From positions 496,001-560,000 of the forward strand of contig NZ_CP024847.1 of assembly GCF_002892535.1 (NCBI RefSeq): 64,000 nucleotides of DNA, in the 5' to 3' direction. Source of the stretch: Aquella oligotrophica. Lineage in GTDB: Bacteria > Pseudomonadota > Gammaproteobacteria > Burkholderiales > UBA11063. Below the pieces are notes generated by a model. It was not told the DNA's origin, ran no database searches, and saw nothing but the letters and a program-made list of their open reading frames with translations. Shown here in pieces: positions 1 through 64,000 of the stretch (within the stretch, counting starts at the first letter, position 1; each line of letters starts with the position of its first letter). A program made the translations under genes and the position numbers.

Positions 1-335
1 AAAATAATATTTCAGTAAATATGCTAAGTGCTTCGGAAGTTAGTGTCTCAGTTACGCTTGATAATGTCGGAAATCTTGAAGATGCATTAAAACAATTAAA
101 TGAATTTGCAGTTGCAGAATATCGTAGTGGATTAGGTAGTATTTCGCTAGTTGGTGAAAAAATTATGGATACTCCTTTATTGATGCAAAACGTCTTTAAC
201 CTTCTTGAAGATCAAGGTTTAAAAGCCGAAATGCTGTCTTATAGTGCGAGTAATATTAATCTAAGTATGGTCATCGCGAGTGAGAGTATTGAGAAAATTG
301 TTCCTAAGCTCCATGATCAGTTTATTATAAGCTAG
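1..335 (+). CDS. lysC: Aspartokinase, C-terminal part (cut by window start)
   Basis: The frame is open from the first bases and ends at TAG, so only the last ~110 residues are present. They match the C-terminal ACT regulatory domain of a monofunctional, E. coli LysC-like aspartokinase: a start like NISVNMLSASEVSVSVTLDN, a middle SLVGEKI, then an LEDQGLKAEMLSYSASNINLSMVI strand-helix pattern and a final KLHDQF. The enzyme phosphorylates aspartate as the first step to lysine, threonine and methionine, and this domain normally senses feedback amino acids. The internal ATG at position 21 is not the real start, since the reading frame continues upstream. The kinase domain lies outside the window. 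Confidence 0.85.
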   Translation, partial: NNISVNMLSASEVSVSVTLDNVGNLEDALKQLNEFAVAEYRSGLGSISLVGEKIMDTPLLMQNVFNLLEDQGLKAEMLSYSASNINLSMVIASESIEKIVPKLHDQFIIS

Positions 336-371
336 CTAATTACATATTATTTAATTAAAAGGGGAAATTAA

Positions 372-1292
372 ATGTCTATCACCAAACCAAGGATAAACAA
401 GCAATTTAAAGATATTGTTATTAGTAAGCTAGAAAAGGTTAAGTTATCCAAACATCCAAGTGACTATCGTCAAGAAGATGTAAAAAAAGCTGGGAAAAAG
501 AAAGCACATGATTTAGCTTTTCAAGTGTTGGAAAAAAGCCGTGAAGAGCTGATTGCTGCTCATGAAAAATTATGGGCATGTAAGAAATATGGGGTTTTGA
601 TAATTTTGCAGGGGATGGATACTTCGGGTAAAGATGGAACTATCCGCCACATCATGAGTGGAGTAAATCCACAAGGGTGTAAGGTACAGGGATTTAAAGT
701 TCCAACCGCAGAAGAACATTCGCATAATTTTTTATGGCGCTATCAGAAAGCCGTTCCGGCACGCGGTGAGATTGTTATTTTCAATCGTTCGCATTATGAA
801 GATGTCCTAGCGGTTAAAGTTCATCCTGAATATATGGAGCAATTACCTAGCGAACTCACTCCAGAAGTTAATAAAGATTTCTGGCAATCTCGTTATGAGG
901 ATATTAATGCATTTGAGAAACATTTGGCGCGGAATGGAATTGTTGTTTTGAAATTCTTCTTGCATATATCCAAAGCTGAACAAAAAAACCGCTTACTTGA
1001 TCGTTTGACTAATGAGGCTAAATATTGGAAGGTTTCACCAGCTGATCTTAAAGAACGCAAATTCTGGGATAACTATGTAGAAGCTTATGAAGATTTATTA
1101 TCTAATACTGGACATTCTTATGCGCCATGGGTGATAGTCCCAGCAAATGATAAGAAAATTGCCCGGGCGATAATTGCTGATATTATTGCCGATTCAATTA
1201 ATGGACTAGATATTGATTTTCCCAAATTAACTAAAGCAGAAATAGATGCTTTGAAGCATGCTAAACTTGATTTGGAAAGTGAGGAGGATTAA
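372..1292 (+). CDS. ppk2: Polyphosphate kinase 2 family protein
   Basis: 306 aa PPK2 enzyme, predicted to move phosphate between polyphosphate and nucleotides in the cytoplasm. A P-loop GMDTSGKDGT lies at residues 81-90 and a Walker B-type segment IVIFNRSHYEDV at about 134-145. The basic lid region follows near residue 205 (KNRLLDRLTNE), and the FWDNYVEAYEDLL segment is typical of the family. An AAGGGG ribosome binding site precedes the ATG. The stop codon abuts the ATG of the next gene, whose GAGGAGG ribosome binding site lies inside the end of ppk2, so the two are probably translated from one transcript. Sequence alone does not settle whether it prefers AMP, ADP or GDP. Confidence 0.92.
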   Translation: MSITKPRINKQFKDIVISKLEKVKLSKHPSDYRQEDVKKAGKKKAHDLAFQVLEKSREELIAAHEKLWACKKYGVLIILQGMDTSGKDGTIRHIMSGVNPQGCKVQGFKVPTAEEHSHNFLWRYQKAVPARGEIVIFNRSHYEDVLAVKVHPEYMEQLPSELTPEVNKDFWQSRYEDINAFEKHLARNGIVVLKFFLHISKAEQKNRLLDRLTNEAKYWKVSPADLKERKFWDNYVEAYEDLLSNTGHSYAPWVIVPANDKKIARAIIADIIADSINGLDIDFPKLTKAEIDALKHAKLDLESEED

Positions 1293-2471
1293 ATGGCTAC
1301 TCACTATGCGAGTTCAATCTCAGCAGGAGATAAGGAAATTTGTCTAGTTGATGAGGGTAATTCATATAACGCAATAACTCCACCAATTGTGCAAAGTTCA
1401 TTATTTTCATTCAAATGCTTTGAAGATTATCGTAATTATCATCTGCATAAGCATCATCAGTACGTTTATACTCGTGGGAATAATCCAACCACTAATGTAC
1501 TAGAAGGTAAACTAGCTCGTCTAGAGCAGGGCGAAGCTTGCCGGGTATTTTCATCCGGAATGGCGGCAATTAGTGCGGCAATAATTGGACATCTGAAAAC
1601 TGGTGATCACATTATATTTTTTAATACTATCTATGCGCCAACAATGATCTATGCCGGATTTCTTGAGCGCTTTGGCATTACGCATAGTTATCTTCGGACA
1701 AATAATCTTGATGAATTAAGTTCTGCGATTAAGACTAATACCAGAATGATTTATGTTGAATCTCCGGGAAGTTTAGATATTCAGGTGGTAGATTTACGTA
1801 AATTAGTTAAGATTGCCCGTGAACATAATCTGCTATCGGTAATAGATAATACTTTTGCGACACCACTTTATCAAAAGCCACTAACTTTAGGTATTGATAT
1901 CGTGGTTCATTCTTGTACCAAGTATATAGGTGGGCATGCCGATGTAATGGCTGGTGCGGTTATTACTTCACGGAAGCTAATGCATGATATTGATATCTAT
2001 GCGTTCAAATTACATGGTGCGGTATTGTCTCCACATGATTCATTTTTGCTGATACGCGGATTAAGAACTATGCCTTCAAGACTTGAGGCTCTTCAGTTAC
2101 CGACGGCTAAAGTAGTTGAATTTTTACTTGCTCATCCTAAAATAGTTAAGGTGAATCATCCTTTAGCATATAATGAAGAAGAAAAAGCACTCTACTGGTC
2201 GCAAGCTAATGGCTATACCGGGCTTATCAGTTTTGAACTTGATATTTCAGATTACGCTGGTTTGGCAAGATTTATTGATAGCCTGACTACCTTTCATCTT
2301 GGGTTTAGCTGGGGTGGCTATGAAAATTTGGTTATGGCGCCATATGTGGCAGATGATTATGATAAGGTTCAGGTAAAGGGATTGAAACCAAATTTGGTGC
2401 GAATTTCTTTAGGCCTATTGGCAGCCGAAACAATTATTGCTGATCTAGAGCAGGCAATGGCAAAAATATGA
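1293..2471 (+). CDS. metC: PLP-dependent trans-sulfuration enzyme, cystathionine beta-lyase type
   Basis: 392 aa member of the Cys/Met metabolism PLP enzyme family (fold type I). The cofactor lysine is K210 in HSCTKYIGGHAD. Other family marks are YTRGNNPTTNVLE near residue 60, VFSSGMAAISA near residue 90, and VIDNTFATPLYQKPL before the lysine. The C-terminal SWGGYENLVMAP and LVRISLGLL segments resemble MetC-type cystathionine beta-lyases, which cleave cystathionine to homocysteine, pyruvate and ammonia. Cystathionine gamma-synthase or a sulfhydrylase cannot be excluded. The stop overlaps the start of gloB by four bases (ATGA). Confidence 0.82.
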   Translation: MATHYASSISAGDKEICLVDEGNSYNAITPPIVQSSLFSFKCFEDYRNYHLHKHHQYVYTRGNNPTTNVLEGKLARLEQGEACRVFSSGMAAISAAIIGHLKTGDHIIFFNTIYAPTMIYAGFLERFGITHSYLRTNNLDELSSAIKTNTRMIYVESPGSLDIQVVDLRKLVKIAREHNLLSVIDNTFATPLYQKPLTLGIDIVVHSCTKYIGGHADVMAGAVITSRKLMHDIDIYAFKLHGAVLSPHDSFLLIRGLRTMPSRLEALQLPTAKVVEFLLAHPKIVKVNHPLAYNEEEKALYWSQANGYTGLISFELDISDYAGLARFIDSLTTFHLGFSWGGYENLVMAPYVADDYDKVQVKGLKPNLVRISLGLLAAETIIADLEQAMAKI

Positions 2472-3217
2472 ACTATCAGATAAAAGCCTTGCGGGCACTA
2501 AATGATAACTATATCTGGGTTATTTATAACCAAAAATCAGCAATTGTGGTTGATCCCACCCTTACTGAATCAGTGGATGAGTTTTTGCAGCAAAATAATC
2601 TTCATTTGGATAGTATCCTATTAACCCATGGGCATAGTGATCATATCGGTGGTGTAGCTGGGCTAGTTAATAAATATTCGCCACAGATTGTTGATAACTT
2701 CTCAGATCAATTAACTGATGCTAGTAATGTTCAGATTGATGGTTTTCCTCAGATTCAGGTTATTCTAACTCCTGGGCATATGTATGAGCACGTTTGTTAT
2801 TTATTTGATAATAAGCATCTTTTTTGTGGTGATACTTTATTTTCACTAGGTTGTGGCAGAGTTTTTACCAATGATTATCAGCTTATGTATGATTCGCTAG
2901 CTAAATTAAAAAGGCTTGATAATAATGTGCTTTTCTATCCAGCTCATGAATATACCTTAAATAATCTGCGTTTTACTCTTGAATTGGATAATGAAAATCA
3001 GGAGTACTATGCTGACTTTATAAATAAGATCGACAGCAAACTATTCGAAAAGCAAAATAGTCTGCCAACTGTGCTAAGCGATGAGTTAAAATATAATCTG
3101 TTTTTGCGTGATAATGATGCTAGATTATGGTCCGTTGTTGGTAAAAAATCAGAATCAGTAATTACTAATGGTTTTGAATATTTTAAACAGCTAAGAATGA
3201 TACGAAATAATTTTTAA
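2468..3217 (+). CDS. gloB: Hydroxyacylglutathione hydrolase (glyoxalase II)
   Basis: 249 aa metallo-beta-lactamase-fold hydrolase. The dinuclear metal motif is THGHSDHIGG at residues 53-62, followed by the ligand histidine in TPGHMYEHVCY, the aspartate in FCGDTLFSLGCGR, and YPAHEYTLNN. A C-terminal glyoxalase II domain follows. The enzyme hydrolyses S-D-lactoylglutathione to D-lactate and glutathione, the second step of methylglyoxal detoxification. It overlaps the lyase gene by four bases and lies 16 bp upstream of gloA, so both steps of the pathway sit together. Confidence 0.95.
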   Translation: MNYQIKALRALNDNYIWVIYNQKSAIVVDPTLTESVDEFLQQNNLHLDSILLTHGHSDHIGGVAGLVNKYSPQIVDNFSDQLTDASNVQIDGFPQIQVILTPGHMYEHVCYLFDNKHLFCGDTLFSLGCGRVFTNDYQLMYDSLAKLKRLDNNVLFYPAHEYTLNNLRFTLELDNENQEYYADFINKIDSKLFEKQNSLPTVLSDELKYNLFLRDNDARLWSVVGKKSESVITNGFEYFKQLRMIRNNF

Positions 3218-3233
3218 AAGATAAGGAATACGA

Positions 3234-3614
3234 ATGAGAATTTTACATACGATGTTGCGTGTTGGTAATCTGGATAAGAGTATTGATTTTTACACTAAAG
3301 CTTTCGGGATGAAGTTACTTCGCCGGAATGATTATCCGGAAGGTAAGTTTACCCTTGCTTTTATCGGTTATGGCAATGAAAAAGAAAATACAGTGATTGA
3401 GCTAACTCATAATTGGGATACTGATTCCTATGATTTAGGAACTGGCTTTGGGCATATTGCTCTAGGTACTGATGATATTTATCAAGCGTGTGAAGTTGCC
3501 AAATTAAATGGTGGGGTGGTTACGCGTGAACCAGGGCCAATGAAGCATGGTACTACTGTAATAGCATTTGTCGCTGATCCTGATGGATATAAGATAGAAT
3601 TGATCCAGCAATAG
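3234..3614 (+). CDS. gloA: Lactoylglutathione lyase (glyoxalase I)
   Basis: 126 aa single-domain vicinal oxygen chelate enzyme, the normal length for bacterial GloA. It starts [26 protein letters not shown], has the metal-ligand glutamate region [10 protein letters not shown] and the histidine in GFGHIALG, and ends [14 protein letters not shown]. It isomerises the methylglyoxal-glutathione hemithioacetal to lactoylglutathione, the substrate of the adjacent gloB product. AAGGAA precedes the ATG. A strong hairpin terminator follows about 30 bp after the stop. Confidence 0.96.
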
Positions 3615-3643
3615 TTAAGCTCTTTTTTTGAGTATTCTCTTTT

Positions 3644-3674
3644 AAATGCCTCTTTTTATGAGGCATTTTTTCAT
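3644..3674 (+). terminator. Rho-independent terminator after gloA
   Basis: Perfect 9-bp stem AAATGCCTC / GAGGCATTT (3644-3652 with 3660-3668), a 7-nt loop, then a T-rich run. It closes the lysC-ppk2-metC-gloBA block. Confidence 0.9.
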
Positions 3675-3973
3675 TTTTAGCACGCAAATTTCCCTAAAAG
3701 ATGTATTTTTTCTCATGCAAAATTAAGTTTTTTTTTAGGTTTTTATAGTTTATGTTGTTTTTATGTTTTATTTATTGCTTATTTTGCAATTATTTTTATT
3801 GCTTATATTTGGTAAATTATTAAAAATGTTGCAAAATGCATCTATGTTTATTGTGGCTTGATTGTTTAATGTATTGATTTGTTTTTTATAAATTTCAAAA
3901 ATAAGAGGGTTATCTATAATTGTGCATTGCAGTATTATTTTTGTATCAAAATGTACCAACTAAATCCGAGATT

Positions 3974-3982
3974 TGCTATAAA
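3974..3982 (+). promoter_or_regulatory. Extended -10 promoter element for cphA
   Basis: TGCTATAAA lies 41 bp before the cphA ATG. No clear -35 is present at 16-18 bp spacing. The same TGC-TATAAT-type box recurs before tig, the dsbC lipoprotein gene, icd and the PIG-V-like gene. Confidence 0.6.
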
Positions 3983-4022
3983 ATAGGAGCTGGTTTTAAT
4001 ATTTTTTTACAGGGTATGTGAA

Positions 4023-6830
4023 ATGAAAATCCTAGCGACTAACGTATATGTTGGGCCAAATATTTATGCAAATTTTCCGGTAATTCGTCATGTGGTTGAT
4101 ATAGGTGTTTTGGAAAAATATCCGTCTGTCAAGCTAGGGCAAAGTTTTATTGAGAAGTTGATTGCTGCAGTTCCTTCATTGCAGGAACATCACTGTTCAC
4201 ACGGTGAAGAGGGTGGTTTTATTCGTAGGCTTAGAGAAGATGAAGGTACTTGGATTGGTCATATCTGGGAGCATGTAACTCTTGAGATTCAAACTTTGGC
4301 AGGTACGCCGGTTAGCTTTGGTCGTACACGCACCACAGGTAAAGATGGTGAATATAATTTAGTATTTGAATATAAACAAGAAGATGTTGGTATTCGCGCT
4401 TGCGAACTGGCTCGTGACTTGTTGATTTCAATTATGCCTGATGAAATTAAAGCTCAGGTTGAGCATAAAGTTGCAGAAGACTTTGATTTTGAAGCGGAAA
4501 AAGTACGCTTTATCCGTTTTGCGCAAAAAATGAATTTTGGTCCAAGTACCCAGTCAATTATTGACGCGGCAGTTGAACGTAATATTCCTTATTTGCGTTT
4601 AAATGAAGCTTCTTTGGTGCAACTTGGTTATGGTAAATATCAAAAACGTATTCAAGCAACAATTACCAGTGAAACACGCCATATTGCACTAGAGTTAGCA
4701 TGTAATAAAGGTGCTTGTGCTAATTTATTAGATAGCCTTGGTTTACCAGTGCCACGTCAGAAAATTGTTACTTCGGCGCGTGAAGCTGTGCGTGCTGCCA
4801 ACGCAATTGGTTTTCCGGTAGTGGTTAAGCCGCTTGATGGTAATCATGGTCGTGCGATTTCAATCAATTTGACTACTGATGAGCAAATTGTTGAAGCATT
4901 TACCGTTGCAGCAGAAGTGTCACGTCAGGTAATTGTAGAATCATTCATCCAGGGTGAAGATCACCGTATGCTAGTGGTTGATGGTAAACTGGTTGCAGTT
5001 GCCAAACGTGTACCTGGACATGTAATCGGTGATGGCAAAAAGACTATTGCTGAATTAGTAGATATAGTTAATCAGGATCCACGCCGTGGAGTTGGACACG
5101 AAAAAGTTTTGACAAAACTATTCCTTGATTATCAAGCAATCCAAATGTTAGATAAAAAAGGTTACACTGCAGAAACAGTATTGGCAGATGGCGAAGTATG
5201 TTATTTACGTGCAACAGCAAATCTATCAACTGGCGGTACTGCAATTGATCTGACAGATCAAGTACATCCTGATAATAAAGAAATGGCTGAGCGCGCAGTT
5301 CGTGCAATTGGTCTTGATGTTGGTGGTGTTGACTTCTTAATCACTGATATTAGTAAATCATACCATGAAATCGGTGGTGGAATTTGTGAGGTGAATGCAG
5401 CTCCAGGTTTCCGTATGCACGTTGCGCCAACTGAAGGCAAACCACGTGATGTAGCTGGTGCAGTAATGGAAATGCTATTCCCTGAGCCAGAAAAGGCACG
5501 TATTCCAACAGTTGCGATTACTGGTACTAATGGTAAAACTACGACTTCTCGGATGGTTGCGCATTTATGGAAACAAGCTGGTAAAGTAGTGGGCTTAACT
5601 ACAACTGATGGTATTTACATCAATGGTAAATTGACAGTTAAGGGTGATACAACTGGTCCCGTATCTGCACAAATGGTATTGCAAGATCCAAATACTGAAA
5701 TCGCGGTACTTGAAACAGCTCGTGGTGGTTTGATTCGTAGTGGTCTTGGTTATGAGTTTTGTGATGTTGGTGCGTGTTTGAATGTATCTGCTGATCATAT
5801 TGATATCAAAGCAGGTAATAGCTTAGCTGAATTAGCTAAAGTTAAACGTATTGTAACTGATGCAGCTCGTAAGACAGCGGTATTAAATGCCGATGATATT
5901 GAATGTTTGAAAATGGCGGCTTCGACTGAAGCTGAGCATATTTTCTATGTAACAATGAATCCTCAACATCAGTTAGTACGTGAGCATATCCGTCTTGGTG
6001 GTAAGGCAGTTATTATTGAAAAAGGTGTTAATGGTGACATGATTACTATTTTTGATAATGGTGTACATGTACCAGTGTTATGGACACATTTGATTCCTGC
6101 TACACTTGAAGGTAAAGCTATTCATAACGTACAGAATGCAATGTTTGCTATTGCAATTTCATACAGTATGGGTATGAGTCTTGATGATTTACGTAATGGT
6201 ATGCGTACCTTTGTTAATAGCTATCATCAGACACCAGGTCGTATGAATTTCTATGATGAGCATCCATTTAAAGTATTATTAGATTACGGTCATAATCCGG
6301 CTGCAATCAATATGATCTGTAAGTTTGTTGACCAAATGAATGTACCTGGTAAAAAAGTTGCAGTAATTACGTTCCCGGGTGATCGTACTAATGAATTGAT
6401 TGAGGAAAGTGTTAAGTTATTACCTGCTCACTTTACACACTATGTGCTTAAACAGGATGATAACCGTCGTGGTCGTAAAGATGGTGAAATACCTGGGTTA
6501 ATCAAGGAATTACTAGTAAAATACGGTGCCAAGTCTGAAAATATCCAGATTATTCACGATGAAACTGAAGCGGTGAATACAGCTTTAAGTAATGCTCGCG
6601 AAGGTGATTTTGTAGTGGTATTTGCTGATAAAGTAAATCGTTGCTGGAAACAGATTACTTCCTTCAAATCTGAAAGTAACACACGAGTTAAAGAAGTTGA
6701 GATGCGTGCAGAAGATCATTTACTAGATAAAGTAGAACTTGATCTGGTATCTGATGCAATTAGTAACGCAACTATCCGTTCTGATAGTCGTGGTGTAATA
6801 ATTGAAGTTGAAGAAGAGCTTAACGACTAA
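4023..6830 (+). CDS. cphA: Cyanophycin synthetase
   Basis: 935 aa, slightly longer than the ~870-900 aa usual for CphA. It polymerises aspartate and arginine into multi-L-arginyl-poly-L-aspartate, a nitrogen reserve granule, using ATP. Domain order is the CphA-specific N-terminus (about 1-160, with SHGEEGGFIRRLREDEGTWIGHIWEH), an ATP-grasp domain (about 200-480, with FPVVVKPLDGNHGRAI, DHRMLVVDGKLVAVAKR and GGGICEVNAAPGFRMHV), and a Mur-ligase domain with P-loop TGTNGKTTT near residues 500-508. Both active sites look intact. The C-terminus carries an acidic tail of about 40 residues. The second synthetase gene starts 10 bp after the stop. Confidence 0.97.
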   Translation: MKILATNVYVGPNIYANFPVIRHVVDIGVLEKYPSVKLGQSFIEKLIAAVPSLQEHHCSHGEEGGFIRRLREDEGTWIGHIWEHVTLEIQTLAGTPVSFGRTRTTGKDGEYNLVFEYKQEDVGIRACELARDLLISIMPDEIKAQVEHKVAEDFDFEAEKVRFIRFAQKMNFGPSTQSIIDAAVERNIPYLRLNEASLVQLGYGKYQKRIQATITSETRHIALELACNKGACANLLDSLGLPVPRQKIVTSAREAVRAANAIGFPVVVKPLDGNHGRAISINLTTDEQIVEAFTVAAEVSRQVIVESFIQGEDHRMLVVDGKLVAVAKRVPGHVIGDGKKTIAELVDIVNQDPRRGVGHEKVLTKLFLDYQAIQMLDKKGYTAETVLADGEVCYLRATANLSTGGTAIDLTDQVHPDNKEMAERAVRAIGLDVGGVDFLITDISKSYHEIGGGICEVNAAPGFRMHVAPTEGKPRDVAGAVMEMLFPEPEKARIPTVAITGTNGKTTTSRMVAHLWKQAGKVVGLTTTDGIYINGKLTVKGDTTGPVSAQMVLQDPNTEIAVLETARGGLIRSGLGYEFCDVGACLNVSADHIDIKAGNSLAELAKVKRIVTDAARKTAVLNADDIECLKMAASTEAEHIFYVTMNPQHQLVREHIRLGGKAVIIEKGVNGDMITIFDNGVHVPVLWTHLIPATLEGKAIHNVQNAMFAIAISYSMGMSLDDLRNGMRTFVNSYHQTPGRMNFYDEHPFKVLLDYGHNPAAINMICKFVDQMNVPGKKVAVITFPGDRTNELIEESVKLLPAHFTHYVLKQDDNRRGRKDGEIPGLIKELLVKYGAKSENIQIIHDETEAVNTALSNAREGDFVVVFADKVNRCWKQITSFKSESNTRVKEVEMRAEDHLLDKVELDLVSDAISNATIRSDSRGVIIEVEEELND

Positions 6831-6840
6831 GGAAATTAGC

Positions 6841-8541
6841 ATGTTTCAAAAAGATGCACAAGCGATTCGGGTGCTAGCTGGTGCAAATGTGTTCTTCAAA
6901 GATGTGGGGGCGATCATGGAGATCGTTACCCGCGATGAGCAGAAGGCTGCATTTGTTACTGCATACGAAACTGAGTTGCGTAAAGTTCTTGATGCTTTGG
7001 GTTGGGACGATGTCCCAATCTATAAGCGTGTGTACAGTAAAGGATTTATCTTTGCAATCCCTACTGAATATGATTATACTTATGCTGGATGTAAAATATT
7101 AGGCATAACGTTGGATATGGTGACAGCCGTATTTGATGGTCTTGAAATACCTGATTTTAATGAAGAAGTTAGTTATTTAGAGTATGTCTTATCTCGCGAA
7201 CGCTATATTACTGTGCGGAATATCTATCAAGAGGCAAGAGAACGTTCTTTAAATGTCTTTATTGACGAGGGAACTATCAGTATTGGTAGCGGCAAGGGCG
7301 CGTTTATTGCTAAGCTTGATGATATTGGTTTTGGTGATGTGCCGTGGGATAAAATCTATGAAGTGCCTAGTGTCATGGTAACTGGTACTAATGGCAAAAC
7401 CACTACTGTCCGTTTAACCAGTTTTATAAATAAGCATGCTGGTAAAGTTGTTGGTTATTGTTCAACTGACTGGGTGATGGTAGATGGTCAAATCGTTAGT
7501 GAGGGGGATCTTTCTGGCCCACGAGGTAACCAGACTGTTCTTACTGATCCAAGGGTAGAAGTTGCGGTGCTTGAGGTTGCCCGTGGGGGACTCATTAAGC
7601 GTGGGATTGTTACCTCAAGCGTTAATGGTGCTGCAGTAATGAATGTTGGCGCTGATCATCTTGGTGTGAATGGAATTGATACGGTCGAAGATTTAGCTGA
7701 AGCTAAGTTTTTGGTTCATGATGGTGTAAAACCAGGTGGACATAGTATTATTAATTTGGATGATTCCCTGACCCATCAGTTTATGCTGAAGATAGATAAT
7801 CTTAAAGCTTATGTTAGCCAAAAACTACCCGAAGCTGAGATTCTTTCTTATCTAAAAGATGGCGATTATGCGTGTTATGTTGATAATGATGCTTTTTATG
7901 TGCATCGTGATGGACAAAAACATTTTATTGCTAATATCAATGATGTTGATTTAACCTACAAAGGTTTGGCAAAGCATAATATTGAAAATGTATTAGTTGC
8001 GATTTGTCTAAGTCTTGAGCTTGGGCGTACCTATCAGGAAATTCATGATGGTTTAGTGGCTTTTGTTAATGATGAAAATAATCAAGGGCGGTTTAATTTC
8101 TTTGAAATTAATAATAGCCGTTTTATTGTTGATTATGGTCATAATCATGCTGCGGTGGCAACTATTTTCAAGTTCGCAAGACAGATTGCTGGCCCTGAAA
8201 CAAAGTTGACCGCATTGCTTGGCTTCTCTGGTGATCGTAAATTTATGATTAAAGACATTGCAAAGAGTGTAATTGAGCATAAAATTGACAATATCATCAT
8301 CAAACAGTTCCATAATTATGCTCGTGGAGCAGAACGTGGTGAACTTGCAGAGATGCTTAAAAAAAGTTTGATCAAGAATGGTTTTGATGAGAATAACATT
8401 ATTGCTACAGTTGATACTGAGATTGAAGCTGCAGAAATTGCACTCGCTAAAAGTAATGAAGATCAAATTTTTATTATGTTGTGTCAGGAAGATATCCCCG
8501 GAGTTATTGCCAAATTGAAGAGTGTTAATGTTGCATCTTAG
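6841..8541 (+). CDS. Short cyanophycin synthetase-like protein (CphA'), Mur-ligase domain without ATP-grasp
   Basis: 566 aa. I place the start at ATG 6841, preceded by AAGGA at 6829-6833, rather than the longer frame opening at 6802 inside cphA. About 180 N-terminal residues of uncertain function are followed by a Mur-ligase domain with intact P-loop TGTNGKTTT at about 181-189. Compared with CphA, AVLEVARGGLIKRG, NVGADHLGV, HNIENVLVAI and FIVDYGHNHAA are conserved. No ATP-grasp domain is visible, so it cannot carry both ligations alone. A second cphA-like gene beside cphA is known in betaproteobacteria. Its role is unproven: a helper subunit, a dipeptide-using ligase like cyanobacterial CphA2, or a regulator are all possible. 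Confidence 0.85.
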   Translation: MFQKDAQAIRVLAGANVFFKDVGAIMEIVTRDEQKAAFVTAYETELRKVLDALGWDDVPIYKRVYSKGFIFAIPTEYDYTYAGCKILGITLDMVTAVFDGLEIPDFNEEVSYLEYVLSRERYITVRNIYQEARERSLNVFIDEGTISIGSGKGAFIAKLDDIGFGDVPWDKIYEVPSVMVTGTNGKTTTVRLTSFINKHAGKVVGYCSTDWVMVDGQIVSEGDLSGPRGNQTVLTDPRVEVAVLEVARGGLIKRGIVTSSVNGAAVMNVGADHLGVNGIDTVEDLAEAKFLVHDGVKPGGHSIINLDDSLTHQFMLKIDNLKAYVSQKLPEAEILSYLKDGDYACYVDNDAFYVHRDGQKHFIANINDVDLTYKGLAKHNIENVLVAICLSLELGRTYQEIHDGLVAFVNDENNQGRFNFFEINNSRFIVDYGHNHAAVATIFKFARQIAGPETKLTALLGFSGDRKFMIKDIAKSVIEHKIDNIIIKQFHNYARGAERGELAEMLKKSLIKNGFDENNIIATVDTEIEAAEIALAKSNEDQIFIMLCQEDIPGVIAKLKSVNVAS

Positions 8542-8603
8542 ATGCATAAATGTAAGAACTTTCTGGTAAAATTTGGTAGAATAATGGATTAAGTATCTTT
8601 TTT

Positions 8604-8635
8604 ATGGCTGTACAAAGTTTTTTTGCTACAGCCAT
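8604..8635. promoter_or_regulatory. Perfect inverted repeat upstream of cphB, candidate operator
   Basis: ATGGCTGTA (8604-8612) and TACAGCCAT (8627-8635) form a perfect 9-bp inverted repeat with 14 nt between. No T-run follows on the plus strand, so it is a poor terminator. It ends 5 bp before a TATAAT box and covers the expected -35 zone, a position suited to a repressor or activator. Confidence 0.5.
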
Positions 8636-8640
8636 TGAGT

Positions 8641-8646
8641 TATAAT
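8641..8646 (+). promoter_or_regulatory. Candidate -10 box for cphB-isoaspartyl dipeptidase operon
   Basis: Exact TATAAT 48 bp before the cphB ATG. The -35 zone is only poly-T (8618-8623), consistent with dependence on an activator or on the flanking inverted repeat. Confidence 0.5.
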
Positions 8647-8694
8647 GGCTTATTAGTTATTAACTATTTTATGTTCATGAGCTAAAGGAAATAA

Positions 8695-9519
8695 ATGAGT
8701 ATGGAACATAAGCCGCAGCGTGGCTTTATTATACCTATTGGTGGGCGCGAAGAAAAAGAAGTTAATCCTCGGGTGTTAGAAAGGTTTGTTGAATTAAGTG
8801 GCGGCAAAGATGCAGTTATTTCGATAATTCCTACAGCATCAAACCTGGAAGATACAGGTGATCGCTATGTTGAAATTTTTGCCCGTTTAGGGGTTACTAA
8901 GATATATAACAATAATATTGTTAATCGTCAGGATGCAAATAACGAGATATTCGTAAAGCAGTTGACTGAATCTACCGGAATTTTTATGACCGGTGGTAAC
9001 CAGCTACTGTTATCTACGGTACTGGGTGGAACTACTGTTGCACGAATGATTCGTAAGCGTAATGCTGAAGGAGTTCCTGTTGCTGGAACATCTGCTGGGG
9101 CAGCATTCATTCCAGAACATATGATTGCTTCAGGTGATTCTGGTTTGATTCCGCGCGTTGGTGGTGTTACGATTGCTCCAGGGCTAGGGCTAACCAATAA
9201 GGTGATGATTGACCAGCATTTTTCACAGCGTAACCGTTTGGGAAGATTGTTGACGGCATTATCATATAATCCTTACAAAACTGGGATTGGTGTTGATGAA
9301 GACACCGCTGCAATTATCGGTCCTGATGGCGATATTGAAGCAGTAGGTAGTGGAGCCTTAACAATCGTTGATATGTCAAAGGTCGAATATTCATCTGTTG
9401 CAAGTACTGCACCAGGGGATGCGATAAGTCTGGTTGGTGTTAAGATTCATACATTGCTGGACGGTGATCGTTATGATCCCAAAATGCACGAAGTTATTCA
9501 TAAAAAGCAAAGTGTATGA
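8695..9519 (+). CDS. cphB: Cyanophycinase
   Basis: 274 aa serine peptidase of family S51. It degrades cyanophycin to beta-Asp-Arg dipeptides in the cytoplasm. The nucleophile is S133 in the GTSAGA motif. FMTGGNQLLLSTVLGGT, DQHFSQRNRLGRL and GIGVDEDTAAII are also family-typical. The start at ATG 8695 has AAAGGAA at proper spacing; a second ATG two codons later is possible. The stop overlaps the dipeptidase start by four bases, so the two degradation steps are translationally coupled. Confidence 0.96.
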   Translation: MSMEHKPQRGFIIPIGGREEKEVNPRVLERFVELSGGKDAVISIIPTASNLEDTGDRYVEIFARLGVTKIYNNNIVNRQDANNEIFVKQLTESTGIFMTGGNQLLLSTVLGGTTVARMIRKRNAEGVPVAGTSAGAAFIPEHMIASGDSGLIPRVGGVTIAPGLGLTNKVMIDQHFSQRNRLGRLLTALSYNPYKTGIGVDEDTAAIIGPDGDIEAVGSGALTIVDMSKVEYSSVASTAPGDAISLVGVKIHTLLDGDRYDPKMHEVIHKKQSV

Positions 9520-10373
9520 AACGAATAGTTATTCATGGTGGCTGTGGTGCGCGGGAAGCACCCAGTACGCCGTTTGTTGAATATCATGACCATTTGCTTC
9601 CTATTTTAAAGGAAGCTTATTCATTTCTTGATTCTAATGATGATGCTGTTGCCACGGCCTTATTGGCAGCAAAGATGCTTGAAGACGATCCAATTTTCAA
9701 TGCTGGTACAGGTTCAAGAGTTCAGCAGGATGGACAGATAAGAATGTCCGCATCTTTTATGGATAGTATTAATAACAAGTTTTCTGCGGCTATTAATATT
9801 CAGAATGTTCGTTATCCATCAGTGGTAGCCTATGAGTTACAAAAGCAGCATCATAGTATTCTTGCTGCAGAACATGCGACTAATCATGCTTATCAGAAGC
9901 TAAAAATGATGCCGTATAATCCAATGACGCAGAAACGTTGGGATGAATATCTTGATCTGAAGAAAGGTCTTACTGGTACAATTGGAGTGGTTGTGCTAGA
10001 TGATAAGGGGCGGCTGTGTGCTATTACTTCTACTGGTGGAGCCGGATTTGAAGTTCCAGGGCGTGTTGGCGACAGTCCGACAGTAGCTGGCAATTTTGCT
10101 TCTTCAGCAATGGGGATTTCGTGTACCGGAATTGGTGAGCAAATCGTGAATAAAGCTGTAGCGGCAAAAGTTCACACCCGTGTCAAAGATGGTATGTCCT
10201 TAGCTGAAGCAGTGAAGCGTTCTATTGCCGAAAGTGATGCTGATGGTGATTATGTTGGTTTAATCGCTATAGATAAAGATGGTTATGTCGAAACTGGAAC
10301 TACTAGTGTTGCGCAAACCCTTTATGCTTATTATGACGGTACCGAATTCAGGACGTTTTATGATAATATGTGA
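9516..10373 (+). CDS. iaaA: Isoaspartyl dipeptidase / plant-type asparaginase (Ntn hydrolase)
   Basis: 285 aa Ntn-hydrolase that autocleaves to expose a catalytic threonine, predicted here as T155 in the sequence GLTGTIGVVVLD. IHGGCGAREAP at the N-terminus, NAGTGSRVQQDG, SASFMDS and SCTGIGEQI are shared with IaaA-type isoaspartyl peptidases. These enzymes split beta-aspartyl dipeptides, so the product probably turns the beta-Asp-Arg made by CphB into aspartate and arginine. The four-base overlap with cphB supports that role. The protein is somewhat shorter than E. coli IaaA (321 aa). Confidence 0.9.
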   Translation: MKRIVIHGGCGAREAPSTPFVEYHDHLLPILKEAYSFLDSNDDAVATALLAAKMLEDDPIFNAGTGSRVQQDGQIRMSASFMDSINNKFSAAINIQNVRYPSVVAYELQKQHHSILAAEHATNHAYQKLKMMPYNPMTQKRWDEYLDLKKGLTGTIGVVVLDDKGRLCAITSTGGAGFEVPGRVGDSPTVAGNFASSAMGISCTGIGEQIVNKAVAAKVHTRVKDGMSLAEAVKRSIAESDADGDYVGLIAIDKDGYVETGTTSVAQTLYAYYDGTEFRTFYDNM

Positions 10374-10377
10374 TTAA

Positions 10378-10407
10378 AGTAAAAAGCACCATTGGGTGCT
10401 TTTTACT
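10378..10407. terminator. Bidirectional terminator between iaaA and the TM2-protein gene
   Basis: Perfect 13-bp stem AGTAAAAAGCACC / GGTGCTTTTTACT with loop ATTG. It has T-runs in both directions and serves both convergent genes; the minus-strand gene's stop codon overlaps its right edge. Confidence 0.93.
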
Positions 10408-11326
10408 ATTGTAGAATCTTTTGTTGGCTAATTTTTTTAGCATAGTTCTGAATTATTTCATTATCGTAAAGATCAATACTCGATTCAATCGTATTTATAA
10501 ATATTTCTTCATGTGATCCGGATACTTCCATATACTCTACACTATGCCTTGTTCCATGCGCAGATAACGGGATTTCTCTAGCAAGCTGATTGTAATTAGG
10601 GAGGCTATTAGGATAAATATGAATAATAATAAGTTGGTCGTTACTATCAAATTGAGCAATTGCATACTTTACTTGATAGTGATAAAAATCAGGGTAGGTG
10701 TTTTTATTGTTGCTACATACAGTATAGATTTTATTTGAATTACATTGGTCATAGCCAATTAACTTAGCTTTTTCTAACGGCATAGTTAGTGCTAATCCAT
10801 CATAATTTATAGCATAATGGGCTGGTTCTTTTTGTTGAGATCTGTGAATATAATCTATTTGATCAATCAGCCTCTGTGGACCTTGAGCGCTTAATTCCCA
10901 GCTATTGTCATCTGCTAGAAATGTTTTATAAATGGCAGAAGTTGCCATAATTATGATTATAAATGAAATGGTTTTAGCTAAAAAAAGTAATGGTTTTGAG
11001 TGTTTATTCTTAAATATGTCCAGAGTGCCTGCAGCTTCTGCATTTGGATTAATGTCACTTAGAATTTCAACTGCCAATAAATTATTATAACGATTAATCT
11101 GATAAGGTAATACTACCAGATCTAGAGCTGATAATAGGGTGGGAATAAGAGTCCAGCAAAAAATCAAGTAGCATATTCCGCTACCTGTTTTTCGCATATA
11201 AAACTTATGTCCACCAATAAAGCCAGTAAAACAGCATAACAAAATCGCGATTCCCAAGCTCTTTTTGTACTTGTTATAGCGTTCGGTAAATAGTAGTAAT
11301 TGACTTGTAGTTAGCTGTTGTTCCAT
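10406..11326 (-). CDS. TM2 domain-containing membrane protein
   Basis: 306 aa. Residues about 20-75 form a TM2 domain: two hydrophobic helices around the motif FIGGHKFYMRKTGSGICYL, with a terminal aspartate (ALDLVVLP). A third hydrophobic segment lies near residues 112-132 (LLFLAKTISFIIIIMATSAIY). About 170 residues of soluble, mixed alpha/beta sequence follow, with no recognised domain and a cysteine pair near DQCNSNKIYTVC. Function is unknown. It lies 11 bp downstream of ridA on the same strand and may share its transcript. Confidence 0.75.
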   Translation of the reverse strand: MEQQLTTSQLLLFTERYNKYKKSLGIAILLCCFTGFIGGHKFYMRKTGSGICYLIFCWTLIPTLLSALDLVVLPYQINRYNNLLAVEILSDINPNAEAAGTLDIFKNKHSKPLLFLAKTISFIIIIMATSAIYKTFLADDNSWELSAQGPQRLIDQIDYIHRSQQKEPAHYAINYDGLALTMPLEKAKLIGYDQCNSNKIYTVCSNNKNTYPDFYHYQVKYAIAQFDSNDQLIIIHIYPNSLPNYNQLAREIPLSAHGTRHSVEYMEVSGSHEEIFINTIESSIDLYDNEIIQNYAKKISQQKILQ

Positions 11327-11337
11327 TGCTTACCTAT

Positions 11338-11715
11338 TTATAGTGGTATTACAGCAATTGCTTCAACTTCAACAAGGACATCTCTTGGCAGTCTTGCAAC
11401 TTCAACACATGAGCGAGCTGGAAAGCTGCGGTCAAAGAAGCGACTATAAACTTCATTAAAGCCTGCAAAGTTATTCATGTCTGAAAGAAAGCAGGTCGTC
11501 TTAATTACTCGGTTTAAATCGGTACCTGAATGAATTAGAATAGCTTCAAGATTTTTCATGACTTGTTCAGTTTGCGCTTTAATCTCTTCGCCAATAAGAA
11601 TCCCATTTTTGTCTAGCGGTATCTGCCCAGAAGTATAAACGAGATTTCCTAATTGGACTGCTTGTACATATGGTCCAATGGCTTGTGGTGCATTTGGTGT
11701 GTTAATTGCTTTCAA
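11338..11715 (-). CDS. ridA: RidA family enamine/imine deaminase
   Basis: 125 aa, the full RidA/YjgF length. It hydrolyses reactive 2-aminoacrylate-type enamines released by PLP enzymes. IGPYVQAVQLGNLVYTSGQIPLD, NRVIKTTCFLSDM and PARSCVEVARLPRDVLVEVEAIA are family motifs; the arginine in PARSCVEV binds the substrate carboxylate. The start codon is TTG, supported by a strong AAGGAGG five bases upstream. Confidence 0.96.
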   Translation of the reverse strand: MKAINTPNAPQAIGPYVQAVQLGNLVYTSGQIPLDKNGILIGEEIKAQTEQVMKNLEAILIHSGTDLNRVIKTTCFLSDMNNFAGFNEVYSRFFDRSFPARSCVEVARLPRDVLVEVEAIAVIPL

Positions 11716-11720
11716 AGTTG

Positions 11721-11727
11721 CCTCCTT
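11721..11727 (-). promoter_or_regulatory. Strong ribosome binding site deciding the TTG start of ridA
   Basis: AAGGAGG on the minus strand, five bases before the TTG codon. No in-frame ATG lies nearby, so this site fixes the start. Confidence 0.85.
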
Positions 11728-11807
11728 AAATTATTCCCAAATAAAGCTAGTAAAATTTGCTATAAAAAGAAACAGATTATATCATTTTGCTGTGAATTAT
11801 TTTGTCA

Positions 11808-12371
11808 TTATATATTCTTATCTAGATTTTGTAGTGCGGTAATTAACCTTTGTGTATGTAGATTCGCTCTATCCTCAACTTCTTCCTTTATGTTGTAAAC
11901 TCCGGGAATATATATCATTCTGTGAGTAAAAATAGGTGGAAGATAATTCATTTGGCATAAGTATGCTGTTTGTTCAAATGGTTTTATCAGATCATGCACA
12001 GAGAAGTGATTGTAACCCAAAGGGGTATATGATTCTACTGGACCTCCCACCGTAAAAGATAAAATCAAGTTTTTACCCTTTAGCTTATCTCCGTCTGGAC
12101 CATAGGCAAAATTAAATGTGAGCACCTGATCAATCCAGTTCTTGAGAGATGCTGGGCATGAATACCAGTAAAAAGGAAATTGAAGTATTATATTATCTGC
12201 ATTAATTAGTTCCTGTTGTTCTGCATCGACATTTATTTTGTATGAATCATATAATGCATCTAAGTGACGTATCTTAAAATTCAGATTACTAGTTCTAAGA
12301 TTTTCAATAATTTTGCTATTTGCAGTGGAACTAGCAAGGTTGGGGTGAGCAAATATAATCAGATTATTCAT
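11808..12371 (-). CDS. NAD(P)H-dependent quinone reductase-like flavoprotein
   Basis: 187 aa flavodoxin-fold protein of the KefF/MdaB/YwrO-type NAD(P)H oxidoreductase family. The N-terminus LIIFAHPNLASSTANSKI is the FMN phosphate-binding loop. ADNIILQFPFYWYSCPASLKNWIDQVL and LILSFTVGGP are conserved family segments. Such enzymes use FMN or FAD to reduce quinones by two electrons. The ridA gene lies downstream on the same strand after a 92-bp gap. Confidence 0.88.
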   Translation of the reverse strand: MNNLIIFAHPNLASSTANSKIIENLRTSNLNFKIRHLDALYDSYKINVDAEQQELINADNIILQFPFYWYSCPASLKNWIDQVLTFNFAYGPDGDKLKGKNLILSFTVGGPVESYTPLGYNHFSVHDLIKPFEQTAYLCQMNYLPPIFTHRMIYIPGVYNIKEEVEDRANLHTQRLITALQNLDKNI

Positions 12372-12423
12372 AATTTAGTCCATACCATTATAAAAATTAA
12401 TCAATTAATTGTAAAACTTCGCG

Positions 12424-12429
12424 TATAAT
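12424..12429 (+). promoter_or_regulatory. Candidate -10 box for the CHMI-like/lipocalin pair
   Basis: Exact TATAAT in the gap between divergent genes, 48 bp before the GTG start. The -35 is not clear. Confidence 0.45.
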
Positions 12430-12477
12430 AATTGCCATATTTTTTATCTTATAAATTTACGCTTAAAAAGGTTTAAA

Positions 12478-12834
12478 GTGCCACATTTAATACTAGAGTG
12501 TTCGGATAATATTATTGAGGAAAACCGTCAGCTCTTAAATATTTTACATGATTGTCAGCAAATGCTGGTAGAAAATTTGCCTACGAGTTTGGAGTCGTGT
12601 AAAAGTAGAGTGGTCAGACATCAAGATTATCTTCTTGGTAACGGGGAAGTTAAAAATGCTTTTATTCACCTTGAGGTTAGAGTCTTGAAGGGGCGAAGTG
12701 AAGAATTATTAAAGCGGCTAGCCGAAGAGTTGAAAACTTGTATTTCAGCACGGTTATTAAAGTCGCTAGGTAATGATTTAAACCTTAAATTAAGTGTTGA
12801 AGTTGTAGAGCTAAGTGGTATTTATGTTAATTAA
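12478..12834 (+). CDS. 5-carboxymethyl-2-hydroxymuconate isomerase family protein
   Basis: 118 aa tautomerase-superfamily protein. The N-terminus after the GTG start is PHLILECSDNI, and removal of the initiator would expose the catalytic Pro used by this fold. SRVVRHQDYLLGNG and FIHLEVRVLKGRSEELLK align with HpaF-type CHM isomerases of homoprotocatechuate breakdown. No other gene of that pathway is nearby, so the natural substrate is uncertain. AAAAAGG lies before the GTG. Confidence 0.8.
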   Translation: MPHLILECSDNIIEENRQLLNILHDCQQMLVENLPTSLESCKSRVVRHQDYLLGNGEVKNAFIHLEVRVLKGRSEELLKRLAEELKTCISARLLKSLGNDLNLKLSVEVVELSGIYVN

Positions 12835-12858
12835 ATTTTTATAGGGTTAGGCTTTAGA

Positions 12859-13428
12859 GTGAGAAAAATATTTTTGGGTATAACTATGTTAATGGTTCTG
12901 GTTAATCATATTTATGCAAAGGATATTTTAACGGAAAGCGCAGTAGCAACTGTAGTGGCTATCAAAAATTTTGATCCGGCTACAATTTCGGGTAAGTGGT
13001 ATGAAATCTCTAGGTTACCTACTTATTTTGCTAGACATTGTCAGGCGCCAATAATTACCCAGATTCAGGCTGAGAGTGGCGAAATGGAGCTTACTAATAG
13101 CTGTGCAACTGTTTCAGGTGATAAAGAAGCCTTTAATGCCCTTGTTTACCTGACAAAAGAAAACTATGCTGGAGATGGTAGGCTTGTGGCTACCTCAATG
13201 CCTGGCTGGTTACGCTGGACGCATCTTGGGCGTAATGACTATTGGATTCTCTATCTTGATAAAGATTATTTTCTGGCTGGAACACCAGATTATAAGTACC
13301 TATGGTTATTTGCAAAAGTTGAATCCCCACCACTAAAAGATATTCAGCGGATTTTAGCTATAGCTAAAAATCAGGGGTTTAATTTGGATCAGATTATCTT
13401 TAATTATCCATCATATTATGTTGAATAA
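12859..13428 (+). CDS. Bacterial lipocalin (Blc-like)
   Basis: 189 aa. A signal peptide (about 1-20, ending NHIYA) has no lipobox cysteine, so unlike E. coli Blc the protein is predicted periplasmic or secreted. The lipocalin signature is ISGKWYEISRLPTYFARHCQ. GWLRWTHLGRNDYWILYLDKDYFLAGTPDYKYLWLFAK matches the barrel strands of Blc. Such proteins bind fatty acids or lysophospholipids. The start is GTG. The gene lies 24 bp after the isomerase gene in the same orientation. Confidence 0.88.
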   Translation: MRKIFLGITMLMVLVNHIYAKDILTESAVATVVAIKNFDPATISGKWYEISRLPTYFARHCQAPIITQIQAESGEMELTNSCATVSGDKEAFNALVYLTKENYAGDGRLVATSMPGWLRWTHLGRNDYWILYLDKDYFLAGTPDYKYLWLFAKVESPPLKDIQRILAIAKNQGFNLDQIIFNYPSYYVE

Positions 13429-13468
13429 TTGAGTTTTTATTGTTTAGCATGGGATGGGGATAATTATA

Positions 13469-13496
13469 TTGAGGGTAAATAGTTTTATGCTATAAT
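13469..13496 (+). promoter_or_regulatory. Promoter of tig
   Basis: TTGAGG (13469-13474), 16 bp, TATAAT (13491-13496), with TGC just before the -10. It lies 42 bp before the tig ATG. Confidence 0.7.
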
Positions 13497-13537
13497 ACCA
13501 GTTTAATTTAAGTATTTGTTATTTTAAGGAAATTTAG

Positions 13538-14839
13538 ATGTCAGTTGAAGTGGTTAGCACTTTGGAGCGTAAAGTCAGTTTTAATGTAAATAAGACGCTT
13601 GTGAATAATGAAGTTGCAAATGAATTGAAGAAATATGCAAAACAGGCTAAAGTTCAAGGATTTCGTCCAGGTAAAGCACCTAAACATATAGTTGAACAGA
13701 TGTATGGTGGTAAGGCTTATGAAGATGCATTAAATGCACAGATTAATAAACAATTTGTTGATCAGCTGGTTGAGAATAAATTAAATATTGTTGGTTATCC
13801 TAAATTTGATCTTACTTCAAGTGAAGGTGAAGAGTTTATTTTTGCTGCTACATTTGAAGTGATGCCAGAAGTTGCTTTGGGTAATCTTGCGGATAAAGAA
13901 GTTGAGAAACCAGTATGTAATTTGACAGATGCAGATGTTGCTACAACAATTGATATTTTGCGTAAACAGCGTGCTACTCATGTAGATAGCGATGCGGCTG
14001 CTTCTACTGGAGATAAAGTTACGATTGACTTCTTAGGAAAAGTTGATGGTGAAGAATTTGAAGGTGGTAAAGCTGAAGATTATCCTTTTGTCTTAGGTCA
14101 AGGGTGGATGTTGCCTGACTTTGAGGCTGGAATAGAGGGTATGAAAGCTGGTGAGAGTAAGGATGTAAATGTTAACTTCCCTGAAACTTATCATGCTGAA
14201 AATCTAAAGGGTAAAACCGCAGTATTCACTATTACTGTTAAATTGGTTGCAAAACAGGAATTACCTGAGCTAACACCAGAATTTATCAAAACTCTTGGTG
14301 TAGAAGATGGAACGGAAGAAAGCCTACGTAGCGAGATTAAAGAAAATCTGGAACGTGAAGTTGAGCGCCGTCTAAGAATCAAGTCACGTGATAATGCTCT
14401 TCAAGCTTTAGCTGAAGTTTCTCCTCTTGAAGTACCGGGTGCTTTGGTTCATGAAGAAATTCATAATATGATGAAAAATGCTGAAGAAAATATGAAACGT
14501 CAGGGATATAAACCTGATCAGATGAAGTTTACTCATGAAATGTTTGAAAATGATGCTAAAAAAATGGTTACGCTTCGCTTATTGGTTCAGGAGTTCATTA
14601 AAGAGAATTCAATAACTGCGACAGATGATGAAGTCAAAAAAGTTATTGAAGAAATGGCTACCATGTATGAAGATCCAGCTGATTATGTTAGCTGGTACTA
14701 TCAGGATAATCAGCGTGTTAATAATGCGCGTGCAATGGCGATTGAACAAAAAGTAACTGATACAATTTACGCTAAAGCTAAGGCTAAAGATGTTACGTTG
14801 AGTTATGAAGACATTATGAAGATGCAGGTTCAATATTAA
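13538..14839 (+). CDS. tig: Trigger factor, ribosome-associated chaperone and prolyl isomerase
   Basis: 433 aa, the usual length. The N-terminal ribosome-binding domain contains VQGFRPGKAPKHIVEQMYG (the GFRxGxxP ribosome-docking signature). An FKBP-type domain follows at about 155-240 (GDKVTIDFLGKVDGEEFEGG, FVLGQGWMLPDFEAGIEGM). The rest is the helical C-terminal chaperone arms. It binds nascent chains at the ribosome exit tunnel. AAGGAA precedes the ATG, with its own promoter and terminator, so it is a single-gene unit. Confidence 0.98.
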   Translation: MSVEVVSTLERKVSFNVNKTLVNNEVANELKKYAKQAKVQGFRPGKAPKHIVEQMYGGKAYEDALNAQINKQFVDQLVENKLNIVGYPKFDLTSSEGEEFIFAATFEVMPEVALGNLADKEVEKPVCNLTDADVATTIDILRKQRATHVDSDAAASTGDKVTIDFLGKVDGEEFEGGKAEDYPFVLGQGWMLPDFEAGIEGMKAGESKDVNVNFPETYHAENLKGKTAVFTITVKLVAKQELPELTPEFIKTLGVEDGTEESLRSEIKENLEREVERRLRIKSRDNALQALAEVSPLEVPGALVHEEIHNMMKNAEENMKRQGYKPDQMKFTHEMFENDAKKMVTLRLLVQEFIKENSITATDDEVKKVIEEMATMYEDPADYVSWYYQDNQRVNNARAMAIEQKVTDTIYAKAKAKDVTLSYEDIMKMQVQY

Positions 14840-14845
14840 TAGATT

Positions 14846-14872
14846 ACCCAAGATTTACTCTTGGGTTTTATT
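14846..14872 (+). terminator. Rho-independent terminator after tig
   Basis: Perfect 8-bp stem ACCCAAGA / TCTTGGGT (14846-14853, 14859-14866) followed by a T-rich run. Confidence 0.9.
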
Positions 14873-14904
14873 TTATTATTTTATATTATTTTGGGGAGCC
14901 ATCG

Positions 14905-15219
14905 GTGATTAAACATCTGGTCTTACTGGCATTTTCGCCAATGATTGATGAATCTAAGATTAAAAAAAGTATTGAGAAGTTGGGAGCATTAAAAAATAAA
15001 GAAGTTCCCGAGATTTTGTCTTTTAGCTATGGTAAAAATTGTAGCCCTGAATCGCTGGATCAGGGTTTTAATTATGCCTTTATTATGGAATTTGCAAGCG
15101 AAAAAACCAGAGATATTTATCTTAAAAATGAAGCTCACAAAGCAATTGCTCAAAATGATATTCTTCCACTGCTGGTTAATGGAATTCAGTCGGCGATTGT
15201 GCTTGATTATAAATGTTAG
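14905..15219 (+). CDS. Dabb (stress-responsive alpha-beta barrel) domain protein
   Basis: 104 aa. It starts with GTG after GGGGAG. The pattern IKHLVLLAFSP, a helix, EILSFSYGKNCSPESLDQGFNYAFIMEFASEKTRDIYLKNEAHKAIA is the Dabb domain, a dimeric ferredoxin-like barrel. The histidine in the first strand (IKHLVL) is typical. Biochemical role is unknown in most bacteria. It lies 10 bp upstream of ubiH. Confidence 0.85.
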   Translation: MIKHLVLLAFSPMIDESKIKKSIEKLGALKNKEVPEILSFSYGKNCSPESLDQGFNYAFIMEFASEKTRDIYLKNEAHKAIAQNDILPLLVNGIQSAIVLDYKC

Positions 15220-15229
15220 ATAAATCTAA

Positions 15230-16360
15230 ATGCTACATCAAAAGATAATAATTGCAGGCGGTGGTCCTGTTGGGCTTACATTAGCACTTTATCTTGCTAA
15301 ACAGAATAAAAAAGTGATGGTAGTTGATCAGAAATTTGATTATCATCAGGATGGTCGGGTTCTTGCGCTTTCTTATGCTAGTATGCAGGTTCTGGCGCGA
15401 GTAAATGGTTGGTTGTCTGCTAGAGTAAGCCCGATTCGCTGTGTCCAAATATCCCATGCTGGTCTTGGTATTAGTAATATTAGAGCGGAGTCGGTTGGTT
15501 TACCTGAGCTTGGTTATACTATTGCTTATTCTGATTTATGCGAGCATCTATTAAATCAGGTTAAATCTTATCCCAATATTCAGTTATTAAATGCTACAAT
15601 TAATAATGTTAATGACTCTTCCGGTTATGCAGTTGTAAATTGCACTGATTTGACAGGTAATTCATTAACTTATACCAGTGAGTTATTGATTATGGCAGAA
15701 GGTGGGAAATTGCTAGCCGCTGATAAAAAAAGAATTGAGCATGATTATCAGCAAAAGGCTGTGATTGCAAAAATAAAGCTTAAAGCTCCAGTCGGTGATG
15801 GAGCTTTTGAGCGCTTTACTGGAATTGGTCCTTTAGTCTTATTACCTCACGATAGTTATTATGTGGTGGTTTGGGCACTTGATAATGAACTTGTTGAGAA
15901 GGTGCTAATTGATAATGATCTATTCATAAAGATGCTTGATGAGCATTATACCAGTCGTTTAGGCGGGGCATCGTTATCCGGAAGTATATCTTCGTTTCCA
16001 TTAAAATTAACTCAGGCACAAACAAGGCTAAAAAAACGCTTGATTCTGCTTGGTAATTCAGCACAGACTGTTCATCCAATATCAGCACAGGGCTTAAATC
16101 TGGGTTTACGTGATGTAGCAACTCTTGCTCATTTGCTTGAAGCTAGCCAGGAAATTGATTTTGATCGGATAGCGCGGTTTGATGAGTTTAGGTCAAATGA
16201 TGCTAATAGTGTAATTGGGTTTACCCATTTTCTGGCAAGCTTTGTTGAGAAGCCTGGACAATTATTTCAGCATTTACGTGGAGCTGGAATAATTGGGTTA
16301 AGTAATCTTCCATTTATTCAGAACAAAATTGCAAAGAGATTAATCTATGGCAGTAAATAA
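15230..16360 (+). CDS. ubiH: UbiH-like FAD-dependent ubiquinone hydroxylase
   Basis: 376 aa flavoprotein monooxygenase of ubiquinone synthesis. IIIAGGGPVGLTLALYLAKQ is the FAD GxGxxG motif. DGRVLALSYASMQVLARVNGW and FERFTGIGPLVLLPHDSYYVVVW align with UbiH. The second FAD motif LGNSAQTVHPISAQGLNLGLRDV reads as GNSA rather than the common GDAAH. It overlaps the next hydroxylase gene by 14 bases, as in other ubiH-ubiI/ubiF pairs. UbiH is the likely assignment; the exact ring position hydroxylated cannot be fixed from sequence. Confidence 0.85.
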   Translation: MLHQKIIIAGGGPVGLTLALYLAKQNKKVMVVDQKFDYHQDGRVLALSYASMQVLARVNGWLSARVSPIRCVQISHAGLGISNIRAESVGLPELGYTIAYSDLCEHLLNQVKSYPNIQLLNATINNVNDSSGYAVVNCTDLTGNSLTYTSELLIMAEGGKLLAADKKRIEHDYQQKAVIAKIKLKAPVGDGAFERFTGIGPLVLLPHDSYYVVVWALDNELVEKVLIDNDLFIKMLDEHYTSRLGGASLSGSISSFPLKLTQAQTRLKKRLILLGNSAQTVHPISAQGLNLGLRDVATLAHLLEASQEIDFDRIARFDEFRSNDANSVIGFTHFLASFVEKPGQLFQHLRGAGIIGLSNLPFIQNKIAKRLIYGSK

Positions 16361-17506
16361 AGAATTTGATATTATTATTATTGGTGGAGGACTCGTTGGA
16401 AGTGCTTTTGCTGCTGATGTTTTAAGTCATAGTCCAAATACCAAAATTCTTATCATTGAGGCTAAAAAACCTGAATTTATTGAGAATCCTCCATTAGACA
16501 GTAAAATTTACGCAGTATCGCCCAAAAATTTTGAGCAGTTCACAAAGATTGGCGTTTTTCCTGATTTGTCACGAGTTGGCAAAATAGAAAAAATGAATGT
16601 ATTTGGCAATGCCAATGGCGCAATCGATTTTGATTCTGGTAATGCTTATGATGGATATCTTGCAAGACTGGTTGAATATGGTAATTTACAGAAAGCTATA
16701 TTAGACAAGCTGGAAGAATATCCTAATTTGGAAATGTGTTATGGGCAAATTGCTACGATAGACAATCAGATCTCAGAAGTTCGTGTAGTGATGGCGGATA
16801 AGAGTGTTTATACCGGAAGCTTACTGGTCGCGGCGGATGGTGGTAATTCATTTGTCAGGAAAGTAGTAGGCTTTAATAGTCAGCAGATTGACTATGAACA
16901 ATCAGGTGTAGTTGCGAATTTCAATTGTGAAAAAGATCATGCTAATACTGCCTATCAATGGTTCCTAGGTGATAGTATTCTTGCCTTTCTACCTCTACCG
17001 GATAAAAAAATCTCAATTGTCTGGTCAACATCTAATCCTGAATTACTTCTAGACTTATCTTATGATGGTTTTGTCCGTGCAGTGGAAGAGGCTTCACAAA
17101 ATAAACTTGGTAAGCTAGAGTTAATTACTAAACCTCAAGCGTTTCCGCTAAAACTTAACTTGATCGAGAAGTGTTATAAAGATAGAGTAATTTTGATTGG
17201 TGATGCCTTTCATACTATCCATCCTCTTGCTGGGCAGGGGTTAATCTTGGTTTTGGTGATGCATGGCAATTATCGGCACTAATCTCGCGAGTAGGTGTTT
17301 TACAATTATCACAAGCTAATTTGGCGCGATATAATTATGATCGCTTGTTTGAAGTCCGAAAAATGCAGTTAACTTGTCATTCGTTACAACGCTTATTTAA
17401 TAATCGTTCGTTAGCAGCAAGCTATCTTAGAAATCTTGGTTTAAATCTGGTTAACTCGATCAAACCATTGAAAAAAATATTGATTAATAATGCGATAAAT
17501 TATTAG
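16347..17506 (+). pseudogene. UbiF/VisC-like FAD monooxygenase, interrupted by a one-base frameshift
   Basis: The first part (16347-17282) reads 311 aa with FAD motif IIIGGGLVGSAFAADVL and ends just after GDAFHTIHPLAGQGL, where the family motif should continue NLGFGDAWQL. After 17243 that continuation is found in the next frame: LGFGDAWQLSALISRVGV, then the C-terminal part running to TAA at 17506. Adding one A to TTAATC (17241-17246), giving TTAAATC, restores a ~386 aa protein of normal length. Either the gene is recently inactivated or the base is a sequencing error. The intact protein would be a second ubiquinone-ring hydroxylase paired with ubiH. Confidence 0.88.
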
Positions 17507-17523
17507 ATTTTTTATGCTACTGC

Positions 17524-17532
17524 TGCTATAAT
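17524..17532 (+). promoter_or_regulatory. Extended -10 promoter element for the dsbC lipoprotein gene
   Basis: TGCTATAAT, 44 bp before the ATG. No convincing -35 hexamer. Confidence 0.6.
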
Positions 17533-17576
17533 ACAACACTTGAATTGAAATATTATTTTGTCACAGAAAGAAATAC

Positions 17577-18362
17577 ATGAAGAAAATATTGGTTGGTTTA
17601 ATGTTAATTGCTGGTTTAGCAGCATGTAATAACAATGGTGGGGGAAGCAACTCTGTATCTCCAGATAAAATCAAGGCTGATTTAGTTAAGCAGGTTCCTG
17701 GTTTAACTCAGGTGGATCAAGTAAACCCAACAAAAATTAGCGGTTTATATGAAGTTGTAGTTGGGCGTAAAATTTTTTATGTATCAACAGATGGTAAATT
17801 TGCGGTGTTTGGTAATATTGTTGATTTAGCAACTAAGCAAAGTGTAACAGAGCAAAGAATGCAGGATTTGGCTAAAGTTGATTTCAGCAAGTTACCTCTT
17901 GATTTGGCAATTAAACAGGTAAATGGTGATGGTAGTCGTAAGATTGCAGTATTTACTGATCCTGATTGTCCTTACTGTAAAATGTTTGAGAAACAAGTTG
18001 TGCCACAACTTCAGAATGTAACGGTTTATAGCTTCTTGTTCCCATTGCCAATTCACCCAAATGCTGCAACTCATGCTAAGCAGATCTGGTGTAGTAAAGA
18101 CCGTGCTGCTACTTGGGCTGCATGGATGCAGAAAGATACTGCTTTACCGACAAATACTAGCTGTGATACTTCTGGTTTGGATAAAGTTATGAAAGTTGGT
18201 ACTGAAGTAGTACAAGTTGATGGTACTCCAACTATCGTGTTATCAACTGGACAAATATTACCGGGTATGGTTCCAGCTGATCAATTAAATGCTAAACTGG
18301 ATGAAATTTCTGGTAAGGCTCCAGCTGCTGCATCTGCACCTAGTGCTTCAGCGGCAAAATAA
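17577..18362 (+). CDS. dsbC: DsbC-type disulfide isomerase, lipoprotein form
   Basis: 261 aa. The lipobox GLAAC puts the lipid-anchored cysteine at residue 17, so this copy is membrane-tethered in the periplasm. A dimerisation region (about 30-100) is followed by a thioredoxin fold with active site CPYC at 131-134, FPLPIHPNA, a second cysteine pair (IWCSK and NTSCD) and the cis-proline VDGTPTIV. It ends in an Ala/Ser-rich tail. It would repair wrong disulfides. A similar soluble copy follows after a terminator. Confidence 0.92.
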   Translation: MKKILVGLMLIAGLAACNNNGGGSNSVSPDKIKADLVKQVPGLTQVDQVNPTKISGLYEVVVGRKIFYVSTDGKFAVFGNIVDLATKQSVTEQRMQDLAKVDFSKLPLDLAIKQVNGDGSRKIAVFTDPDCPYCKMFEKQVVPQLQNVTVYSFLFPLPIHPNAATHAKQIWCSKDRAATWAAWMQKDTALPTNTSCDTSGLDKVMKVGTEVVQVDGTPTIVLSTGQILPGMVPADQLNAKLDEISGKAPAAASAPSASAAK

Positions 18363-18382
18363 TTCTTTGTAATTATTGACTG

Positions 18383-18412
18383 ACAGGCTTGTATTATGCA
18401 AGCCTGTTTTAA
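18383..18412 (+). terminator. Terminator between the two DsbC genes
   Basis: Perfect 9-bp stem ACAGGCTTG / CAAGCCTGT (18383-18391, 18399-18407), loop TATTATG, then TTTTAATTT. It would make expression of the downstream copy depend on read-through or its own start. Confidence 0.85.
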
Positions 18413-18429
18413 TTTCTGGGATATATTAA

Positions 18430-19194
18430 ATGCGTTTATCTGTTTATAATCTGCTATTAAGTGGCTTACTGGCAATATCAATTACAAACTCATTTGCCGC
18501 CGATGCTACAGTTCCTTCTGTGATAGCAAAAAATCTGCATAATAACTTACCTAACCTGACTATTGACAGGATAATCCCGACGCAAGTGCCCGGTATTTAC
18601 GAAGTTGATTCTGGGCGTAAAGTTTTTTATGTTGATTCTACCGGAAATTATGCTTTTGTAGGTAATTTACTTGATTTAACCAGTAAAACAAATTATACCG
18701 AAGCTAGAACCGAAGCTTTGAATCGCATAGATTTCAATAAACTACCACTTAATATTGCCATGAAAAAAATAATTGGTAATGGTCGGGATAAGATCGCAAT
18801 TTTCACTGATCCAGATTGTCCATTTTGTAAACGCCTTGAGGGTGAAACTATTCCCAAGTTAAAAAATGTGACAGTTTATTATTTTTTATACCCACTACCG
18901 ATTCATCCTGATGCTGTAAATGATTCCAAACGAATTTTATGCTCCGAGAATCCTGAAAGTGCAATGTTTGGTACTATGGTTAAAGGAATCCCGCTTACTA
19001 AGTATAATACCTGTGAAAATGCGGGGAGACTTACTAAAATGCAGGATGCTGCCAATAATTTGGTACAGGTAACTGGCACCCCAACGATAGTCTTGCCAAA
19101 TGGTAAGATTGTTTCTGGTCTAATCCCTGCGGACTACCTAACTAAGCTGATCGATGATAATAGTGTTGAGTCTGCAATCGCAGTAAAAAAATAA
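18430..19194 (+). CDS. DsbC-type disulfide isomerase, soluble periplasmic paralogue
   Basis: 254 aa. A cleavable signal peptide (about 1-23, ending NSFA) lacks a lipobox. The dimerisation domain and thioredoxin fold match the upstream copy, with active site CPFC at 130-133, LYPLPIHPDAVNDSKRILC and VTGTPTIVLPNGKIVSGLIPADYL. The Ala/Ser tail is absent. It is a tandem paralogue with moderate divergence, so an old duplication. It probably has the same oxidoreductase chemistry but is free in the periplasm. Confidence 0.9.
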   Translation: MRLSVYNLLLSGLLAISITNSFAADATVPSVIAKNLHNNLPNLTIDRIIPTQVPGIYEVDSGRKVFYVDSTGNYAFVGNLLDLTSKTNYTEARTEALNRIDFNKLPLNIAMKKIIGNGRDKIAIFTDPDCPFCKRLEGETIPKLKNVTVYYFLYPLPIHPDAVNDSKRILCSENPESAMFGTMVKGIPLTKYNTCENAGRLTKMQDAANNLVQVTGTPTIVLPNGKIVSGLIPADYLTKLIDDNSVESAIAVKK

Positions 19195-19233
19195 TATTTT
19201 AAAGAATAATTCTCAAAAAAGAAGAGTATATAA

Positions 19234-20247
19234 ATGAAAACGATTCTGGTAACTGGTGGTGCGGGTTATATTGGTTCCCATACAGTAGTGGAATTACTTA
19301 ATTCTGGTTATGAAGTTGTAATTGTTGATAACCTTATTAATTCAAATATTAAAGTTTTAGATAGAATTCAGTCAATATGTCAGAAACGTCCAATTTTTTA
19401 TAATTGTGACATTCTTGATAAAGTGTCTTTGGAACAAGTTTTTCAAAAACATGACTTTTCGGCAGTGATTCATTTTGCAGCATTGAAAGCGGTTGGTGAA
19501 TCGGTTAGGGAGCCACAGCGTTACTATACGAATAACGTTAGCGGAAGTCTGATCCTTTTTGAGCTTATGGCTAAATATAGCGTTAAGAAAATTGTATTTA
19601 GTTCCTCAGCTACAGTATATGGTGATCCAATAAGTGTACCAATAACGGAAGAATTCCCGTTATCTGCGACTAATCCATATGGGCAGACTAAACTAATGAT
19701 GGAGCAAATTTTACGTGATATCTATGCTGCCGATCGTGAATGGTCGATTGGAATACTCCGCTATTTTAATCCGGTTGGGGCACATTCGTCTGGTTTAATT
19801 GGTGAAGATCCAAATGGTATTCCGAATAATCTTATGCCATATATTAGTCAGGTTGCTGTTGGTAAGCTGGAATGTTTAAGTGTGTTTGGTAATGACTATC
19901 CAACCCATGATGGTACTGGTGTTCGTGATTATATTCATGTGGTTGATTTAGCACGTGGGCATCTTAAAGCACTTGAGTATCTTGAAGCAAATGGCGGTGA
20001 ATTGATCGTTAATCTTGGTACTGGAACTGGTTATTCTGTCCTAGATGTAGTCAAAGCTTTTGAACTTGCTAGTGGTAAGGTAATCAATTACCAGATTAAA
20101 CCGCGCCGTTCTGGTGATGTTGCCAAGTGTTTTGCTAATCCGGCAAAGGCTTTGGAATTATTGGGTTGGCAAACTACTTATGATTTAGAGCAAATGTGTC
20201 GCGATACGTGGAACTGGCAGCAAAAAAACCCTCAAGGTTATACCTAG
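19234..20247 (+). CDS. galE: UDP-glucose 4-epimerase
   Basis: 337 aa extended short-chain dehydrogenase. [17 protein letters not shown] binds NAD, the catalytic pair is in [11 protein letters not shown], and the [10 protein letters not shown] and [29 protein letters not shown] segments are specific for GalE. It interconverts UDP-glucose and UDP-galactose, feeding surface polysaccharide or galactose use. No other gal gene is nearby. recB starts 37 bp after the stop. Confidence 0.97.
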
Positions 20248-20284
20248 GCTGCATCTTGTTTTCCATCTAAATTGAGTAAGAGTT

Positions 20285-23200
20285 ATGATGAGCACGCTAC
20301 ACCCTTTACAGCAAATCAGTTTTAATACGGCGCATCAAGCGCATGTGATTGAAGCTAGTGCCGGTACTGGTAAAACTTGGACAATAGAACGTCTTTTTAT
20401 CAAGGCATTGCTCGAAGGAACACAAGCTGATAATGCTAGATTGCCATTAGCCATTGAAAATATTTTAGTGGTAACTTTTACCAATGATGCGACTGATGAA
20501 TTAAAAAGCCGGATTAGCGAGCAAATTCAAGTAACTATGACGCAAATGATTTATTTGCGCAATAATCCTGATATCTGTTCTGCTCTTAGCGATGATGCTT
20601 TTTCTGAATACCTTATGAGTAGGCTTCAGCAAAATGAATTTGATAAAGACATTACGATTCTTAATCGCGCAGTACAAAATTTTGATCAGGCTGCAATTTA
20701 TACTATTCACGGGTTTTGTAATAAAATTTTGCATGACTATCAGTTTGACTGTGGTGTCAATGCTGATTTTGAGTTGGTTGCTAGTAAAACTGAGCTAATT
20801 AATACCCTTGTTGAAGATTTTATCCGAAAATCTATTATTACGGAGCTAAAGTTTGCTTCTCATGTTGATGCTATTATGGCAAATCTGGCGGCAATGTTTC
20901 TTGATAATCGTGGAGAAGATATAAGTCTGCCAGAGGCTATTGCTGCTAAGTTGCCTAAAGATCTTTTTATTGTAGCTAAAGATGGATACCGGATTAAATA
21001 TAATTTGTCTGGAGTTGAGCCTAATTTTGCTATGTTAACTAATCGTGAATTAATAAAAAATTCAGATGAATTTAGGTTGGCAAAAGCTCAATTTTTATCA
21101 GCAGTCATTAACTATCTTGTAATTAGCTTTCCTGATTTGCCTGCTAATAATTTTCAGATTTCTTATGATGAATTAATCCAGCGAGTTACTGATGCCGTCA
21201 GAAATAATTCAAACCTTGCTGATAAGTTATATATCAGTTTTCCGCTGGCTTTTGTTGATGAGTTTCAGGATACTGATGCGTTGCAATGGCAGATATTTAG
21301 TAGTATCTACTATTTGGAAACCAATGTTCGAGGACATTTGGTAGTAGTTGGTGATCCCAAGCAGGCAATTTACCGTTTTCGTGGTGCAGATGTTGATACT
21401 TATCTAGATGCTAAGAAACAAATCGGTTCTTCCCTTATTTTAGAACATAACTTTCGTTCTCATCCGAATATAATGAATTTTGTCAATCAGCTATTTAGTC
21501 TTGATAATCAGCGAATTGATGATGTTAGTTTAAGTTTTTTAGGGGCGGGAATTGGATATCATCCAGTAATTGCTGCAGCAAATAATTCAGAGCTAGTTTT
21601 ACCTACTGCTAGTGAGTTAAAAAGCTCTGTGGCAAAGCGAGGTGTTGACGCAAATTTCTATGATGCCGAAGTGCAACTGGTTGCTGTACGCGGAGTAACA
21701 AAAGATCTACGGCAGCAAAAATTATTAATCAGCATGACATTTGAAATTCTGGCATTGCTAAATGAAAATCCAGAGTTGTCTGGGAAAATAGCGATACTTG
21801 TTACTAAAAACCGTGAAGCGAGTGAGATAGTCTCGTTTTTGTCCCGTTATGGTATCAGAGCTAGTGAGCTAAAGCTTGGTAGTATCTATGCTTCAACTAC
21901 TGCTCATGATCTATTATTATTATTTCGTTCTCTTCTTGATTTATCTGATCGGCGTAGTTTTATAAAAGCACTGAGTTCAGGATTATTTAATGTACCGTTA
22001 CATTTGTTGCAATTAAATATGGAGGCTAATAATCAGACTCTAATGCTTTGGCAACAACGATTTTTTAGCTATAAACAAATCTGGGAAGCTCAGGGTATAA
22101 TTTCCATGATTTATGCCTTTTTAAAAGATATCGAATTAGATAGCCAATCTGGTCTTGACAAAAAAATAAGTCGTAGAACTATTGCCAATTTATGGCAACT
22201 TGGAGAGTTGCTTAATCGCGAAGGTGAGTTACTAAAAAATAACTTTGAATTGGTGTTTTGGTTTGATAAACGGATAAAATCAGTTCGGCAAAATGTGATA
22301 ACAGAGCTTGATGGTAGTAGTGAAGAGCTTATTCGCTTAGATAACGATGATGAGCAAATAATAATCACTACCCAGCACAAATCTAAAGGTTTGGAATATG
22401 AGGTACTGTTCTGTCCATATTTCAAGAGCGGAATTCAGTTAGATGGAACTTATGATTTTAATTATCGGCGTCCTTTTTTTAGCAGCTATCGTGATGGGGA
22501 TAAGATTAATCCCATAATGGTGATGGATAGTGATGTTGGACACAAAATTGTAAGCAATGATAACAAAGAAGCACATCGCTTAAACTATGTAGCACTAACC
22601 AGAGCAAAAAGTCGGATCTATATTTATCTTAAACAGCCAACAATTACTAAATCTACTGGTAAATATAATTCTTTACAACGTCCGGATAAATTGGTCGAGT
22701 TATTTGGTTATATAGCTGAAGACCCGCTTGATACCAGTCATCCGTTATTTAATTACCCACATTTTTTTTGTGATAATCCATCTTTGGCAATAAAAAATAA
22801 TGTAAACCTTCCGGGAGTTTCTGTTTATAATCGAGATGAGCTAAGTGAAAAAGAGTTAGATAAATTAAGACTTAATAATGCAGATAACAAAATTGATTTT
22901 CTTCCTTTAAGTTTATTTGCTGCAAATATAGATTTATCACCCAGATATTCCCGCCAAAGTTACACGGCACTAACTCGGCACGATAGTACAACTCAAATGG
23001 TTGCTGATTATTATGTTGCTGAACCGGGCGAATTAGCCAAGGAGATAACTTATCGCTATTCAGTATTAAATGATAAAGAGTTAAGTGGAGCTAGTTTTGG
23101 AGTATTATTTCATGAGTTATGTGAAAATTATCCTCTTAGTGATGCTAGTTTCTCAACTATTTTGCATGAGCATAATGTAGTAAATGAAATTTATCATAAA

Positions 23201-23797
23201 GAGCTAAAATCAATGCTTGAAGAGGTATTTAATTATCCACTAATGGATAGACTTACCCTCAATGCACTAAGAAATTCCTCACAGCATGAGCTAGAATTTA
23301 ACCTTTTAATTACAAATCCGGTTAGCTTTAAAAATGATCTCGCTATTCTTATCGCAGATTATTTTGGTGCTAGCCATCCATTTACTGAGGCAGTAAAATC
23401 ACTTGATAAAATTAATGCTGGATTTTTAAATGGATTTATTGATTTATTTTTCATGTATGATAATAAATATTGGGTGCTTGATTATAAAACTAATAAACTT
23501 ACAGCTTATCCATCTGCCACAAATCATGAAGCATCTGAGAATGTGTTAATTGAGTCAATGGCAGATCACCATTATTATTTGCAGTATTTACTTTATCTGG
23601 TAGCTATCAAACGTTATTTGGAACAGTTTTTTGCAATTCCTGATGCTAGTGCGATGTTAGGTGGTGCGATTTATTTTTATGTTCGGGCAGTTTATCAAGA
23701 GAATCAGGAAACATATGCAGGTGTGTATATTGATGTTAATTGTCAGAATTTAATCCGCGATCTTGATGCTTTATTGAAAGGCAATCCAGATGGCTAA
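20285..23797 (+). CDS. recB: Exodeoxyribonuclease V beta subunit RecB
   Basis: 1170 aa UvrD-type 3'-5' helicase with C-terminal nuclease. Walker A EASAGTGKTWTIERL lies at 23-37, the DEFQDTDALQW motif II near 320-330, GDPKQAIYRFRGAD follows, and TTQHKSKGLEYEVLF and VALTRAKSRIYI are late helicase motifs. The nuclease motif is LDYKTNKL near residue 1070, with upstream GFIDLFF supplying the metal-binding Asp. The RecBCD complex resects double-strand breaks and loads RecA. recD overlaps by 8 bases, but recC is absent here. Confidence 0.95.
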   Translation: MMSTLHPLQQISFNTAHQAHVIEASAGTGKTWTIERLFIKALLEGTQADNARLPLAIENILVVTFTNDATDELKSRISEQIQVTMTQMIYLRNNPDICSALSDDAFSEYLMSRLQQNEFDKDITILNRAVQNFDQAAIYTIHGFCNKILHDYQFDCGVNADFELVASKTELINTLVEDFIRKSIITELKFASHVDAIMANLAAMFLDNRGEDISLPEAIAAKLPKDLFIVAKDGYRIKYNLSGVEPNFAMLTNRELIKNSDEFRLAKAQFLSAVINYLVISFPDLPANNFQISYDELIQRVTDAVRNNSNLADKLYISFPLAFVDEFQDTDALQWQIFSSIYYLETNVRGHLVVVGDPKQAIYRFRGADVDTYLDAKKQIGSSLILEHNFRSHPNIMNFVNQLFSLDNQRIDDVSLSFLGAGIGYHPVIAAANNSELVLPTASELKSSVAKRGVDANFYDAEVQLVAVRGVTKDLRQQKLLISMTFEILALLNENPELSGKIAILVTKNREASEIVSFLSRYGIRASELKLGSIYASTTAHDLLLLFRSLLDLSDRRSFIKALSSGLFNVPLHLLQLNMEANNQTLMLWQQRFFSYKQIWEAQGIISMIYAFLKDIELDSQSGLDKKISRRTIANLWQLGELLNREGELLKNNFELVFWFDKRIKSVRQNVITELDGSSEELIRLDNDDEQIIITTQHKSKGLEYEVLFCPYFKSGIQLDGTYDFNYRRPFFSSYRDGDKINPIMVMDSDVGHKIVSNDNKEAHRLNYVALTRAKSRIYIYLKQPTITKSTGKYNSLQRPDKLVELFGYIAEDPLDTSHPLFNYPHFFCDNPSLAIKNNVNLPGVSVYNRDELSEKELDKLRLNNADNKIDFLPLSLFAANIDLSPRYSRQSYTALTRHDSTTQMVADYYVAEPGELAKEITYRYSVLNDKELSGASFGVLFHELCENYPLSDASFSTILHEHNVVNEIYHKELKSMLEEVFNYPLMDRLTLNALRNSSQHELEFNLLITNPVSFKNDLAILIADYFGASHPFTEAVKSLDKINAGFLNGFIDLFFMYDNKYWVLDYKTNKLTAYPSATNHEASENVLIESMADHHYYLQYLLYLVAIKRYLEQFFAIPDASAMLGGAIYFYVRAVYQENQETYAGVYIDVNCQNLIRDLDALLKGNPDG

Positions 23798-25598
23798 CTT
23801 TAGTACTGAATTGATTAAACTTGCCGATACCATAATTGATGAAAAAGAAAAATCCATATTACTGGCTATAATTGATCTTTTACAATCGGACTTATTAAGT
23901 GGACATAGCTGTAGCAATCTGGCAGTAGTTTCGAATAAATTAAATCAGTCTTCGGATCAGATCAGGAAATTACTACTTGATTCTGGGCTTGCTGCCCCTA
24001 TGAATCTTGATAATAAGACTGGCGGTTCTCCAGTTATTCCAGCAAAACCAATTGTTATTTTCCATAATTTAGTATATTTGAATCGCTATTTTTATTATGA
24101 ATACAGGGTTGCTACAAAAATTAGTCAATTAGGGAAAGTATATCCAGATAGTGATAAAGCTCTTAGCATACTTGAGCAACTGGGAGCTATCCGAAATACT
24201 CATAAATTACCAAATCAAGCGCAGTTTGCTGCAATTCAAAATTGTATTTCGCGTCAATTAAGCATCATAACCGGTGGTCCTGGTACAGGTAAAACAACCA
24301 CAGTTACTTTGTTATTATGGGCATTATCCAATCTTTATTATAATGATAAATTAAACGTTAAAATATGTGCTCCAACAGGAAAAGCGGCAAATCGGGTTAA
24401 AGAGTCGATCATGAATTCTCTGGAGTTTTTTAAACGCCATGAATTACCACTAGAATGCGATTTATTTACAATGTTATTTGCCAATAGTAGCAGCTTTACA
24501 ACCATTCATAAATTACTAGGGTATCGTCAGAATAGCATATATTTTCGCCATAATGAAACAAACAGTCTTGATGTTGATATTCTGATAGTCGACGAATCAT
24601 CTATGATCGGTCTTTCTTTATTTAGTAAATTACTTTCTGCGATAGATCCCTTAAAAACCAGGCATATAATATTTTTAGGTGATAGAAATCAGTTATCTTC
24701 TGTTGAGGAGGGCTATGTATTTGCCTCTCTTGTGAAATCTGAATCCCTCTGTCATTATGAAAGTCCTAAAGCCAAAGCTCAATTACTACAGCCGGAACTA
24801 TTTCAAATAGATGATATAGCAAGTGGGAAAAATCAGCAGTTGGTAAGTGAATTGCTAGTGAGTAATCGGAGTAATGGCGAAATCAGTAAATTATCTTTAG
24901 CTATACTTTGTGGGAATCTTGATTTAGTCTACGATTTATTAGCCGAGGGTAGTCAGACTAGTCTTCGGCCATTAAATATGAGCGAATTAATGTCTGAATT
25001 ATTTAAAACTGGTGATTGTTGGGATAGATATGGTAATTTTCTACAAGAAAATGCTGCAACTAAGATTGATATATCTGAAGTGTTTTTGGCATTTAACCAG
25101 CAAGTAGTTTTATCCGCAACTAATAATGGTTTCTTTGGAGTTAATAATTTAAATCTTTTGATTGAAAAACGCATTAAGCATAAACTATCTATTAATGAAG
25201 AGTGGTACACTGGGCGACCTATAATGATATTAAGTAATGATTATGCGTTGGGTCTTTTTAATGGTGATATTGGTATTTGCCAGATTTGTGATAGTCAGAA
25301 AATCGTTGTTTTTCCTGATGGACGTAGCTTCATTCCGGAGATCTTACCTAGATATCAGCTGGCATATGCAATTACAATACATAAATCACAGGGTTCAGAG
25401 TATAATAATGTAAATATTGTTTTACCCGATATTAAGCAGCTAGAAGAAATATATAGCCGAGAGTTAATTTATACTGCCGTAACTAGGGCAAAGCACAGAG
25501 TGACAATTTTTAGTTCTAAGACTAACCTTGATAGAAGTATATTAAACCAACTTGAGCGGAATACTGGCTTGCAGCTTATGCTACAATCACAAATCTAG
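23790..25598 (+). CDS. recD: Exodeoxyribonuclease V alpha subunit RecD
   Basis: 602 aa SF1B 5'-3' helicase. Walker A ITGGPGTGKTTT lies at about 160-171, motif II is DILIVDESSMIGLSLF, GDRNQLSSVEEG is motif III, and AYAITIHKSQGSEYNNVNIVLP and YTAVTRAKHRVTIF are motifs V-VI. It begins with a RecD-type N-terminal domain that normally docks on RecC. It is coupled to recB by an 8-base overlap. Confidence 0.95.
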   Translation: MANFSTELIKLADTIIDEKEKSILLAIIDLLQSDLLSGHSCSNLAVVSNKLNQSSDQIRKLLLDSGLAAPMNLDNKTGGSPVIPAKPIVIFHNLVYLNRYFYYEYRVATKISQLGKVYPDSDKALSILEQLGAIRNTHKLPNQAQFAAIQNCISRQLSIITGGPGTGKTTTVTLLLWALSNLYYNDKLNVKICAPTGKAANRVKESIMNSLEFFKRHELPLECDLFTMLFANSSSFTTIHKLLGYRQNSIYFRHNETNSLDVDILIVDESSMIGLSLFSKLLSAIDPLKTRHIIFLGDRNQLSSVEEGYVFASLVKSESLCHYESPKAKAQLLQPELFQIDDIASGKNQQLVSELLVSNRSNGEISKLSLAILCGNLDLVYDLLAEGSQTSLRPLNMSELMSELFKTGDCWDRYGNFLQENAATKIDISEVFLAFNQQVVLSATNNGFFGVNNLNLLIEKRIKHKLSINEEWYTGRPIMILSNDYALGLFNGDIGICQICDSQKIVVFPDGRSFIPEILPRYQLAYAITIHKSQGSEYNNVNIVLPDIKQLEEIYSRELIYTAVTRAKHRVTIFSSKTNLDRSILNQLERNTGLQLMLQSQI

Positions 25599-25724
25599 TT
25601 ATATAAATTTACTTTGAAATCAAAAGCCAAAGGTAATAAGAAAATTCGAGCGTAAGTACTGCGGATATTTTATGGTTTTAGCGTAATAATTTAATTGTTT
25701 ACTTTATGACATTAAAGAAAAATC

Positions 25725-25946
25725 ATGTTGCGAAAAATTTTAAAATGGCGAAATAATTTATGGTTACATATGTCTGTAATTATTATCGTATATGTTTTAA
25801 TTCAGGTTTTTGACAAGTATTTAAAGGTTGACTATGCCCTTGAATTAGGGTTGATTATATATCTATTATTTGTATTGTTAAGTTTTTTTGTTAATTTTAC
25901 TAAATATTATCAACGCCGTGATGAGCGTAAAAATCAGAAGAGGTAA
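25725..25946 (+). CDS. Small two-helix membrane protein
   Basis: 73 aa. Two hydrophobic helices (about 14-30, HMSVIIIVYVLIQVF; about 41-58, LGLIIYLLFVLLSFFV) are joined by a short loop. The positive-inside tail YYQRRDERKNQKR suggests a cytoplasmic C-terminus. No family recognised. It ends 5 bp before the cytochrome b561 gene on the same strand, so it may be co-transcribed with it. Confidence 0.6.
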   Translation: MLRKILKWRNNLWLHMSVIIIVYVLIQVFDKYLKVDYALELGLIIYLLFVLLSFFVNFTKYYQRRDERKNQKR

Positions 25947-25951
25947 CATCA

Positions 25952-26488
25952 ATGGACAAAGATTATGTAAGTTATGGTCGAGTTGCTAAATTTTTACACT
26001 GGACAATGGCAATACTTATACTGTTAAACTACTTTCTTGGGCTTACTTTAGATAAGACTAGTCTGTATAATTTTCATAAACAAACAGGGCTTACAATCTT
26101 GGCTTTAGCAATTATCCGGATTGTCTGGCGGATTTTGGATCAGTATCCTGCTCCAGTTAAATCGCTAACTATGCTTGAAAGATCTGGAGCCAAGCTAGGG
26201 CATCTGGCATTATATTTATTTATGCTGCTAGTCCCTGTATCTGGGATTTTAATGGTTAATTCGTACGGCTACTCTTTGGAGTTTTGGGGTTTATTTACTA
26301 TTCCTGAGATTATTCAAATGCAAAGTAGCCAGAATAGCCACATACTTGCTGAGATGCATGAGATCTTAGCGAATACCATGATTGCAATAGTTGCGGTACA
26401 TGTGCTCGCAGCATTAAAACATCATTTGGTCGATAAAAATGAAGTTTTAATGCGCATGATTCCTTTTGGTCGCAAGCATAAGCAATAG
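25952..26488 (+). CDS. Cytochrome b561 (CybB-type)
   Basis: 178 aa four-helix membrane cytochrome. Haem-ligand histidines are visible in KFLHWTMAI (helix 1), FHKQTGLTIL (helix 2), EMHEILANTMI and AVHVLAALKHHLVDK (helix 4). VWRI and the small-residue stretch after GHLALYLFMLLVPVSGIL also fit. CybB moves electrons from ubiquinol in the inner membrane and can oxidise superoxide. AGAGG precedes the ATG. Confidence 0.92.
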   Translation: MDKDYVSYGRVAKFLHWTMAILILLNYFLGLTLDKTSLYNFHKQTGLTILALAIIRIVWRILDQYPAPVKSLTMLERSGAKLGHLALYLFMLLVPVSGILMVNSYGYSLEFWGLFTIPEIIQMQSSQNSHILAEMHEILANTMIAIVAVHVLAALKHHLVDKNEVLMRMIPFGRKHKQ

Positions 26489-26495
26489 AGAGGTT

Positions 26496-27686
26496 TTATT
26501 GCCAACTGCGATTCTTTACCAGTTTTGCAAAATTAAAGCAAATTATTAGCATAACTATTCCACAAATTAGATTTACTATTGCGAAACTGGCAACGCTATA
26601 ATTGAAGTGATCGCAGATTTTATTCACGATTTCAATGCTCGCTGCCATACTGGCAGACTGGACGATATTTAGTGTTGCAGCACTCATGCTATTAGATACT
26701 CCAGTTGAAGTAATCGCAATCCGAAATATCGAGCCATTATATAAACCAATTCCGAAAGAAGCTAGGAACATTCCCATGATAAAAATCCAGGTATGCATAT
26801 GGAAAATGGCAGCAATTAATAGTCCAATAAAAGATAAAACTGTTCCACGCGTAATAAGCTTATAAAAGCTGAAGCGACCAGCAAGAAACTGAATGCTAAT
26901 ACTACTTAAAATAAACCCACCAAAAACTAGTGATTGATAAATTATATAATCGCTATAGCTTTTCCCTAGTGTTTTTAGTACCAGAACTGGAGCTAGTCCA
27001 ATCCAGGCAATCATTGGCAGACAGATTACTGCGATAATTATCGCTCCTTGTAATAGAAATCTGGTAGTAATGATTGTACGATACGTTACAAGAATTTCTT
27101 TAAACGGCATTATTTCACTACTTGGTTTACTATTTGGCATATTTCTGGCAAGTCCAATTAATGAAACAATCGCTAGAATTGCGGTTACTATAAATACATA
27201 ACGCCAATTAGCAGCTATGATAATTGCACTACCTATAACAGGTCCAATTAATGGCGCAAATATACTAATGTTTGATACTAATGAGCATAATTTAACAGCC
27301 ATTTTATCATCAAACAATTCATGAATTGTAGCATAGCCAATAAAGATAAAACATAATCCCAAACCTTGAATGTAGCGTGCGGTAAGGAATTGCCCTATAT
27401 TGGTTGCAAAGGGAATGATCCCACTTGCTACCAGAAACAGTAAGTTCCCAAATAATAGGATGTTTCGTTTGCCAAAGCGATCACAAAGCGGTCCGAGAAA
27501 TATCTGTAGTGTACTTCCACCAATGATATAGAGCGACAAGGACTTGGCAATATTATCTGTTGAACTATGAAATTCATTCACAACGCTAATCATACCGGGC
27601 ATAATCATGTCGTTTGCAATATATACATTAAATTCATAAATTATGAAAAATACCGCAAAAAGCAAAATACTCTTTTTGTTATCCAT
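26496..27686 (-). CDS. MdfA-like MFS multidrug exporter (copy 1)
   Basis: 396 aa, 12 predicted membrane helices. The first-helix region YEFNVYIANDMIMPGM is close to MdfA, including the membrane-embedded acidic residue that accepts drug and proton. GPLCDRFGKRNILLFGN is the MFS A motif, RYIQGLGLCFIFIGYATIHE and APLIGPVIGSAI are also MdfA-like. It is predicted to export cationic or neutral drugs by proton antiport. It faces the cytochrome b561 gene with only 7 bp between stops. A paralogue lies on the other side of icd. Confidence 0.9.
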   Translation of the reverse strand: MDNKKSILLFAVFFIIYEFNVYIANDMIMPGMISVVNEFHSSTDNIAKSLSLYIIGGSTLQIFLGPLCDRFGKRNILLFGNLLFLVASGIIPFATNIGQFLTARYIQGLGLCFIFIGYATIHELFDDKMAVKLCSLVSNISIFAPLIGPVIGSAIIIAANWRYVFIVTAILAIVSLIGLARNMPNSKPSSEIMPFKEILVTYRTIITTRFLLQGAIIIAVICLPMIAWIGLAPVLVLKTLGKSYSDYIIYQSLVFGGFILSSISIQFLAGRFSFYKLITRGTVLSFIGLLIAAIFHMHTWIFIMGMFLASFGIGLYNGSIFRIAITSTGVSNSMSAATLNIVQSASMAASIEIVNKICDHFNYSVASFAIVNLICGIVMLIICFNFAKLVKNRSWQ

Positions 27687-27736
27687 TTATATTCCATTTC
27701 AATTATAAGGGGATCTAACATAACTACTGTTATTTG

Positions 27737-27769
27737 ATAAGTTCATTTATTTATTGGATAAGAACTTAT
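27737..27769. repeat. Inverted repeat upstream of the exporter gene, candidate operator
   Basis: ATAAGTTC (27737-27744) and GAACTTAT (27762-27769), perfect 8-bp arms with 17 nt between, ending 51 bp before the exporter start codon. Placement suits a regulator site; no regulator gene is adjacent. Confidence 0.4.
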
Positions 27770-27920
27770 ATTAGGTGAACAAGTGAATTAAATACTATTT
27801 ATATAGAATCGTATAGTTTGTAGCTTGGAATTATTTGAAGAAACTATCATAGAGTTATCCGGTGGATAGTTTTATTGTAATGCATCTAATTACTAACTGT
27901 AAGCCGTGTCGCTTGCACCT

Positions 27921-27953
27921 ACTATGTATTTTGCCTAATAATATACATAGTAA
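27921..27953. repeat. Perfect 10-bp inverted repeat
   Basis: TACTATGTAT (27921-27930) and ATACATAGTA (27944-27953) with a 13-nt centre. No strong T-run follows on either strand, so it is not a clear terminator. Function unknown. Confidence 0.45.
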
Positions 27954-28012
27954 TTATGTTTTGAAGAGGTAATTATAGCATAAATACCTATAATAACCAA
28001 GAATACGCCAGA

Positions 28013-28044
28013 GTAAAAAAATACCCACCATTTATTTTGGTGGG
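28013..28044 (-). terminator. Rho-independent terminator of icd
   Basis: CCCACCA / TGGTGGG stem (28024-28030, 28038-28044) followed on the minus strand by a T-run (28013-28021). Lies 14 bp beyond the icd stop. Confidence 0.9.
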
Positions 28045-28057
28045 CATATTTGATATA

Positions 28058-29281
28058 TTAAGCTAATTTAGCTTTCAGATTTTGATCCAATGCATCAAGG
28101 AAATCTTCAGTGTTTAGATACTGATCCGAAGTTACTTTATTTCCATGAATACAGACTGCCAAATCCTTAGTCATTTTGCCAGATTCAACAGTTTCAATAC
28201 ATACTTGTTCAAGTTTGTTACTGAAATCAATCAACGCCTGATTGTTATCTAGTTTGCCACGATGAGCCAGTCCACGAGTCCAAGCAAAAATTGAGGCGAT
28301 TGGATTGGTTGAGGTTTTTTTACCCTGCTGGTGATCGCGATAATGACGAGTTACTGTACCATGTGCTGCTTCAGCTTCAAGCGTTTTACCATCTGGAGTT
28401 ACCAGTACAGATGTCATTAGACCTAGAGAACCAAAACCTTGGGCAACTGTATCTGATTGTACATCACCATCATAGTTTTTACATGCCCAAACGATATTAC
28501 CATTCCATTTAAGAACTGAAGCAACCATATCGTCAATTAGGCGATGTTCATAGGTAATACCTGCTGCATCAAACTGAGTTTTAAATTCTGAATCATAAGT
28601 TTCTTGGAAGATGTCTTTAAAACGACCATCGTATTTTTTTAAAATGGTATTTTTAGTTGAAAGATATAGTGGCCACTTTTTGGTTAAAGCCATATTAAAG
28701 CACGAACGCGCAAAGCCACGAATTGACTCATCGGTGTTATACATTGCAAGAGCAACACCATCGCCATCGAAGTTATATACTTCATGTGATTCTGGTTCAC
28801 CATTTTCCGGTGTGTAAGTGATTGTAAGTTTACCCTTACCTTTAGTCACAAAGTCAGTTGCTTTATATTGATCGCCGTGAGCATGGCGCCCAATTACGAT
28901 AGGCGCAGTCCAATTTGGTACTAGACGAGGCACATTTTTACAGATGATAGGTTCACGAAATACTGTTCCATCAAGGATATTGCGGATGGTTCCGTTTGGC
29001 GATTTCCACATTTTTTTTAGGTTAAATTCTTTTACTCGTGCTTCATCAGGTGTAATGGTTGCACACTTGATTCCAACATTGTACTGTTTGATTGCATTAG
29101 CTGCATCAATAGTAATTTGGTCATTAGTTGCATCACGTGATTCCATGCCTAGATCATAGTATTTGATTTCTACATCAACATAAGGAAGGATTAGTTTTTC
29201 TTTAATGAATTTCCAGATGATTCGCGTCATCTCGTCTCCGTCAAGTTCCACCACCGGATTATTTACTTTTATTTTTTGCAT
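28058..29281 (-). CDS. icd: NADP-dependent isocitrate dehydrogenase, eukaryote-like type
   Basis: 407 aa. It matches the homodimeric IDH1/IDH2-like subfamily rather than the E. coli Icd type: [22 protein letters not shown] at the start, [41 protein letters not shown], and [43 protein letters not shown] carries the metal-binding aspartates. It oxidises isocitrate to 2-oxoglutarate in the TCA cycle with NADPH formation. It has its own promoter and terminator and sits between two paralogous exporters. Confidence 0.95.
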
Positions 29282-29323
29282 GAATCTGGTCCTTTATAAA
29301 AAATAAGTCAAAAACTATAGCAT

Positions 29324-29332
29324 ATTATAGCA
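29324..29332 (-). promoter_or_regulatory. Extended -10 promoter element for icd
   Basis: TGCTATAAT on the minus strand, about 43 bp before the icd ATG. Confidence 0.65.
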
Positions 29333-29354
29333 CAGAATAGGTGCTTACAGCTCT

Positions 29355-30548
29355 TTATTGCCAGTTGCGGCTTTCGTTGGCTTTGGCAAATTTCCTGGTT
29401 ACCAAAGTTGCAATAATTGCAAAAATGGTACAGGCAAATGTGAAGCTAAATCCTGAATAGTTGAATTTATTACAAAAAAAGTCACTTAGCTCAATTCCCA
29501 GTGCAAAAGCCAGAGTCTGGATAAAGGTCATTAGTGACGCGGTCATACTTTGCGATAGATTTTTATTACTCATTATAATACGGATAATACTTCCGTTGCT
29601 AAGTCCAAGTCCAAAGCTGTATATAAATATTCCAATTGCAATGATATTAATTGATTGTGAACCAATGAGGCTCAGGATTATTCCGCCAAGCGAAATATAA
29701 CAGCCTCGTCTTATGAGCTGGTGAAGCTCCCATTTCCCAGCAAGAAATTGAATTACAAGACTTGATACTGAAAGTCCGCCAATCGCAATCATCTGATAGA
29801 TAATAAATTTACTGTAGCTTAACTTTAGATTATAGAGTATCAAATTGGGGGCTATTCCAATCCAGATTAATAATGGCATAGCCGCAAAAAGTATTGAGCA
29901 TACTCCCTGCATAAAATTTGCTGAGTAAGCAATTTCTCTGTAATGAATAAGAATTTTTCTAAAATTCATTTGGTCATTGTTTGTATTACTTTCTGGAGCA
30001 TAGCGATATAGCCCAATTAGACTTATACTACCGAGAATTAAGGATAATACAAAAACATAATGCCAGTTACTAACACTGACGATGACGCCTCCAATTAATG
30101 GACCAATTAGTGGTGCAAGGATGCTTACATTTCCCATAATGGCAATAATTCTGACAGCATTTTTGTCATTGAACTTTTCATGTATCAGTGCGTAACCCAT
30201 TGCAATAAATGCCATACCGCTTCCCTGTAGCCAACGTCCAAGCATAAATTGTTCAATTGATGTGCTAGTGGCAATAATGAGCGTGAAAATCAGGAAAGAA
30301 AAATTACCATAAAGAATAGCTTTTCTTTTGCCATATTTTTCGGCTAGTGGTCCAAGCCAGAGCTGGATGGCGCATTCTCCGAGCATGTAGAGGCTAAGCG
30401 ATAGGGCAACATAACTGATTGGTGCGTTAAATTGTTTGACTACTTCAATCATTCCAGGCATGATCATGTCGTTGGCTGAATAGGCAGTAAACTCATAGAT
30501 TACAAGAAAGAAGGCAAACAGGTACAGATTACGCATGTGGGAAATCAT
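29355..30548 (-). CDS. MdfA-like MFS multidrug exporter (copy 2)
   Basis: 397 aa, 12 predicted helices. YEFTAYSANDMIMPGM, GPLAEKYGKRKAILYGN and APLIGPLIGGVIVSVSNWHYVFVL parallel copy 1 on the other side of icd, and both end in an RNWQ/RSWQ-like tail. A substituted YSANDM replaces YIANDM. The start is drawn at ATG 30548; no strong ribosome binding site lies before it or before the next ATG four codons in. Predicted proton-driven drug export; substrate unknown. Confidence 0.9.
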   Translation of the reverse strand: MISHMRNLYLFAFFLVIYEFTAYSANDMIMPGMIEVVKQFNAPISYVALSLSLYMLGECAIQLWLGPLAEKYGKRKAILYGNFSFLIFTLIIATSTSIEQFMLGRWLQGSGMAFIAMGYALIHEKFNDKNAVRIIAIMGNVSILAPLIGPLIGGVIVSVSNWHYVFVLSLILGSISLIGLYRYAPESNTNNDQMNFRKILIHYREIAYSANFMQGVCSILFAAMPLLIWIGIAPNLILYNLKLSYSKFIIYQMIAIGGLSVSSLVIQFLAGKWELHQLIRRGCYISLGGIILSLIGSQSINIIAIGIFIYSFGLGLSNGSIIRIIMSNKNLSQSMTASLMTFIQTLAFALGIELSDFFCNKFNYSGFSFTFACTIFAIIATLVTRKFAKANESRNWQ

Positions 30549-30692
30549 GAAGAATAATTATTAAGAGGAAGATATTATAGCTTATATAGCGGTTTAATGA
30601 ATTTATGCAGTGATTTTTATTCTTGAGGCTTACTTTTACAGTGGGGTGGTTGCTAATATAATTCCGGTTTTTTATTATGTGGGGCTATCTTT

Positions 30693-30701
30693 TGCTATAA
30701 T
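30693..30701 (+). promoter_or_regulatory. Extended -10 promoter element for the PIG-V-like gene
   Basis: TGCTATAAT, 30 bp before the ATG at 30732; no clear -35. Confidence 0.6.
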
Positions 30702-30731
30702 CACAACTAGCAAAAATTTTGAAAAAATTGT

Positions 30732-31823
30732 ATGGTTGATAAATATTTAAAATCTAACTGGTTTATGTTTGTCCTGCTAATTTTTATTGTTAGCCGGATC
30801 ATTATGTACTATCAGTTTAACTTGGCGAACGACATTATCTTGCATAATAAGGGTAGCTTTGCTTCTGCAATGTGCAAGTATGACTGTAAGTGGTATCTGA
30901 CAATCATTAATGAGGGTTATGATCATGTAACTCGGACACATCCTAAAGTCTGGAAAGGGCTTGCTAACTGGGCTTTTTTTCCGCTTTATCCAAATCTAGT
31001 GCAGCTTGTTAGCTGGGTAACTAGTTTAGATGCTGTGATTGCAGGGATCTTGTTAAACCAGCTTTTTATTTTTATTGCCGTAGTGTTTTTTTATAAATTG
31101 CTCCGTTTATCATTTAATGATCTAAATAGCCGTTTTGGCGTTGTTTTACTTACTTTTTCTCCATTTAGTGTTTACTTTGCATCGTTATACACTGAAGGCT
31201 TATTTATCCTCCTCTCGATCTTGGGATTTTATTATCTAAAAACTAGCCGTCCATTTACTGCAAGTGTTGTTGGTGGACTTCTCTCTGCTACCAGACCTGT
31301 TGGTGTAATGTTGGCTGTACCTATTATATTTCGCATGTGGCGCGACAAAAGACCATTGAAGCAGATTATTATATTTTCAATAGTTGCTGTTGCTGGGCTA
31401 CTCTTATACATGATATTTCTTCAGCTGAGAGCTGGGGATTTTCTGGCTTTTCAGCACATTCAGAAAGCTTGGGGCAGGAAAGGCTGGGATAGTGCACATT
31501 TATTTGGTCAGTTATGGATAATGTTAAGTGATTATCATAACTCTGTTATCTTTTTGACCTCATTTGCATTATCAGTCTATATGCTTGTGAAAAAATATTA
31601 CGAAGAAGCATTTTTTAATTTAGCATGCATCATGCCGGGTTTCATGACTGGGACTATGATGTCTGAAGGGCGTTTTTGTGGAACACTCTTTACTTTTTAT
31701 TTTGGGTTTACTTTAGTAGCAGAAAAGTCTTGGACGGTGAAAATAGTAATTCTTTTGCTATCCATGGTGTTATACATGTCTTATCTGGTATATTGGGTCA
31801 ATCACGCAAACTTCCTTATCTAG
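30732..31823 (+). CDS. PIG-V-like integral membrane glycosyltransferase
   Basis: 363 aa with about nine hydrophobic segments. The first outside loop has KYDCKWYLTIINEGYD, then WAFFPLYPNLVQLVSW, and SPFSVYFASLYTEGLFILLSILGFYYL, all marks of the PIG-V/GPI-mannosyltransferase 2-like family (GT-C fold). Bacterial members probably transfer a sugar from a polyprenyl-phosphate donor; acceptor unknown. It stands alone between an exporter and a degraded small ORF. Confidence 0.8.
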   Translation: MVDKYLKSNWFMFVLLIFIVSRIIMYYQFNLANDIILHNKGSFASAMCKYDCKWYLTIINEGYDHVTRTHPKVWKGLANWAFFPLYPNLVQLVSWVTSLDAVIAGILLNQLFIFIAVVFFYKLLRLSFNDLNSRFGVVLLTFSPFSVYFASLYTEGLFILLSILGFYYLKTSRPFTASVVGGLLSATRPVGVMLAVPIIFRMWRDKRPLKQIIIFSIVAVAGLLLYMIFLQLRAGDFLAFQHIQKAWGRKGWDSAHLFGQLWIMLSDYHNSVIFLTSFALSVYMLVKKYYEEAFFNLACIMPGFMTGTMMSEGRFCGTLFTFYFGFTLVAEKSWTVKIVILLLSMVLYMSYLVYWVNHANFLI

Positions 31824-31884
31824 ATGGAGAACCGAAATAACGCGTTTGGGGCAGCCTTAGTTTATCAATCGTGGCAGTTAGTTT

Positions 31885-32070
31885 TTGGCTACCTATTTAG
31901 CTATCCACAAGCAACATTTTTTAGTATCTTACGGCGATTCAGCTAAAACCAGCAAAGGTCAACAATATGTTTGTAAAGATCAGCTTTCTGTGACTAAACT
32001 TGAAGCAGGGCATAGCTATAATGTGATGGTTAATCCAAACGGAGCATGTGCACTTCAGAAGGTAAATTAA
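31885..32070 (+). pseudogene. Small ORF, possibly the remnant of a secreted protein
   Basis: 61 codons with only a TTG at 31885 as start and no good ribosome binding site. The later part (FLVSYGDSAKTSKGQQYVCKDQLSVTKLEAGHSYNVMVNPNGACAL) looks like a folded, cysteine-containing exported domain. A hydrophobic signal-like stretch (SLSLSIVAVSFWLPI) lies just upstream in another frame. This suggests a frameshifted or truncated periplasmic protein. Alternatively it is a genuine short gene. No family recognised. Confidence 0.3.
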
Positions 32071-32099
32071 GTTGTAGTTAATATTGCTTGATTTTAAGG

Positions 32100-32131
32100 G
32101 GCACCAATTTATCTATTGGTGCCAAATTTTT
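32100..32131 (+). terminator. Rho-independent terminator
   Basis: GGCACCAAT / ATTGGTGCC (32100-32108, 32115-32123), loop TTATCT, followed by AAATTTTT. It ends the transcript from the PIG-V-like gene. Confidence 0.85.
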
Positions 32132-32250
32132 GCAGGTACTAGCAGAAGTAGTTCTTCTAGCGATATTTTTCTTTAGCTCCATATTATATTCATATTATTT
32201 CCAATAAATTGTGTAAGCTTAATTTATATATTGCTATATGTTTCTTGCGA

Positions 32251-32277
32251 TTGACAATCAACAAAAGTGATGATTGT
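32251..32277 (+). promoter_or_regulatory. TTGACA with overlapping inverted repeat upstream of the SDR operon
   Basis: A consensus -35 TTGACA (32251-32256) overlaps an inverted repeat ACAATCA (32254-32260) / TGATTGT (32271-32277). The -10 at 17 bp is poor. The layout suggests a regulated promoter for the SDR-MFS-YCII operon. Confidence 0.45.
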
Positions 32278-32338
32278 TACTTTTAGGTGATAGTCTTAAA
32301 ATACCGTTATCAAAGATAATCTATTTAAGGAAACCATC

Positions 32339-33139
32339 ATGACAAACTATCTTAATAATCCAGCTTCACTTTTTTCTGTATCAGGTAAAGTTGCTGTAAT
32401 TACTGGGGCAACTGGAGCCTTTGGTTCAATGGCAGCTGAATTGATGTCAGCATCTGGTGCTAAAGTTATTTTGGCAGCAGGAAACAAGGTTGAATTGGAA
32501 AATGTAGCAAAACGCTGTCAAGCATATGGCAATGGTGTTGAAACAGTTGCCTTACGTCCTGATCGGGAAGAAAGTTGTGATGCAATAATTAATGCGGCTG
32601 TAGACAAGTACGGTAGGGTAGATATTTTAATAGTTGGATCTGGGAAGAATGATAAAGCAAAGATTGGTGAAATGTCTACAGAGCGTTTTTTGGATGTGAT
32701 GGATGCGAATGTTACCCAAGCATGGTTAATTGCAAAATCTGCTGCGAGACAAATGGAACAGCAGGGGGAGGGTGGTAGAATTATTTTTATGTCTTCCATC
32801 CGTGGCATACTTGGTGCCGGGCATGGCTATACTGCGTATTGTGCATCTAAATCTGCAATTGATGGGATTACCCGTGCATTAGGTTGTGAGCTTGGAGCTT
32901 CTGGCATAACTGTTAATGCGATTGCACCAATGGTATTTCGTTCCAAACTCACCGCATGGATGTTTGAAGATACTGACTTTGCCAAAGAAGTACGGAATGG
33001 TACTTTGATGCGAATGCCAAAGGGTAGGTTGTCTGAGCCGGAAGATCTGGCTGGACCACTACTATTTCTTGCTTCCAAAGCATCTGATTTTTATACTGGA
33101 CACGTTTTATATGTGGACGGTGGCTATACTGCTAACTAG
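32339..33139 (+). CDS. Short-chain dehydrogenase/reductase
   Basis: 266 aa classical SDR. The nucleotide site is VITGATGAFGSMAAELM; catalytic residues lie in MSSIRGILG and the YCASK motif (YTAYCASKSAIDGITRALG). DANVTQAWLIAKSAA and VNAIAPMVFRSKL are typical. It oxidises or reduces an alcohol/ketone with NAD(P)H; substrate unknown. AAGGAA precedes the ATG. It is the first gene of an apparent operon with an MFS exporter (9 bp gap) and a YCII protein. Confidence 0.88.
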   Translation: MTNYLNNPASLFSVSGKVAVITGATGAFGSMAAELMSASGAKVILAAGNKVELENVAKRCQAYGNGVETVALRPDREESCDAIINAAVDKYGRVDILIVGSGKNDKAKIGEMSTERFLDVMDANVTQAWLIAKSAARQMEQQGEGGRIIFMSSIRGILGAGHGYTAYCASKSAIDGITRALGCELGASGITVNAIAPMVFRSKLTAWMFEDTDFAKEVRNGTLMRMPKGRLSEPEDLAGPLLFLASKASDFYTGHVLYVDGGYTAN

Positions 33140-33148
33140 GAGAATATC

Positions 33149-34645
33149 ATGAATTTTAGACAAAATAATTTGTTAATAATGTTAAGCCCGATGATGTTGG
33201 CAATAATGGTTGCTTCACTTGATATGGCGGTAATGCCAACGATTTTGCCTGTGATGGTTGGGAGCTTAGGTGATTCGCAAAATTCAGCTTGGGTGATGAC
33301 TGCATATATGTTTGCGGCTACAATTACCGCACCAGTTTATGGGCGTTTATCTGATACCATCAGCATTCAGAGGTTACTTCAATTTGCATTGTTAGTATTT
33401 GCACTGGGAGCAACGCTTTGTGCTTCTGCTGGGACTATTAACTTTCTCATTTTAGCGCGTTTTATTGAGGGAATTGGTAGTGGTGGATTAATGGTGCTTG
33501 GCTTTATTCTAGTTGGTAAAACAGTAACAGAAAAGCAGCAAGGTATTTGTCAAGGTATCCTTGGTGGAGTAACTGCCTTTGCTGCATTATCAGGGCCATT
33601 ATTGGGTGGTATAATCTCCGAGTATCTTGGATGGCAGCTAATCTTTTTGCTTTATATCCCTTTATCTTTGGGGGCGGTGGTTTTATCTCATTATTATCTG
33701 CCAAAAATAAAGTATCAAAATGCGGCAAAAACTGGTTTTGATTATGGTGGGTTTATTTTGCTAACACTGCTGATTGCGGATTTACTTTATGCTATAAATC
33801 AGCTTTCAGCCGGAGTCACTCTTTTTGATGGTAAAAATCTGATTTCTATCATCAGTCTCATTCTGCTATTTGTTGTTTTCATAGTTCAGGAGTTAAGAGC
33901 AAAATCACCATTAATTCCAGTAAGATTATTTAACAATAAAACACTAGTGTCAATTCTTGCGGTGGTATTTCTTTCTGCGCTAAGTTCAGCCGCAGCAACT
34001 TTCTTCTTACCACAATATTTCCAATATGTAATCGGGGTAAGCTCGGGTATGTCTGGAATCCTTATTGAGCCAGTGCAAATTGGCATGATAATTGGACCCG
34101 TTATAGCTGGTTGGTTAACTGTTAGACATATGAGTTATCAGCAGGGGATTATTATCAGTATCATGCTCTTGATTGTAGCGTATTTATCAATTTCATTACC
34201 TGAAAATGCGTTAACGGTACATTTAATTGCGTTACCATCACTTATCTTACTTGGCTTAGGCTTAGGGGCAATAATGCCATTATTAACACTGAGTGTCCAA
34301 AGAAGTGTTGAGCCATCCTTAATTGGTACTGCTACATCTTTACTTGGGTTATTCCGCTCTTTGGGAAGTCTCTTTGGCTTAACTCTTTTTAAATTAATTT
34401 ATTCAAACTCGCTATTACATGAGTTACATCAAATTAATCTAGGTAAAGCCTTAGTCAAAAATGCACTGACAAATGGGATTGCTGCTTTTGGGAAAAATGT
34501 ACATTTACAATATATGACCTTTTTTGATAATGCGTTCAGTCAAGTTTTTTACTTTGCGACAGGGTTGGCAGTCATTTCTTTGCTGTTTGTGTGTAAGTTT
34601 GAAATGAAAAAATCAATGGTAGTTGGTATAAATAAAAAAAACTAA
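33149..34645 (+). CDS. DHA2-family MFS exporter (EmrB/QacA-like)
   Basis: 498 aa, about 14 hydrophobic helices. VASLDMAVMPTILPVM is the DHA2 motif D1 region, PVYGRLSDTISIQRLL the A motif, and ARFIEGIGSGGLMVL plus LSGPLLGGIISEYLGWQLIFLLYIPL resemble motifs B and C. It is expected to export lipophilic compounds by proton antiport. AGGAG is 7-8 bp before the ATG. No EmrA-type adaptor gene is adjacent, so it may work alone. Confidence 0.88.
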   Translation: MNFRQNNLLIMLSPMMLAIMVASLDMAVMPTILPVMVGSLGDSQNSAWVMTAYMFAATITAPVYGRLSDTISIQRLLQFALLVFALGATLCASAGTINFLILARFIEGIGSGGLMVLGFILVGKTVTEKQQGICQGILGGVTAFAALSGPLLGGIISEYLGWQLIFLLYIPLSLGAVVLSHYYLPKIKYQNAAKTGFDYGGFILLTLLIADLLYAINQLSAGVTLFDGKNLISIISLILLFVVFIVQELRAKSPLIPVRLFNNKTLVSILAVVFLSALSSAAATFFLPQYFQYVIGVSSGMSGILIEPVQIGMIIGPVIAGWLTVRHMSYQQGIIISIMLLIVAYLSISLPENALTVHLIALPSLILLGLGLGAIMPLLTLSVQRSVEPSLIGTATSLLGLFRSLGSLFGLTLFKLIYSNSLLHELHQINLGKALVKNALTNGIAAFGKNVHLQYMTFFDNAFSQVFYFATGLAVISLLFVCKFEMKKSMVVGINKKN

Positions 34646-34662
34646 ATTCAGGAGAAATTAAA

Positions 34663-34944
34663 ATGATGTATATAATTTACTGTATTGATAAACCGGAACA
34701 TAATGAAATTCGTTTACAACACCGAGAAAAACATCGTGAATGGTTAAATAGCCATGTTGAAAAGATTATCGGTAGTGGACCGTTACTTAACGGTGAAGGA
34801 ACAGCTGTTTTTGGCAGCATGATTATTATTGAAGCTGGCTCTAGGCAACTAGCAGAAGAGTTTGCGGCTGCCGATCCATATAGCAAAGCTGGGTTATTTA
34901 AGAATGTAACGATTACCCGCTGGCAAAAAGTATTACCGATTTAA
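34663..34944 (+). CDS. YCII-related domain protein
   Basis: 93 aa YciI-like ferredoxin-fold protein. RLQHREKHREWLNSHVEKI contains the conserved histidines, and EEFAAADPYSKAGLFKNVTITRWQ the DPYxxAGL motif. Members are thought to act as small enzymes or partners with a His/Asp site. A strong AGGAG precedes tandem ATGs. Third gene of the SDR-MFS-YCII set. Confidence 0.85.
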   Translation: MMYIIYCIDKPEHNEIRLQHREKHREWLNSHVEKIIGSGPLLNGEGTAVFGSMIIIEAGSRQLAEEFAAADPYSKAGLFKNVTITRWQKVLPI

Positions 34945-35031
34945 AATTTGGTACTTTGAGCGGATTTAAATATGAAAAACAGTTATGCAAAATTGCAATT
35001 TTTGCTGTAAAAGCTTGTAAATTAAAGAAAG

Positions 35032-35040
35032 TTATCCACC
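35032..35040 (+). promoter_or_regulatory. DnaA-box-like 9-mer
   Basis: TTATCCACC, one mismatch (last base) to the DnaA box TTATNCACA. Confidence 0.4.
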
Positions 35041-35042
35041 GG

Positions 35043-35089
35043 AATAAAGTCAAGAAAAAAATTAAATTATTTTTTCACTTGACTTTATT
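35043..35089. repeat. 12-bp perfect inverted repeat with A/T-tract centre
   Basis: AATAAAGTCAAG (35043-35054) and CTTGACTTTATT (35078-35089) flank an A-run and a T-run that partly extend the pairing. No T-run lies beyond the right arm, so it is not a standard terminator. It starts 2 bp after a DnaA-box-like site. Confidence 0.7.
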
Positions 35090-35187
35090 TAATATACTGT
35101 ATTTATTTTATATTTTGTAAATAAGTCTATGCTAATATATGCGCTAAAATCCCGTGTTTCAATGGATTTAGACTATTTATAAAAAAG

Positions 35188-35222
35188 TTATCCACAGATA
35201 TATCCACAGCTTTTGTGGGTAA
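35188..35222. promoter_or_regulatory. Cluster of three DnaA-box-like sites
   Basis: TTATCCACA (35188-35196, exact match), ATATCCACA (35200-35208, one mismatch) and, on the minus strand, TTACCCACA (35214-35222, one mismatch), all within 35 bp. Confidence 0.5.
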
Positions 35223-35384
35223 GTGAAAAATCTCTAATAATAGCGTTACTTAGCTATTTTTTTAGCTGATGAAAAATAGCCTAATATTAAGAGACTCCTT
35301 TTAGTTTGTTTTTGCTTTCATCATAAATATAAATTACCATCATTTATACAGTAATCGCGATTGTTATTACGATTATGTTGTGAG

Positions 35385-35807
35385 CTATGATAACTTTATC
35401 TCTACTGCCGGATATTCTTCACAATAACTCTCACCATTTACGCCATAGTAGATAACTTTTCTAGCCAAGAAATCAACGTCATAGCTAATGACGCCAGCAT
35501 TCCACGCTGCTTGTAAAAACTCAGGGAAGGTTGTTTGACCTTGCTGATCTTGTCTGATTGCTGTAATCAATGCCTCCTCATCAAATGCCGGAATTTGATG
35601 AGTGCCATTGACAAGTGGCGCTCCTTGTTGGACAACACTTCCTTCTTCCAGTTCATATATTGACTGACAAGAAGGCAAATGCCAACGATTAGTTTTTATG
35701 CCCACTTGGCGAAGTGCTTCCGCAAGTACTGGAAAACCTCCTATAGCCGGGCGGATTGACATGGCATGTTTTTGTGCTTCAATAAGTTTATCGGTTAGTT
35801 TAGTCAT
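35385..35807 (-). CDS. DUF1398 family protein (YbcV-like)
   Basis: 140 aa from ATG 35807, chosen because AAGGA lies 8 bp upstream; a longer frame opens at 35825. FPVLAEALRQVGIKTNRWHLPSCQSIYE, FPEFLQAAWNAGVISYDVDFLARKVIYYGVNGESYCEEYP match the DUF1398 family, found in E. coli as YbcV. Function unknown. The gene follows marR at 10 bp on the same strand and should be co-transcribed from the marR promoter. Confidence 0.82.
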   Translation of the reverse strand: MTKLTDKLIEAQKHAMSIRPAIGGFPVLAEALRQVGIKTNRWHLPSCQSIYELEEGSVVQQGAPLVNGTHQIPAFDEEALITAIRQDQQGQTTFPEFLQAAWNAGVISYDVDFLARKVIYYGVNGESYCEEYPAVEIKLS

Positions 35808-35817
35808 GATTATTCCT

Positions 35818-36282
35818 TTATTCAATTGGATTGGTTTTTAGTTTATGAGTTTCAATAAGCTTGATCAGTATTTCCATTAAATTTTCCTGTTCAACTGCAC
35901 TTAATACTGAGAAGAAATGATGATCGTTTTCATCAGCAATTGTGGCAAGTTTTGGAATAAGTTCTTTTGCTATTGGTAATAGCTTTATTTGCTGAAAACG
36001 GCGATCAGCTTTAGCTTCACTCCGGCTGACTAACTTTTTACGTACCAGTCGGTCTATCAATTTAGAAACTGCACCGCGAGTTAGTCCGGTAAATTCAGCA
36101 ATCATGCCCGGCGAAGTGCTTTCGTTATTTGTATACATTTCTCGAAGAATCACCCATTCGGCTACCGTTACTTCATGTTTTGCAAGCTTTTGGGCAAAGG
36201 AATGTGAAACTGCATTAGAAATGCATCTTAGCTGATAGCCAATATGTGATTTGAGTTCGCTTGGTTGTTTGGCTGTTGTCAT
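35818..36282 (-). CDS. MarR family transcriptional regulator
   Basis: 154 aa winged-helix repressor. Helices dimerise at both ends; the DNA-reading part is PGMIAEFTGLTRGAVSKLIDRLVRKKLVSRSEAKADRRFQQIKLLPIAKEL, with the wing DRR at its tip. AGGGGAGG is 6-7 bp before the ATG. Upstream is a consensus promoter whose spacer is a perfect palindrome, so autorepression is very likely. It probably controls itself and the DUF1398 gene; a small ligand such as a phenolic compound may release it. Confidence 0.92.
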   Translation of the reverse strand: MTTAKQPSELKSHIGYQLRCISNAVSHSFAQKLAKHEVTVAEWVILREMYTNNESTSPGMIAEFTGLTRGAVSKLIDRLVRKKLVSRSEAKADRRFQQIKLLPIAKELIPKLATIADENDHHFFSVLSAVEQENLMEILIKLIETHKLKTNPIE

Positions 36283-36304
36283 TTCTACCTCCCCTTAGCT
36301 AAGA

Positions 36305-36333
36305 ATTATAGTTTACTAGTAAACTATTGTCAA
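36305..36333 (-). promoter_or_regulatory. Consensus promoter with palindromic operator for marR-DUF1398
   Basis: On the minus strand TTGACA (36333-36328), a 17-bp spacer and TATAAT (36310-36305), all matching consensus. The 20-bp segment 36308-36327 (ATAGTTTACT and its exact complement) is a perfect palindrome filling the spacer and touching the -10. A dimer bound there would block RNA polymerase. Confidence 0.85.
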
Positions 36334-36465
36334 GTAAATTATACTTTAGAGATAAAAGAATTGTGATATTATTAGGTTGAAATATTATGGTAAAATAGAA
36401 ATAATTTTTAGTTTGTTATTCTATGTAGAACCGTTTTGCAATAAATATTTATCCAGGTGATCGCT

Positions 36466-37752
36466 ATGTCAGAACTAAGAAATAATGAAGTTTCAAAAAT
36501 AATTACAGTACTTAAAAATAATGATAATCTAACTCTTAATATTAATGGAAAATGGGGTAGCGGTAAAACCTATGTATCTGATCTTGTAATGAGTAAATTA
36601 AATGGGTTACAGAGGATGGGGTTTTTAGCCTTAAAAGTTAATATTTCCGATTATGATTACTGTGCGGATCCATTGGTGCCTTTTATAATTACTATCCTTG
36701 ACTATGTAAATAATAGTGAATGTGAGTCCAATGGTGCTAGTGGGAATAATGCAAAGATTTTCTCTGCTGTAGCAATGCTACTTAATGTACTATCTTGGAC
36801 GTCTTTACTTATTGATCAGTCAGGTTTCCTAAAGCGAATTCTATCAACAGTAGAAGACTTTGTAATTGATGAAAAGACTGAGTCAAAGCATGGTAATGAT
36901 GGTAATGAGGATTTAATCAGTGCGCAATTATCTAATGTTCGAGTATATCAACAAGCTTTACAGGAACTGGAAAAAATAATTAATGCTCTAGCTGATAGAT
37001 ATGACAAAAAGAAATTAATTATTTTTATTGATGATTTTGATCGGGCAAATCCCAAGTTTTCATATAGAGTGATGAACATAGTTCACCAGTTAAAATTTAT
37101 TACAAACCTGCAGTTTTGCACGATTATGAATCGGCATCAATTTGAATCTCAGCTACAACACATTTATGGCAAGAATAGTGGTAATGATGAATATTATTTA
37201 ACAAAATATATTGATCTTGAAATTAATATTAAAACTCCAGTGAAAGATAATCCACGTGAGTTTTTACAGGAATTAGAGTTTGACAATGATGCTGAGAGTT
37301 TTTTATTTCTATCAGAATGGTTATCTTTCCTGACAGTAAGAAATGTGCAAAAATTTGCTAAATTTTATTTAACAAGGCTAAATCAAATTTTTAAAGGACA
37401 TGACTTTAAGATATTATTAGCACAGAATCACAATGCTGCATATTATCTTTTACTGTTAAATATTGTGATTGTAAGATATGATTTAGAGTTAAGATCTCTT
37501 TATTATGATTTATTAACTATATCTGAGATTGAAGTAATTAAAGAAAAATTACAGCACTTTAAAGGAGATATATCAAATCCATTAAACTATGATAATTATA
37601 AAGGGGCGAAAGAAATTTTTTCAGGTCTTATTGATATTGTAGGCGAAGTTTTTAATTTTATTATACGTAAAATAGATAAGAAAACTATAGAAAATATCGG
37701 AATTGAGCAGTTTCTTAATAAACTATATGAAGAGTACTTTAATCCTAGTTAG
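36466..37752 (+). CDS. KAP-type P-loop NTPase
   Basis: 428 aa from ATG 36466, chosen for the AGGTGA site just upstream; a GTG three codons earlier is less likely. Walker A GKWGSGKT lies at 28-35 and Walker B LIIFIDDFDRANP at 184-196, the latter close to the KAP signature FIDDLDRC.P. A hydrophobic patch near 98-115 (IFSAVAMLLNVLSWTSLLI) may be the membrane-associated insertion seen in KAP ATPases. The C-terminal half is helical and unrecognised. Some KAP NTPases act in phage exclusion or defence; here that is only suggested by the neighbouring recombinase gene. Confidence 0.78.
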   Translation: MSELRNNEVSKIITVLKNNDNLTLNINGKWGSGKTYVSDLVMSKLNGLQRMGFLALKVNISDYDYCADPLVPFIITILDYVNNSECESNGASGNNAKIFSAVAMLLNVLSWTSLLIDQSGFLKRILSTVEDFVIDEKTESKHGNDGNEDLISAQLSNVRVYQQALQELEKIINALADRYDKKKLIIFIDDFDRANPKFSYRVMNIVHQLKFITNLQFCTIMNRHQFESQLQHIYGKNSGNDEYYLTKYIDLEINIKTPVKDNPREFLQELEFDNDAESFLFLSEWLSFLTVRNVQKFAKFYLTRLNQIFKGHDFKILLAQNHNAAYYLLLLNIVIVRYDLELRSLYYDLLTISEIEVIKEKLQHFKGDISNPLNYDNYKGAKEIFSGLIDIVGEVFNFIIRKIDKKTIENIGIEQFLNKLYEEYFNPS

Positions 37753-37765
37753 TATCAACCTAAAT

Positions 37766-37999
37766 ATGGAGGCTTGACACCATTTTATTCGTACAAAAAT
37801 TGTAGAGGAACAATATATTTTACGTACTTTGGATAAATTATTAGATTTTTGTTTCGATGATGAGATATTATTGCTGTATAAAAAATTATGTCGCTATTAT
37901 TATCCGCTTAACCGAGATGCTATAGTTGATTACATACGATACTATTTTGAAATGTATGAGCCAGAAAAGCTTAGCCAACATTTGAATCAAACAAATTAA
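37766..37999 (+). pseudogene. Small ORF with an in-frame stop at codon 4
   Basis: Frame begins ATG GAG GCT TGA, then continues open for 73 codons with strongly protein-like sequence (FIRTKIVEEQYILRTLDKLL, then LLLYKKLCRYYYPLNRDAIV, ending LSQHLNQTN). If TGA were TGG or CGA a 77-aa helical protein would result. No alternative start with a good ribosome binding site is seen. It begins 13 bp after the KAP stop. Family unknown to me. Confidence 0.45.
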
Positions 38000-38206
38000 T
38001 GGGTTAGTCAGTCATGGCACTAACGCCCAAACCTTCAGGCAATATTAAAATTCGTAAGGTTAATTTAAGGCAGGCAAAAAAGAAGGCCCGAACATAATAT
38101 CCGGACCAATTGGGGAAGAAAATGTGGGACTTCTTATCAGAAGTTTCCCAGTAAGCGAGATTATAGATGTTTGGCGGATAAATGAAAATAGATGATTTTG
38201 AATATC

Positions 38207-38228
38207 AGTTATCCATTTATGGATAACT
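38207..38228. repeat. Near-continuous inverted repeat
   Basis: AGTTATCCAT / ATGGATAACT, perfect 10-bp arms with a 2-nt centre, 74 bp beyond the recombinase stop codon. Could be a terminator stem for a minus transcript, or an element-end site. Confidence 0.5.
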
Positions 38229-38301
38229 TGAGTATTTGGTGTTTTTATTTATATATGTCAGTATATTATGTGTGGTTATGTACTGATCGTGTAGAGTGGG
38301 G

Positions 38302-38916
38302 TTATTTTTCGAGGGTATTTATCAGTTCAATAATCTGTTCTTTTTGGTTACCTAATTCTTCGATTTTGCTGCTAAACATGTTTATAATCAGCTTTAGTTC
38401 AGCCAAAAGTTCTTTCTTATCTGGAGTAAACTGGCTTTGACAAACTAGATGAATCACTGTTCCATGACGGTTACAAAATGCTTCAAACCATTCATAGCCA
38501 AATCTTACCAGTCGGTCTTTATGGGCAAGGAATAGCATCCGAATTTTTCCCTGTTCGATCTGTTCCATTAGCAGATTAAAGTTCTCTCTTTGATAATTAA
38601 GGCTGCTATTATGATCGATATACCATTCATCAATTGCCATATGCATTTTTTGTGCAAATTCGGTGATATGCTGCTTTTGCAGTTCAATGTCATTGTAATC
38701 AAGAGCACATGAACTTCTGCAATAGGCGACAGTTTTTGCCGATACCGAAGCATGAACGCCAATATATTCAAGATATTGTTGGTAAGTATAATAACGGCGG
38801 TTTGTTGTCGAGCGTTTGGCAGGCAGTTTTCCTTCGCGATCCCATCTTTGCAGCGTTAGTACTGATTTACCTATCATCTGCGCAAATTGTTTGGGTTTGA
38901 TGATTTCATTTTCCAT
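38302..38916 (-). CDS. tnpA: IS607-type serine recombinase (TnpA), without TnpB
   Basis: 204 aa from ATG 38916, chosen for AAGGAA eight bases upstream. A MerR-like helix-turn-helix (about 5-52, FAQMIGKSVLTLQRWDREGKL) precedes a serine resolvase domain: VAYCRSSCALDYNDIELQKQ with the nucleophile predicted at S69, then LFLAHKDRLVRFGYEWFEAF, the family hallmark. The C-terminal helix IINMFSSKIEELGNQ is usual. Length is normal, so it may be active. IS607 elements normally carry tnpB next to tnpA; none is visible here, so this is an orphan or part of a partial element. Confidence 0.88.
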   Translation of the reverse strand: MENEIIKPKQFAQMIGKSVLTLQRWDREGKLPAKRSTTNRRYYTYQQYLEYIGVHASVSAKTVAYCRSSCALDYNDIELQKQHITEFAQKMHMAIDEWYIDHNSSLNYQRENFNLLMEQIEQGKIRMLFLAHKDRLVRFGYEWFEAFCNRHGTVIHLVCQSQFTPDKKELLAELKLIINMFSSKIEELGNQKEQIIELINTLEK

Positions 38917-39058
38917 TTTAGTTTCCTTAAATGTATTCAATATGAATATATTTTATCACTCTTTGGTGCAATAGTTTGAAAACTTGTGTTTAGTCTATTT
39001 TATTTGAAATTTGGCTATGTTAGAATCACTTAATCAAAAATTTTTTAAGGAAAATAGT

Positions 39059-39619
39059 ATGAAATCAGTTGTAGTTTTATTTCATAGTGGTTATGGACAT
39101 ACAGCTAAGCAGGCGCAGGCAGTATTTGAAGGTGCTGGTTCTGTAGCTGGAGTAACAGCAAAATTAATTAGTGTTACAGATGTTGAGGCACATTGGGATG
39201 ATTTGAATGCCGCAGATGCGATAATCTTTGGTGCGCCGACTTATATGGGTAGTGTTTCTGCCGAATTTAAAAAATTTATGGAAGCAAGTTCTAAAGTATG
39301 GATTAGTCGTGGTTGGCAAAATAAACTTGCTGCCGGATTTACCAATTCAGCAAGCCTTAACGGGGATAAGTTTAATTCAATGATGCAGTTAATAACTTTT
39401 GCCGGACAACATGGTATGCTATGGGTGCCACTTGATTTACTGCCAGCAAATTCATCCAAATCTGAACGCAATGATCTAAATCGTATGGGTGGTTTTCTTG
39501 GTGCTTATGCGCAGTCTGATTCTGACTTAGGTGCTGATGTTGTTCCGCCAAAAGGTGATCTGGATACTGCCAAGCATCTTGGTAAGCACGTTGCAGAATT
39601 AGCATTAAAATTTAATTAA
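39059..39619 (+). CDS. Flavodoxin-fold NADPH-dependent FMN reductase/quinone reductase (WrbA-like)
   Basis: 186 aa from ATG 39059 (AAGGA upstream); a longer TTG-started frame from 39011 lacks support. VVLFHSGYGHTAKQAQAV is the FMN phosphate loop; ADAIIFGAPTYMGSVSAEFKKFMEA and GFTNSASLNGDKFNSMMQLI fit the WrbA-like group of flavin reductases. It leads the operon with the LigB and pirin genes (10 and 13 bp gaps), which suggests handling of quinone or catechol compounds. Confidence 0.88.
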   Translation: MKSVVVLFHSGYGHTAKQAQAVFEGAGSVAGVTAKLISVTDVEAHWDDLNAADAIIFGAPTYMGSVSAEFKKFMEASSKVWISRGWQNKLAAGFTNSASLNGDKFNSMMQLITFAGQHGMLWVPLDLLPANSSKSERNDLNRMGGFLGAYAQSDSDLGADVVPPKGDLDTAKHLGKHVAELALKFN

Positions 39620-39629
39620 TCTTCTAGCT

Positions 39630-40418
39630 ATGTCAAAATTAATGCCAGTATTATTCATTGGGCATGGTTCACCAATTAATGCTTTGGAAAATAACCAGTT
39701 TACCAGTAAATGGAGGGAAGTTGCCAGTAGCTTTGATGCTCCAAAAGCAATTCTGGCAATTTCTGCTCACTGGTATATTGATGAGCTGGCATTAAGCAGT
39801 GGTAAGCAAAATCAAACTATTCATGATTTTTATGGGTTTCCTGAGTCGCTACATAAATTTAATTATTCGGCTGTGGGAAATCCTGAACTTGCTAGCCATA
39901 TCAAAGAAATATTGGCGGGAACAGCTGAGTTACCAGAAGTGTTTCTTAATCATGAATGGGGGCTTGATCATGGTGTCTGGAGTATTCTCTGCCATATGTA
40001 TCCAGAAGCAAATATTCCGGTTATTCAGTTGAGCATCATGCGTGATAAAACTGCAAGCTGGCATTATGAGCTTGCTCGCAAACTTTGCAAATTACGCGAA
40101 GAGGGAGTTTTGATTTTAGCTAGTGGTAATATTGTCCATAATTTAAGATTGCTTGATTGGCATAATGTGAGAAATACTTATCCGTGGGCTAAAAAATTTG
40201 ATGAATCCATCAGTGATATGCTGATTAAAAATAATCATGCTGCAATTATAAATTACGACAAATTAACTGATGCCAGACTTGCTGTGCCTTCGGAAGATCA
40301 TTTTATACCGCTTTTATATGCGATCGGAGCTGCAAATGAATCAGATGAGGTTACGCTATTTAATCAAGCGATAATTTATGGTTCGCTTTCGATGACTTCA
40401 GTAATTTTTACATCATAA
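39630..40418 (+). CDS. ygiD: LigB-family extradiol dioxygenase (YgiD/DODA-type)
   Basis: 262 aa. Metal-site residues lie in PVLFIGHGSPINAL, ISAHWYID, GLDHGVWSIL and LASGNIVHNL, matching the single-subunit class III extradiol dioxygenases such as E. coli YgiD (4,5-DOPA dioxygenase). They open catechol rings next to the hydroxyls using Zn or Fe. Natural substrate here unknown. Operon with a quinone-reductase-like gene upstream and a pirin gene downstream. Confidence 0.9.
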   Translation: MSKLMPVLFIGHGSPINALENNQFTSKWREVASSFDAPKAILAISAHWYIDELALSSGKQNQTIHDFYGFPESLHKFNYSAVGNPELASHIKEILAGTAELPEVFLNHEWGLDHGVWSILCHMYPEANIPVIQLSIMRDKTASWHYELARKLCKLREEGVLILASGNIVHNLRLLDWHNVRNTYPWAKKFDESISDMLIKNNHAAIINYDKLTDARLAVPSEDHFIPLLYAIGAANESDEVTLFNQAIIYGSLSMTSVIFTS

Positions 40419-40431
40419 GAGAGAGATAGAG

Positions 40432-41154
40432 ATGAAAACAGAGATTATTCGTGCTAATTCTAGAGGTCACCTGAATTTTGGTTGGCTTGATACTTATCAT
40501 ACATTTAGTTTTGGTGAGTATTTTGATCGTAACCGTATGAATTTTGGTGCGCTACGGGTAATAAATGATGATTATATAAAACCAGATAGCATGTTTCCAA
40601 CCCATCCACATAATAATATGGAAATTATTACAATAGTACATAACGGGACTATTGAGCATCAGGATAGTATGGGGAACTGGGAAAAAATCACTGCTGGCGA
40701 AATTCAGGTAATGAGTGCTGGCTCAGGGATTACACATAGTGAACGTAATCCGTCGATGACTGAAGATTTGAATCTTTTTCAAATCTGGATATTCCCGAAA
40801 TACAAAGATATCAAACCGGGTTATGATCAAAAATCATTTACCGAACGTCTGCAACAGAAAAATATCTGGCATACACTAGTTACTCCCGATGGTAATGGTG
40901 AGAGTCTTAAAATCAATCAAGATGCATATATTTCATTAGCTGAATTTGATCAGGATGCTGAAGTTGTATATTCAATCAAAAAAGCCGGTAATGGCGTATT
41001 TTTAATGTTAATTAATGGCGAAATTCAACTAGATAATAGTAAGTTAGTAACCCGTGATGCGATTGCGATTAGTGAAGTTAGTGAGGTTTCTTTTAAGGCG
41101 CTTAAAAATACGTGCTTGATTGCAATTGAGGTTCCCATGGTTTTTGCTTATTAA
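40432..41154 (+). CDS. Pirin family protein (YhhW-like quercetin 2,3-dioxygenase type)
   Basis: 240 aa bicupin. The metal site is in the N-terminal cupin: THPHNNMEIITIV, then GTIEHQDSMGN and GSGITHSERNP. E. coli YhhW with the same motif set cleaves quercetin in vitro. The physiological substrate is unclear. AGAGAGATAGAG lies before the ATG. Last gene of the three-gene operon; a strong terminator follows. Confidence 0.92.
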   Translation: MKTEIIRANSRGHLNFGWLDTYHTFSFGEYFDRNRMNFGALRVINDDYIKPDSMFPTHPHNNMEIITIVHNGTIEHQDSMGNWEKITAGEIQVMSAGSGITHSERNPSMTEDLNLFQIWIFPKYKDIKPGYDQKSFTERLQQKNIWHTLVTPDGNGESLKINQDAYISLAEFDQDAEVVYSIKKAGNGVFLMLINGEIQLDNSKLVTRDAIAISEVSEVSFKALKNTCLIAIEVPMVFAY

Positions 41155-41189
41155 TAAATCGAACCTACTATTTTGCTGCCTCTTGTATC

Positions 41190-41221
41190 AACTCCGGGAA
41201 AACTACTCCCGGAGTTTTTTT
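41190..41221 (+). terminator. Rho-independent terminator after pirin gene
   Basis: AACTCCGGGA / TCCCGGAGTT stem (41190-41199, 41207-41216) followed by a seven-T run. Confidence 0.95.
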
Positions 41222-41364
41222 ATGGCTAAATTCTATCTACTCTCAGAGTTGATTTACTTTTTTAATTAGCTTCCCTCTGCCACTTTGGCAGCTATTCAAA
41301 TTAATTTGTTTATGGGATAATCAAATCTGTCAACAAATAATGACATTTACAAGGGAAGTAAAAA

Positions 41365-44076
41365 ATGAATTCAATTCTACGCAAATCAATACTGGTTGCT
41401 TTTAGTCCGATTATAGTAGCCTGTTACTCAAATAATTCTGGAAGTAGTGGTGGGGTAGGTACAACTACTGCAAGTAATCTAGTCGTTACTACTAAAAGTG
41501 CCGGACAGACAAAAGCAGGTTACTTACCACTAAAAATAGTTAATCATACCAACCTTGGCGGTGTTCCGGTTTATCTCTTCATCAAGGCCACTGCCGGCAA
41601 TGATCAATGTGTCATGAAGTTTGATCCAAATGGAATCGGAACTTGTGAAGTAACTAATGCGAATACAGTCTTATTTAATTATGAAAAAGTATCATTAAAT
41701 GATTTGCCCAAAGATAATGCTGGTAATACTTTAATTTATCTGCCCAAAGTTATTTCTGGGCGAATCTATTTTTCTATTGGGCAGCCGCTTGATCTATATT
41801 ATGATCCAAATAGTCGGTTAGTTATTGATCCCGACGGATTTAATCCACGTGATACCAATTATTACACACTTTATGACAAGGTTGAATTTAGCTATAATGA
41901 TATTGGTGTATGGGCAAATCCAACCGCAGTAGATTTCTTTTCATTACCGATAAGCATGGAACAGCCATCATCAGTAACGGTACAGAAAGCTGGACTTACT
42001 GTTTCAAGAAATACCATTTATAATGATGTAGCTAATGTTTTTGCTACTGAAGATAAAACTCCGACTCATGAATGGAGTAAGCTTGTCTTAAAGTATATTA
42101 ATTCAACTTCTGGCGCAACGACTGATCTTCGTTTAACTGCCCCGGGTAAGGCTATGGTTACCAATTTGGCTGGAACTGTACCATTTGATAAAGACTATCT
42201 TGCCAATTATATTGATAAGATACTTAATTTTTATAAAAATGGTAATACCTTAAAAATTGATTGTAGTGAACTTGGTACAGCTAATGATATTTATACAGGA
42301 ACAGTCAATGGTAGTAATCAGTTTGTTTTTAAAAATGCAGCTAACAACACGGTTATCGTTGATATGCCAAGTGATTCAACGCCATTTTTTGGTGGCGCTG
42401 GTGATACTTTTGATGCCGCTAACAATACGCCAAAAGCTATTATAATTCGGCAATTGACTTCTGCCTTTGAAGTTGGGCTATTGCCAGCTCCAAGTGGTAC
42501 GATTATTAATCGCAGCTTTTTTGATAATAACCGCAGTAAATTTTTTACTTTCAATTCATTACTTAATCTGCCAGGTGGTCCGTGGTATGATTTATATTCA
42601 AAAGCATTACATAGTTATGGTCATGATCAGCCAGTTTATACCTTTGCTTATGATGATGCATTGGGTCAGGATGGTACTTTGCACGAACCAAATGCAGCTA
42701 GTCCCGGAGTGCTAACAGTTACATTACATGATATGTCAGGTACTACAATTCCAAATCCGTATGTTGATAATAAAAAATACAATATTACAGTGCATATCCC
42801 CGCAACTTCTACAGTTACTTACAATAATGCTGTACTTCATAATAACCAGATCCTAACCAACGTAAGTATGCCACTTCATCTTAACCTAAATGGTCAGGAT
42901 GCTAAAATCTATCTTGATCCATTAATTGTCAAGCCAAATAGCCCTATGCTTTCAGGGGTAGTGTTTAATCATACTTCTACTAGTGATTATTCAATTGATT
43001 TTCCTGCTCCATCTGCGGGTGGGATTCATATTGTTCCATTGTCCGATGATGTGGTAATACCTGTTCCTACTCCAGTACCAAGTCCAACCCCGACTCCAAC
43101 TGTATCGCCAACACCAACTCCTGTACCAACACCAACACCAGCTCCTGCTCCGGTTTCTGGTGAATATGGTGTGACTCCACGGATTGGTAATGGTAGTGTT
43201 GTTACAACTTTATCTGGTCAGCCACTTGGCAGTTACACGACATTCTATACTAATTCACCACTTACTGTATTGGTAAATGGCACAACAACGGTTATTGATT
43301 TGTTAAGTAAAAATGTGGTGGGGGTAAATGGCGTAGTAGTTTCATCAATATCTCAGCCGGGTAATACTTTATTTATTGATTTCCCTGCGCCAGGAACCGG
43401 GGTGACACCTAGTGTACCTACACCAACTCCAACTTTTGCGCCACCAGCTCCAGCTCCAACACCAGTGCCTTCTCCTGCTCCGACCCCTGCAATAGGTTCT
43501 TATAGTGTATTTCCAAGAATTGGTACCAACAGCGTTGTGAAAAAGGCCAATGGGGAGATAGTTGCGGATAGAATATCTTTCTTAGTTTCATCTCCAGTAT
43601 TTACAGTTTATATAAATGGTGTCGCAACTACTATTGATTTAATTCATAAATCAATTAGCGGAGTAAATGGGATAGTAGTTTCAAATATTACTGGATCAGG
43701 AAATAATGTAGAAATTGATTTTCCTGCGCCCGGTACAGGTTTAACACCTAATCAGCCAACCCCAGTACCAACGATAGCACCAACCCCGACTCCAACGCCT
43801 TCTGGAGATGTTTATAATGTTATCCCGAGAATTGGTGCTGGAAGTGTGGTAACGACAGGTAATCATATTCCTTTGACGAATTTAACAGCCTATGGTACAG
43901 CTTCCCCAATGACGGTATTGATTAACGGGATTCCTGCGGTGATCAATCTTGCTACTAGACAGGTATTTGGAGTTACTGGAGTAGTTGTTTCCGGAGTTAG
44001 TGGAGCAAATAATCAGGTTTATATTGACTTTCCAGCTCCCGGTGGTGCAGTTGCCATTTCTGGTCAGTTACCCTAG
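41365..44076 (+). CDS. Large modular lipoprotein: GH64-like beta-1,3-glucanase region plus C-terminal repeats
   Basis: 903 aa. Signal peptide with lipobox IVAC (Cys20), so anchored in a membrane and possibly surface-exposed. Residues about 50-470 resemble GH64/thaumatin-like-superfamily beta-1,3-glucanases: YLPLKIVNHTN, GRIYFSIGQPLDLYYDPNSRL, YTLYDKVEFSYND and VDFFSLPISME; the acidic catalytic pair was not confirmed. After a strand-rich spacer come three ~84-residue repeats (about 599-681, 711-795, 814-895) ending FPAPG, separated by Pro/Thr linkers. A weaker fourth copy ends in FPAPSAGG near 553. It probably acts on or binds beta-glucan. Confidence 0.7.
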   Translation: MNSILRKSILVAFSPIIVACYSNNSGSSGGVGTTTASNLVVTTKSAGQTKAGYLPLKIVNHTNLGGVPVYLFIKATAGNDQCVMKFDPNGIGTCEVTNANTVLFNYEKVSLNDLPKDNAGNTLIYLPKVISGRIYFSIGQPLDLYYDPNSRLVIDPDGFNPRDTNYYTLYDKVEFSYNDIGVWANPTAVDFFSLPISMEQPSSVTVQKAGLTVSRNTIYNDVANVFATEDKTPTHEWSKLVLKYINSTSGATTDLRLTAPGKAMVTNLAGTVPFDKDYLANYIDKILNFYKNGNTLKIDCSELGTANDIYTGTVNGSNQFVFKNAANNTVIVDMPSDSTPFFGGAGDTFDAANNTPKAIIIRQLTSAFEVGLLPAPSGTIINRSFFDNNRSKFFTFNSLLNLPGGPWYDLYSKALHSYGHDQPVYTFAYDDALGQDGTLHEPNAASPGVLTVTLHDMSGTTIPNPYVDNKKYNITVHIPATSTVTYNNAVLHNNQILTNVSMPLHLNLNGQDAKIYLDPLIVKPNSPMLSGVVFNHTSTSDYSIDFPAPSAGGIHIVPLSDDVVIPVPTPVPSPTPTPTVSPTPTPVPTPTPAPAPVSGEYGVTPRIGNGSVVTTLSGQPLGSYTTFYTNSPLTVLVNGTTTVIDLLSKNVVGVNGVVVSSISQPGNTLFIDFPAPGTGVTPSVPTPTPTFAPPAPAPTPVPSPAPTPAIGSYSVFPRIGTNSVVKKANGEIVADRISFLVSSPVFTVYINGVATTIDLIHKSISGVNGIVVSNITGSGNNVEIDFPAPGTGLTPNQPTPVPTIAPTPTPTPSGDVYNVIPRIGAGSVVTTGNHIPLTNLTAYGTASPMTVLINGIPAVINLATRQVFGVTGVVVSGVSGANNQVYIDFPAPGGAVAISGQLP
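43045..43158 (+). repeat. Pro/Thr-rich linker, low-complexity CCA/ACA/CCT triplet repeats
   Basis: Codes for PVPTPVPSPTPTPT-like sequence in the GH64-like lipoprotein. Two shorter versions lie at 43411-43494 and 43750-43803. They are flexible spacers between domains. Confidence 0.85.
43159..43410 (+). repeat. C-terminal domain repeat A
   Basis: First of three ~250-bp repeats. Protein pattern: YGVTPRIGNGSVV, VLVNGTTTVIDL, GVNGVVVSSIS, LFIDFPAPGTGVTP. Confidence 0.85.
43495..43749 (+). repeat. C-terminal domain repeat B
   Basis: Second copy: YSVFPRIGTNSVV, VYINGVATTIDL, GVNGIVVSNIT, VEIDFPAPGTGLTP. Divergent from copy A at the DNA level. Confidence 0.85.
43804..44049 (+). repeat. C-terminal domain repeat C
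   Basis: Third copy: YNVIPRIGAGSVV, VLINGIPAVINL, GVTGVVVSGVS, VYIDFPAPGGA, then the protein ends. Confidence 0.85.
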
Positions 44077-44096
44077 TTAAGTCTTACTTTCCCTTG

Positions 44097-44135
44097 GATA
44101 ACTAATGCCTTGTCAAACTCAGGGCATTAGTTATC
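44097..44135 (+). terminator. Strong hairpin after the GH64-like lipoprotein gene
   Basis: Perfect 13-bp stem GATAACTAATGCC / GGCATTAGTTATC with a 13-nt loop. The following T-run is weak, so termination efficiency is uncertain. Confidence 0.7.
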
Positions 44136-44197
44136 ATCTTGCTTATGGGTAATTTAGATACTAATAGACTATTGGTAGATAATTAAACCTACTTATA

Positions 44198-44569
44198 TCA
44201 TTTGTTATTGATCGGATAGTCGAGTTCCTGCCAGCCTCTAAAGCCACCATCCATAGAATAAACATTGGTATAGCCCATTTTTTGTAAATTATAAGCGGCA
44301 AGTGCTGAGCGAAAGCCGCCACCGCAGTATAAGACGATTTCCTGATTTTTGTCATTAATCTGTGTTGCAATATCACGTTCAAGAATTCCGCGTCCAATGT
44401 GAATGGCATTGGGCAAAGATGCTTTGTTCCACTCGTGATCTTCACGAACGTCAATAAAGGTAAATTGTTCATTGCGGTCAAATTTTTCCTTTACCTGTGT
44501 AACCGTTAATTCTTTGATTAGCGGTCGGATTTCATCTACAAGAGATGCGAATGCTGGATCATGCTGCAT
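44198..44569 (-). CDS. Rhodanese-like sulfurtransferase
   Basis: 123 aa single rhodanese domain. The active-site loop is CGGGFRS (Cys near residue 82), preceded by FIDVREDHEWNKASLPNAIHI and followed by MDGGFRGWQEL. It can carry persulfide sulfur in the cytoplasm; donor and acceptor are unknown. It ends 4 bp before rdgB begins to be read on the same strand and probably shares its transcript. Confidence 0.93.
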   Translation of the reverse strand: MQHDPAFASLVDEIRPLIKELTVTQVKEKFDRNEQFTFIDVREDHEWNKASLPNAIHIGRGILERDIATQINDKNQEIVLYCGGGFRSALAAYNLQKMGYTNVYSMDGGFRGWQELDYPINNK

Positions 44570-44573
44570 GAGT

Positions 44574-45179
44574 TTATTCTCCTGAAATTAAATTAAATTG
44601 TTTTAGTTTAGCTATCATTTGCTGCATCGCCTGTCCACGATGGCTTATGCGATTTTTTTCTGAAGTGCCTAACTCTGCGGCAGTTTTTCCTAGTTCTGGA
44701 ATCAGGAATATTGGGTCATAGCCATACCCAAATTGTCCGCGAGCTTCCCTCGATATTTCGCCACAAAATATACCCTCTGCAATTATTGGTTGTGGGTCAT
44801 CATAGGATCTAACAAAAACCAAGCTACAATAAAAGTAGGCGGCTCGGTTATCAATGTTTTTCATCTCATCAAGGAGTTTATTTAAATTATTTACATCGGA
44901 TTTTGGTGTGCCTGCATAACGTGCCGAATAAATTCCTGGCTTACCACCAAACGCAGTTACGCAAATTCCTGAATCATCGGCAAGGGCTGGTAGTCCTGTG
45001 ATTCGTGCGCAATGTCTTGCTTTATGCAATGAGTTCTCAATGAATGTGATATGTGGCTCATCAGCTTCTGGGACTTTTAATGCCTGTTGTGGAACAATTT
45101 CAATACCATAAGTGGCAAAAATTGTATTGAGTTCTTCAAGCTTACCTTTGTTATTCGATGCAACTACTATTTGTTTCAT
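44574..45179 (-). CDS. rdgB: XTP/dITP pyrophosphatase (RdgB/HAM1)
   Basis: 201 aa. It starts VVASNNKGKLEEL, has EADEPHITFIENSLHKARHCA, LPALADDSGICVTAFGGKPGIYSARYAG and GYGYDPIFLIPELGKTAAEL, and ends NRISHRGQA. All are RdgB signatures. It hydrolyses non-canonical purine triphosphates before they enter DNA or RNA. Normal length; divergently placed to pgk. Confidence 0.97.
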   Translation of the reverse strand: MKQIVVASNNKGKLEELNTIFATYGIEIVPQQALKVPEADEPHITFIENSLHKARHCARITGLPALADDSGICVTAFGGKPGIYSARYAGTPKSDVNNLNKLLDEMKNIDNRAAYFYCSLVFVRSYDDPQPIIAEGIFCGEISREARGQFGYGYDPIFLIPELGKTAAELGTSEKNRISHRGQAMQQMIAKLKQFNLISGE

Positions 45180-45242
45180 ATGTGTTTATTGGTCTAAAAT
45201 TGTGATTTTTATTAATTTCGCTGTCGTAACAATCTGTTTTTG

Positions 45243-45270
45243 GTGTAAAATACTAATTTTATATTTACAC
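45243..45270. repeat. Inverted repeat in the divergent rdgB-pgk promoter region
   Basis: GTGTAAA (45243-45249) / TTTACAC (45264-45270), perfect 7-bp arms, 14-nt centre, 60 bp before the pgk start. Candidate operator only. Confidence 0.3.
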
Positions 45271-45329
45271 AAACTAGCTCGCGCTATTGTAGCATGTTTA
45301 GGTTTTAGTGGTAACAAATTGGAATTAGA

Positions 45330-46505
45330 ATGAAATTTAATAAAATTACAGATTTAAATCTGGCGGGTAAGGTGGTTTTTATCCGCACCGATATGAATGT
45401 TCCATTAGATGATAATGGGATAATTACAGATGATACGAGAATAAAAGCTGGGGTTAATACCATTAAATATGCACTTGAAAATGGTGCAAAAGTTATTGTT
45501 GCTACACACTTAGGGCGTCCAGCAGAAGGAAATATCAGAGCTGAAGATTCGGTAGCTCCAGTTGCGGTCAGATTAGGGAAACTTCTTGATTGTGAAATTC
45601 CAGTTGTGGATAACTGGCAACAAGGAGTCACTTTCCCCGCGACTAACAAAATCATTATGTTAGAAAACGTCCGTTGTAATGTTGGTGAAAAGAAAAATAA
45701 CGAAGAGTTAGGCAAAAAGTATGCTGCACTGTGTGATGTTTTTTGTTATGATGCTTTTGCAACGGCGCATCGTGCAGAGGCTTCGACTAATTCAGTTGGC
45801 TTATATGCCAAAGAAATTTGCGCTGGTTTATTGATGGCAAAAGAGCTTGAAGCTTTATCTAAAGCAGTTTCTTCGCCACAAAAGCCAGTCGTTGCAGTTG
45901 TAGCTGGCTCTAAAGTTTCTACCAAGCTAACTATTCTTGATAACCTTGCGGATAAAGTGGATACCCTTATCGTTGGTGGCGGTATTTTAAATACATTCCT
46001 GATGGCAAATGGTAAGGATGTTGCCGGATCTTTGGTGGAAGTTGATTTAGTTAATGAAGCCAAGCAAGTTATTGATAAAATGAGTGCTCGTGGTGCTTCA
46101 GTGCCATTACCTTATGATGTGGTGGTGGCGGAGAAATTTGCGCCAGATGCCAAGGCGGTAGAGAAGCATCTAGATGATATAAAATCAGGCGAGATGATAC
46201 TTGATATTGGTAGTAGCTTTGCTAATCAATTGGCTGAGATTATAGCCGAGGCTGGAACAATTATCTGGAATGGTCCAGTTGGTGTTTTTGAGTTTGATCA
46301 ATTCGCGAATGGTACCAAAATCGTAGCGAATGCGATTGCCGATAGTAAAGGGTTTAGCCTTGCTGGTGGAGGTGATACCATCGCGGCAATCAACAAATTT
46401 AATTTATTTGATAAAATCAGCTATGTATCAACGGCTGGTGGTGCGCTACTTGAGTTTTTAGAAGGTAAGGAATTACCTGCGGTTAAACTTTTAACTTCAA
46501 GATAA
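45330..46505 (+). CDS. pgk: Phosphoglycerate kinase
   Basis: 391 aa, typical length. [14 protein letters not shown] and THLGRPAEG form the N-terminal substrate site; [35 protein letters not shown] and [12 protein letters not shown] form the nucleotide site. It catalyses 1,3-bisphosphoglycerate + ADP to 3-phosphoglycerate + ATP in glycolysis, reversible. No other glycolytic gene is adjacent. Confidence 0.98.
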
Positions 46506-46568
46506 GCTATGGTGAAATAAGTATTATTAATAATTTTAAAAAAGCAATTTTTGTATAAAGAGAGTAGT

Positions 46569-47969
46569 ATGGCGGTTTTTTCGGTAAAACAGATTTTAGC
46601 TGGTGTGGCTAAAGTTGGTGATAGTGTAACAGTTCGTGGATGGGTTCGGAATCGTCGGGATTCAAAAGCTGGACTTTCATTTGTTACGGTTAGTGATGGT
46701 TCATGTTTTGATGCTATTCAGGTAATTGCTGAAAATAAGCTTACTAATTATAATTCAGAAATTGTAAATTTGACTAAAGATTGTGCAGTAATTGCAACTG
46801 GTAAATTAGTCGAGTCACAAGGTGGCGGACAGAGTGTGGAAATTATTGCGGATAGTATTGAGGTTACTGGTTTTGTTGAAAATCCAGATACTTACCCCGT
46901 GTCACCGAAACGTCATACGGTAGAATACTTACGTGAGCATGCTCATCTACGTATCAGAACCAATCTGATTTCTTCGGTTATGCGGATAAGAAATACGGCT
47001 TCAGTTGCTATTCACGATTACTTACAGGCAAATGGCTTCTATTGGGTACATACGCCTTTGATCACAGCTTCGGATTGTGAAGGAGCTGGTGAATTATTTA
47101 AGGTAACGACGCTTGATTTTGATAAATTGCCGCGTGATGATAAAGGCAAAGTTGACTATAAACAGGATTTTTTTGGCAAAGAATCATTCTTGACCGTATC
47201 CGGACAGTTAAATGTTGAAACTTACTGTATGGGTTTATCTAAAGTATATACTTTTGGACCAACATTCCGTGCTGAAAACTCAAATACTACGCGCCATTTG
47301 GCTGAATTTTGGATGGTTGAACCAGAAATGGCATTTGCTGATCTAAATGATAATATGGCAGTGGCACAAGGCATGCTAAAACATGTTTTCAAGGCTGTGC
47401 TTGATAAAAATGGCGACGATATGGCATTTTTTGCACAGTTTATCGATAAGAGTGTAGCCACGCGGCTAGAAAAAATGGTAAATGATGATTTTGAAGTCGT
47501 AACTTATACCGATGCGATTGCTAGATTGGAAAAATCTGGACGCAAATTTGAAAATCCTTTATATTGGGGCGTTGATCTGGCATCCGAGCACGAACGGTTC
47601 TTATGTGAAGAATTAGTTGGTAAACCGACAATTGTAACTAATTATCCAAAAGAAATCAAGGCATTTTATATGCGTCAAAATGAAGATGGTAAAACCGTAG
47701 CGGCTATGGATATCCTAGCGCCAGGTGTTGGTGAAATAGTTGGAGGAGCTGCTCGGGAAGAGCGCTATGATGTCTTAGTTGGCAAGATGCAGGCTTTAGG
47801 CATGGATCCTGCCTCGCTTGATTGGTATCTTGATTTACGCCGTTTTGGTACTGCGCCACATGCTGGTTTTGGTCTTGGCTTGGAGCGAGCAGTTAGTTAT
47901 ATTACTGGAGTTCAGAATGTACGGGATATTATTCCGTTCCCACGTACTCCGAAAAATGTTGCATTCTAA
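46569..47969 (+). CDS. asnS: Asparaginyl-tRNA synthetase
   Basis: 466 aa from ATG 46569, preceded by AAAGAGAG; a TTG six codons upstream is less likely. An OB-fold anticodon domain (about 15-100, [16 protein letters not shown]) is followed by the class II core: motif 2 [24 protein letters not shown] and motif 3 [15 protein letters not shown]. The [22 protein letters not shown] segment is AsnRS-typical. It charges tRNA-Asn in the cytoplasm. Confidence 0.98.
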
Positions 47970-47986
47970 TAAAGGGTTAGATTTAG

Positions 47987-49606
47987 ATGAAAAAACAGAT
48001 TATCGCAGTTTCAATACTAGTTGGTGCTATTTATGGCTGTTCGCAAACCCCTAATAGTATAAGTCTTAGTGCAGCACAAGGGCAATGTGTTACGGGCACA
48101 AACCCTGGTTATGAGTCAACAGCTACCACTTATTCAGCCGCGTTTCCTATGAATGCAAATTTGCCTTCAACCTCTCCGTATTGTATCGCTCTTACATTGA
48201 CTAATAATAATAGCGGGCAGAATGCCAATAACATTCAGGTTAATGGTTACGGCTTTACCATGAGCTATATTAGTGCTTATAGTCCAAGTGGCAATACAAC
48301 TTATACTGCTAGTATGATTGATTTTAATGCGGCAGGAGTTAGTTCAAGTTCTTTTAGTAATACCTATCAACAAATCAGTAACATTGCTTTATTTGATCCT
48401 AACAATTGCGTAACTACTTTAGGTCCAAATGTAAGAACGCTTTATACCAATGGAAATAGCTGTACCTTTTATGTTCAGATTGTAAATGAGTCAATGCCTG
48501 TTGGTGTTTATCCATTAAATTTTTCGGTTAATTATACCAACGGTAATGCGAATTACTCGGTTGGGACGACAATTAACGAACGCTCTAACTTATATGTTGG
48601 TGGTAGTTTCCCGCAAAATGTGGTGTTGACTAATGCACAAAATACGTCCCCAACAATTAATACTTTTGTTTCTGCTAACTCACCGGAAAGTTATTCGGTT
48701 AAATCCATGACCCGCGATGCATTTGGTAATGTATATACGGGTGATATTTTTGGAAATGTTTATAAATATACTGGAGAATCAATTTCTTCTTGGTATCAGA
48801 TTCCAAATGGAACAGGTAGTTTGCCAGGTGGTGCATCTATTCTTGCAATGACTGCAGATACACTAGGAAATGTGTATTTAATTACAGCATTGGGACAGGT
48901 TTATCAATTACAATATACTAGTTTCTCATTAGAGGTAAATTATATGGGGACAACAAGTATAAATTCGACATATCCGACATCAATGCAGGTAGTAAGTAAC
49001 CAATTATATATATCAAATAATAATAATGTTTATAACTGTAGTTTGACTACAATATCTTCAACTTCTTGTAATCCAACTGTTTATATTACTGGACCGGATA
49101 CGGTTATTAATCAGTTGGTTTCTAGTGTCAATACTTTTAATATTGCAGGGGCGACTGGAGTTTGGGCATATAATGGTGGGGACTGGGTACCGATTCCTAA
49201 TTCGGGAGCAACTGGTTTACCTGGCTTGCCTGTTAATTCGATTGCCTATTTTAACAATGTTAATTTTACTGGAAGTCCTTTCTGGTACGCTGGGATTAGC
49301 CAGATTGAAAGTAATCAGCCTTCAGTTTATATAGAAAGTGGTAATGCTGCTTTTATCCCATTACTTAGCCCAAGTGGACAAAATATCGTTTCAGGGACGG
49401 TTAGTAATGTTATAGTCGATAATGCACAGGGAGTGTTTGTTGGTGGTACCTCATTACAAAGTAATGATTATCCAGGTCAAACGGCACCAGTTGCGTACTT
49501 GATTTCTCCAACCATCAGTACTGCATCTAGTGAGTGGACACCCATTACTGGTATTAGTGGTACGATTAATGCAATGCAAACAGCATCGCAGTTAACTCCA
49601 TATTAG
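47987..49606 (+). CDS. Lipoprotein with Ig-like N-domain and propeller-like C-domain (copy 1)
   Basis: 539 aa. Lipobox IYGC (Cys18). Residues about 55-205 form a strand-rich domain with YCIALTLTNNNSGQN, DPNNCVTTLGPN and NGNSCTFYVQIVNESMPVGVYPLNFSVNYTNG, like bacterial Ig/choice-of-anchor domains. Residues about 215-530 contain repeats such as DAFGNVYTGDIFGNVYKY and DTLGNVYLITALGQVYQL, suggesting a beta-propeller. No catalytic motif seen. It is paralogous to the next gene and Asn/Ser/Thr-rich. Function unknown; envelope or surface binding is a guess. Confidence 0.72.
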   Translation: MKKQIIAVSILVGAIYGCSQTPNSISLSAAQGQCVTGTNPGYESTATTYSAAFPMNANLPSTSPYCIALTLTNNNSGQNANNIQVNGYGFTMSYISAYSPSGNTTYTASMIDFNAAGVSSSSFSNTYQQISNIALFDPNNCVTTLGPNVRTLYTNGNSCTFYVQIVNESMPVGVYPLNFSVNYTNGNANYSVGTTINERSNLYVGGSFPQNVVLTNAQNTSPTINTFVSANSPESYSVKSMTRDAFGNVYTGDIFGNVYKYTGESISSWYQIPNGTGSLPGGASILAMTADTLGNVYLITALGQVYQLQYTSFSLEVNYMGTTSINSTYPTSMQVVSNQLYISNNNNVYNCSLTTISSTSCNPTVYITGPDTVINQLVSSVNTFNIAGATGVWAYNGGDWVPIPNSGATGLPGLPVNSIAYFNNVNFTGSPFWYAGISQIESNQPSVYIESGNAAFIPLLSPSGQNIVSGTVSNVIVDNAQGVFVGGTSLQSNDYPGQTAPVAYLISPTISTASSEWTPITGISGTINAMQTASQLTPY

Positions 49607-49615
49607 GATCTTGTT

Positions 49616-51052
49616 ATGAAAAAAGGTTTACTGTTTGCTATGGTGCTAATGCTGGTAGCATGTGGGGTTGAAAATAATATTAATTTCTCTACCACGCAGG
49701 GGAATTGTGCTGATGGTTCTACCAATGCCTCCTATTGTATGGCAGTTACCATTCAGAATAACAATGGTGGTCAAAATTATATTAATAGTACTAACTACCC
49801 AATAACTAATCTTAGCTTGAATGTTTCGGGAGCTAGTAACGTAGGTTATCCAAGTGCACAGGGCTCAAGCTATGATCCAAATAACTGTTTGGGTAGTACA
49901 ATTAACCCTGGTAGTAGCTGTACTTTTTATTTATGGCTAACTGGTGAGTCTTTCGGAGTTGGAACTCATACTCCGATAACCGTCAATGCTAATTATACAG
50001 TTAATAATACTCTACCTTGGGTAACTAGTGGGAATAGTGCTACTTCGAGTTTGACAGTTTATGAAACTCCAGGTTTGCAGATTTCCTCGACAGGTAGTAG
50101 TCCTGCTTATAATGGCTATGTCCAGACATACAATAATAATGGGTTTAATACTCCTTTTAAAGCTGAGTCTGAGAGTATTGCAAATGCTGTAGCTAATGAT
50201 AATTACTATGGCTTTCTTTATCTTGCCGGGAATAGTGGAATTTACTTCTCCGGAAATTCAAATTACGCCGGAAATGCAACTGGTGGTTCTTCTTCAATTA
50301 AGGGAGCAACTAATCTTATAATTAGTGGGCAAACAATTTATGGTAATCCGAATGGATCACTTTCCAATTCAGTATATACTGCAAGTATGCAAAAAGAGTC
50401 ATTTAGCTGGACGCAATATGCTACGGGGTTAACTAATCCTACTACAAATATCAGTGCAATAACGGGTACTCGATTATTTTTTGCCAATGCTAATAATGCT
50501 TATGTATGTACGCAAAATGCTACCGGAAATAACTGTTCTCAGGAGGGTGTTGGAATCAATGGTGGGAATATTACCGCTCTTGGATATACAACGCTAAGTG
50601 CTTCTAGTGGCACAGTTTATACCGGTATTATTGCTGGTAATGCTGGGGGGCTATGGGCAGAGTCTGGAGTTATTGGGAGTCCGGTTAATTCATGGGTGTC
50701 TGTAACAACGGGTAATGGGGCAGCAATAGCTAATGTAATCAAAATAGTCTCAGATATTAATAATAATCTCTATATTGCTACCGCTACAGGTAATTTTTAT
50801 CTGTTTCCAGCAAATGGTAATGTAGGCGCACAAACTAGTTCATTGACTTCTTTTCCATGGACGGTACAAAACCCAGTGGCAATGGTTGTTGATAATAACG
50901 GTGGTGTAATATATATTGCAAATTCATCAGGTGTCATTTATTCCTGCCCAAATAGTACTACTGGGGCAGGTAGCTGTACATCAATTGGGCAAAGTGCTTA
51001 TACTAGCGGCATTTTGGGGCTTAATATTATAACCCAATTAACCTCAGGTTAG
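49616..51052 (+). CDS. Lipoprotein with Ig-like N-domain and propeller-like C-domain (copy 2)
   Basis: 478 aa. Lipobox LVAC (Cys16). Same layout as the upstream gene: [56 protein letters not shown], then strand repeats such as [15 protein letters not shown] and [16 protein letters not shown]. It starts 10 bp after copy 1, and engB follows at 12 bp. The pair shows clear but moderate similarity, so an old tandem duplication. Function unknown. Confidence 0.72.
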
Positions 51053-51063
51053 AAGAAAGTAAT

Positions 51064-51666
51064 ATGAGTTATAACTTCCAGCAAGCAAGGTTTTATACTA
51101 CAGTAAATGATCTACGTAGTTTACCTCAGACAAATTATGAAATAGCTATTGTAGGTCGATCAAATGCTGGTAAGTCTAGTTTGTTAAATACGCTAACTAA
51201 TCAGACTAGACTAGCATATACATCAAAAACACCCGGTCGGACGCAGCATATCAATTACTTTGAAGTTGCCCCTGCTACTTTCTTGGTTGATTTGCCCGGC
51301 TATGGTTATGCTAAAGTACCTGAGGCGATTCGTCAACACTGGGTCGGGTTACTTGGTAATTATCTTAAAGAGCGCAAAGAAATTTGCGGATTAGTCTTGA
51401 TAATGGACTCCAGGCATCCGTTAAAAGATCTTGACTGGCAAATGATCGAGTTTTTCTCAGTAACAAAAAAGCCGTTACATATAGTATTGTCTAAATCAGA
51501 TAAACTTACCAATCAGGAAAAAATTCAAGTTTTAAATCAGGTTAAAAAAGAGCTAATTGAATTTGGTATAAATGATCTGAGCCTTCAGCTATTTTCTGCA
51601 CCAAAGCGGCAGGGGATAGAGGAGCTGGCAACAAAACTAAATCATTGGTTAGTGCCCAATGACTAA
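51064..51666 (+). CDS. engB: Ribosome biogenesis GTPase EngB/YsxC/YihA
   Basis: 200 aa circularly complete GTPase domain. G1 is [12 protein letters not shown], the switch follows at [14 protein letters not shown]3 is [11 protein letters not shown] and G4 is LSKSDKL. It helps assemble the 50S subunit. The ATG follows GAAGAAAG. It overlaps the next lipoprotein gene by 8 bases. Confidence 0.97.
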
Positions 51667-53047
51667 GATTATATCTAGACTCTCATTAGTGGTTCTAGCA
51701 TGTCTAACTGCTTCGTGTGCTAATAATCCGTTGCGTTCTTATAAGTCAGAGACAGATCGGACAATCACTGCACTAGATCAAAATGGATTAGATTTGGCAA
51801 GCCAGTCTCTTAATGATAATGATGATGTTCTTTATCATCTTGAATATGGCAGCTTATTGCGGATGGGGATAAAATACCCACAAAGTGAAAGTAATTTCAT
51901 TGCCGCCAATGCTTATGTTGATGCATGGGCAGCGAGCTATCATAATGGTACTTGGGGTAATATTGCCGATACATTTCAGGCAACGCTTGTAAATGATAAC
52001 GTGCTTGACTATCAGATCAAAGATTATGAAAAAGTAATGCTGCTAACTTATCGCGCATTAAATGCTCTTAATCAGGGTGATTGGGATGGTGCTCGGATCC
52101 AGATTCAACGGATGTATCAGCTTGAGCAGTTAATTCAAAATTATCGTGATGCTCAGTACGCGGAAATGGCGCAAAAGAGTCAGGAGTTGCCGCAGAATAT
52201 GGTTAGCTATGATCAATTTGCTGCAAATAATGAAGCGAATTATGATTTTGACTCAGTAAGTACGCCTCAGGTATTAGCACTTAAAAATAGTTATCAAAAT
52301 GCTTTTTCTCACTATCTAGCTGGTTTTGTCTTTGAGGCACTTGGAGAAGATAGTCTTTCCCGCCCTGGCTATTTAAAAGCCCTGCAATTAAATCCTGCCG
52401 ATACAATGATAAATCAAAGTATTGCTAATCTTGATAAAAATAATAAGCCGGGAAAAAATCAGACTGATTTATTACTGGTTGAAGAAATAGGTCATGCACC
52501 GCAGATAAAATCGCATAACCTGAATATCCCATACTTCTATTCTATTAATGGTCGAAACTGTGCTAATAGTATTTCAGTATCTTTTCCGGGCTTAGTGCCA
52601 GATCGAGTAAATACTTTTGCTAACACTTACGCTATTGATAATCAGAATCCTCAGCCATACTTATTTACTAATATTAATTTGATGGCAGCGAGATATCTGC
52701 ACGATGATTTGCCAAATATTTTTATTCGTAATATATTGCGTGCAACTCGTGATTTGGCAGCAGAACAGTCGGCATGTAAAAACGGTAGTACCTTACTTAA
52801 TATTGCTGCCTTAGGTGCCGGAGTTATCCTTAATCGTGCTGACGAGCGAGCATGGGTAATGTTGCCTAGTCAGATTTATCTTAGCCGTGTACGCGTTCCT
52901 AGGGGTAAACATACTATTACTGTGAATACTGCGCTTGGGCAAAAAACTTTACAGGTAAATCTCACTGGGGCGTATCATATTGTCAGCTGGCGAGTAATTG
53001 GTAATCAGGTTTATTTTAGTCCTGATGAGTCAATAATTCCAAAATAA
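51659..53047 (+). CDS. COG3014-type lipoprotein
   Basis: 462 aa. Signal peptide with lipobox TASC (Cys20). A helical, TPR-like N-terminal half ([94 protein letters not shown]) precedes a strand-rich C-terminal half ending [19 protein letters not shown]. This is the layout of the uncharacterised COG3014 lipoproteins, which in other bacteria sit with ycfL and lpoB. Here ycfL follows at 16 bp. A link to peptidoglycan synthase activation is inference. Confidence 0.75.
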
Positions 53048-53063
53048 TGTTAAAGGTTTAAAA

Positions 53064-53447
53064 ATGAAGAAAATTAGTTGTTTAGCTGCTTTTTTATTTC
53101 TTTCAGGGTGTGCGACAAATCCGAACTCAATTGATGCTCATTTAGTAAAGGTTGGCGATGTGGATAATCTTGATGTTCAGGATCTGCGCTCTGCCCGTAT
53201 AAATAATTTTCTTAATATACAGGCAACTGTTATAAATAGTAGTGGTTCAATCCAGCAACTATACTATAGATGCCAATTTTATGATGGAAATAAATTTAAA
53301 GTTGGTAATGATACTCAGTGGATACCAGTACGAGTTTATGGTAAAACTACTCAAGATATTAGTTGTACTGCTACCGAGCCTACCGCGATTGATTTTAAAC
53401 TTGAAGTAAGCTCCACTGGTTCGGCAGCTAAAGTTTATAGCAACTAA
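53064..53447 (+). CDS. ycfL: YcfL-like lipoprotein (DUF1425)
   Basis: 127 aa. Lipobox LSGC (Cys16) after a short signal peptide. NFLNIQATVINSSGSIQQLYYRCQFYDGNKFKV followed by WIPVRVYGKTTQDISCTATEPTAIDFKLEV matches the YcfL/DUF1425 beta-sandwich. In E. coli ycfL lies beside lpoB, the activator of PBP1b. Here no lpoB follows: the next gene is convergent, with 2 bp between stops. Function unknown. Confidence 0.78.
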   Translation: MKKISCLAAFLFLSGCATNPNSIDAHLVKVGDVDNLDVQDLRSARINNFLNIQATVINSSGSIQQLYYRCQFYDGNKFKVGNDTQWIPVRVYGKTTQDISCTATEPTAIDFKLEVSSTGSAAKVYSN

Positions 53448-53449
53448 TG

Positions 53450-54322
53450 CTACATAATATTCTGAACTTGCTCGCGAATTTGTTCAATCAGGACTTTTAG
53501 TTCAACTGCACATTTAGAGGTTGGAATTGATACTGATTTAGCGCCAAAGGTATTGGCTTCACGATTCATCTCTTGACAGATAAAATCCAAGCGTTTACCA
53601 ATACTGCCGCCTTTAGTTAGCAGATTGCTTAGTTCTGTTGTATGGGCATGCAGTCGATCAATCTCTTCACTTACATCTATTTTTTGGCAAAAGAATGCAA
53701 ATTCCTGTTGTAATCTGGTGTCGTTTACATCGGATTCTTTGAGGAAATCTCTCAGCCGTTCAGTCAATTTTGCTTTATATTCGAGAGTAGCATTTTCTAC
53801 AAGTGGTTTTAATGATTTAATGACACTAAAGATTTCGCTAGTTCGCTCTGTTAATAGTTGTGTTATTTTTTTTCCTTCAGATGCTTGTGATTCTCTAAAA
53901 TCTGCAATTAGTTTATCTAGCTCGCTAAATAATACCAGCTTCATTTCTTCACTAAAACTTGCTTCCTGATTGACAATGCCTGGAAAATTTAAGATATCAT
54001 GCATGCTTATGCTTATATTTTGCGTGCATAATTTTTGAAGTTCTTCAGATAGTTTCAAATACTCACGTAGTAATGGCTGGTTTAGATTAATTTGTACTGA
54101 AGTGCTTTTATTATCTTTTATGTAGATTTTGACATCAATCTTACCGCGGGATACATTTTCAGCAATTAGACTTCTGAAATTAGATTCTAAGTGTTTTATT
54201 TCTTCGGATAGTTTTAGTGTTAGGTCAAGAAAGCGGTGGTTTACTGAACGAATCTCTAACTGGATTATTTGAGATTCCAGTTGTAATGTCCGGCTGGCAT
54301 AGCCTGTCATGCTTAAAATCAT
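53450..54322 (-). CDS. yicC: YicC family endoribonuclease
   Basis: 290 aa, the usual length. It starts MILSMTGYASRTLQ, has IRSVNHRFLDLTLKLSE, a central helical part, and the conserved C-terminal RLDFICQEMNREANTFGAKSVS. YicC proteins act as endoribonucleases (E. coli YicC clips RNA, including small RNA RyhB). Often next to gmk, but not here. Its stop is 2 bp from the YcfL gene's stop. Confidence 0.95.
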   Translation of the reverse strand: MILSMTGYASRTLQLESQIIQLEIRSVNHRFLDLTLKLSEEIKHLESNFRSLIAENVSRGKIDVKIYIKDNKSTSVQINLNQPLLREYLKLSEELQKLCTQNISISMHDILNFPGIVNQEASFSEEMKLVLFSELDKLIADFRESQASEGKKITQLLTERTSEIFSVIKSLKPLVENATLEYKAKLTERLRDFLKESDVNDTRLQQEFAFFCQKIDVSEEIDRLHAHTTELSNLLTKGGSIGKRLDFICQEMNREANTFGAKSVSIPTSKCAVELKVLIEQIREQVQNIM

Positions 54323-54643
54323 GATTGATTGTCTTTCATTAGGGTTTATTCATAATTCCGAGTGTGAGTTTATTTGTTTAAATTTTGCATAAGCTTTTTC
54401 TGGTTATTATCAAAATTGCCTGAATTAAGGCTGATAGGTTCTTAACTGAGGTTTTTTAAGTATTAATCAGTAAAATGCTTCTACACTCTAATCGATAAAT
54501 TATTGATTAATCAGTTTAGTTTATTGTGTTACAATAATGTCCATTATTATATACCAATCAAAGATTAAGTGCGGTAGTAGAAATTATAATTATATTCATC
54601 TAGTTAGTTATAATTTTTAATATTGCTTGATTGAAAGAACTTT
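54323..54643. other. Intergenic region between yicC and an outer-membrane barrel gene
   Basis: 321 bp between divergent genes, AT-rich, no ORF. It must hold the promoters of both. A -10-like TATAAT lies at 54609-54614, 30 bp before the plus-strand start. No terminator or clear inverted repeat was found. Confidence 0.6.
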
Positions 54644-55297
54644 ATGCGTAATGTGCGTAAATTTTTATTATTGTTTGCTACAATCGGTACTGCATCGGCA
54701 GGAGAGTTTTATGTTGGGCTGGATGCTGGAGTTGCTTGGCAGAACTTTATTTACAATAATAGTATGGCTGGACAGCAGATTAGTAACTCACAGCTGACGG
54801 TGTCGGCAACTTCACCAGGGGCACAGCTTGGAATTGATGCAGGCTATCTTTTTACCAAAAATTGGGGTGTTGAATTAGGTTATCAATATTTCTTTAATTC
54901 CAATACCATAACTGGAGCCACAATTAGCTCAAATAACGATAATAGCACATTTAATCTGAATGCGCAGTTACTTGATCTTTTAGCTGTTGGCAGACTACCG
55001 ATTGAAGATAGTAATTTTTCGGTATATGCGAAACTAGGATTGGCTTTAGCGTATGCGCAAATGGGGCAATACTGTACAACTACTTGTGCTGGAGGGGGAA
55101 GTCTTCCTTCTGGAACTGGTGTTGCTGTCGCTATGGGCTTAGGGCTTGAGTATATGATATCTAAACAGTGGGATGTACATTTAGAGGCAATGAATTACGG
55201 TGGCTTACTTCCAGTAAGTATGTCATCTAATGGGCAAAATGTTGGTTCATGGTCTGCTACCAGTTTATTGCTGGGTGGAGCGTGGCATTTTAATTAA
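54644..55297 (+). CDS. Outer-membrane beta-barrel protein
   Basis: 217 aa. Signal peptide about 1-19 (cleavage after TASA). Alternating strands (FYVGLDAGVAWQNF, AQLGIDAGYLFTKNWGVELGYQYFF, FSVYAKLGLALAYAQM, VAMGLGLEYMISKQWDVHLEAMNYG) suggest an eight-stranded barrel of the general OmpA/OmpW-like class. A CTTTC pair sits in a loop. The last residues SLLLGGAWHFN are a BAM-type end, with Asn after the usual aromatic. It has its own promoter. Confidence 0.82.
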   Translation: MRNVRKFLLLFATIGTASAGEFYVGLDAGVAWQNFIYNNSMAGQQISNSQLTVSATSPGAQLGIDAGYLFTKNWGVELGYQYFFNSNTITGATISSNNDNSTFNLNAQLLDLLAVGRLPIEDSNFSVYAKLGLALAYAQMGQYCTTTCAGGGSLPSGTGVAVAMGLGLEYMISKQWDVHLEAMNYGGLLPVSMSSNGQNVGSWSATSLLLGGAWHFN

Positions 55298-55310
55298 GGA
55301 ATATGTATAA

Positions 55311-55568
55311 ATGGTAAAAGTTAGAGTATATTCAAAAGAAACATGCCCTTATTGTGTTATGGCAAAAAATTTGTTGGCGCAAAAGGGTGTGAATAATATT
55401 GAAGAGATTCGTATTGATTTACTCCCAGAAGAGCGTGATAAAATGATTGAAATTACTGGTAGAATGACTGTTCCACAGATTTTTATCGGTGAAACCCATG
55501 TCGGTGGGTTTGATGATTTAGCTAAGTTAAATCGCAGTGGTGATTTAGATAAAATGCTTGGTAAATAA
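55311..55568 (+). CDS. grxC: Glutaredoxin 3
   Basis: 85 aa. Active site CPYC at 12-15, cis-proline motif TVPQIFIGETHVGGFDDL binding glutathione, standard bacterial Grx3 length. It reduces protein disulfides with glutathione. It lies 13 bp after the barrel gene and precedes secB, an order seen in many betaproteobacteria. Confidence 0.96.
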   Translation: MVKVRVYSKETCPYCVMAKNLLAQKGVNNIEEIRIDLLPEERDKMIEITGRMTVPQIFIGETHVGGFDDLAKLNRSGDLDKMLGK

Positions 55569-55615
55569 CGTATATAGTAATCATAACAAAATTATTAATT
55601 TAAAAAGGAAATATT

Positions 55616-56092
55616 ATGTCAGAACAAAATAATCAACCAATTTTTAGTCTTGATAAGCTTTATGTTAAAGATGTATCACTTGAAGTTCCAAATGCACCTC
55701 AGATTTTTTTAAATCGTGAACAGCCAAATATTGAATTAAATATCAGCTTTAATACTGAAAAAGTAGAAGAAGGTGTTTATCAGACAGTTTTACATGCAGT
55801 TGTAAATGCGAAAATTGGTGAACAGCAAATGTTCTTAATTGAACTAGACCAAGCTGGAATATTCCAGTTAAAAAATATTCCTGCTGATCAAATGGAATTG
55901 ATTCAGAATATTGAGTGCCCGAATATGATATTCCCATATCTACGTGAAGCAGTAACTGATTTAACTACACGTGCTGGTTTTATTCCTGTAATTCTTGCGC
56001 CAATTAATTTTGCATATTTATATCAGCAAAAACAAGCGCAAATTCAGGCTCAGGCACAATCTACTGCGCCAGAAACAATTGCAATAAATTAA
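55616..56092 (+). CDS. secB: Protein-export chaperone SecB
   Basis: 158 aa tetrameric chaperone that keeps presecretory proteins unfolded and delivers them to SecA. FSLDKLYVKDVSLEVPNAPQIF, NTEKVEEGVYQTVLHAVVNAKI and CPNMIFPYLREAVTDLTTRAGFIPVILAPINFAYLY are all family-typical. Glutamine/alanine-rich tail. AAGGAA precedes the ATG; gpsA follows at 7 bp. Confidence 0.97.
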   Translation: MSEQNNQPIFSLDKLYVKDVSLEVPNAPQIFLNREQPNIELNISFNTEKVEEGVYQTVLHAVVNAKIGEQQMFLIELDQAGIFQLKNIPADQMELIQNIECPNMIFPYLREAVTDLTTRAGFIPVILAPINFAYLYQQKQAQIQAQAQSTAPETIAIN

Positions 56093-56099
56093 TCTTGTA

Positions 56100-57095
56100 A
56101 TGCGTATTTCAGTTCTCGGGGCTGGCTCATGGGGGTCAGCTTTGGCCTGTGCCTTTAGTAAAGTAGCACCTGTGCTGTTGTGGTCGCGAGATCAGGCACA
56201 GGTGTTTTCAATCCATACTAAGCGAGTTAATCACGGGTATCTTCCAGATGATGTTATCTTTCCAGATAATATTAGTGTTACTTCTGATTTTTCTAGTGCT
56301 TGTAATGCTGATCTGATTATTATAGCAACGCCATTAAATGCGGTTCGCGGAGTGCTTGCGGCAATTGCCAATGAAACTAAACAAATTCCGGATCTGATCT
56401 TGGTTAGTAAAGGTTTTGAAGCAAATAGCGGCAAACTTTCTCATGAAATTGTTAATGAGGTATTACCGGGGTTTAAACGCTTTGGTTTGTTGTTGGGTCC
56501 GTCTTTTGCTAAAGAGGTTGCGCTTCAATTACCAACAGCAATAACCTTGGCAGCATTTGATCTTTCTTTTGCTATTAATTGGATGCAAAAATTAAAGGGT
56601 ATTCCCAATTTTAGAATTTATGCGCATGATGATATTATTGGTAGTGAAGTTGGTTCGGCAGTCAAGAATGTATTAGCGATTGCTGTTGGTATCTCAGATG
56701 GAATGCAATTAGGCTTTAATGCTCGTGCGGCACTTATTACGCGTAGTCTCAATGAACTAGCTGCATTGGTTTTGGCTTTAGGTGGACGCCGTGAGACGAT
56801 CTATGGTTTGACTGGGATTGGTGATCTTATCCTTACCTGTACTGGAGATTTATCACGTAATCGTCAGGTTGGGCTTGAATTAGCCAAAGGCAAGTCTATA
56901 GATGTTATTGTTAATGAATTGGGGCATGTTGCTGAAGGCGTATTAACCGCTAAAGAAATTCATTTAAAGGCATTGAGTCTTGGCATTGATATGCCCATTG
57001 TGGCATCAGTTTACCGGATAATTTATGAAAATTCAGATATTAAGTCCGAAGTGGTTAATTTGATAGCTCGGGCACAAAAAACGGAATTTATTTAG
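56100..57095 (+). CDS. gpsA: Glycerol-3-phosphate dehydrogenase [NAD(P)+]
   Basis: 331 aa. The nucleotide motif VLGAGSWGSALACAF is at the N-terminus, followed by LILVSKGFE, GPSFAKEVALQLPTAI, the catalytic lysine region GSAVKNVLAIAVGISDGMQLGFNARAAL and GLTGIGDLILTCTGDLSRNRQVG. It reduces dihydroxyacetone phosphate to glycerol-3-phosphate for phospholipid synthesis. Immediately downstream of secB, the usual neighbour. Confidence 0.98.
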   Translation: MRISVLGAGSWGSALACAFSKVAPVLLWSRDQAQVFSIHTKRVNHGYLPDDVIFPDNISVTSDFSSACNADLIIIATPLNAVRGVLAAIANETKQIPDLILVSKGFEANSGKLSHEIVNEVLPGFKRFGLLLGPSFAKEVALQLPTAITLAAFDLSFAINWMQKLKGIPNFRIYAHDDIIGSEVGSAVKNVLAIAVGISDGMQLGFNARAALITRSLNELAALVLALGGRRETIYGLTGIGDLILTCTGDLSRNRQVGLELAKGKSIDVIVNELGHVAEGVLTAKEIHLKALSLGIDMPIVASVYRIIYENSDIKSEVVNLIARAQKTEFI

Positions 57096-57113
57096 TTATA
57101 TTGAGTATTAGAT

Positions 57114-57719
57114 ATGAAAAAATTTTTAATTATGTTAATCGCTGTATCTTCTTATGCCTATGCGGATTCAGCAGCGCTGGATAATTTTTTATCCAATGCT
57201 AAAACCATGAAAGCAGACTTTACCCAAACAGTTGTAACTGGTAAAAAAACCAGAACTACACATGGTACAATGGAAATAATGCGCCCAAATAAATTTCGTT
57301 GGGAATATACCGAAGATAAACAGTTAATTGTTAGTGATGCGAGTAAGATTTATATTTATGATCAGCCATTGCAGCAGGTAACAGTAAAAGCACTCGGTTC
57401 TTCAATTGATAAATCTCCGGCAGCAGTTCTTGCCGGGGCAAATAACATTAAATCACTATATAAAATTACCTCTGTTGCAGATAAGGGTGATGGTTTAAAT
57501 TGGGTGAAAATTGAGCCCAAAGCTGCCAATGATAATAATGGCTTCCAGACGGTATTAATGGGCTTTGATTCTAAACAGAAACTATCCAGTATGCAATTTA
57601 TTGATAATTTTGGAAACCAATCTACTTTGAAATTTAGTAATCTACAAACTGGTATTAATATTCCAGCAAATGATTTCAAATTTAAAGCACCAGCAGGTGT
57701 TGATGTTGTAGAACAATAA
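57114..57719 (+). CDS. lolA: Outer-membrane lipoprotein carrier protein LolA
   Basis: 201 aa periplasmic carrier. Signal peptide about 1-17 (ends AYA). LDNFLSNAKTMKADFTQTV, GTMEIMRPNKFRWEYTEDKQLIVSDASKIYIYDQPLQQVTVKAL and LQTGINIPANDFKFKAPAGVDVV are LolA signatures. It moves lipoproteins from LolCDE to LolB, relevant to the many lipoproteins in this window. murC starts 12 bp after the stop. Confidence 0.95.
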   Translation: MKKFLIMLIAVSSYAYADSAALDNFLSNAKTMKADFTQTVVTGKKTRTTHGTMEIMRPNKFRWEYTEDKQLIVSDASKIYIYDQPLQQVTVKALGSSIDKSPAAVLAGANNIKSLYKITSVADKGDGLNWVKIEPKAANDNNGFQTVLMGFDSKQKLSSMQFIDNFGNQSTLKFSNLQTGINIPANDFKFKAPAGVDVVEQ

Positions 57720-57731
57720 GACGCGTATAGA

Positions 57732-59117
57732 ATGAAACATAAGATAAAACAGATCCATTTTATTGGAATTGGTGGCGTGGGGATGTCTGGTATAGCTGAG
57801 GTCCTACATAATCTTGGTTATAGCGTTACTGGCTCCGATGCTATGCAAAGTTATAATACTGATCGCTTGTTGGATATTGGTATCAAAGTTGCAATTGGTC
57901 ATCGTGCCGAAAATGTTGGGAGTGCCGATGTGGTAGTATCCTCAACTGCGATTGATGAAAGTAACCCAGAAGTTAGCTATGCTCGCGAGAGTAATATTCC
58001 AATCGTTCCACGCGCAATGATGTTGGCTGAATTGATGCGTTTCAAATATGGAATTGCTATTGCTGGAACACATGGTAAAACTACCACTACTAGCTTAGCA
58101 GCCGAAGTATTAAAAGAATGTGGGCTTGACCCAACATTTATTATTGGTGGCAAGCTTGCAACTACTGGTTCAAATGCAAAGCTTGGTGATGGGGATTATT
58201 TGGTTGCAGAAGCAGATGAATCAGATGCATCTTTTCTTTACCTAAGCCCAATGATTTCTATCGTTACTAACATTGATCTTGATCATATGGATACCTATGA
58301 TCATGATGAGGGTAAATTGAAGCAAACATTTGTTGATTTTCTTCATCGCCTACCATTTTATGGACGGGCAATAGTTTGTGCTGAAGATAAGCGAATACAA
58401 GAGATTATTCCGCAAGTGAAACGACCGCTTGTTACTTATGGCTTTGGCGATTATGCTGATTTATACGCTACAGAGATACAGGCGGTTGGTGGAACAATGC
58501 ATTATCGCGTACATATTAAATGGCTTAATTTAAGTTACCCGATTGTAGTAAATATGCCAGGGGTACATAATGTTCTTAATTCCCTTGCTGTAATTGCGAT
58601 GGCATTAGACTGTGGTGGCAAGATTGAAGACATTGCACGTGGACTTGCTGGCTTTCATGGCGTTGGACGTCGTTGTCAACATTATCCAGATATTGTTGTT
58701 GGTGATAAAGCAGCGATTCTTGTTGATGACTATGGGCATCACCCAGTGGAAGTTAAAGCAACCTTGAGTGCCTTACGTGGTGCATATCCTAAAAAGCGGA
58801 TGGTGCTGGTTTTTCAGCCGCATCGTTATACTAGGACGCGTGATTTATTTGATGATTTTGTTTCTGTTTTGACTGATGTTGATCAGCTGATTATAACTGA
58901 AGTATATGCGGCAGGAGAAAAGCCGTTAGCTTTGGCAGATGGGCGAAGTTTGGTTCGGGCAATTCGCTTACAGGGTAATGAAAATGCAATTTTTGCCGAA
59001 GATCTGGATGATGCCGAGACAAAACTTTTTAATGTACTACAAAATGGTGATCTGGTAGTAACCATGGGTGCAGGAAGTGTTGGTAAATTACCAGCTAAAC
59101 TTGCGGGTACGCATTAA
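57732..59117 (+). CDS. murC: UDP-N-acetylmuramate--L-alanine ligase
   Basis: 461 aa Mur ligase. HFIGIGGVGMSGIAEVLHNLGY binds UDP at the N-terminus; the ATP site is AGTHGKTTTTSL near residue 115; TNIDLDHMDTYDHD and VDDYGHHPVEVKATL follow. It adds the first amino acid of the peptidoglycan stem. In the usual dcw order it follows murG, but here lolA is the upstream neighbour. Confidence 0.98.
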   Translation: MKHKIKQIHFIGIGGVGMSGIAEVLHNLGYSVTGSDAMQSYNTDRLLDIGIKVAIGHRAENVGSADVVVSSTAIDESNPEVSYARESNIPIVPRAMMLAELMRFKYGIAIAGTHGKTTTTSLAAEVLKECGLDPTFIIGGKLATTGSNAKLGDGDYLVAEADESDASFLYLSPMISIVTNIDLDHMDTYDHDEGKLKQTFVDFLHRLPFYGRAIVCAEDKRIQEIIPQVKRPLVTYGFGDYADLYATEIQAVGGTMHYRVHIKWLNLSYPIVVNMPGVHNVLNSLAVIAMALDCGGKIEDIARGLAGFHGVGRRCQHYPDIVVGDKAAILVDDYGHHPVEVKATLSALRGAYPKKRMVLVFQPHRYTRTRDLFDDFVSVLTDVDQLIITEVYAAGEKPLALADGRSLVRAIRLQGNENAIFAEDLDDAETKLFNVLQNGDLVVTMGAGSVGKLPAKLAGTH

Positions 59118-59160
59118 TTATTTGAAGATTAAATTAAACGTAATTAAGAGCCAATAAGTA

Positions 59161-60078
59161 ATGAATAAAAAATATGGTAAAGTCGCAGTATTGATGGGTG
59201 GGAATACTCCCGAGCGAGAAATATCATTGATTAGTGGTCGGGCAATATTAGAATCATTGCAAAAAAGTGGTGTTGATGCATATGCCTTTGATCCTGCAGA
59301 AAAGCCTTTGCAGCATTTGCAATCTGATGGTTATGCTCGGGCATTTGTTATTATTCATGGTAAAGGTGGCGAAGATGGCAAACTACAAGGTGCACTTGAG
59401 TATTTAGGTATTCCATATACTGGCTCTGGGGTAATGGCTAGTAGTATTGGTATGGATAAGCACCGAACTAAACTGATTTGGCAGTCTATTGGCATTCCAA
59501 TGGCAAAATCGCAATATTTGGAGAAGACAGGCTATAAGCAGGGTGATTTTAAATTACAGGTTAAATTACCTGTCGTTGTTAAGCCGGTTGATGATGGTTC
59601 TACCTTGGGTTTAAGCAAAGTTTATGATGAAAATCAGCTCTATCAGGCAATTGATTTTGCGTTTCAAAATTCCGAACGAGTTTTGATTGAAGAGATGGTA
59701 GTTGGTGATGAATATACGATAACGGTTTTTGATGGTAAGGTATATCCCGTTGTAAAAATCGAAGCTCCGGAAGGAGAGTATGATTATCAGAATAAGTACT
59801 TTACTGATGATACTAAATATATTTGTCCGTATGATTTGGGTGCATTACAGCAAAAAATCAATGATTGGGCATTAGCTGGCTATAATGCCATTGGTGCTAG
59901 CGGTGTCGCTCGCCTTGACTTTATGGTTGATAAAGAGAATAATGTTTATTTTCTTGAAATCAATACCTTACCGGGAATGACCAATCATAGTTTGGTACCA
60001 ATGTCACTGGCTGCCGCGGGTTATAGTTTTGATCAACTATGTCTGATGATCCTTGATGGGGCTTCAATTGCTAAATAG
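59161..60078 (+). CDS. ddl: D-alanine--D-alanine ligase
   Basis: 305 aa ATP-grasp ligase. KVAVLMGGNTPEREISLISG, HGKGGEDGKLQGALEYLGIPYTGSGVMAS, VVKPVDDGSTLGLSKV and VYFLEINTLPGMTNHSLVPMSLAAAG are standard. It makes the D-Ala-D-Ala dipeptide of peptidoglycan. Its end overlaps the ftsQ start by about 23 bases. Confidence 0.97.
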   Translation: MNKKYGKVAVLMGGNTPEREISLISGRAILESLQKSGVDAYAFDPAEKPLQHLQSDGYARAFVIIHGKGGEDGKLQGALEYLGIPYTGSGVMASSIGMDKHRTKLIWQSIGIPMAKSQYLEKTGYKQGDFKLQVKLPVVVKPVDDGSTLGLSKVYDENQLYQAIDFAFQNSERVLIEEMVVGDEYTITVFDGKVYPVVKIEAPEGEYDYQNKYFTDDTKYICPYDLGALQQKINDWALAGYNAIGASGVARLDFMVDKENNVYFLEINTLPGMTNHSLVPMSLAAAGYSFDQLCLMILDGASIAK

Positions 60079-60838
60079 ACTTGGTGCATTAAGTTTTGAT
60101 AATGCCAAATTTAATAATCGTTTGGCATATCTGATTAATTTTGCTAGTGTATTGATTCTTATTTATTGCGCAGTCCATTATGTCGCCAGAAACTGGTTTA
60201 CGGTTAATCGGGTAATCATTGAAGGTGATATCTATCATGTTACGCCAGTTCAATTAACCTATATTGCGCAAAACCGTCTTTATGGTACTTTTTTTACCTT
60301 AGATATTGCCGGATTAAAGTCTGCTTTTCAAGAAATTCCATGGGTGGATGAGGTAAATGTAAAGCGTCATTTTCCGCATACCATTATTGTTCATATTAAC
60401 GAATATAAAGCTATAGCCAAAATTGGTGATGAAGATATGTTAGCTGAAAATGGTGAAATATTTGATGGTGCTGATGATGGGCTTAATCTGCCAGTTTTTT
60501 ATGTTTCGACAGCAAAAGCAACTATAGCGCTTGCAAAATATCGGCAAATTGAGAGTGTGCTTGTTCAGCATGGTGATAGCGTAACTAAACTTTGGCTAAC
60601 TTCGCCATTAATAACCAAATTTTCAACCAAAAATAATTTAAATGTTGAAATTTGTTCTTCAGATTTAACTGATGGTTTAGCAAGGCTTAACTTATACTGG
60701 AATAAGCTTTATTTACTCAATCCAAAACTTAATAGTATTAACTTATGCTATAAAAATGCATTAGCAATAAATTATGAAAGTAGCGTGTTTATCAAGAAAA
60801 AAACTGAGTCTACAGTACAAACTAAAGGGGTACATTAA
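60056..60838 (+). CDS. ftsQ: Cell division protein FtsQ
   Basis: 260 aa from ATG 60056; a TTG one codon earlier is also possible. A short cytoplasmic part, one membrane helix (about 28-45, LINFASVLILIYCAVHYV), then a POTRA domain (FTVNRVIIEGDIYHVTPVQL) and the FtsQ domain (VDEVNVKRHFPHTIIVHINEYKAIAKIG). It links early and late divisome proteins with FtsB and FtsL. Start overlaps ddl; ftsA begins right after the stop. Confidence 0.93.
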   Translation: MGLQLLNRLGALSFDNAKFNNRLAYLINFASVLILIYCAVHYVARNWFTVNRVIIEGDIYHVTPVQLTYIAQNRLYGTFFTLDIAGLKSAFQEIPWVDEVNVKRHFPHTIIVHINEYKAIAKIGDEDMLAENGEIFDGADDGLNLPVFYVSTAKATIALAKYRQIESVLVQHGDSVTKLWLTSPLITKFSTKNNLNVEICSSDLTDGLARLNLYWNKLYLLNPKLNSINLCYKNALAINYESSVFIKKKTESTVQTKGVH

Positions 60839-62092
60839 ATGAGTGGCGGCAGGTTAATTTTCAGTCTGGATATTGGAAGTTCGAAAATTACTTCACTAGT
60901 TGGACTTTTAGGTGAAAAATTAGAGGTATTGGGACTTAGTAATTACAATTTTGTGAATAATAAGCTCAATAATGATTTTAAAATGCTTGGTAATGGACTT
61001 ATTTGTGAAGTTGAGAAAGTTGGCGCAAAAATATTACAGACCCTCCATGAAGCGCAAATTAGTGCAGATTGTTCCAAGGGCGCGCTAATTGTTAATATGA
61101 CCGGAGGACATCTCAGGAATGTCTATTCACATAGCCGTCAGGAGATGAATGGCGCAGTCGTTACGGAAGATACCATCCGGTATATGATTAATGAAGCTAG
61201 AGAAATTACAATTCCAGCAAACTATGAAATTGTTGATTTTGAAATTCAGGAGTATCTGATTGATGATGAGCGTTATACTGTAAACCCACTAAATTTGAAT
61301 TGCCAAAGCATTAATGCAAATATAAATATAATGGTTGCGGGCAAATTACCATTGACAAATTTGAAAAAGGCAATCGCGTATAGCAATTTTGATGTGGCTA
61401 AAATTGTTCCATCGGCAATGCTTTCCGCACTGGCAGTACTTAATAATGAAGAACGCGAGCTGGGTTGCTGTTTGATTGATATTGGTGCGGGTACAACGGA
61501 TATAATTGTTTATGAAAATGGTTTTATCCGCCATTTGAGTTCAATTCCACTTGGTGGTGAAGACATTACGCGTGATATTGCTGCGGTACTTAAAGTCTCA
61601 AGAAATCTAGCTGAAGATCTAAAACTTAATTATGGTAGTTGTGGCAATTTTGGTCATTCACGCTATGCTCATGAGGGAATTAGCCTGACTGATCATCGTG
61701 GTGAAAATACTGTGATTTCACGTAAACTTTTGACAGATGTTATAGTTGAGCGGTTAAAAGATATTTTTGGGCTTGTAAGAACTCAATTGAATAACAATGA
61801 TTTATGTGATATAATCAACTCTGGTATTGTTGTGACTGGAGGTTCGGCACAGCTTGGAAACCTAAAAGAATTTGTGGCACAATATTTTGACGTGCCTGTA
61901 AGGGTTGGTATTCCAGATTATTATGGTGATTTTGCGGATATGGTTTGTAATCCGCGTTATGCTACCAGCCTCGGTGCCTTATATTATGCCAATGAAGTGC
62001 TGACACAAAAATCTTATAATTATGATTCTGATTCTGGGATTGGTTTTGGTCAGGTTTTTAAAAAAATAAAAAATATATTCAGAAATACGTAA
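60839..62092 (+). CDS. ftsA: Cell division protein FtsA
   Basis: 417 aa actin-like ATPase that tethers FtsZ to the inner membrane. FSLDIGSSKITSLVG is phosphate loop 1; GCCLIDIGAGTTDIIVYENGFIRHLSSIPLGGEDITRDIA holds loop 2; GIVVTGGSAQLGNLKEF is the adenosine motif. The C-terminal KKIKNIFRNT fits the short amphipathic membrane-binding helix. Its ATG follows the ftsQ stop directly, with AAGGGG inside ftsQ. Confidence 0.97.
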   Translation: MSGGRLIFSLDIGSSKITSLVGLLGEKLEVLGLSNYNFVNNKLNNDFKMLGNGLICEVEKVGAKILQTLHEAQISADCSKGALIVNMTGGHLRNVYSHSRQEMNGAVVTEDTIRYMINEAREITIPANYEIVDFEIQEYLIDDERYTVNPLNLNCQSINANINIMVAGKLPLTNLKKAIAYSNFDVAKIVPSAMLSALAVLNNEERELGCCLIDIGAGTTDIIVYENGFIRHLSSIPLGGEDITRDIAAVLKVSRNLAEDLKLNYGSCGNFGHSRYAHEGISLTDHRGENTVISRKLLTDVIVERLKDIFGLVRTQLNNNDLCDIINSGIVVTGGSAQLGNLKEFVAQYFDVPVRVGIPDYYGDFADMVCNPRYATSLGALYYANEVLTQKSYNYDSDSGIGFGQVFKKIKNIFRNT

Positions 62093-62102
62093 AGGCTTTA
62101 TA

Positions 62103-63281
62103 ATGAATCAATTCTTTGAAATGGCAGAACAGGAAAGTAATTATAATATAGAAGCAGTATTTACTCATGTCGGTGAAGTTATTAAAGTAGTTGGTGTCGG
62201 TGGTGGTGGTTGTAATGCTGTTGATAATATGGTAAAAAATGGCATTAAACATGTTGAATTTATCTGTGCTAATACAGATGCCAAAGCCTTAAGTCGTAAT
62301 AAAGCTCATCATTTGATGCAACTTGGCCATGGATTAACTCGTGGGCTGGGTGCTGGAAGTCAGCCTGAAGTTGGGCAAAAATCGGCAATGGAAGACCGCG
62401 AGAAAATTGCAGCATTATTAAAAGGTGCGGATATGCTATTTATTGCCGCAGGTATGGGTGGTGGTACTGGAACTGGTGCTGCGCCAGTAATTGCTGATAT
62501 TGCTAGAAGCCTGAATATTCTAACCGTAGGTGTTGTAACTCGACCTTTTGATTATGAGGGTGAAAAACGCCGTAAGATTGCTGATCATGGGATTGAAGAA
62601 TTACGTAAACATGTTGATTCATTGATTGTTATTCCAAACGAAAAATTGATGACTGAACTTGATGAAGATGTATCTATGCGTGAGGCATTTGCTGCTGCGG
62701 ATGCAGTTTTACGTGGTGCGGTAGCTGGGATTACTGAGGTTATAAAAACTCCTGGTTTAATCAGTCTGGATTTTGCTGATGTGAAGACGGTAATGTCTGG
62801 GCGTGGTTTAGCCATGATGGGCTCGGCGGCGGCTAAAGGGCAGCACCGTGCGCAGGAAGCAACCGAGAAGGCTATCTATAGTCCATTGTTGGATGATGTT
62901 TCTCTTGATGGTGCTAAGGGTGTATTAGTGAACATATCTTCTGCACCTGGCGCATTAAAAATGCGTGAGTACCACGAAATTATTGGGATTATCCAGCGCC
63001 ATATTCACCCAGAAGCTGATTTTAAATCAGGCATGGCAGAGATAGAGGATATGGATGAAGAGGAAGTACGTGTAACTGTTATTGCAACAGGTCTTACCGA
63101 TATGCGCGCAGGTAATGAATTTCAGCCAGTTTTTGCCAAAGAGGATATGGGTCTAGCTGCTAATCAAGCTGTGGAAGGTGCCGCAGAAACAAGCCAGCAG
63201 GAGCAAGTTAATGATCCTTTTGCTAACTTTAACAAAAATGTATTTTCTACTCCGGCATTTTTCCGTAAAAATCGCTCATGA
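62103..63281 (+). CDS. ftsZ: Cell division protein FtsZ
   Basis: 392 aa tubulin-like GTPase forming the division ring. The GTP loop VGVGGGGCNAVDNM is at about 30-43 and the tubulin signature GGGTGTGAAP at 119-128. The T7 loop region is ISLDFADVKTVMSGRGLAMMG. The C-terminal binding tip is STPAFFRKNRS rather than the common DIPAFLRKQ, still recognisable. The stop overlaps the lpxC ATG. Confidence 0.98.
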   Translation: MNQFFEMAEQESNYNIEAVFTHVGEVIKVVGVGGGGCNAVDNMVKNGIKHVEFICANTDAKALSRNKAHHLMQLGHGLTRGLGAGSQPEVGQKSAMEDREKIAALLKGADMLFIAAGMGGGTGTGAAPVIADIARSLNILTVGVVTRPFDYEGEKRRKIADHGIEELRKHVDSLIVIPNEKLMTELDEDVSMREAFAAADAVLRGAVAGITEVIKTPGLISLDFADVKTVMSGRGLAMMGSAAAKGQHRAQEATEKAIYSPLLDDVSLDGAKGVLVNISSAPGALKMREYHEIIGIIQRHIHPEADFKSGMAEIEDMDEEEVRVTVIATGLTDMRAGNEFQPVFAKEDMGLAANQAVEGAAETSQQEQVNDPFANFNKNVFSTPAFFRKNRS

Positions 63282-64000
63282 TTCATCAACGATCTATTAA
63301 GAATCCGATTTCAGTAATTGGAGTCGGACTTCACTCTGGTTGCCGGGTTTCTTTGACACTCAAGCCAGCTAAAGCTGATCAGGGGATTACTTTTGTTCGA
63401 ACTGATTTGCCTAATACTCCTGCTATACAATGTCATCCGTTTTTGATTAATGATACCAGATTATCTTCTACTCTTGTTGATGAAGCAGGTGTAAGAGTGG
63501 GTACGATTGAGCATTTAATGTCAGCATTTGCCTGTTATGGAATTGATAATATTATTGTTGAATTATCTGCTCCAGAGATTCCAATTATGGATGGCTCATC
63601 CAATTCTTTTTTATATCTACTAAGCCAAGCTGAGATTATTGATCAAAATGCAAAGAAAAAATATATCAGAATAAAAGAACCAATAGAAGTGGTGGAACCA
63701 GATAAGTGGGTAAAATTTACACCATTTGATGGCTATAAGGTTAAATTAAGTATTGATTTTGGTAATCATCCATTATTTAAACCTGAAAATAATAGCTGTG
63801 AAATTGATTTTAGCAAGCAATCTTATGTGGATGAAATTAGTCGCGCACGAACATTTTGTTTTGTTCGTGATATCGAAAGTATGCGTAATAATGGTCTTGG
63901 GCTTGGTGGTAATCTGAATAATGCACTGGTTCTTGATGGCGATGCTATTCTTAATGAAGGCGGGTTACGTTTTGATGATGAGTTTGTTCGTCACAAAATA
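63278..64000 (+). CDS. lpxC: UDP-3-O-acyl-N-acetylglucosamine deacetylase, N-terminal 241 codons (cut by window end)
   Basis: Begins ATG 63278 overlapping the ftsZ stop (ATGA) and stays open to the window end. MIHQRSIKNPISVIGVGLHSG, VGTIEHLMSAFACYGIDNIIVEL (zinc ligand His) and EIPIMDGSSNSFLYLL match LpxC; later FCFVRDIESMRNNGLGLGGNLNNALVLD is also typical. It makes the first committed step of lipid A synthesis using Zn. Only the second zinc-site histidine pair is partly outside. Confidence 0.97.
   Translation, partial: MIHQRSIKNPISVIGVGLHSGCRVSLTLKPAKADQGITFVRTDLPNTPAIQCHPFLINDTRLSSTLVDEAGVRVGTIEHLMSAFACYGIDNIIVELSAPEIPIMDGSSNSFLYLLSQAEIIDQNAKKKYIRIKEPIEVVEPDKWVKFTPFDGYKVKLSIDFGNHPLFKPENNSCEIDFSKQSYVDEISRARTFCFVRDIESMRNNGLGLGGNLNNALVLDGDAILNEGGLRFDDEFVRHKI

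Follow-up and report, generated by a model that had tools for sequence, protein, structure and literature searches.

A divergent stand-alone KAP-family NTPase of Aquella oligotrophica related to a candidate defence family that recurs in type I restriction operons

Background

What a stand-alone KAP-family NTPase does in the chromosome of Aquella oligotrophica, and how its gene came to lie beside a recombinase gene and broken sequence, is the question raised by a stretch of 64,000 nucleotides (contig NZ_CP024847.1, positions 496,001 to 560,000), which was analysed as a whole and is called the window below. A sequence-only reading had described the protein as a KAP-type P-loop NTPase of 428 aa with a FIDDFDR Walker B motif, possible membrane contact, and an unrecognized C-terminal half that could be a new effector. 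PifA, which causes T7 exclusion, is a KAP NTPase with anti-phage activity.

The papers cited here were available in part, and statements taken from them refer to those parts. The KAP NTPase Tmn inhibits T2, P1, phiVi, and phiX by a mechanism described in the available text as unexplored (PMC11846954). QatA is a hepta- or octameric, DNA-binding KAP NTPase that is dispensable for defence against some phages (PMC13279940), and RdrA forms a heptamer with R377 as its sensor-2 arginine (PMC9994260). The candidate systems called PDCs were identified by guilt-by-embedding in known defence systems (PMC12988326).

Results and discussion

An intact gene for a KAP-family NTPase

The gene, supported by its open reading frame (ORF), Pfam and PADLOC matches, conservation, and a structural model, occupies 36466..37752 on the plus strand. 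Its frame is intact over 428 codons from the ATG at 36466 to the stop at 37752, with a ribosome-binding-like sequence (AGGTGA) 5 nt ahead of the ATG and no ORF of at least 70 aa listed on the opposite strand. Pfam KAP_NTPase (PF07693) matches residues 5-274 with 74 bits against a cut-off of 20 (E 1.6e-20), and this match together with Walker A (GKWGSGKT, residues 28-35) and Walker B (IIFIDDFDR, residues 185-193, including D189 and D190) confirms the family assignment made from the letters of the sequence. Other recognizable parts are a sensor-1-like N222, a sensor-2-like R292, and a helical lid and tail (residues 258-428); the sensor labels were given by analogy with RdrA as described in the available part of PMC9994260, and by that analogy R292 would take the place of R377.

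Contact with the membrane is weakly supported. A hydrophobic stretch of 19 aa at residues 98-116 (Kyte-Doolittle mean 1.96) is the only one between the two Walker motifs, and the AlphaFold2 model puts it within helix 92-115 of the NTPase domain. Tmn, also a KAP NTPase with anti-phage activity, has two transmembrane domains; the window protein shows this single marginal stretch. The genome of A. oligotrophica encodes a second, weakly KAP-like ATPase of 503 aa (L002:562-2073, C1:313528-316713; 26 bits), whose N-terminus is hydrophobic by reading.

Similarity to PDC-S20 and to known systems

PADLOC ranks four PDC-S20 models first for the protein (E 3.4e-25 to 1.5e-20, the best stretch covering residues 8-375 of 428), followed by PifA (6e-9) and then QatA (7.8e-9 and 4.1e-8). 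Assignment to PDC-S20 rests on this similarity by E value and on the single-gene locus, at which no partner gene was seen. The two also agree in length (PDC-S20 profiles have 446-464 positions) and in the N-terminal position of the KAP NTPase, but the window protein is far more divergent, its best E value comparing with 2.6e-185 for the best member of the alignment A2 (see below), which matches a different PDC-S20 model.

Known systems with comparable ATPases differ from the locus in other ways. The PifA model is aligned over just 27-257 of its 720 positions, which does not make the protein a PifA. QatA resembles it in being the KAP NTPase of a defence system, but the NCBIfam QatA model matches residues 6-207 with 35.3 bits against a cut-off of 600 (E 5e-9), no qatB, qatC, or qatD was recognized, and the immediate neighbours are MarR-like and DUF1398 genes, stubs, and tnpA, so that the locus does not qualify as QatABCD. 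RdrA of RADAR is the closest solved fold to the predicted model, with a like layout of Walker A, Walker B, and sensor-2 by analogy; however, the window protein has 428 residues against about 835 in RdrA (about 800 in the comparison made for RADAR membership), no RdrB was recognized beside the gene, and the immediate neighbours are not deaminases (the others were judged by reading), which limits the resemblance to the fold. The phage family phrog_8614, whose function is not known, matches residues 10-258 (E 1.2e-27) and thus aligns with the NTPase part only; unlike its members, the window gene is chromosomal, and no phage genes were recognized by reading among the neighbouring ORFs. Profile matches in four libraries extend at most to residue 375. 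A sequence search of the PDB gave no match at E 1, and BFVD gave one at E ≤ 0.001, a KAP protein from a megavirus sample.

Judged by its sequence, the window protein is a divergent new member of an already listed candidate-defence family and not a new kind. To our knowledge, no phage phenotype has been reported for the window gene or for any PDC-S20 protein, and no paper naming PDC-S20 was found in the limited library that we searched, which is not all literature.

Relatives and conserved positions

A whole-protein search gave 18 relatives, which with the query form the 19 sequences of alignment A1 (L047 and two pieces of L035 were left out). A pattern scan of genome contigs based on the single protein recovered no relative among 64 pattern matches; the later scan with A1 found relatives in at least 248 of 589 candidate stretches, and in IMG/VR viral contigs 233 of 460 candidate stretches encoded them. 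The best 80 of the 233 viral loci and the best 80 of the at least 248 genome-contig loci were taken forward. Of the ORFs recovered in total, most (157 of 180) have 400-499 aa, and 139 representatives were kept at 70% identity; ORF starts in the relatives' loci were assigned mechanically.

Alignment A2 was gathered with the patterns [DNE][GAS]xWG[EST]GKT and [IV]D[ED]LDRCxP for viral contigs and with [FIL][IV]D[ED]LDRCxP for genome contigs, and the invariance of these motifs in A2 is therefore an artefact of which A1 is free. All 78 A2 members match PDC-S20, PifA, and QatA models at E 1e-5. The window protein keeps Walker A, D189, D192, R193, Y244, and R292, the last of which is invariant in the relatives (77/77 in A2 and 18/18 in A1). 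It departs from the family at the nearly invariant positions E190, L191, C194, E204, K207, H208, and F210, a departure inflated in its LDRC.P part because A2 was gathered with that motif. In a tree of 128 of the 139 representatives (those with 380-560 aa), its branch is among the longest (2.34), with at most 23% identity to any row and no supported sister; other open-frame family members are likewise on long branches.

A predicted fold like that of RdrA

Structure prediction, which the sequence-only reading had proposed for residues 200-428, was applied to the whole protein. The AlphaFold2 model has a mean pLDDT of 75.6 and a pTM of 0.73, with block means of 45-72 after residue 300, and its last ~90 residues are low-confidence helices (block means 45-67). 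Foldseek against the PDB returned RdrA chains of RADAR as the 13 best matches and as 15 of the 16 at E ≤ 0.001, with modest TM-scores (0.35-0.53 by query length, rmsd 6 to 13). In VIA-align 2, RdrA reached Z 20.6 (rmsd 4.6, 351 aligned, model residues 1-405), and the next fold was ORC at Z 13.9. The model of an R-M-embedded relative, L215, has a mean pLDDT of 86.6 and again places RdrA first (Z 18.2, rmsd 4.8, 275 aligned); of its 447 residues, the superpositions on RdrA reach to between 253 and 348, that of the best chain to 324, and leave the last ~100 uncovered.

From these models we read residues 1 to ~340 as a probable KAP/AAA+-type ATPase with its lid, and what lies beyond as a helical tail. 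The supposedly unrecognized half of the protein is accordingly, up to ~340, read as the end of the ATPase and the lid, and its last ~90 residues are not firmly assigned. The suggestion that residues 200-428 hold a new effector attached to a KAP sensor would find room in the low confidence of the last ~90 residues, in the library matches that stop by residue 375, and in the stretch of L215 missed by the superposition. We nevertheless regard it as very improbable and have given it up as the leading idea: residues 200-340 look like the remaining half of the ATPase together with its lid, the lid carries the invariant R292, the RdrA superposition of the query model runs to 405, and after residue 295 no polar position is conserved in at least half of the 77 (A2) or 54 (A6) relatives, only Leu/Ile positions reaching 50% in either, a pattern unlike that of a catalytic domain and one that speaks against a new effector enzyme. 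The sequence itself gives no pointer to a separate catalytic effector domain.

Relatives between hsdS and hsdR

The commonest neighbour cluster of the family consists of genes resembling those of type I restriction-modification (R-M), defined as one BLAST-linked component (single linkage, E 1e-6). Such genes lie at most six ORFs away in 24 of the 139 representatives and are immediate, same-strand neighbours in 19; by source, they accompany 23 of 74 representatives from genome contigs, 1 of 20 from whole-genome searches, and 0 of 45 from viral contigs. Among the 24 loci, R-M domains were checked with Pfam in L215, L042, L202, and L245 and in one neighbour each of L206, L208, L171, and L224. The order hsdM-hsdS-KAP-hsdR is found by Pfam domains in Shewanella sp. 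SR44-3 (L215:5284-12586), Alteromonas (L245:1940-9292), and Pedobacter (L202:5288-11838), and also at L042:6865-14254, where hsdS and hsdR were assigned by Pfam and hsdM by similarity. Gene ends nearly touch or overlap in all four; in L215, the KAP gene spans 7956-9299, between the end of hsdS at 7951 and the start of hsdR at 9296. Other recurrent neighbours, named by reading, are phage-tail-like genes (13 loci) and integrases (10 loci).

The HsdS domain occurs in 14 of 126 immediate neighbours and, among the 105 distant genes, in one at most (Fisher p 0.002), the latter bound being taken from a Pfam list that shows 25 of 118 families, including all with at least two members. For HSDR_N alone, the difference (6 of 126 versus at most 1 of 105, p 0.13) is not significant. 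Immediate neighbours were ORFs of at least ~100 aa beside the 74 genome-contig representatives, of which 126 of 140 were scanned and 14 left out (12 of them from seven loci), and the distant controls were the fifth ORF out, all 105 scanned. These controls are not free of defence genes: at E 1e-10, 186 PADLOC families have one or more hits among the 105, and MTase_I models have up to three. On the tree, the R-M label changes 17 times over 128 rows. Between R-M and viral rows there are 11 changes, eight of them forced by supported branches, compared with a shuffled mean of 19.4, so that the label clusters on the tree and yet has several origins.

The R-M neighbourhood and the PDC-S20 label do not count as separate lines of evidence, because PDCs were picked by embedding according to the available part of PMC12988326, and R-M embedding is probably how PDC-S20 came to be listed. 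Our limited library, again not all literature, contained no paper that treats a KAP family together with hsdS and hsdR.

Flanks of the gene: probable remains of a defence island and an apparently resident recombinase

To the left, an intergenic region (36283..36465) separates the KAP gene from a divergent marR-like gene, beside which lies a DUF1398 gene. Upstream of the marR-like gene, the window has a perfect TTGACA-17-TATAAT promoter-like site (36305-36333, minus strand) that overlaps the palindrome TAGTTTACTAGTAAACTA; by reading, the palindrome could be the operator of that gene.

On the right, the broken ORF of the sequence-only reading exists as broken sequence, made up of two stubs and not one ORF. 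The first (37778..37999, plus strand) has 73 codons plus stop and resembles the C-terminal portion of an ORF of 116 aa from a genome of the same genus (G018, L084:695-1045; DNA match at 37812-37903, 73%), an ORF in which Pfam finds no family. The second is a 5' stub of rloB (38004..38073, plus strand, 20 codons from the ATG at 38014) with 84% DNA identity to the start of an intact rloB in G014 (L083), the product of which matches Pfam RloB at E 4.7e-33. That intact gene belongs to a defence-like cluster (L083:236-4506) with a sub-threshold SIR2_2 protein, an AAA_21 ATPase, and a RhuM/Fic protein. Reports place RloB in AbiLii and in operons of type I R-M (PMC10440598), and rloA/rloB within an R-M region (PMC2928727), as far as the available text goes. 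The G014 cluster is located upstream of an exonuclease-III-like gene, and in G007 (L085) a similar gene is preceded by R-M-like genes and another AAA_21 ATPase (the R-M and exonuclease genes were named by reading); the two clusters are perhaps a genus-wide defence hotspot.

A breakpoint follows directly at 38074..38076, as shown by comparison with the sister genome G019, which matches the window with 95% identity from 38076 onwards to the right and is unrelated to it on the left. The neighbouring recombinase (38302..38940, minus strand) is an IS607-type TnpA (MerR plus serine recombinase) with 134 bits against a cut-off of 110, but no tnpB-sized ORF lies beside it, so that it does not qualify as an IS607 element. 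TnpA and wrbA occur together in G019 to the right of 38076 (97% and 95% aa identity, respectively), and TnpA also adjoins wrbA in G022 (66% aa) and, split into two ORFs, in G014. With TnpA and wrbA on the conserved side of the breakpoint, the recombinase looks resident and outside the acquired KAP segment, which is the variable part. Three further genomes of the genus also have a tnpB-less TnpA next to wrbA (L077:12646-13284, L079:9007-9648, and L080:8270-8956), and this wrbA-linked TnpA looks like a resident, possibly domesticated recombinase. The recombinase had been taken for a mobile-element gene next to the KAP gene; it is an IS607-type TnpA but apparently not part of the same acquisition, and as mobiliser of the KAP gene it was rejected as the leading idea, since TnpA-wrbA is kept in G019 while everything to the left of 38076 differs. 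TnpA may once have acted at the KAP site. In G022 the MarR-DUF1398 pair is present (67-68% aa) with PDDEXK_4 nuclease and integrase genes on the KAP-equivalent side, an arrangement consistent with a variable site. The window contains no tRNA.

The gene itself is the lowest in GC of the 40 window genes tested (29.0%, mean 37.9%, z -3.2). A search of 22 other genomes of the genus gave no match at E 0.001; 10 of these genomes reach a completeness of at least 90% with contamination not above 5%. Matches were found in 14 of 399 genomes of the order sample (13 of 398 others) and 13 of 369 of the class sample (12 of 368 others), the own genome being included in both first counts and one genome with a match being common to both samples; tblastn of phages and plasmids gave 3 and 14 records, all below 27% identity and covering between half and two thirds of the protein. 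The KAP gene, patchy in its distribution, lies in a low-GC, foreign-looking patch and was most likely acquired horizontally. Together with the PDC-S20 matches, the occurrence of homologues in viral contigs and type I R-M operons supports the earlier association of the family with defence; a stub of a defence-associated gene, rloB, is adjacent.

As the island appears to be decaying, the KAP gene may be a passenger, a remnant that has kept its open frame but lost its function while a defence island is deleted piecemeal. The two truncated stubs directly downstream, the breakpoint at 38076, the departures from nearly invariant positions, and the long branch would fit such a remnant, which we nonetheless consider unlikely given 428 open codons, the preservation of both Walker motifs and R292, the ribosome-binding-like sequence ahead of the start, and long branches also in other open-frame members. 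Less probable still is an ORC/TnsC-like DNA-binding AAA+ protein serving replication, partition, or transposition of a mobile element and not defence: the folds ranked next include ORC/Cdc6 and TnsC (Z about 12 to 14), many relatives are in viral contigs, and QatA binds DNA (PMC13279940, available part), but RdrA scores clearly above these folds, type I R-M operons repeatedly contain family members, and the neighbours examined on the KAP side of the breakpoint include no recognized transposase, relaxase, or replication gene.

A working model

The explanation that we favour, and hold to be rather probable, is that the KAP gene is a horizontally acquired, stand-alone candidate-defence ATPase of PDC-S20 type, situated in the remains of a defence island and acting as a ring-forming infection sensor or switch. 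By analogy with its fold relatives RdrA and QatA, the protein would form a ring of about seven or eight subunits, with ATP bound at the subunit interfaces through K34, D189/D190, N222, and R292 and with the helical lid and tail making contacts to subunits or a target. Such a ring may sense or engage some material of the phage, most probably its nucleic acid or one of its complexes, and an ATP-driven rearrangement could then lead to a replication block or cell arrest. The gene does stand alone, as had been read: among the neighbours examined there is no R-M operon and no intact defence partner, and since no partner was recognized, any activity would be its own or exerted on resident machinery.

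In relatives, the ATPase may be a back-up to type I restriction or be gated by it, as its repeated position between hsdS and hsdR suggests. Extended to the whole family, this leads to a more doubtful proposal, which we put forward tentatively, that the KAP ATPases of PDC-S20 form an RdrA-like ring linked to restriction, with genes that lie between hsdS and hsdR or are phage-borne alone, and that this ring would provide a second line when a phage evades restriction, the window protein being a stand-alone, far-diverged branch.

Conclusions

The possible new effector gives way to a concrete and ordinary hypothesis, namely that the protein belongs to a candidate defence family and works as a ring ATPase. 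If the restriction-linked proposal is true, the ring and its gating by restriction would be new, the embedding itself probably being already the basis of the PDC-S20 listing. The recurrence of a KAP ATPase with RdrA as its closest predicted fold, in the order hsdM-hsdS-KAP-hsdR and in bacteria as far apart as Shewanella, Alteromonas, and Pedobacter, offers a testable restriction-linked defence module, and this link at the level of the family is more useful than the single gene.
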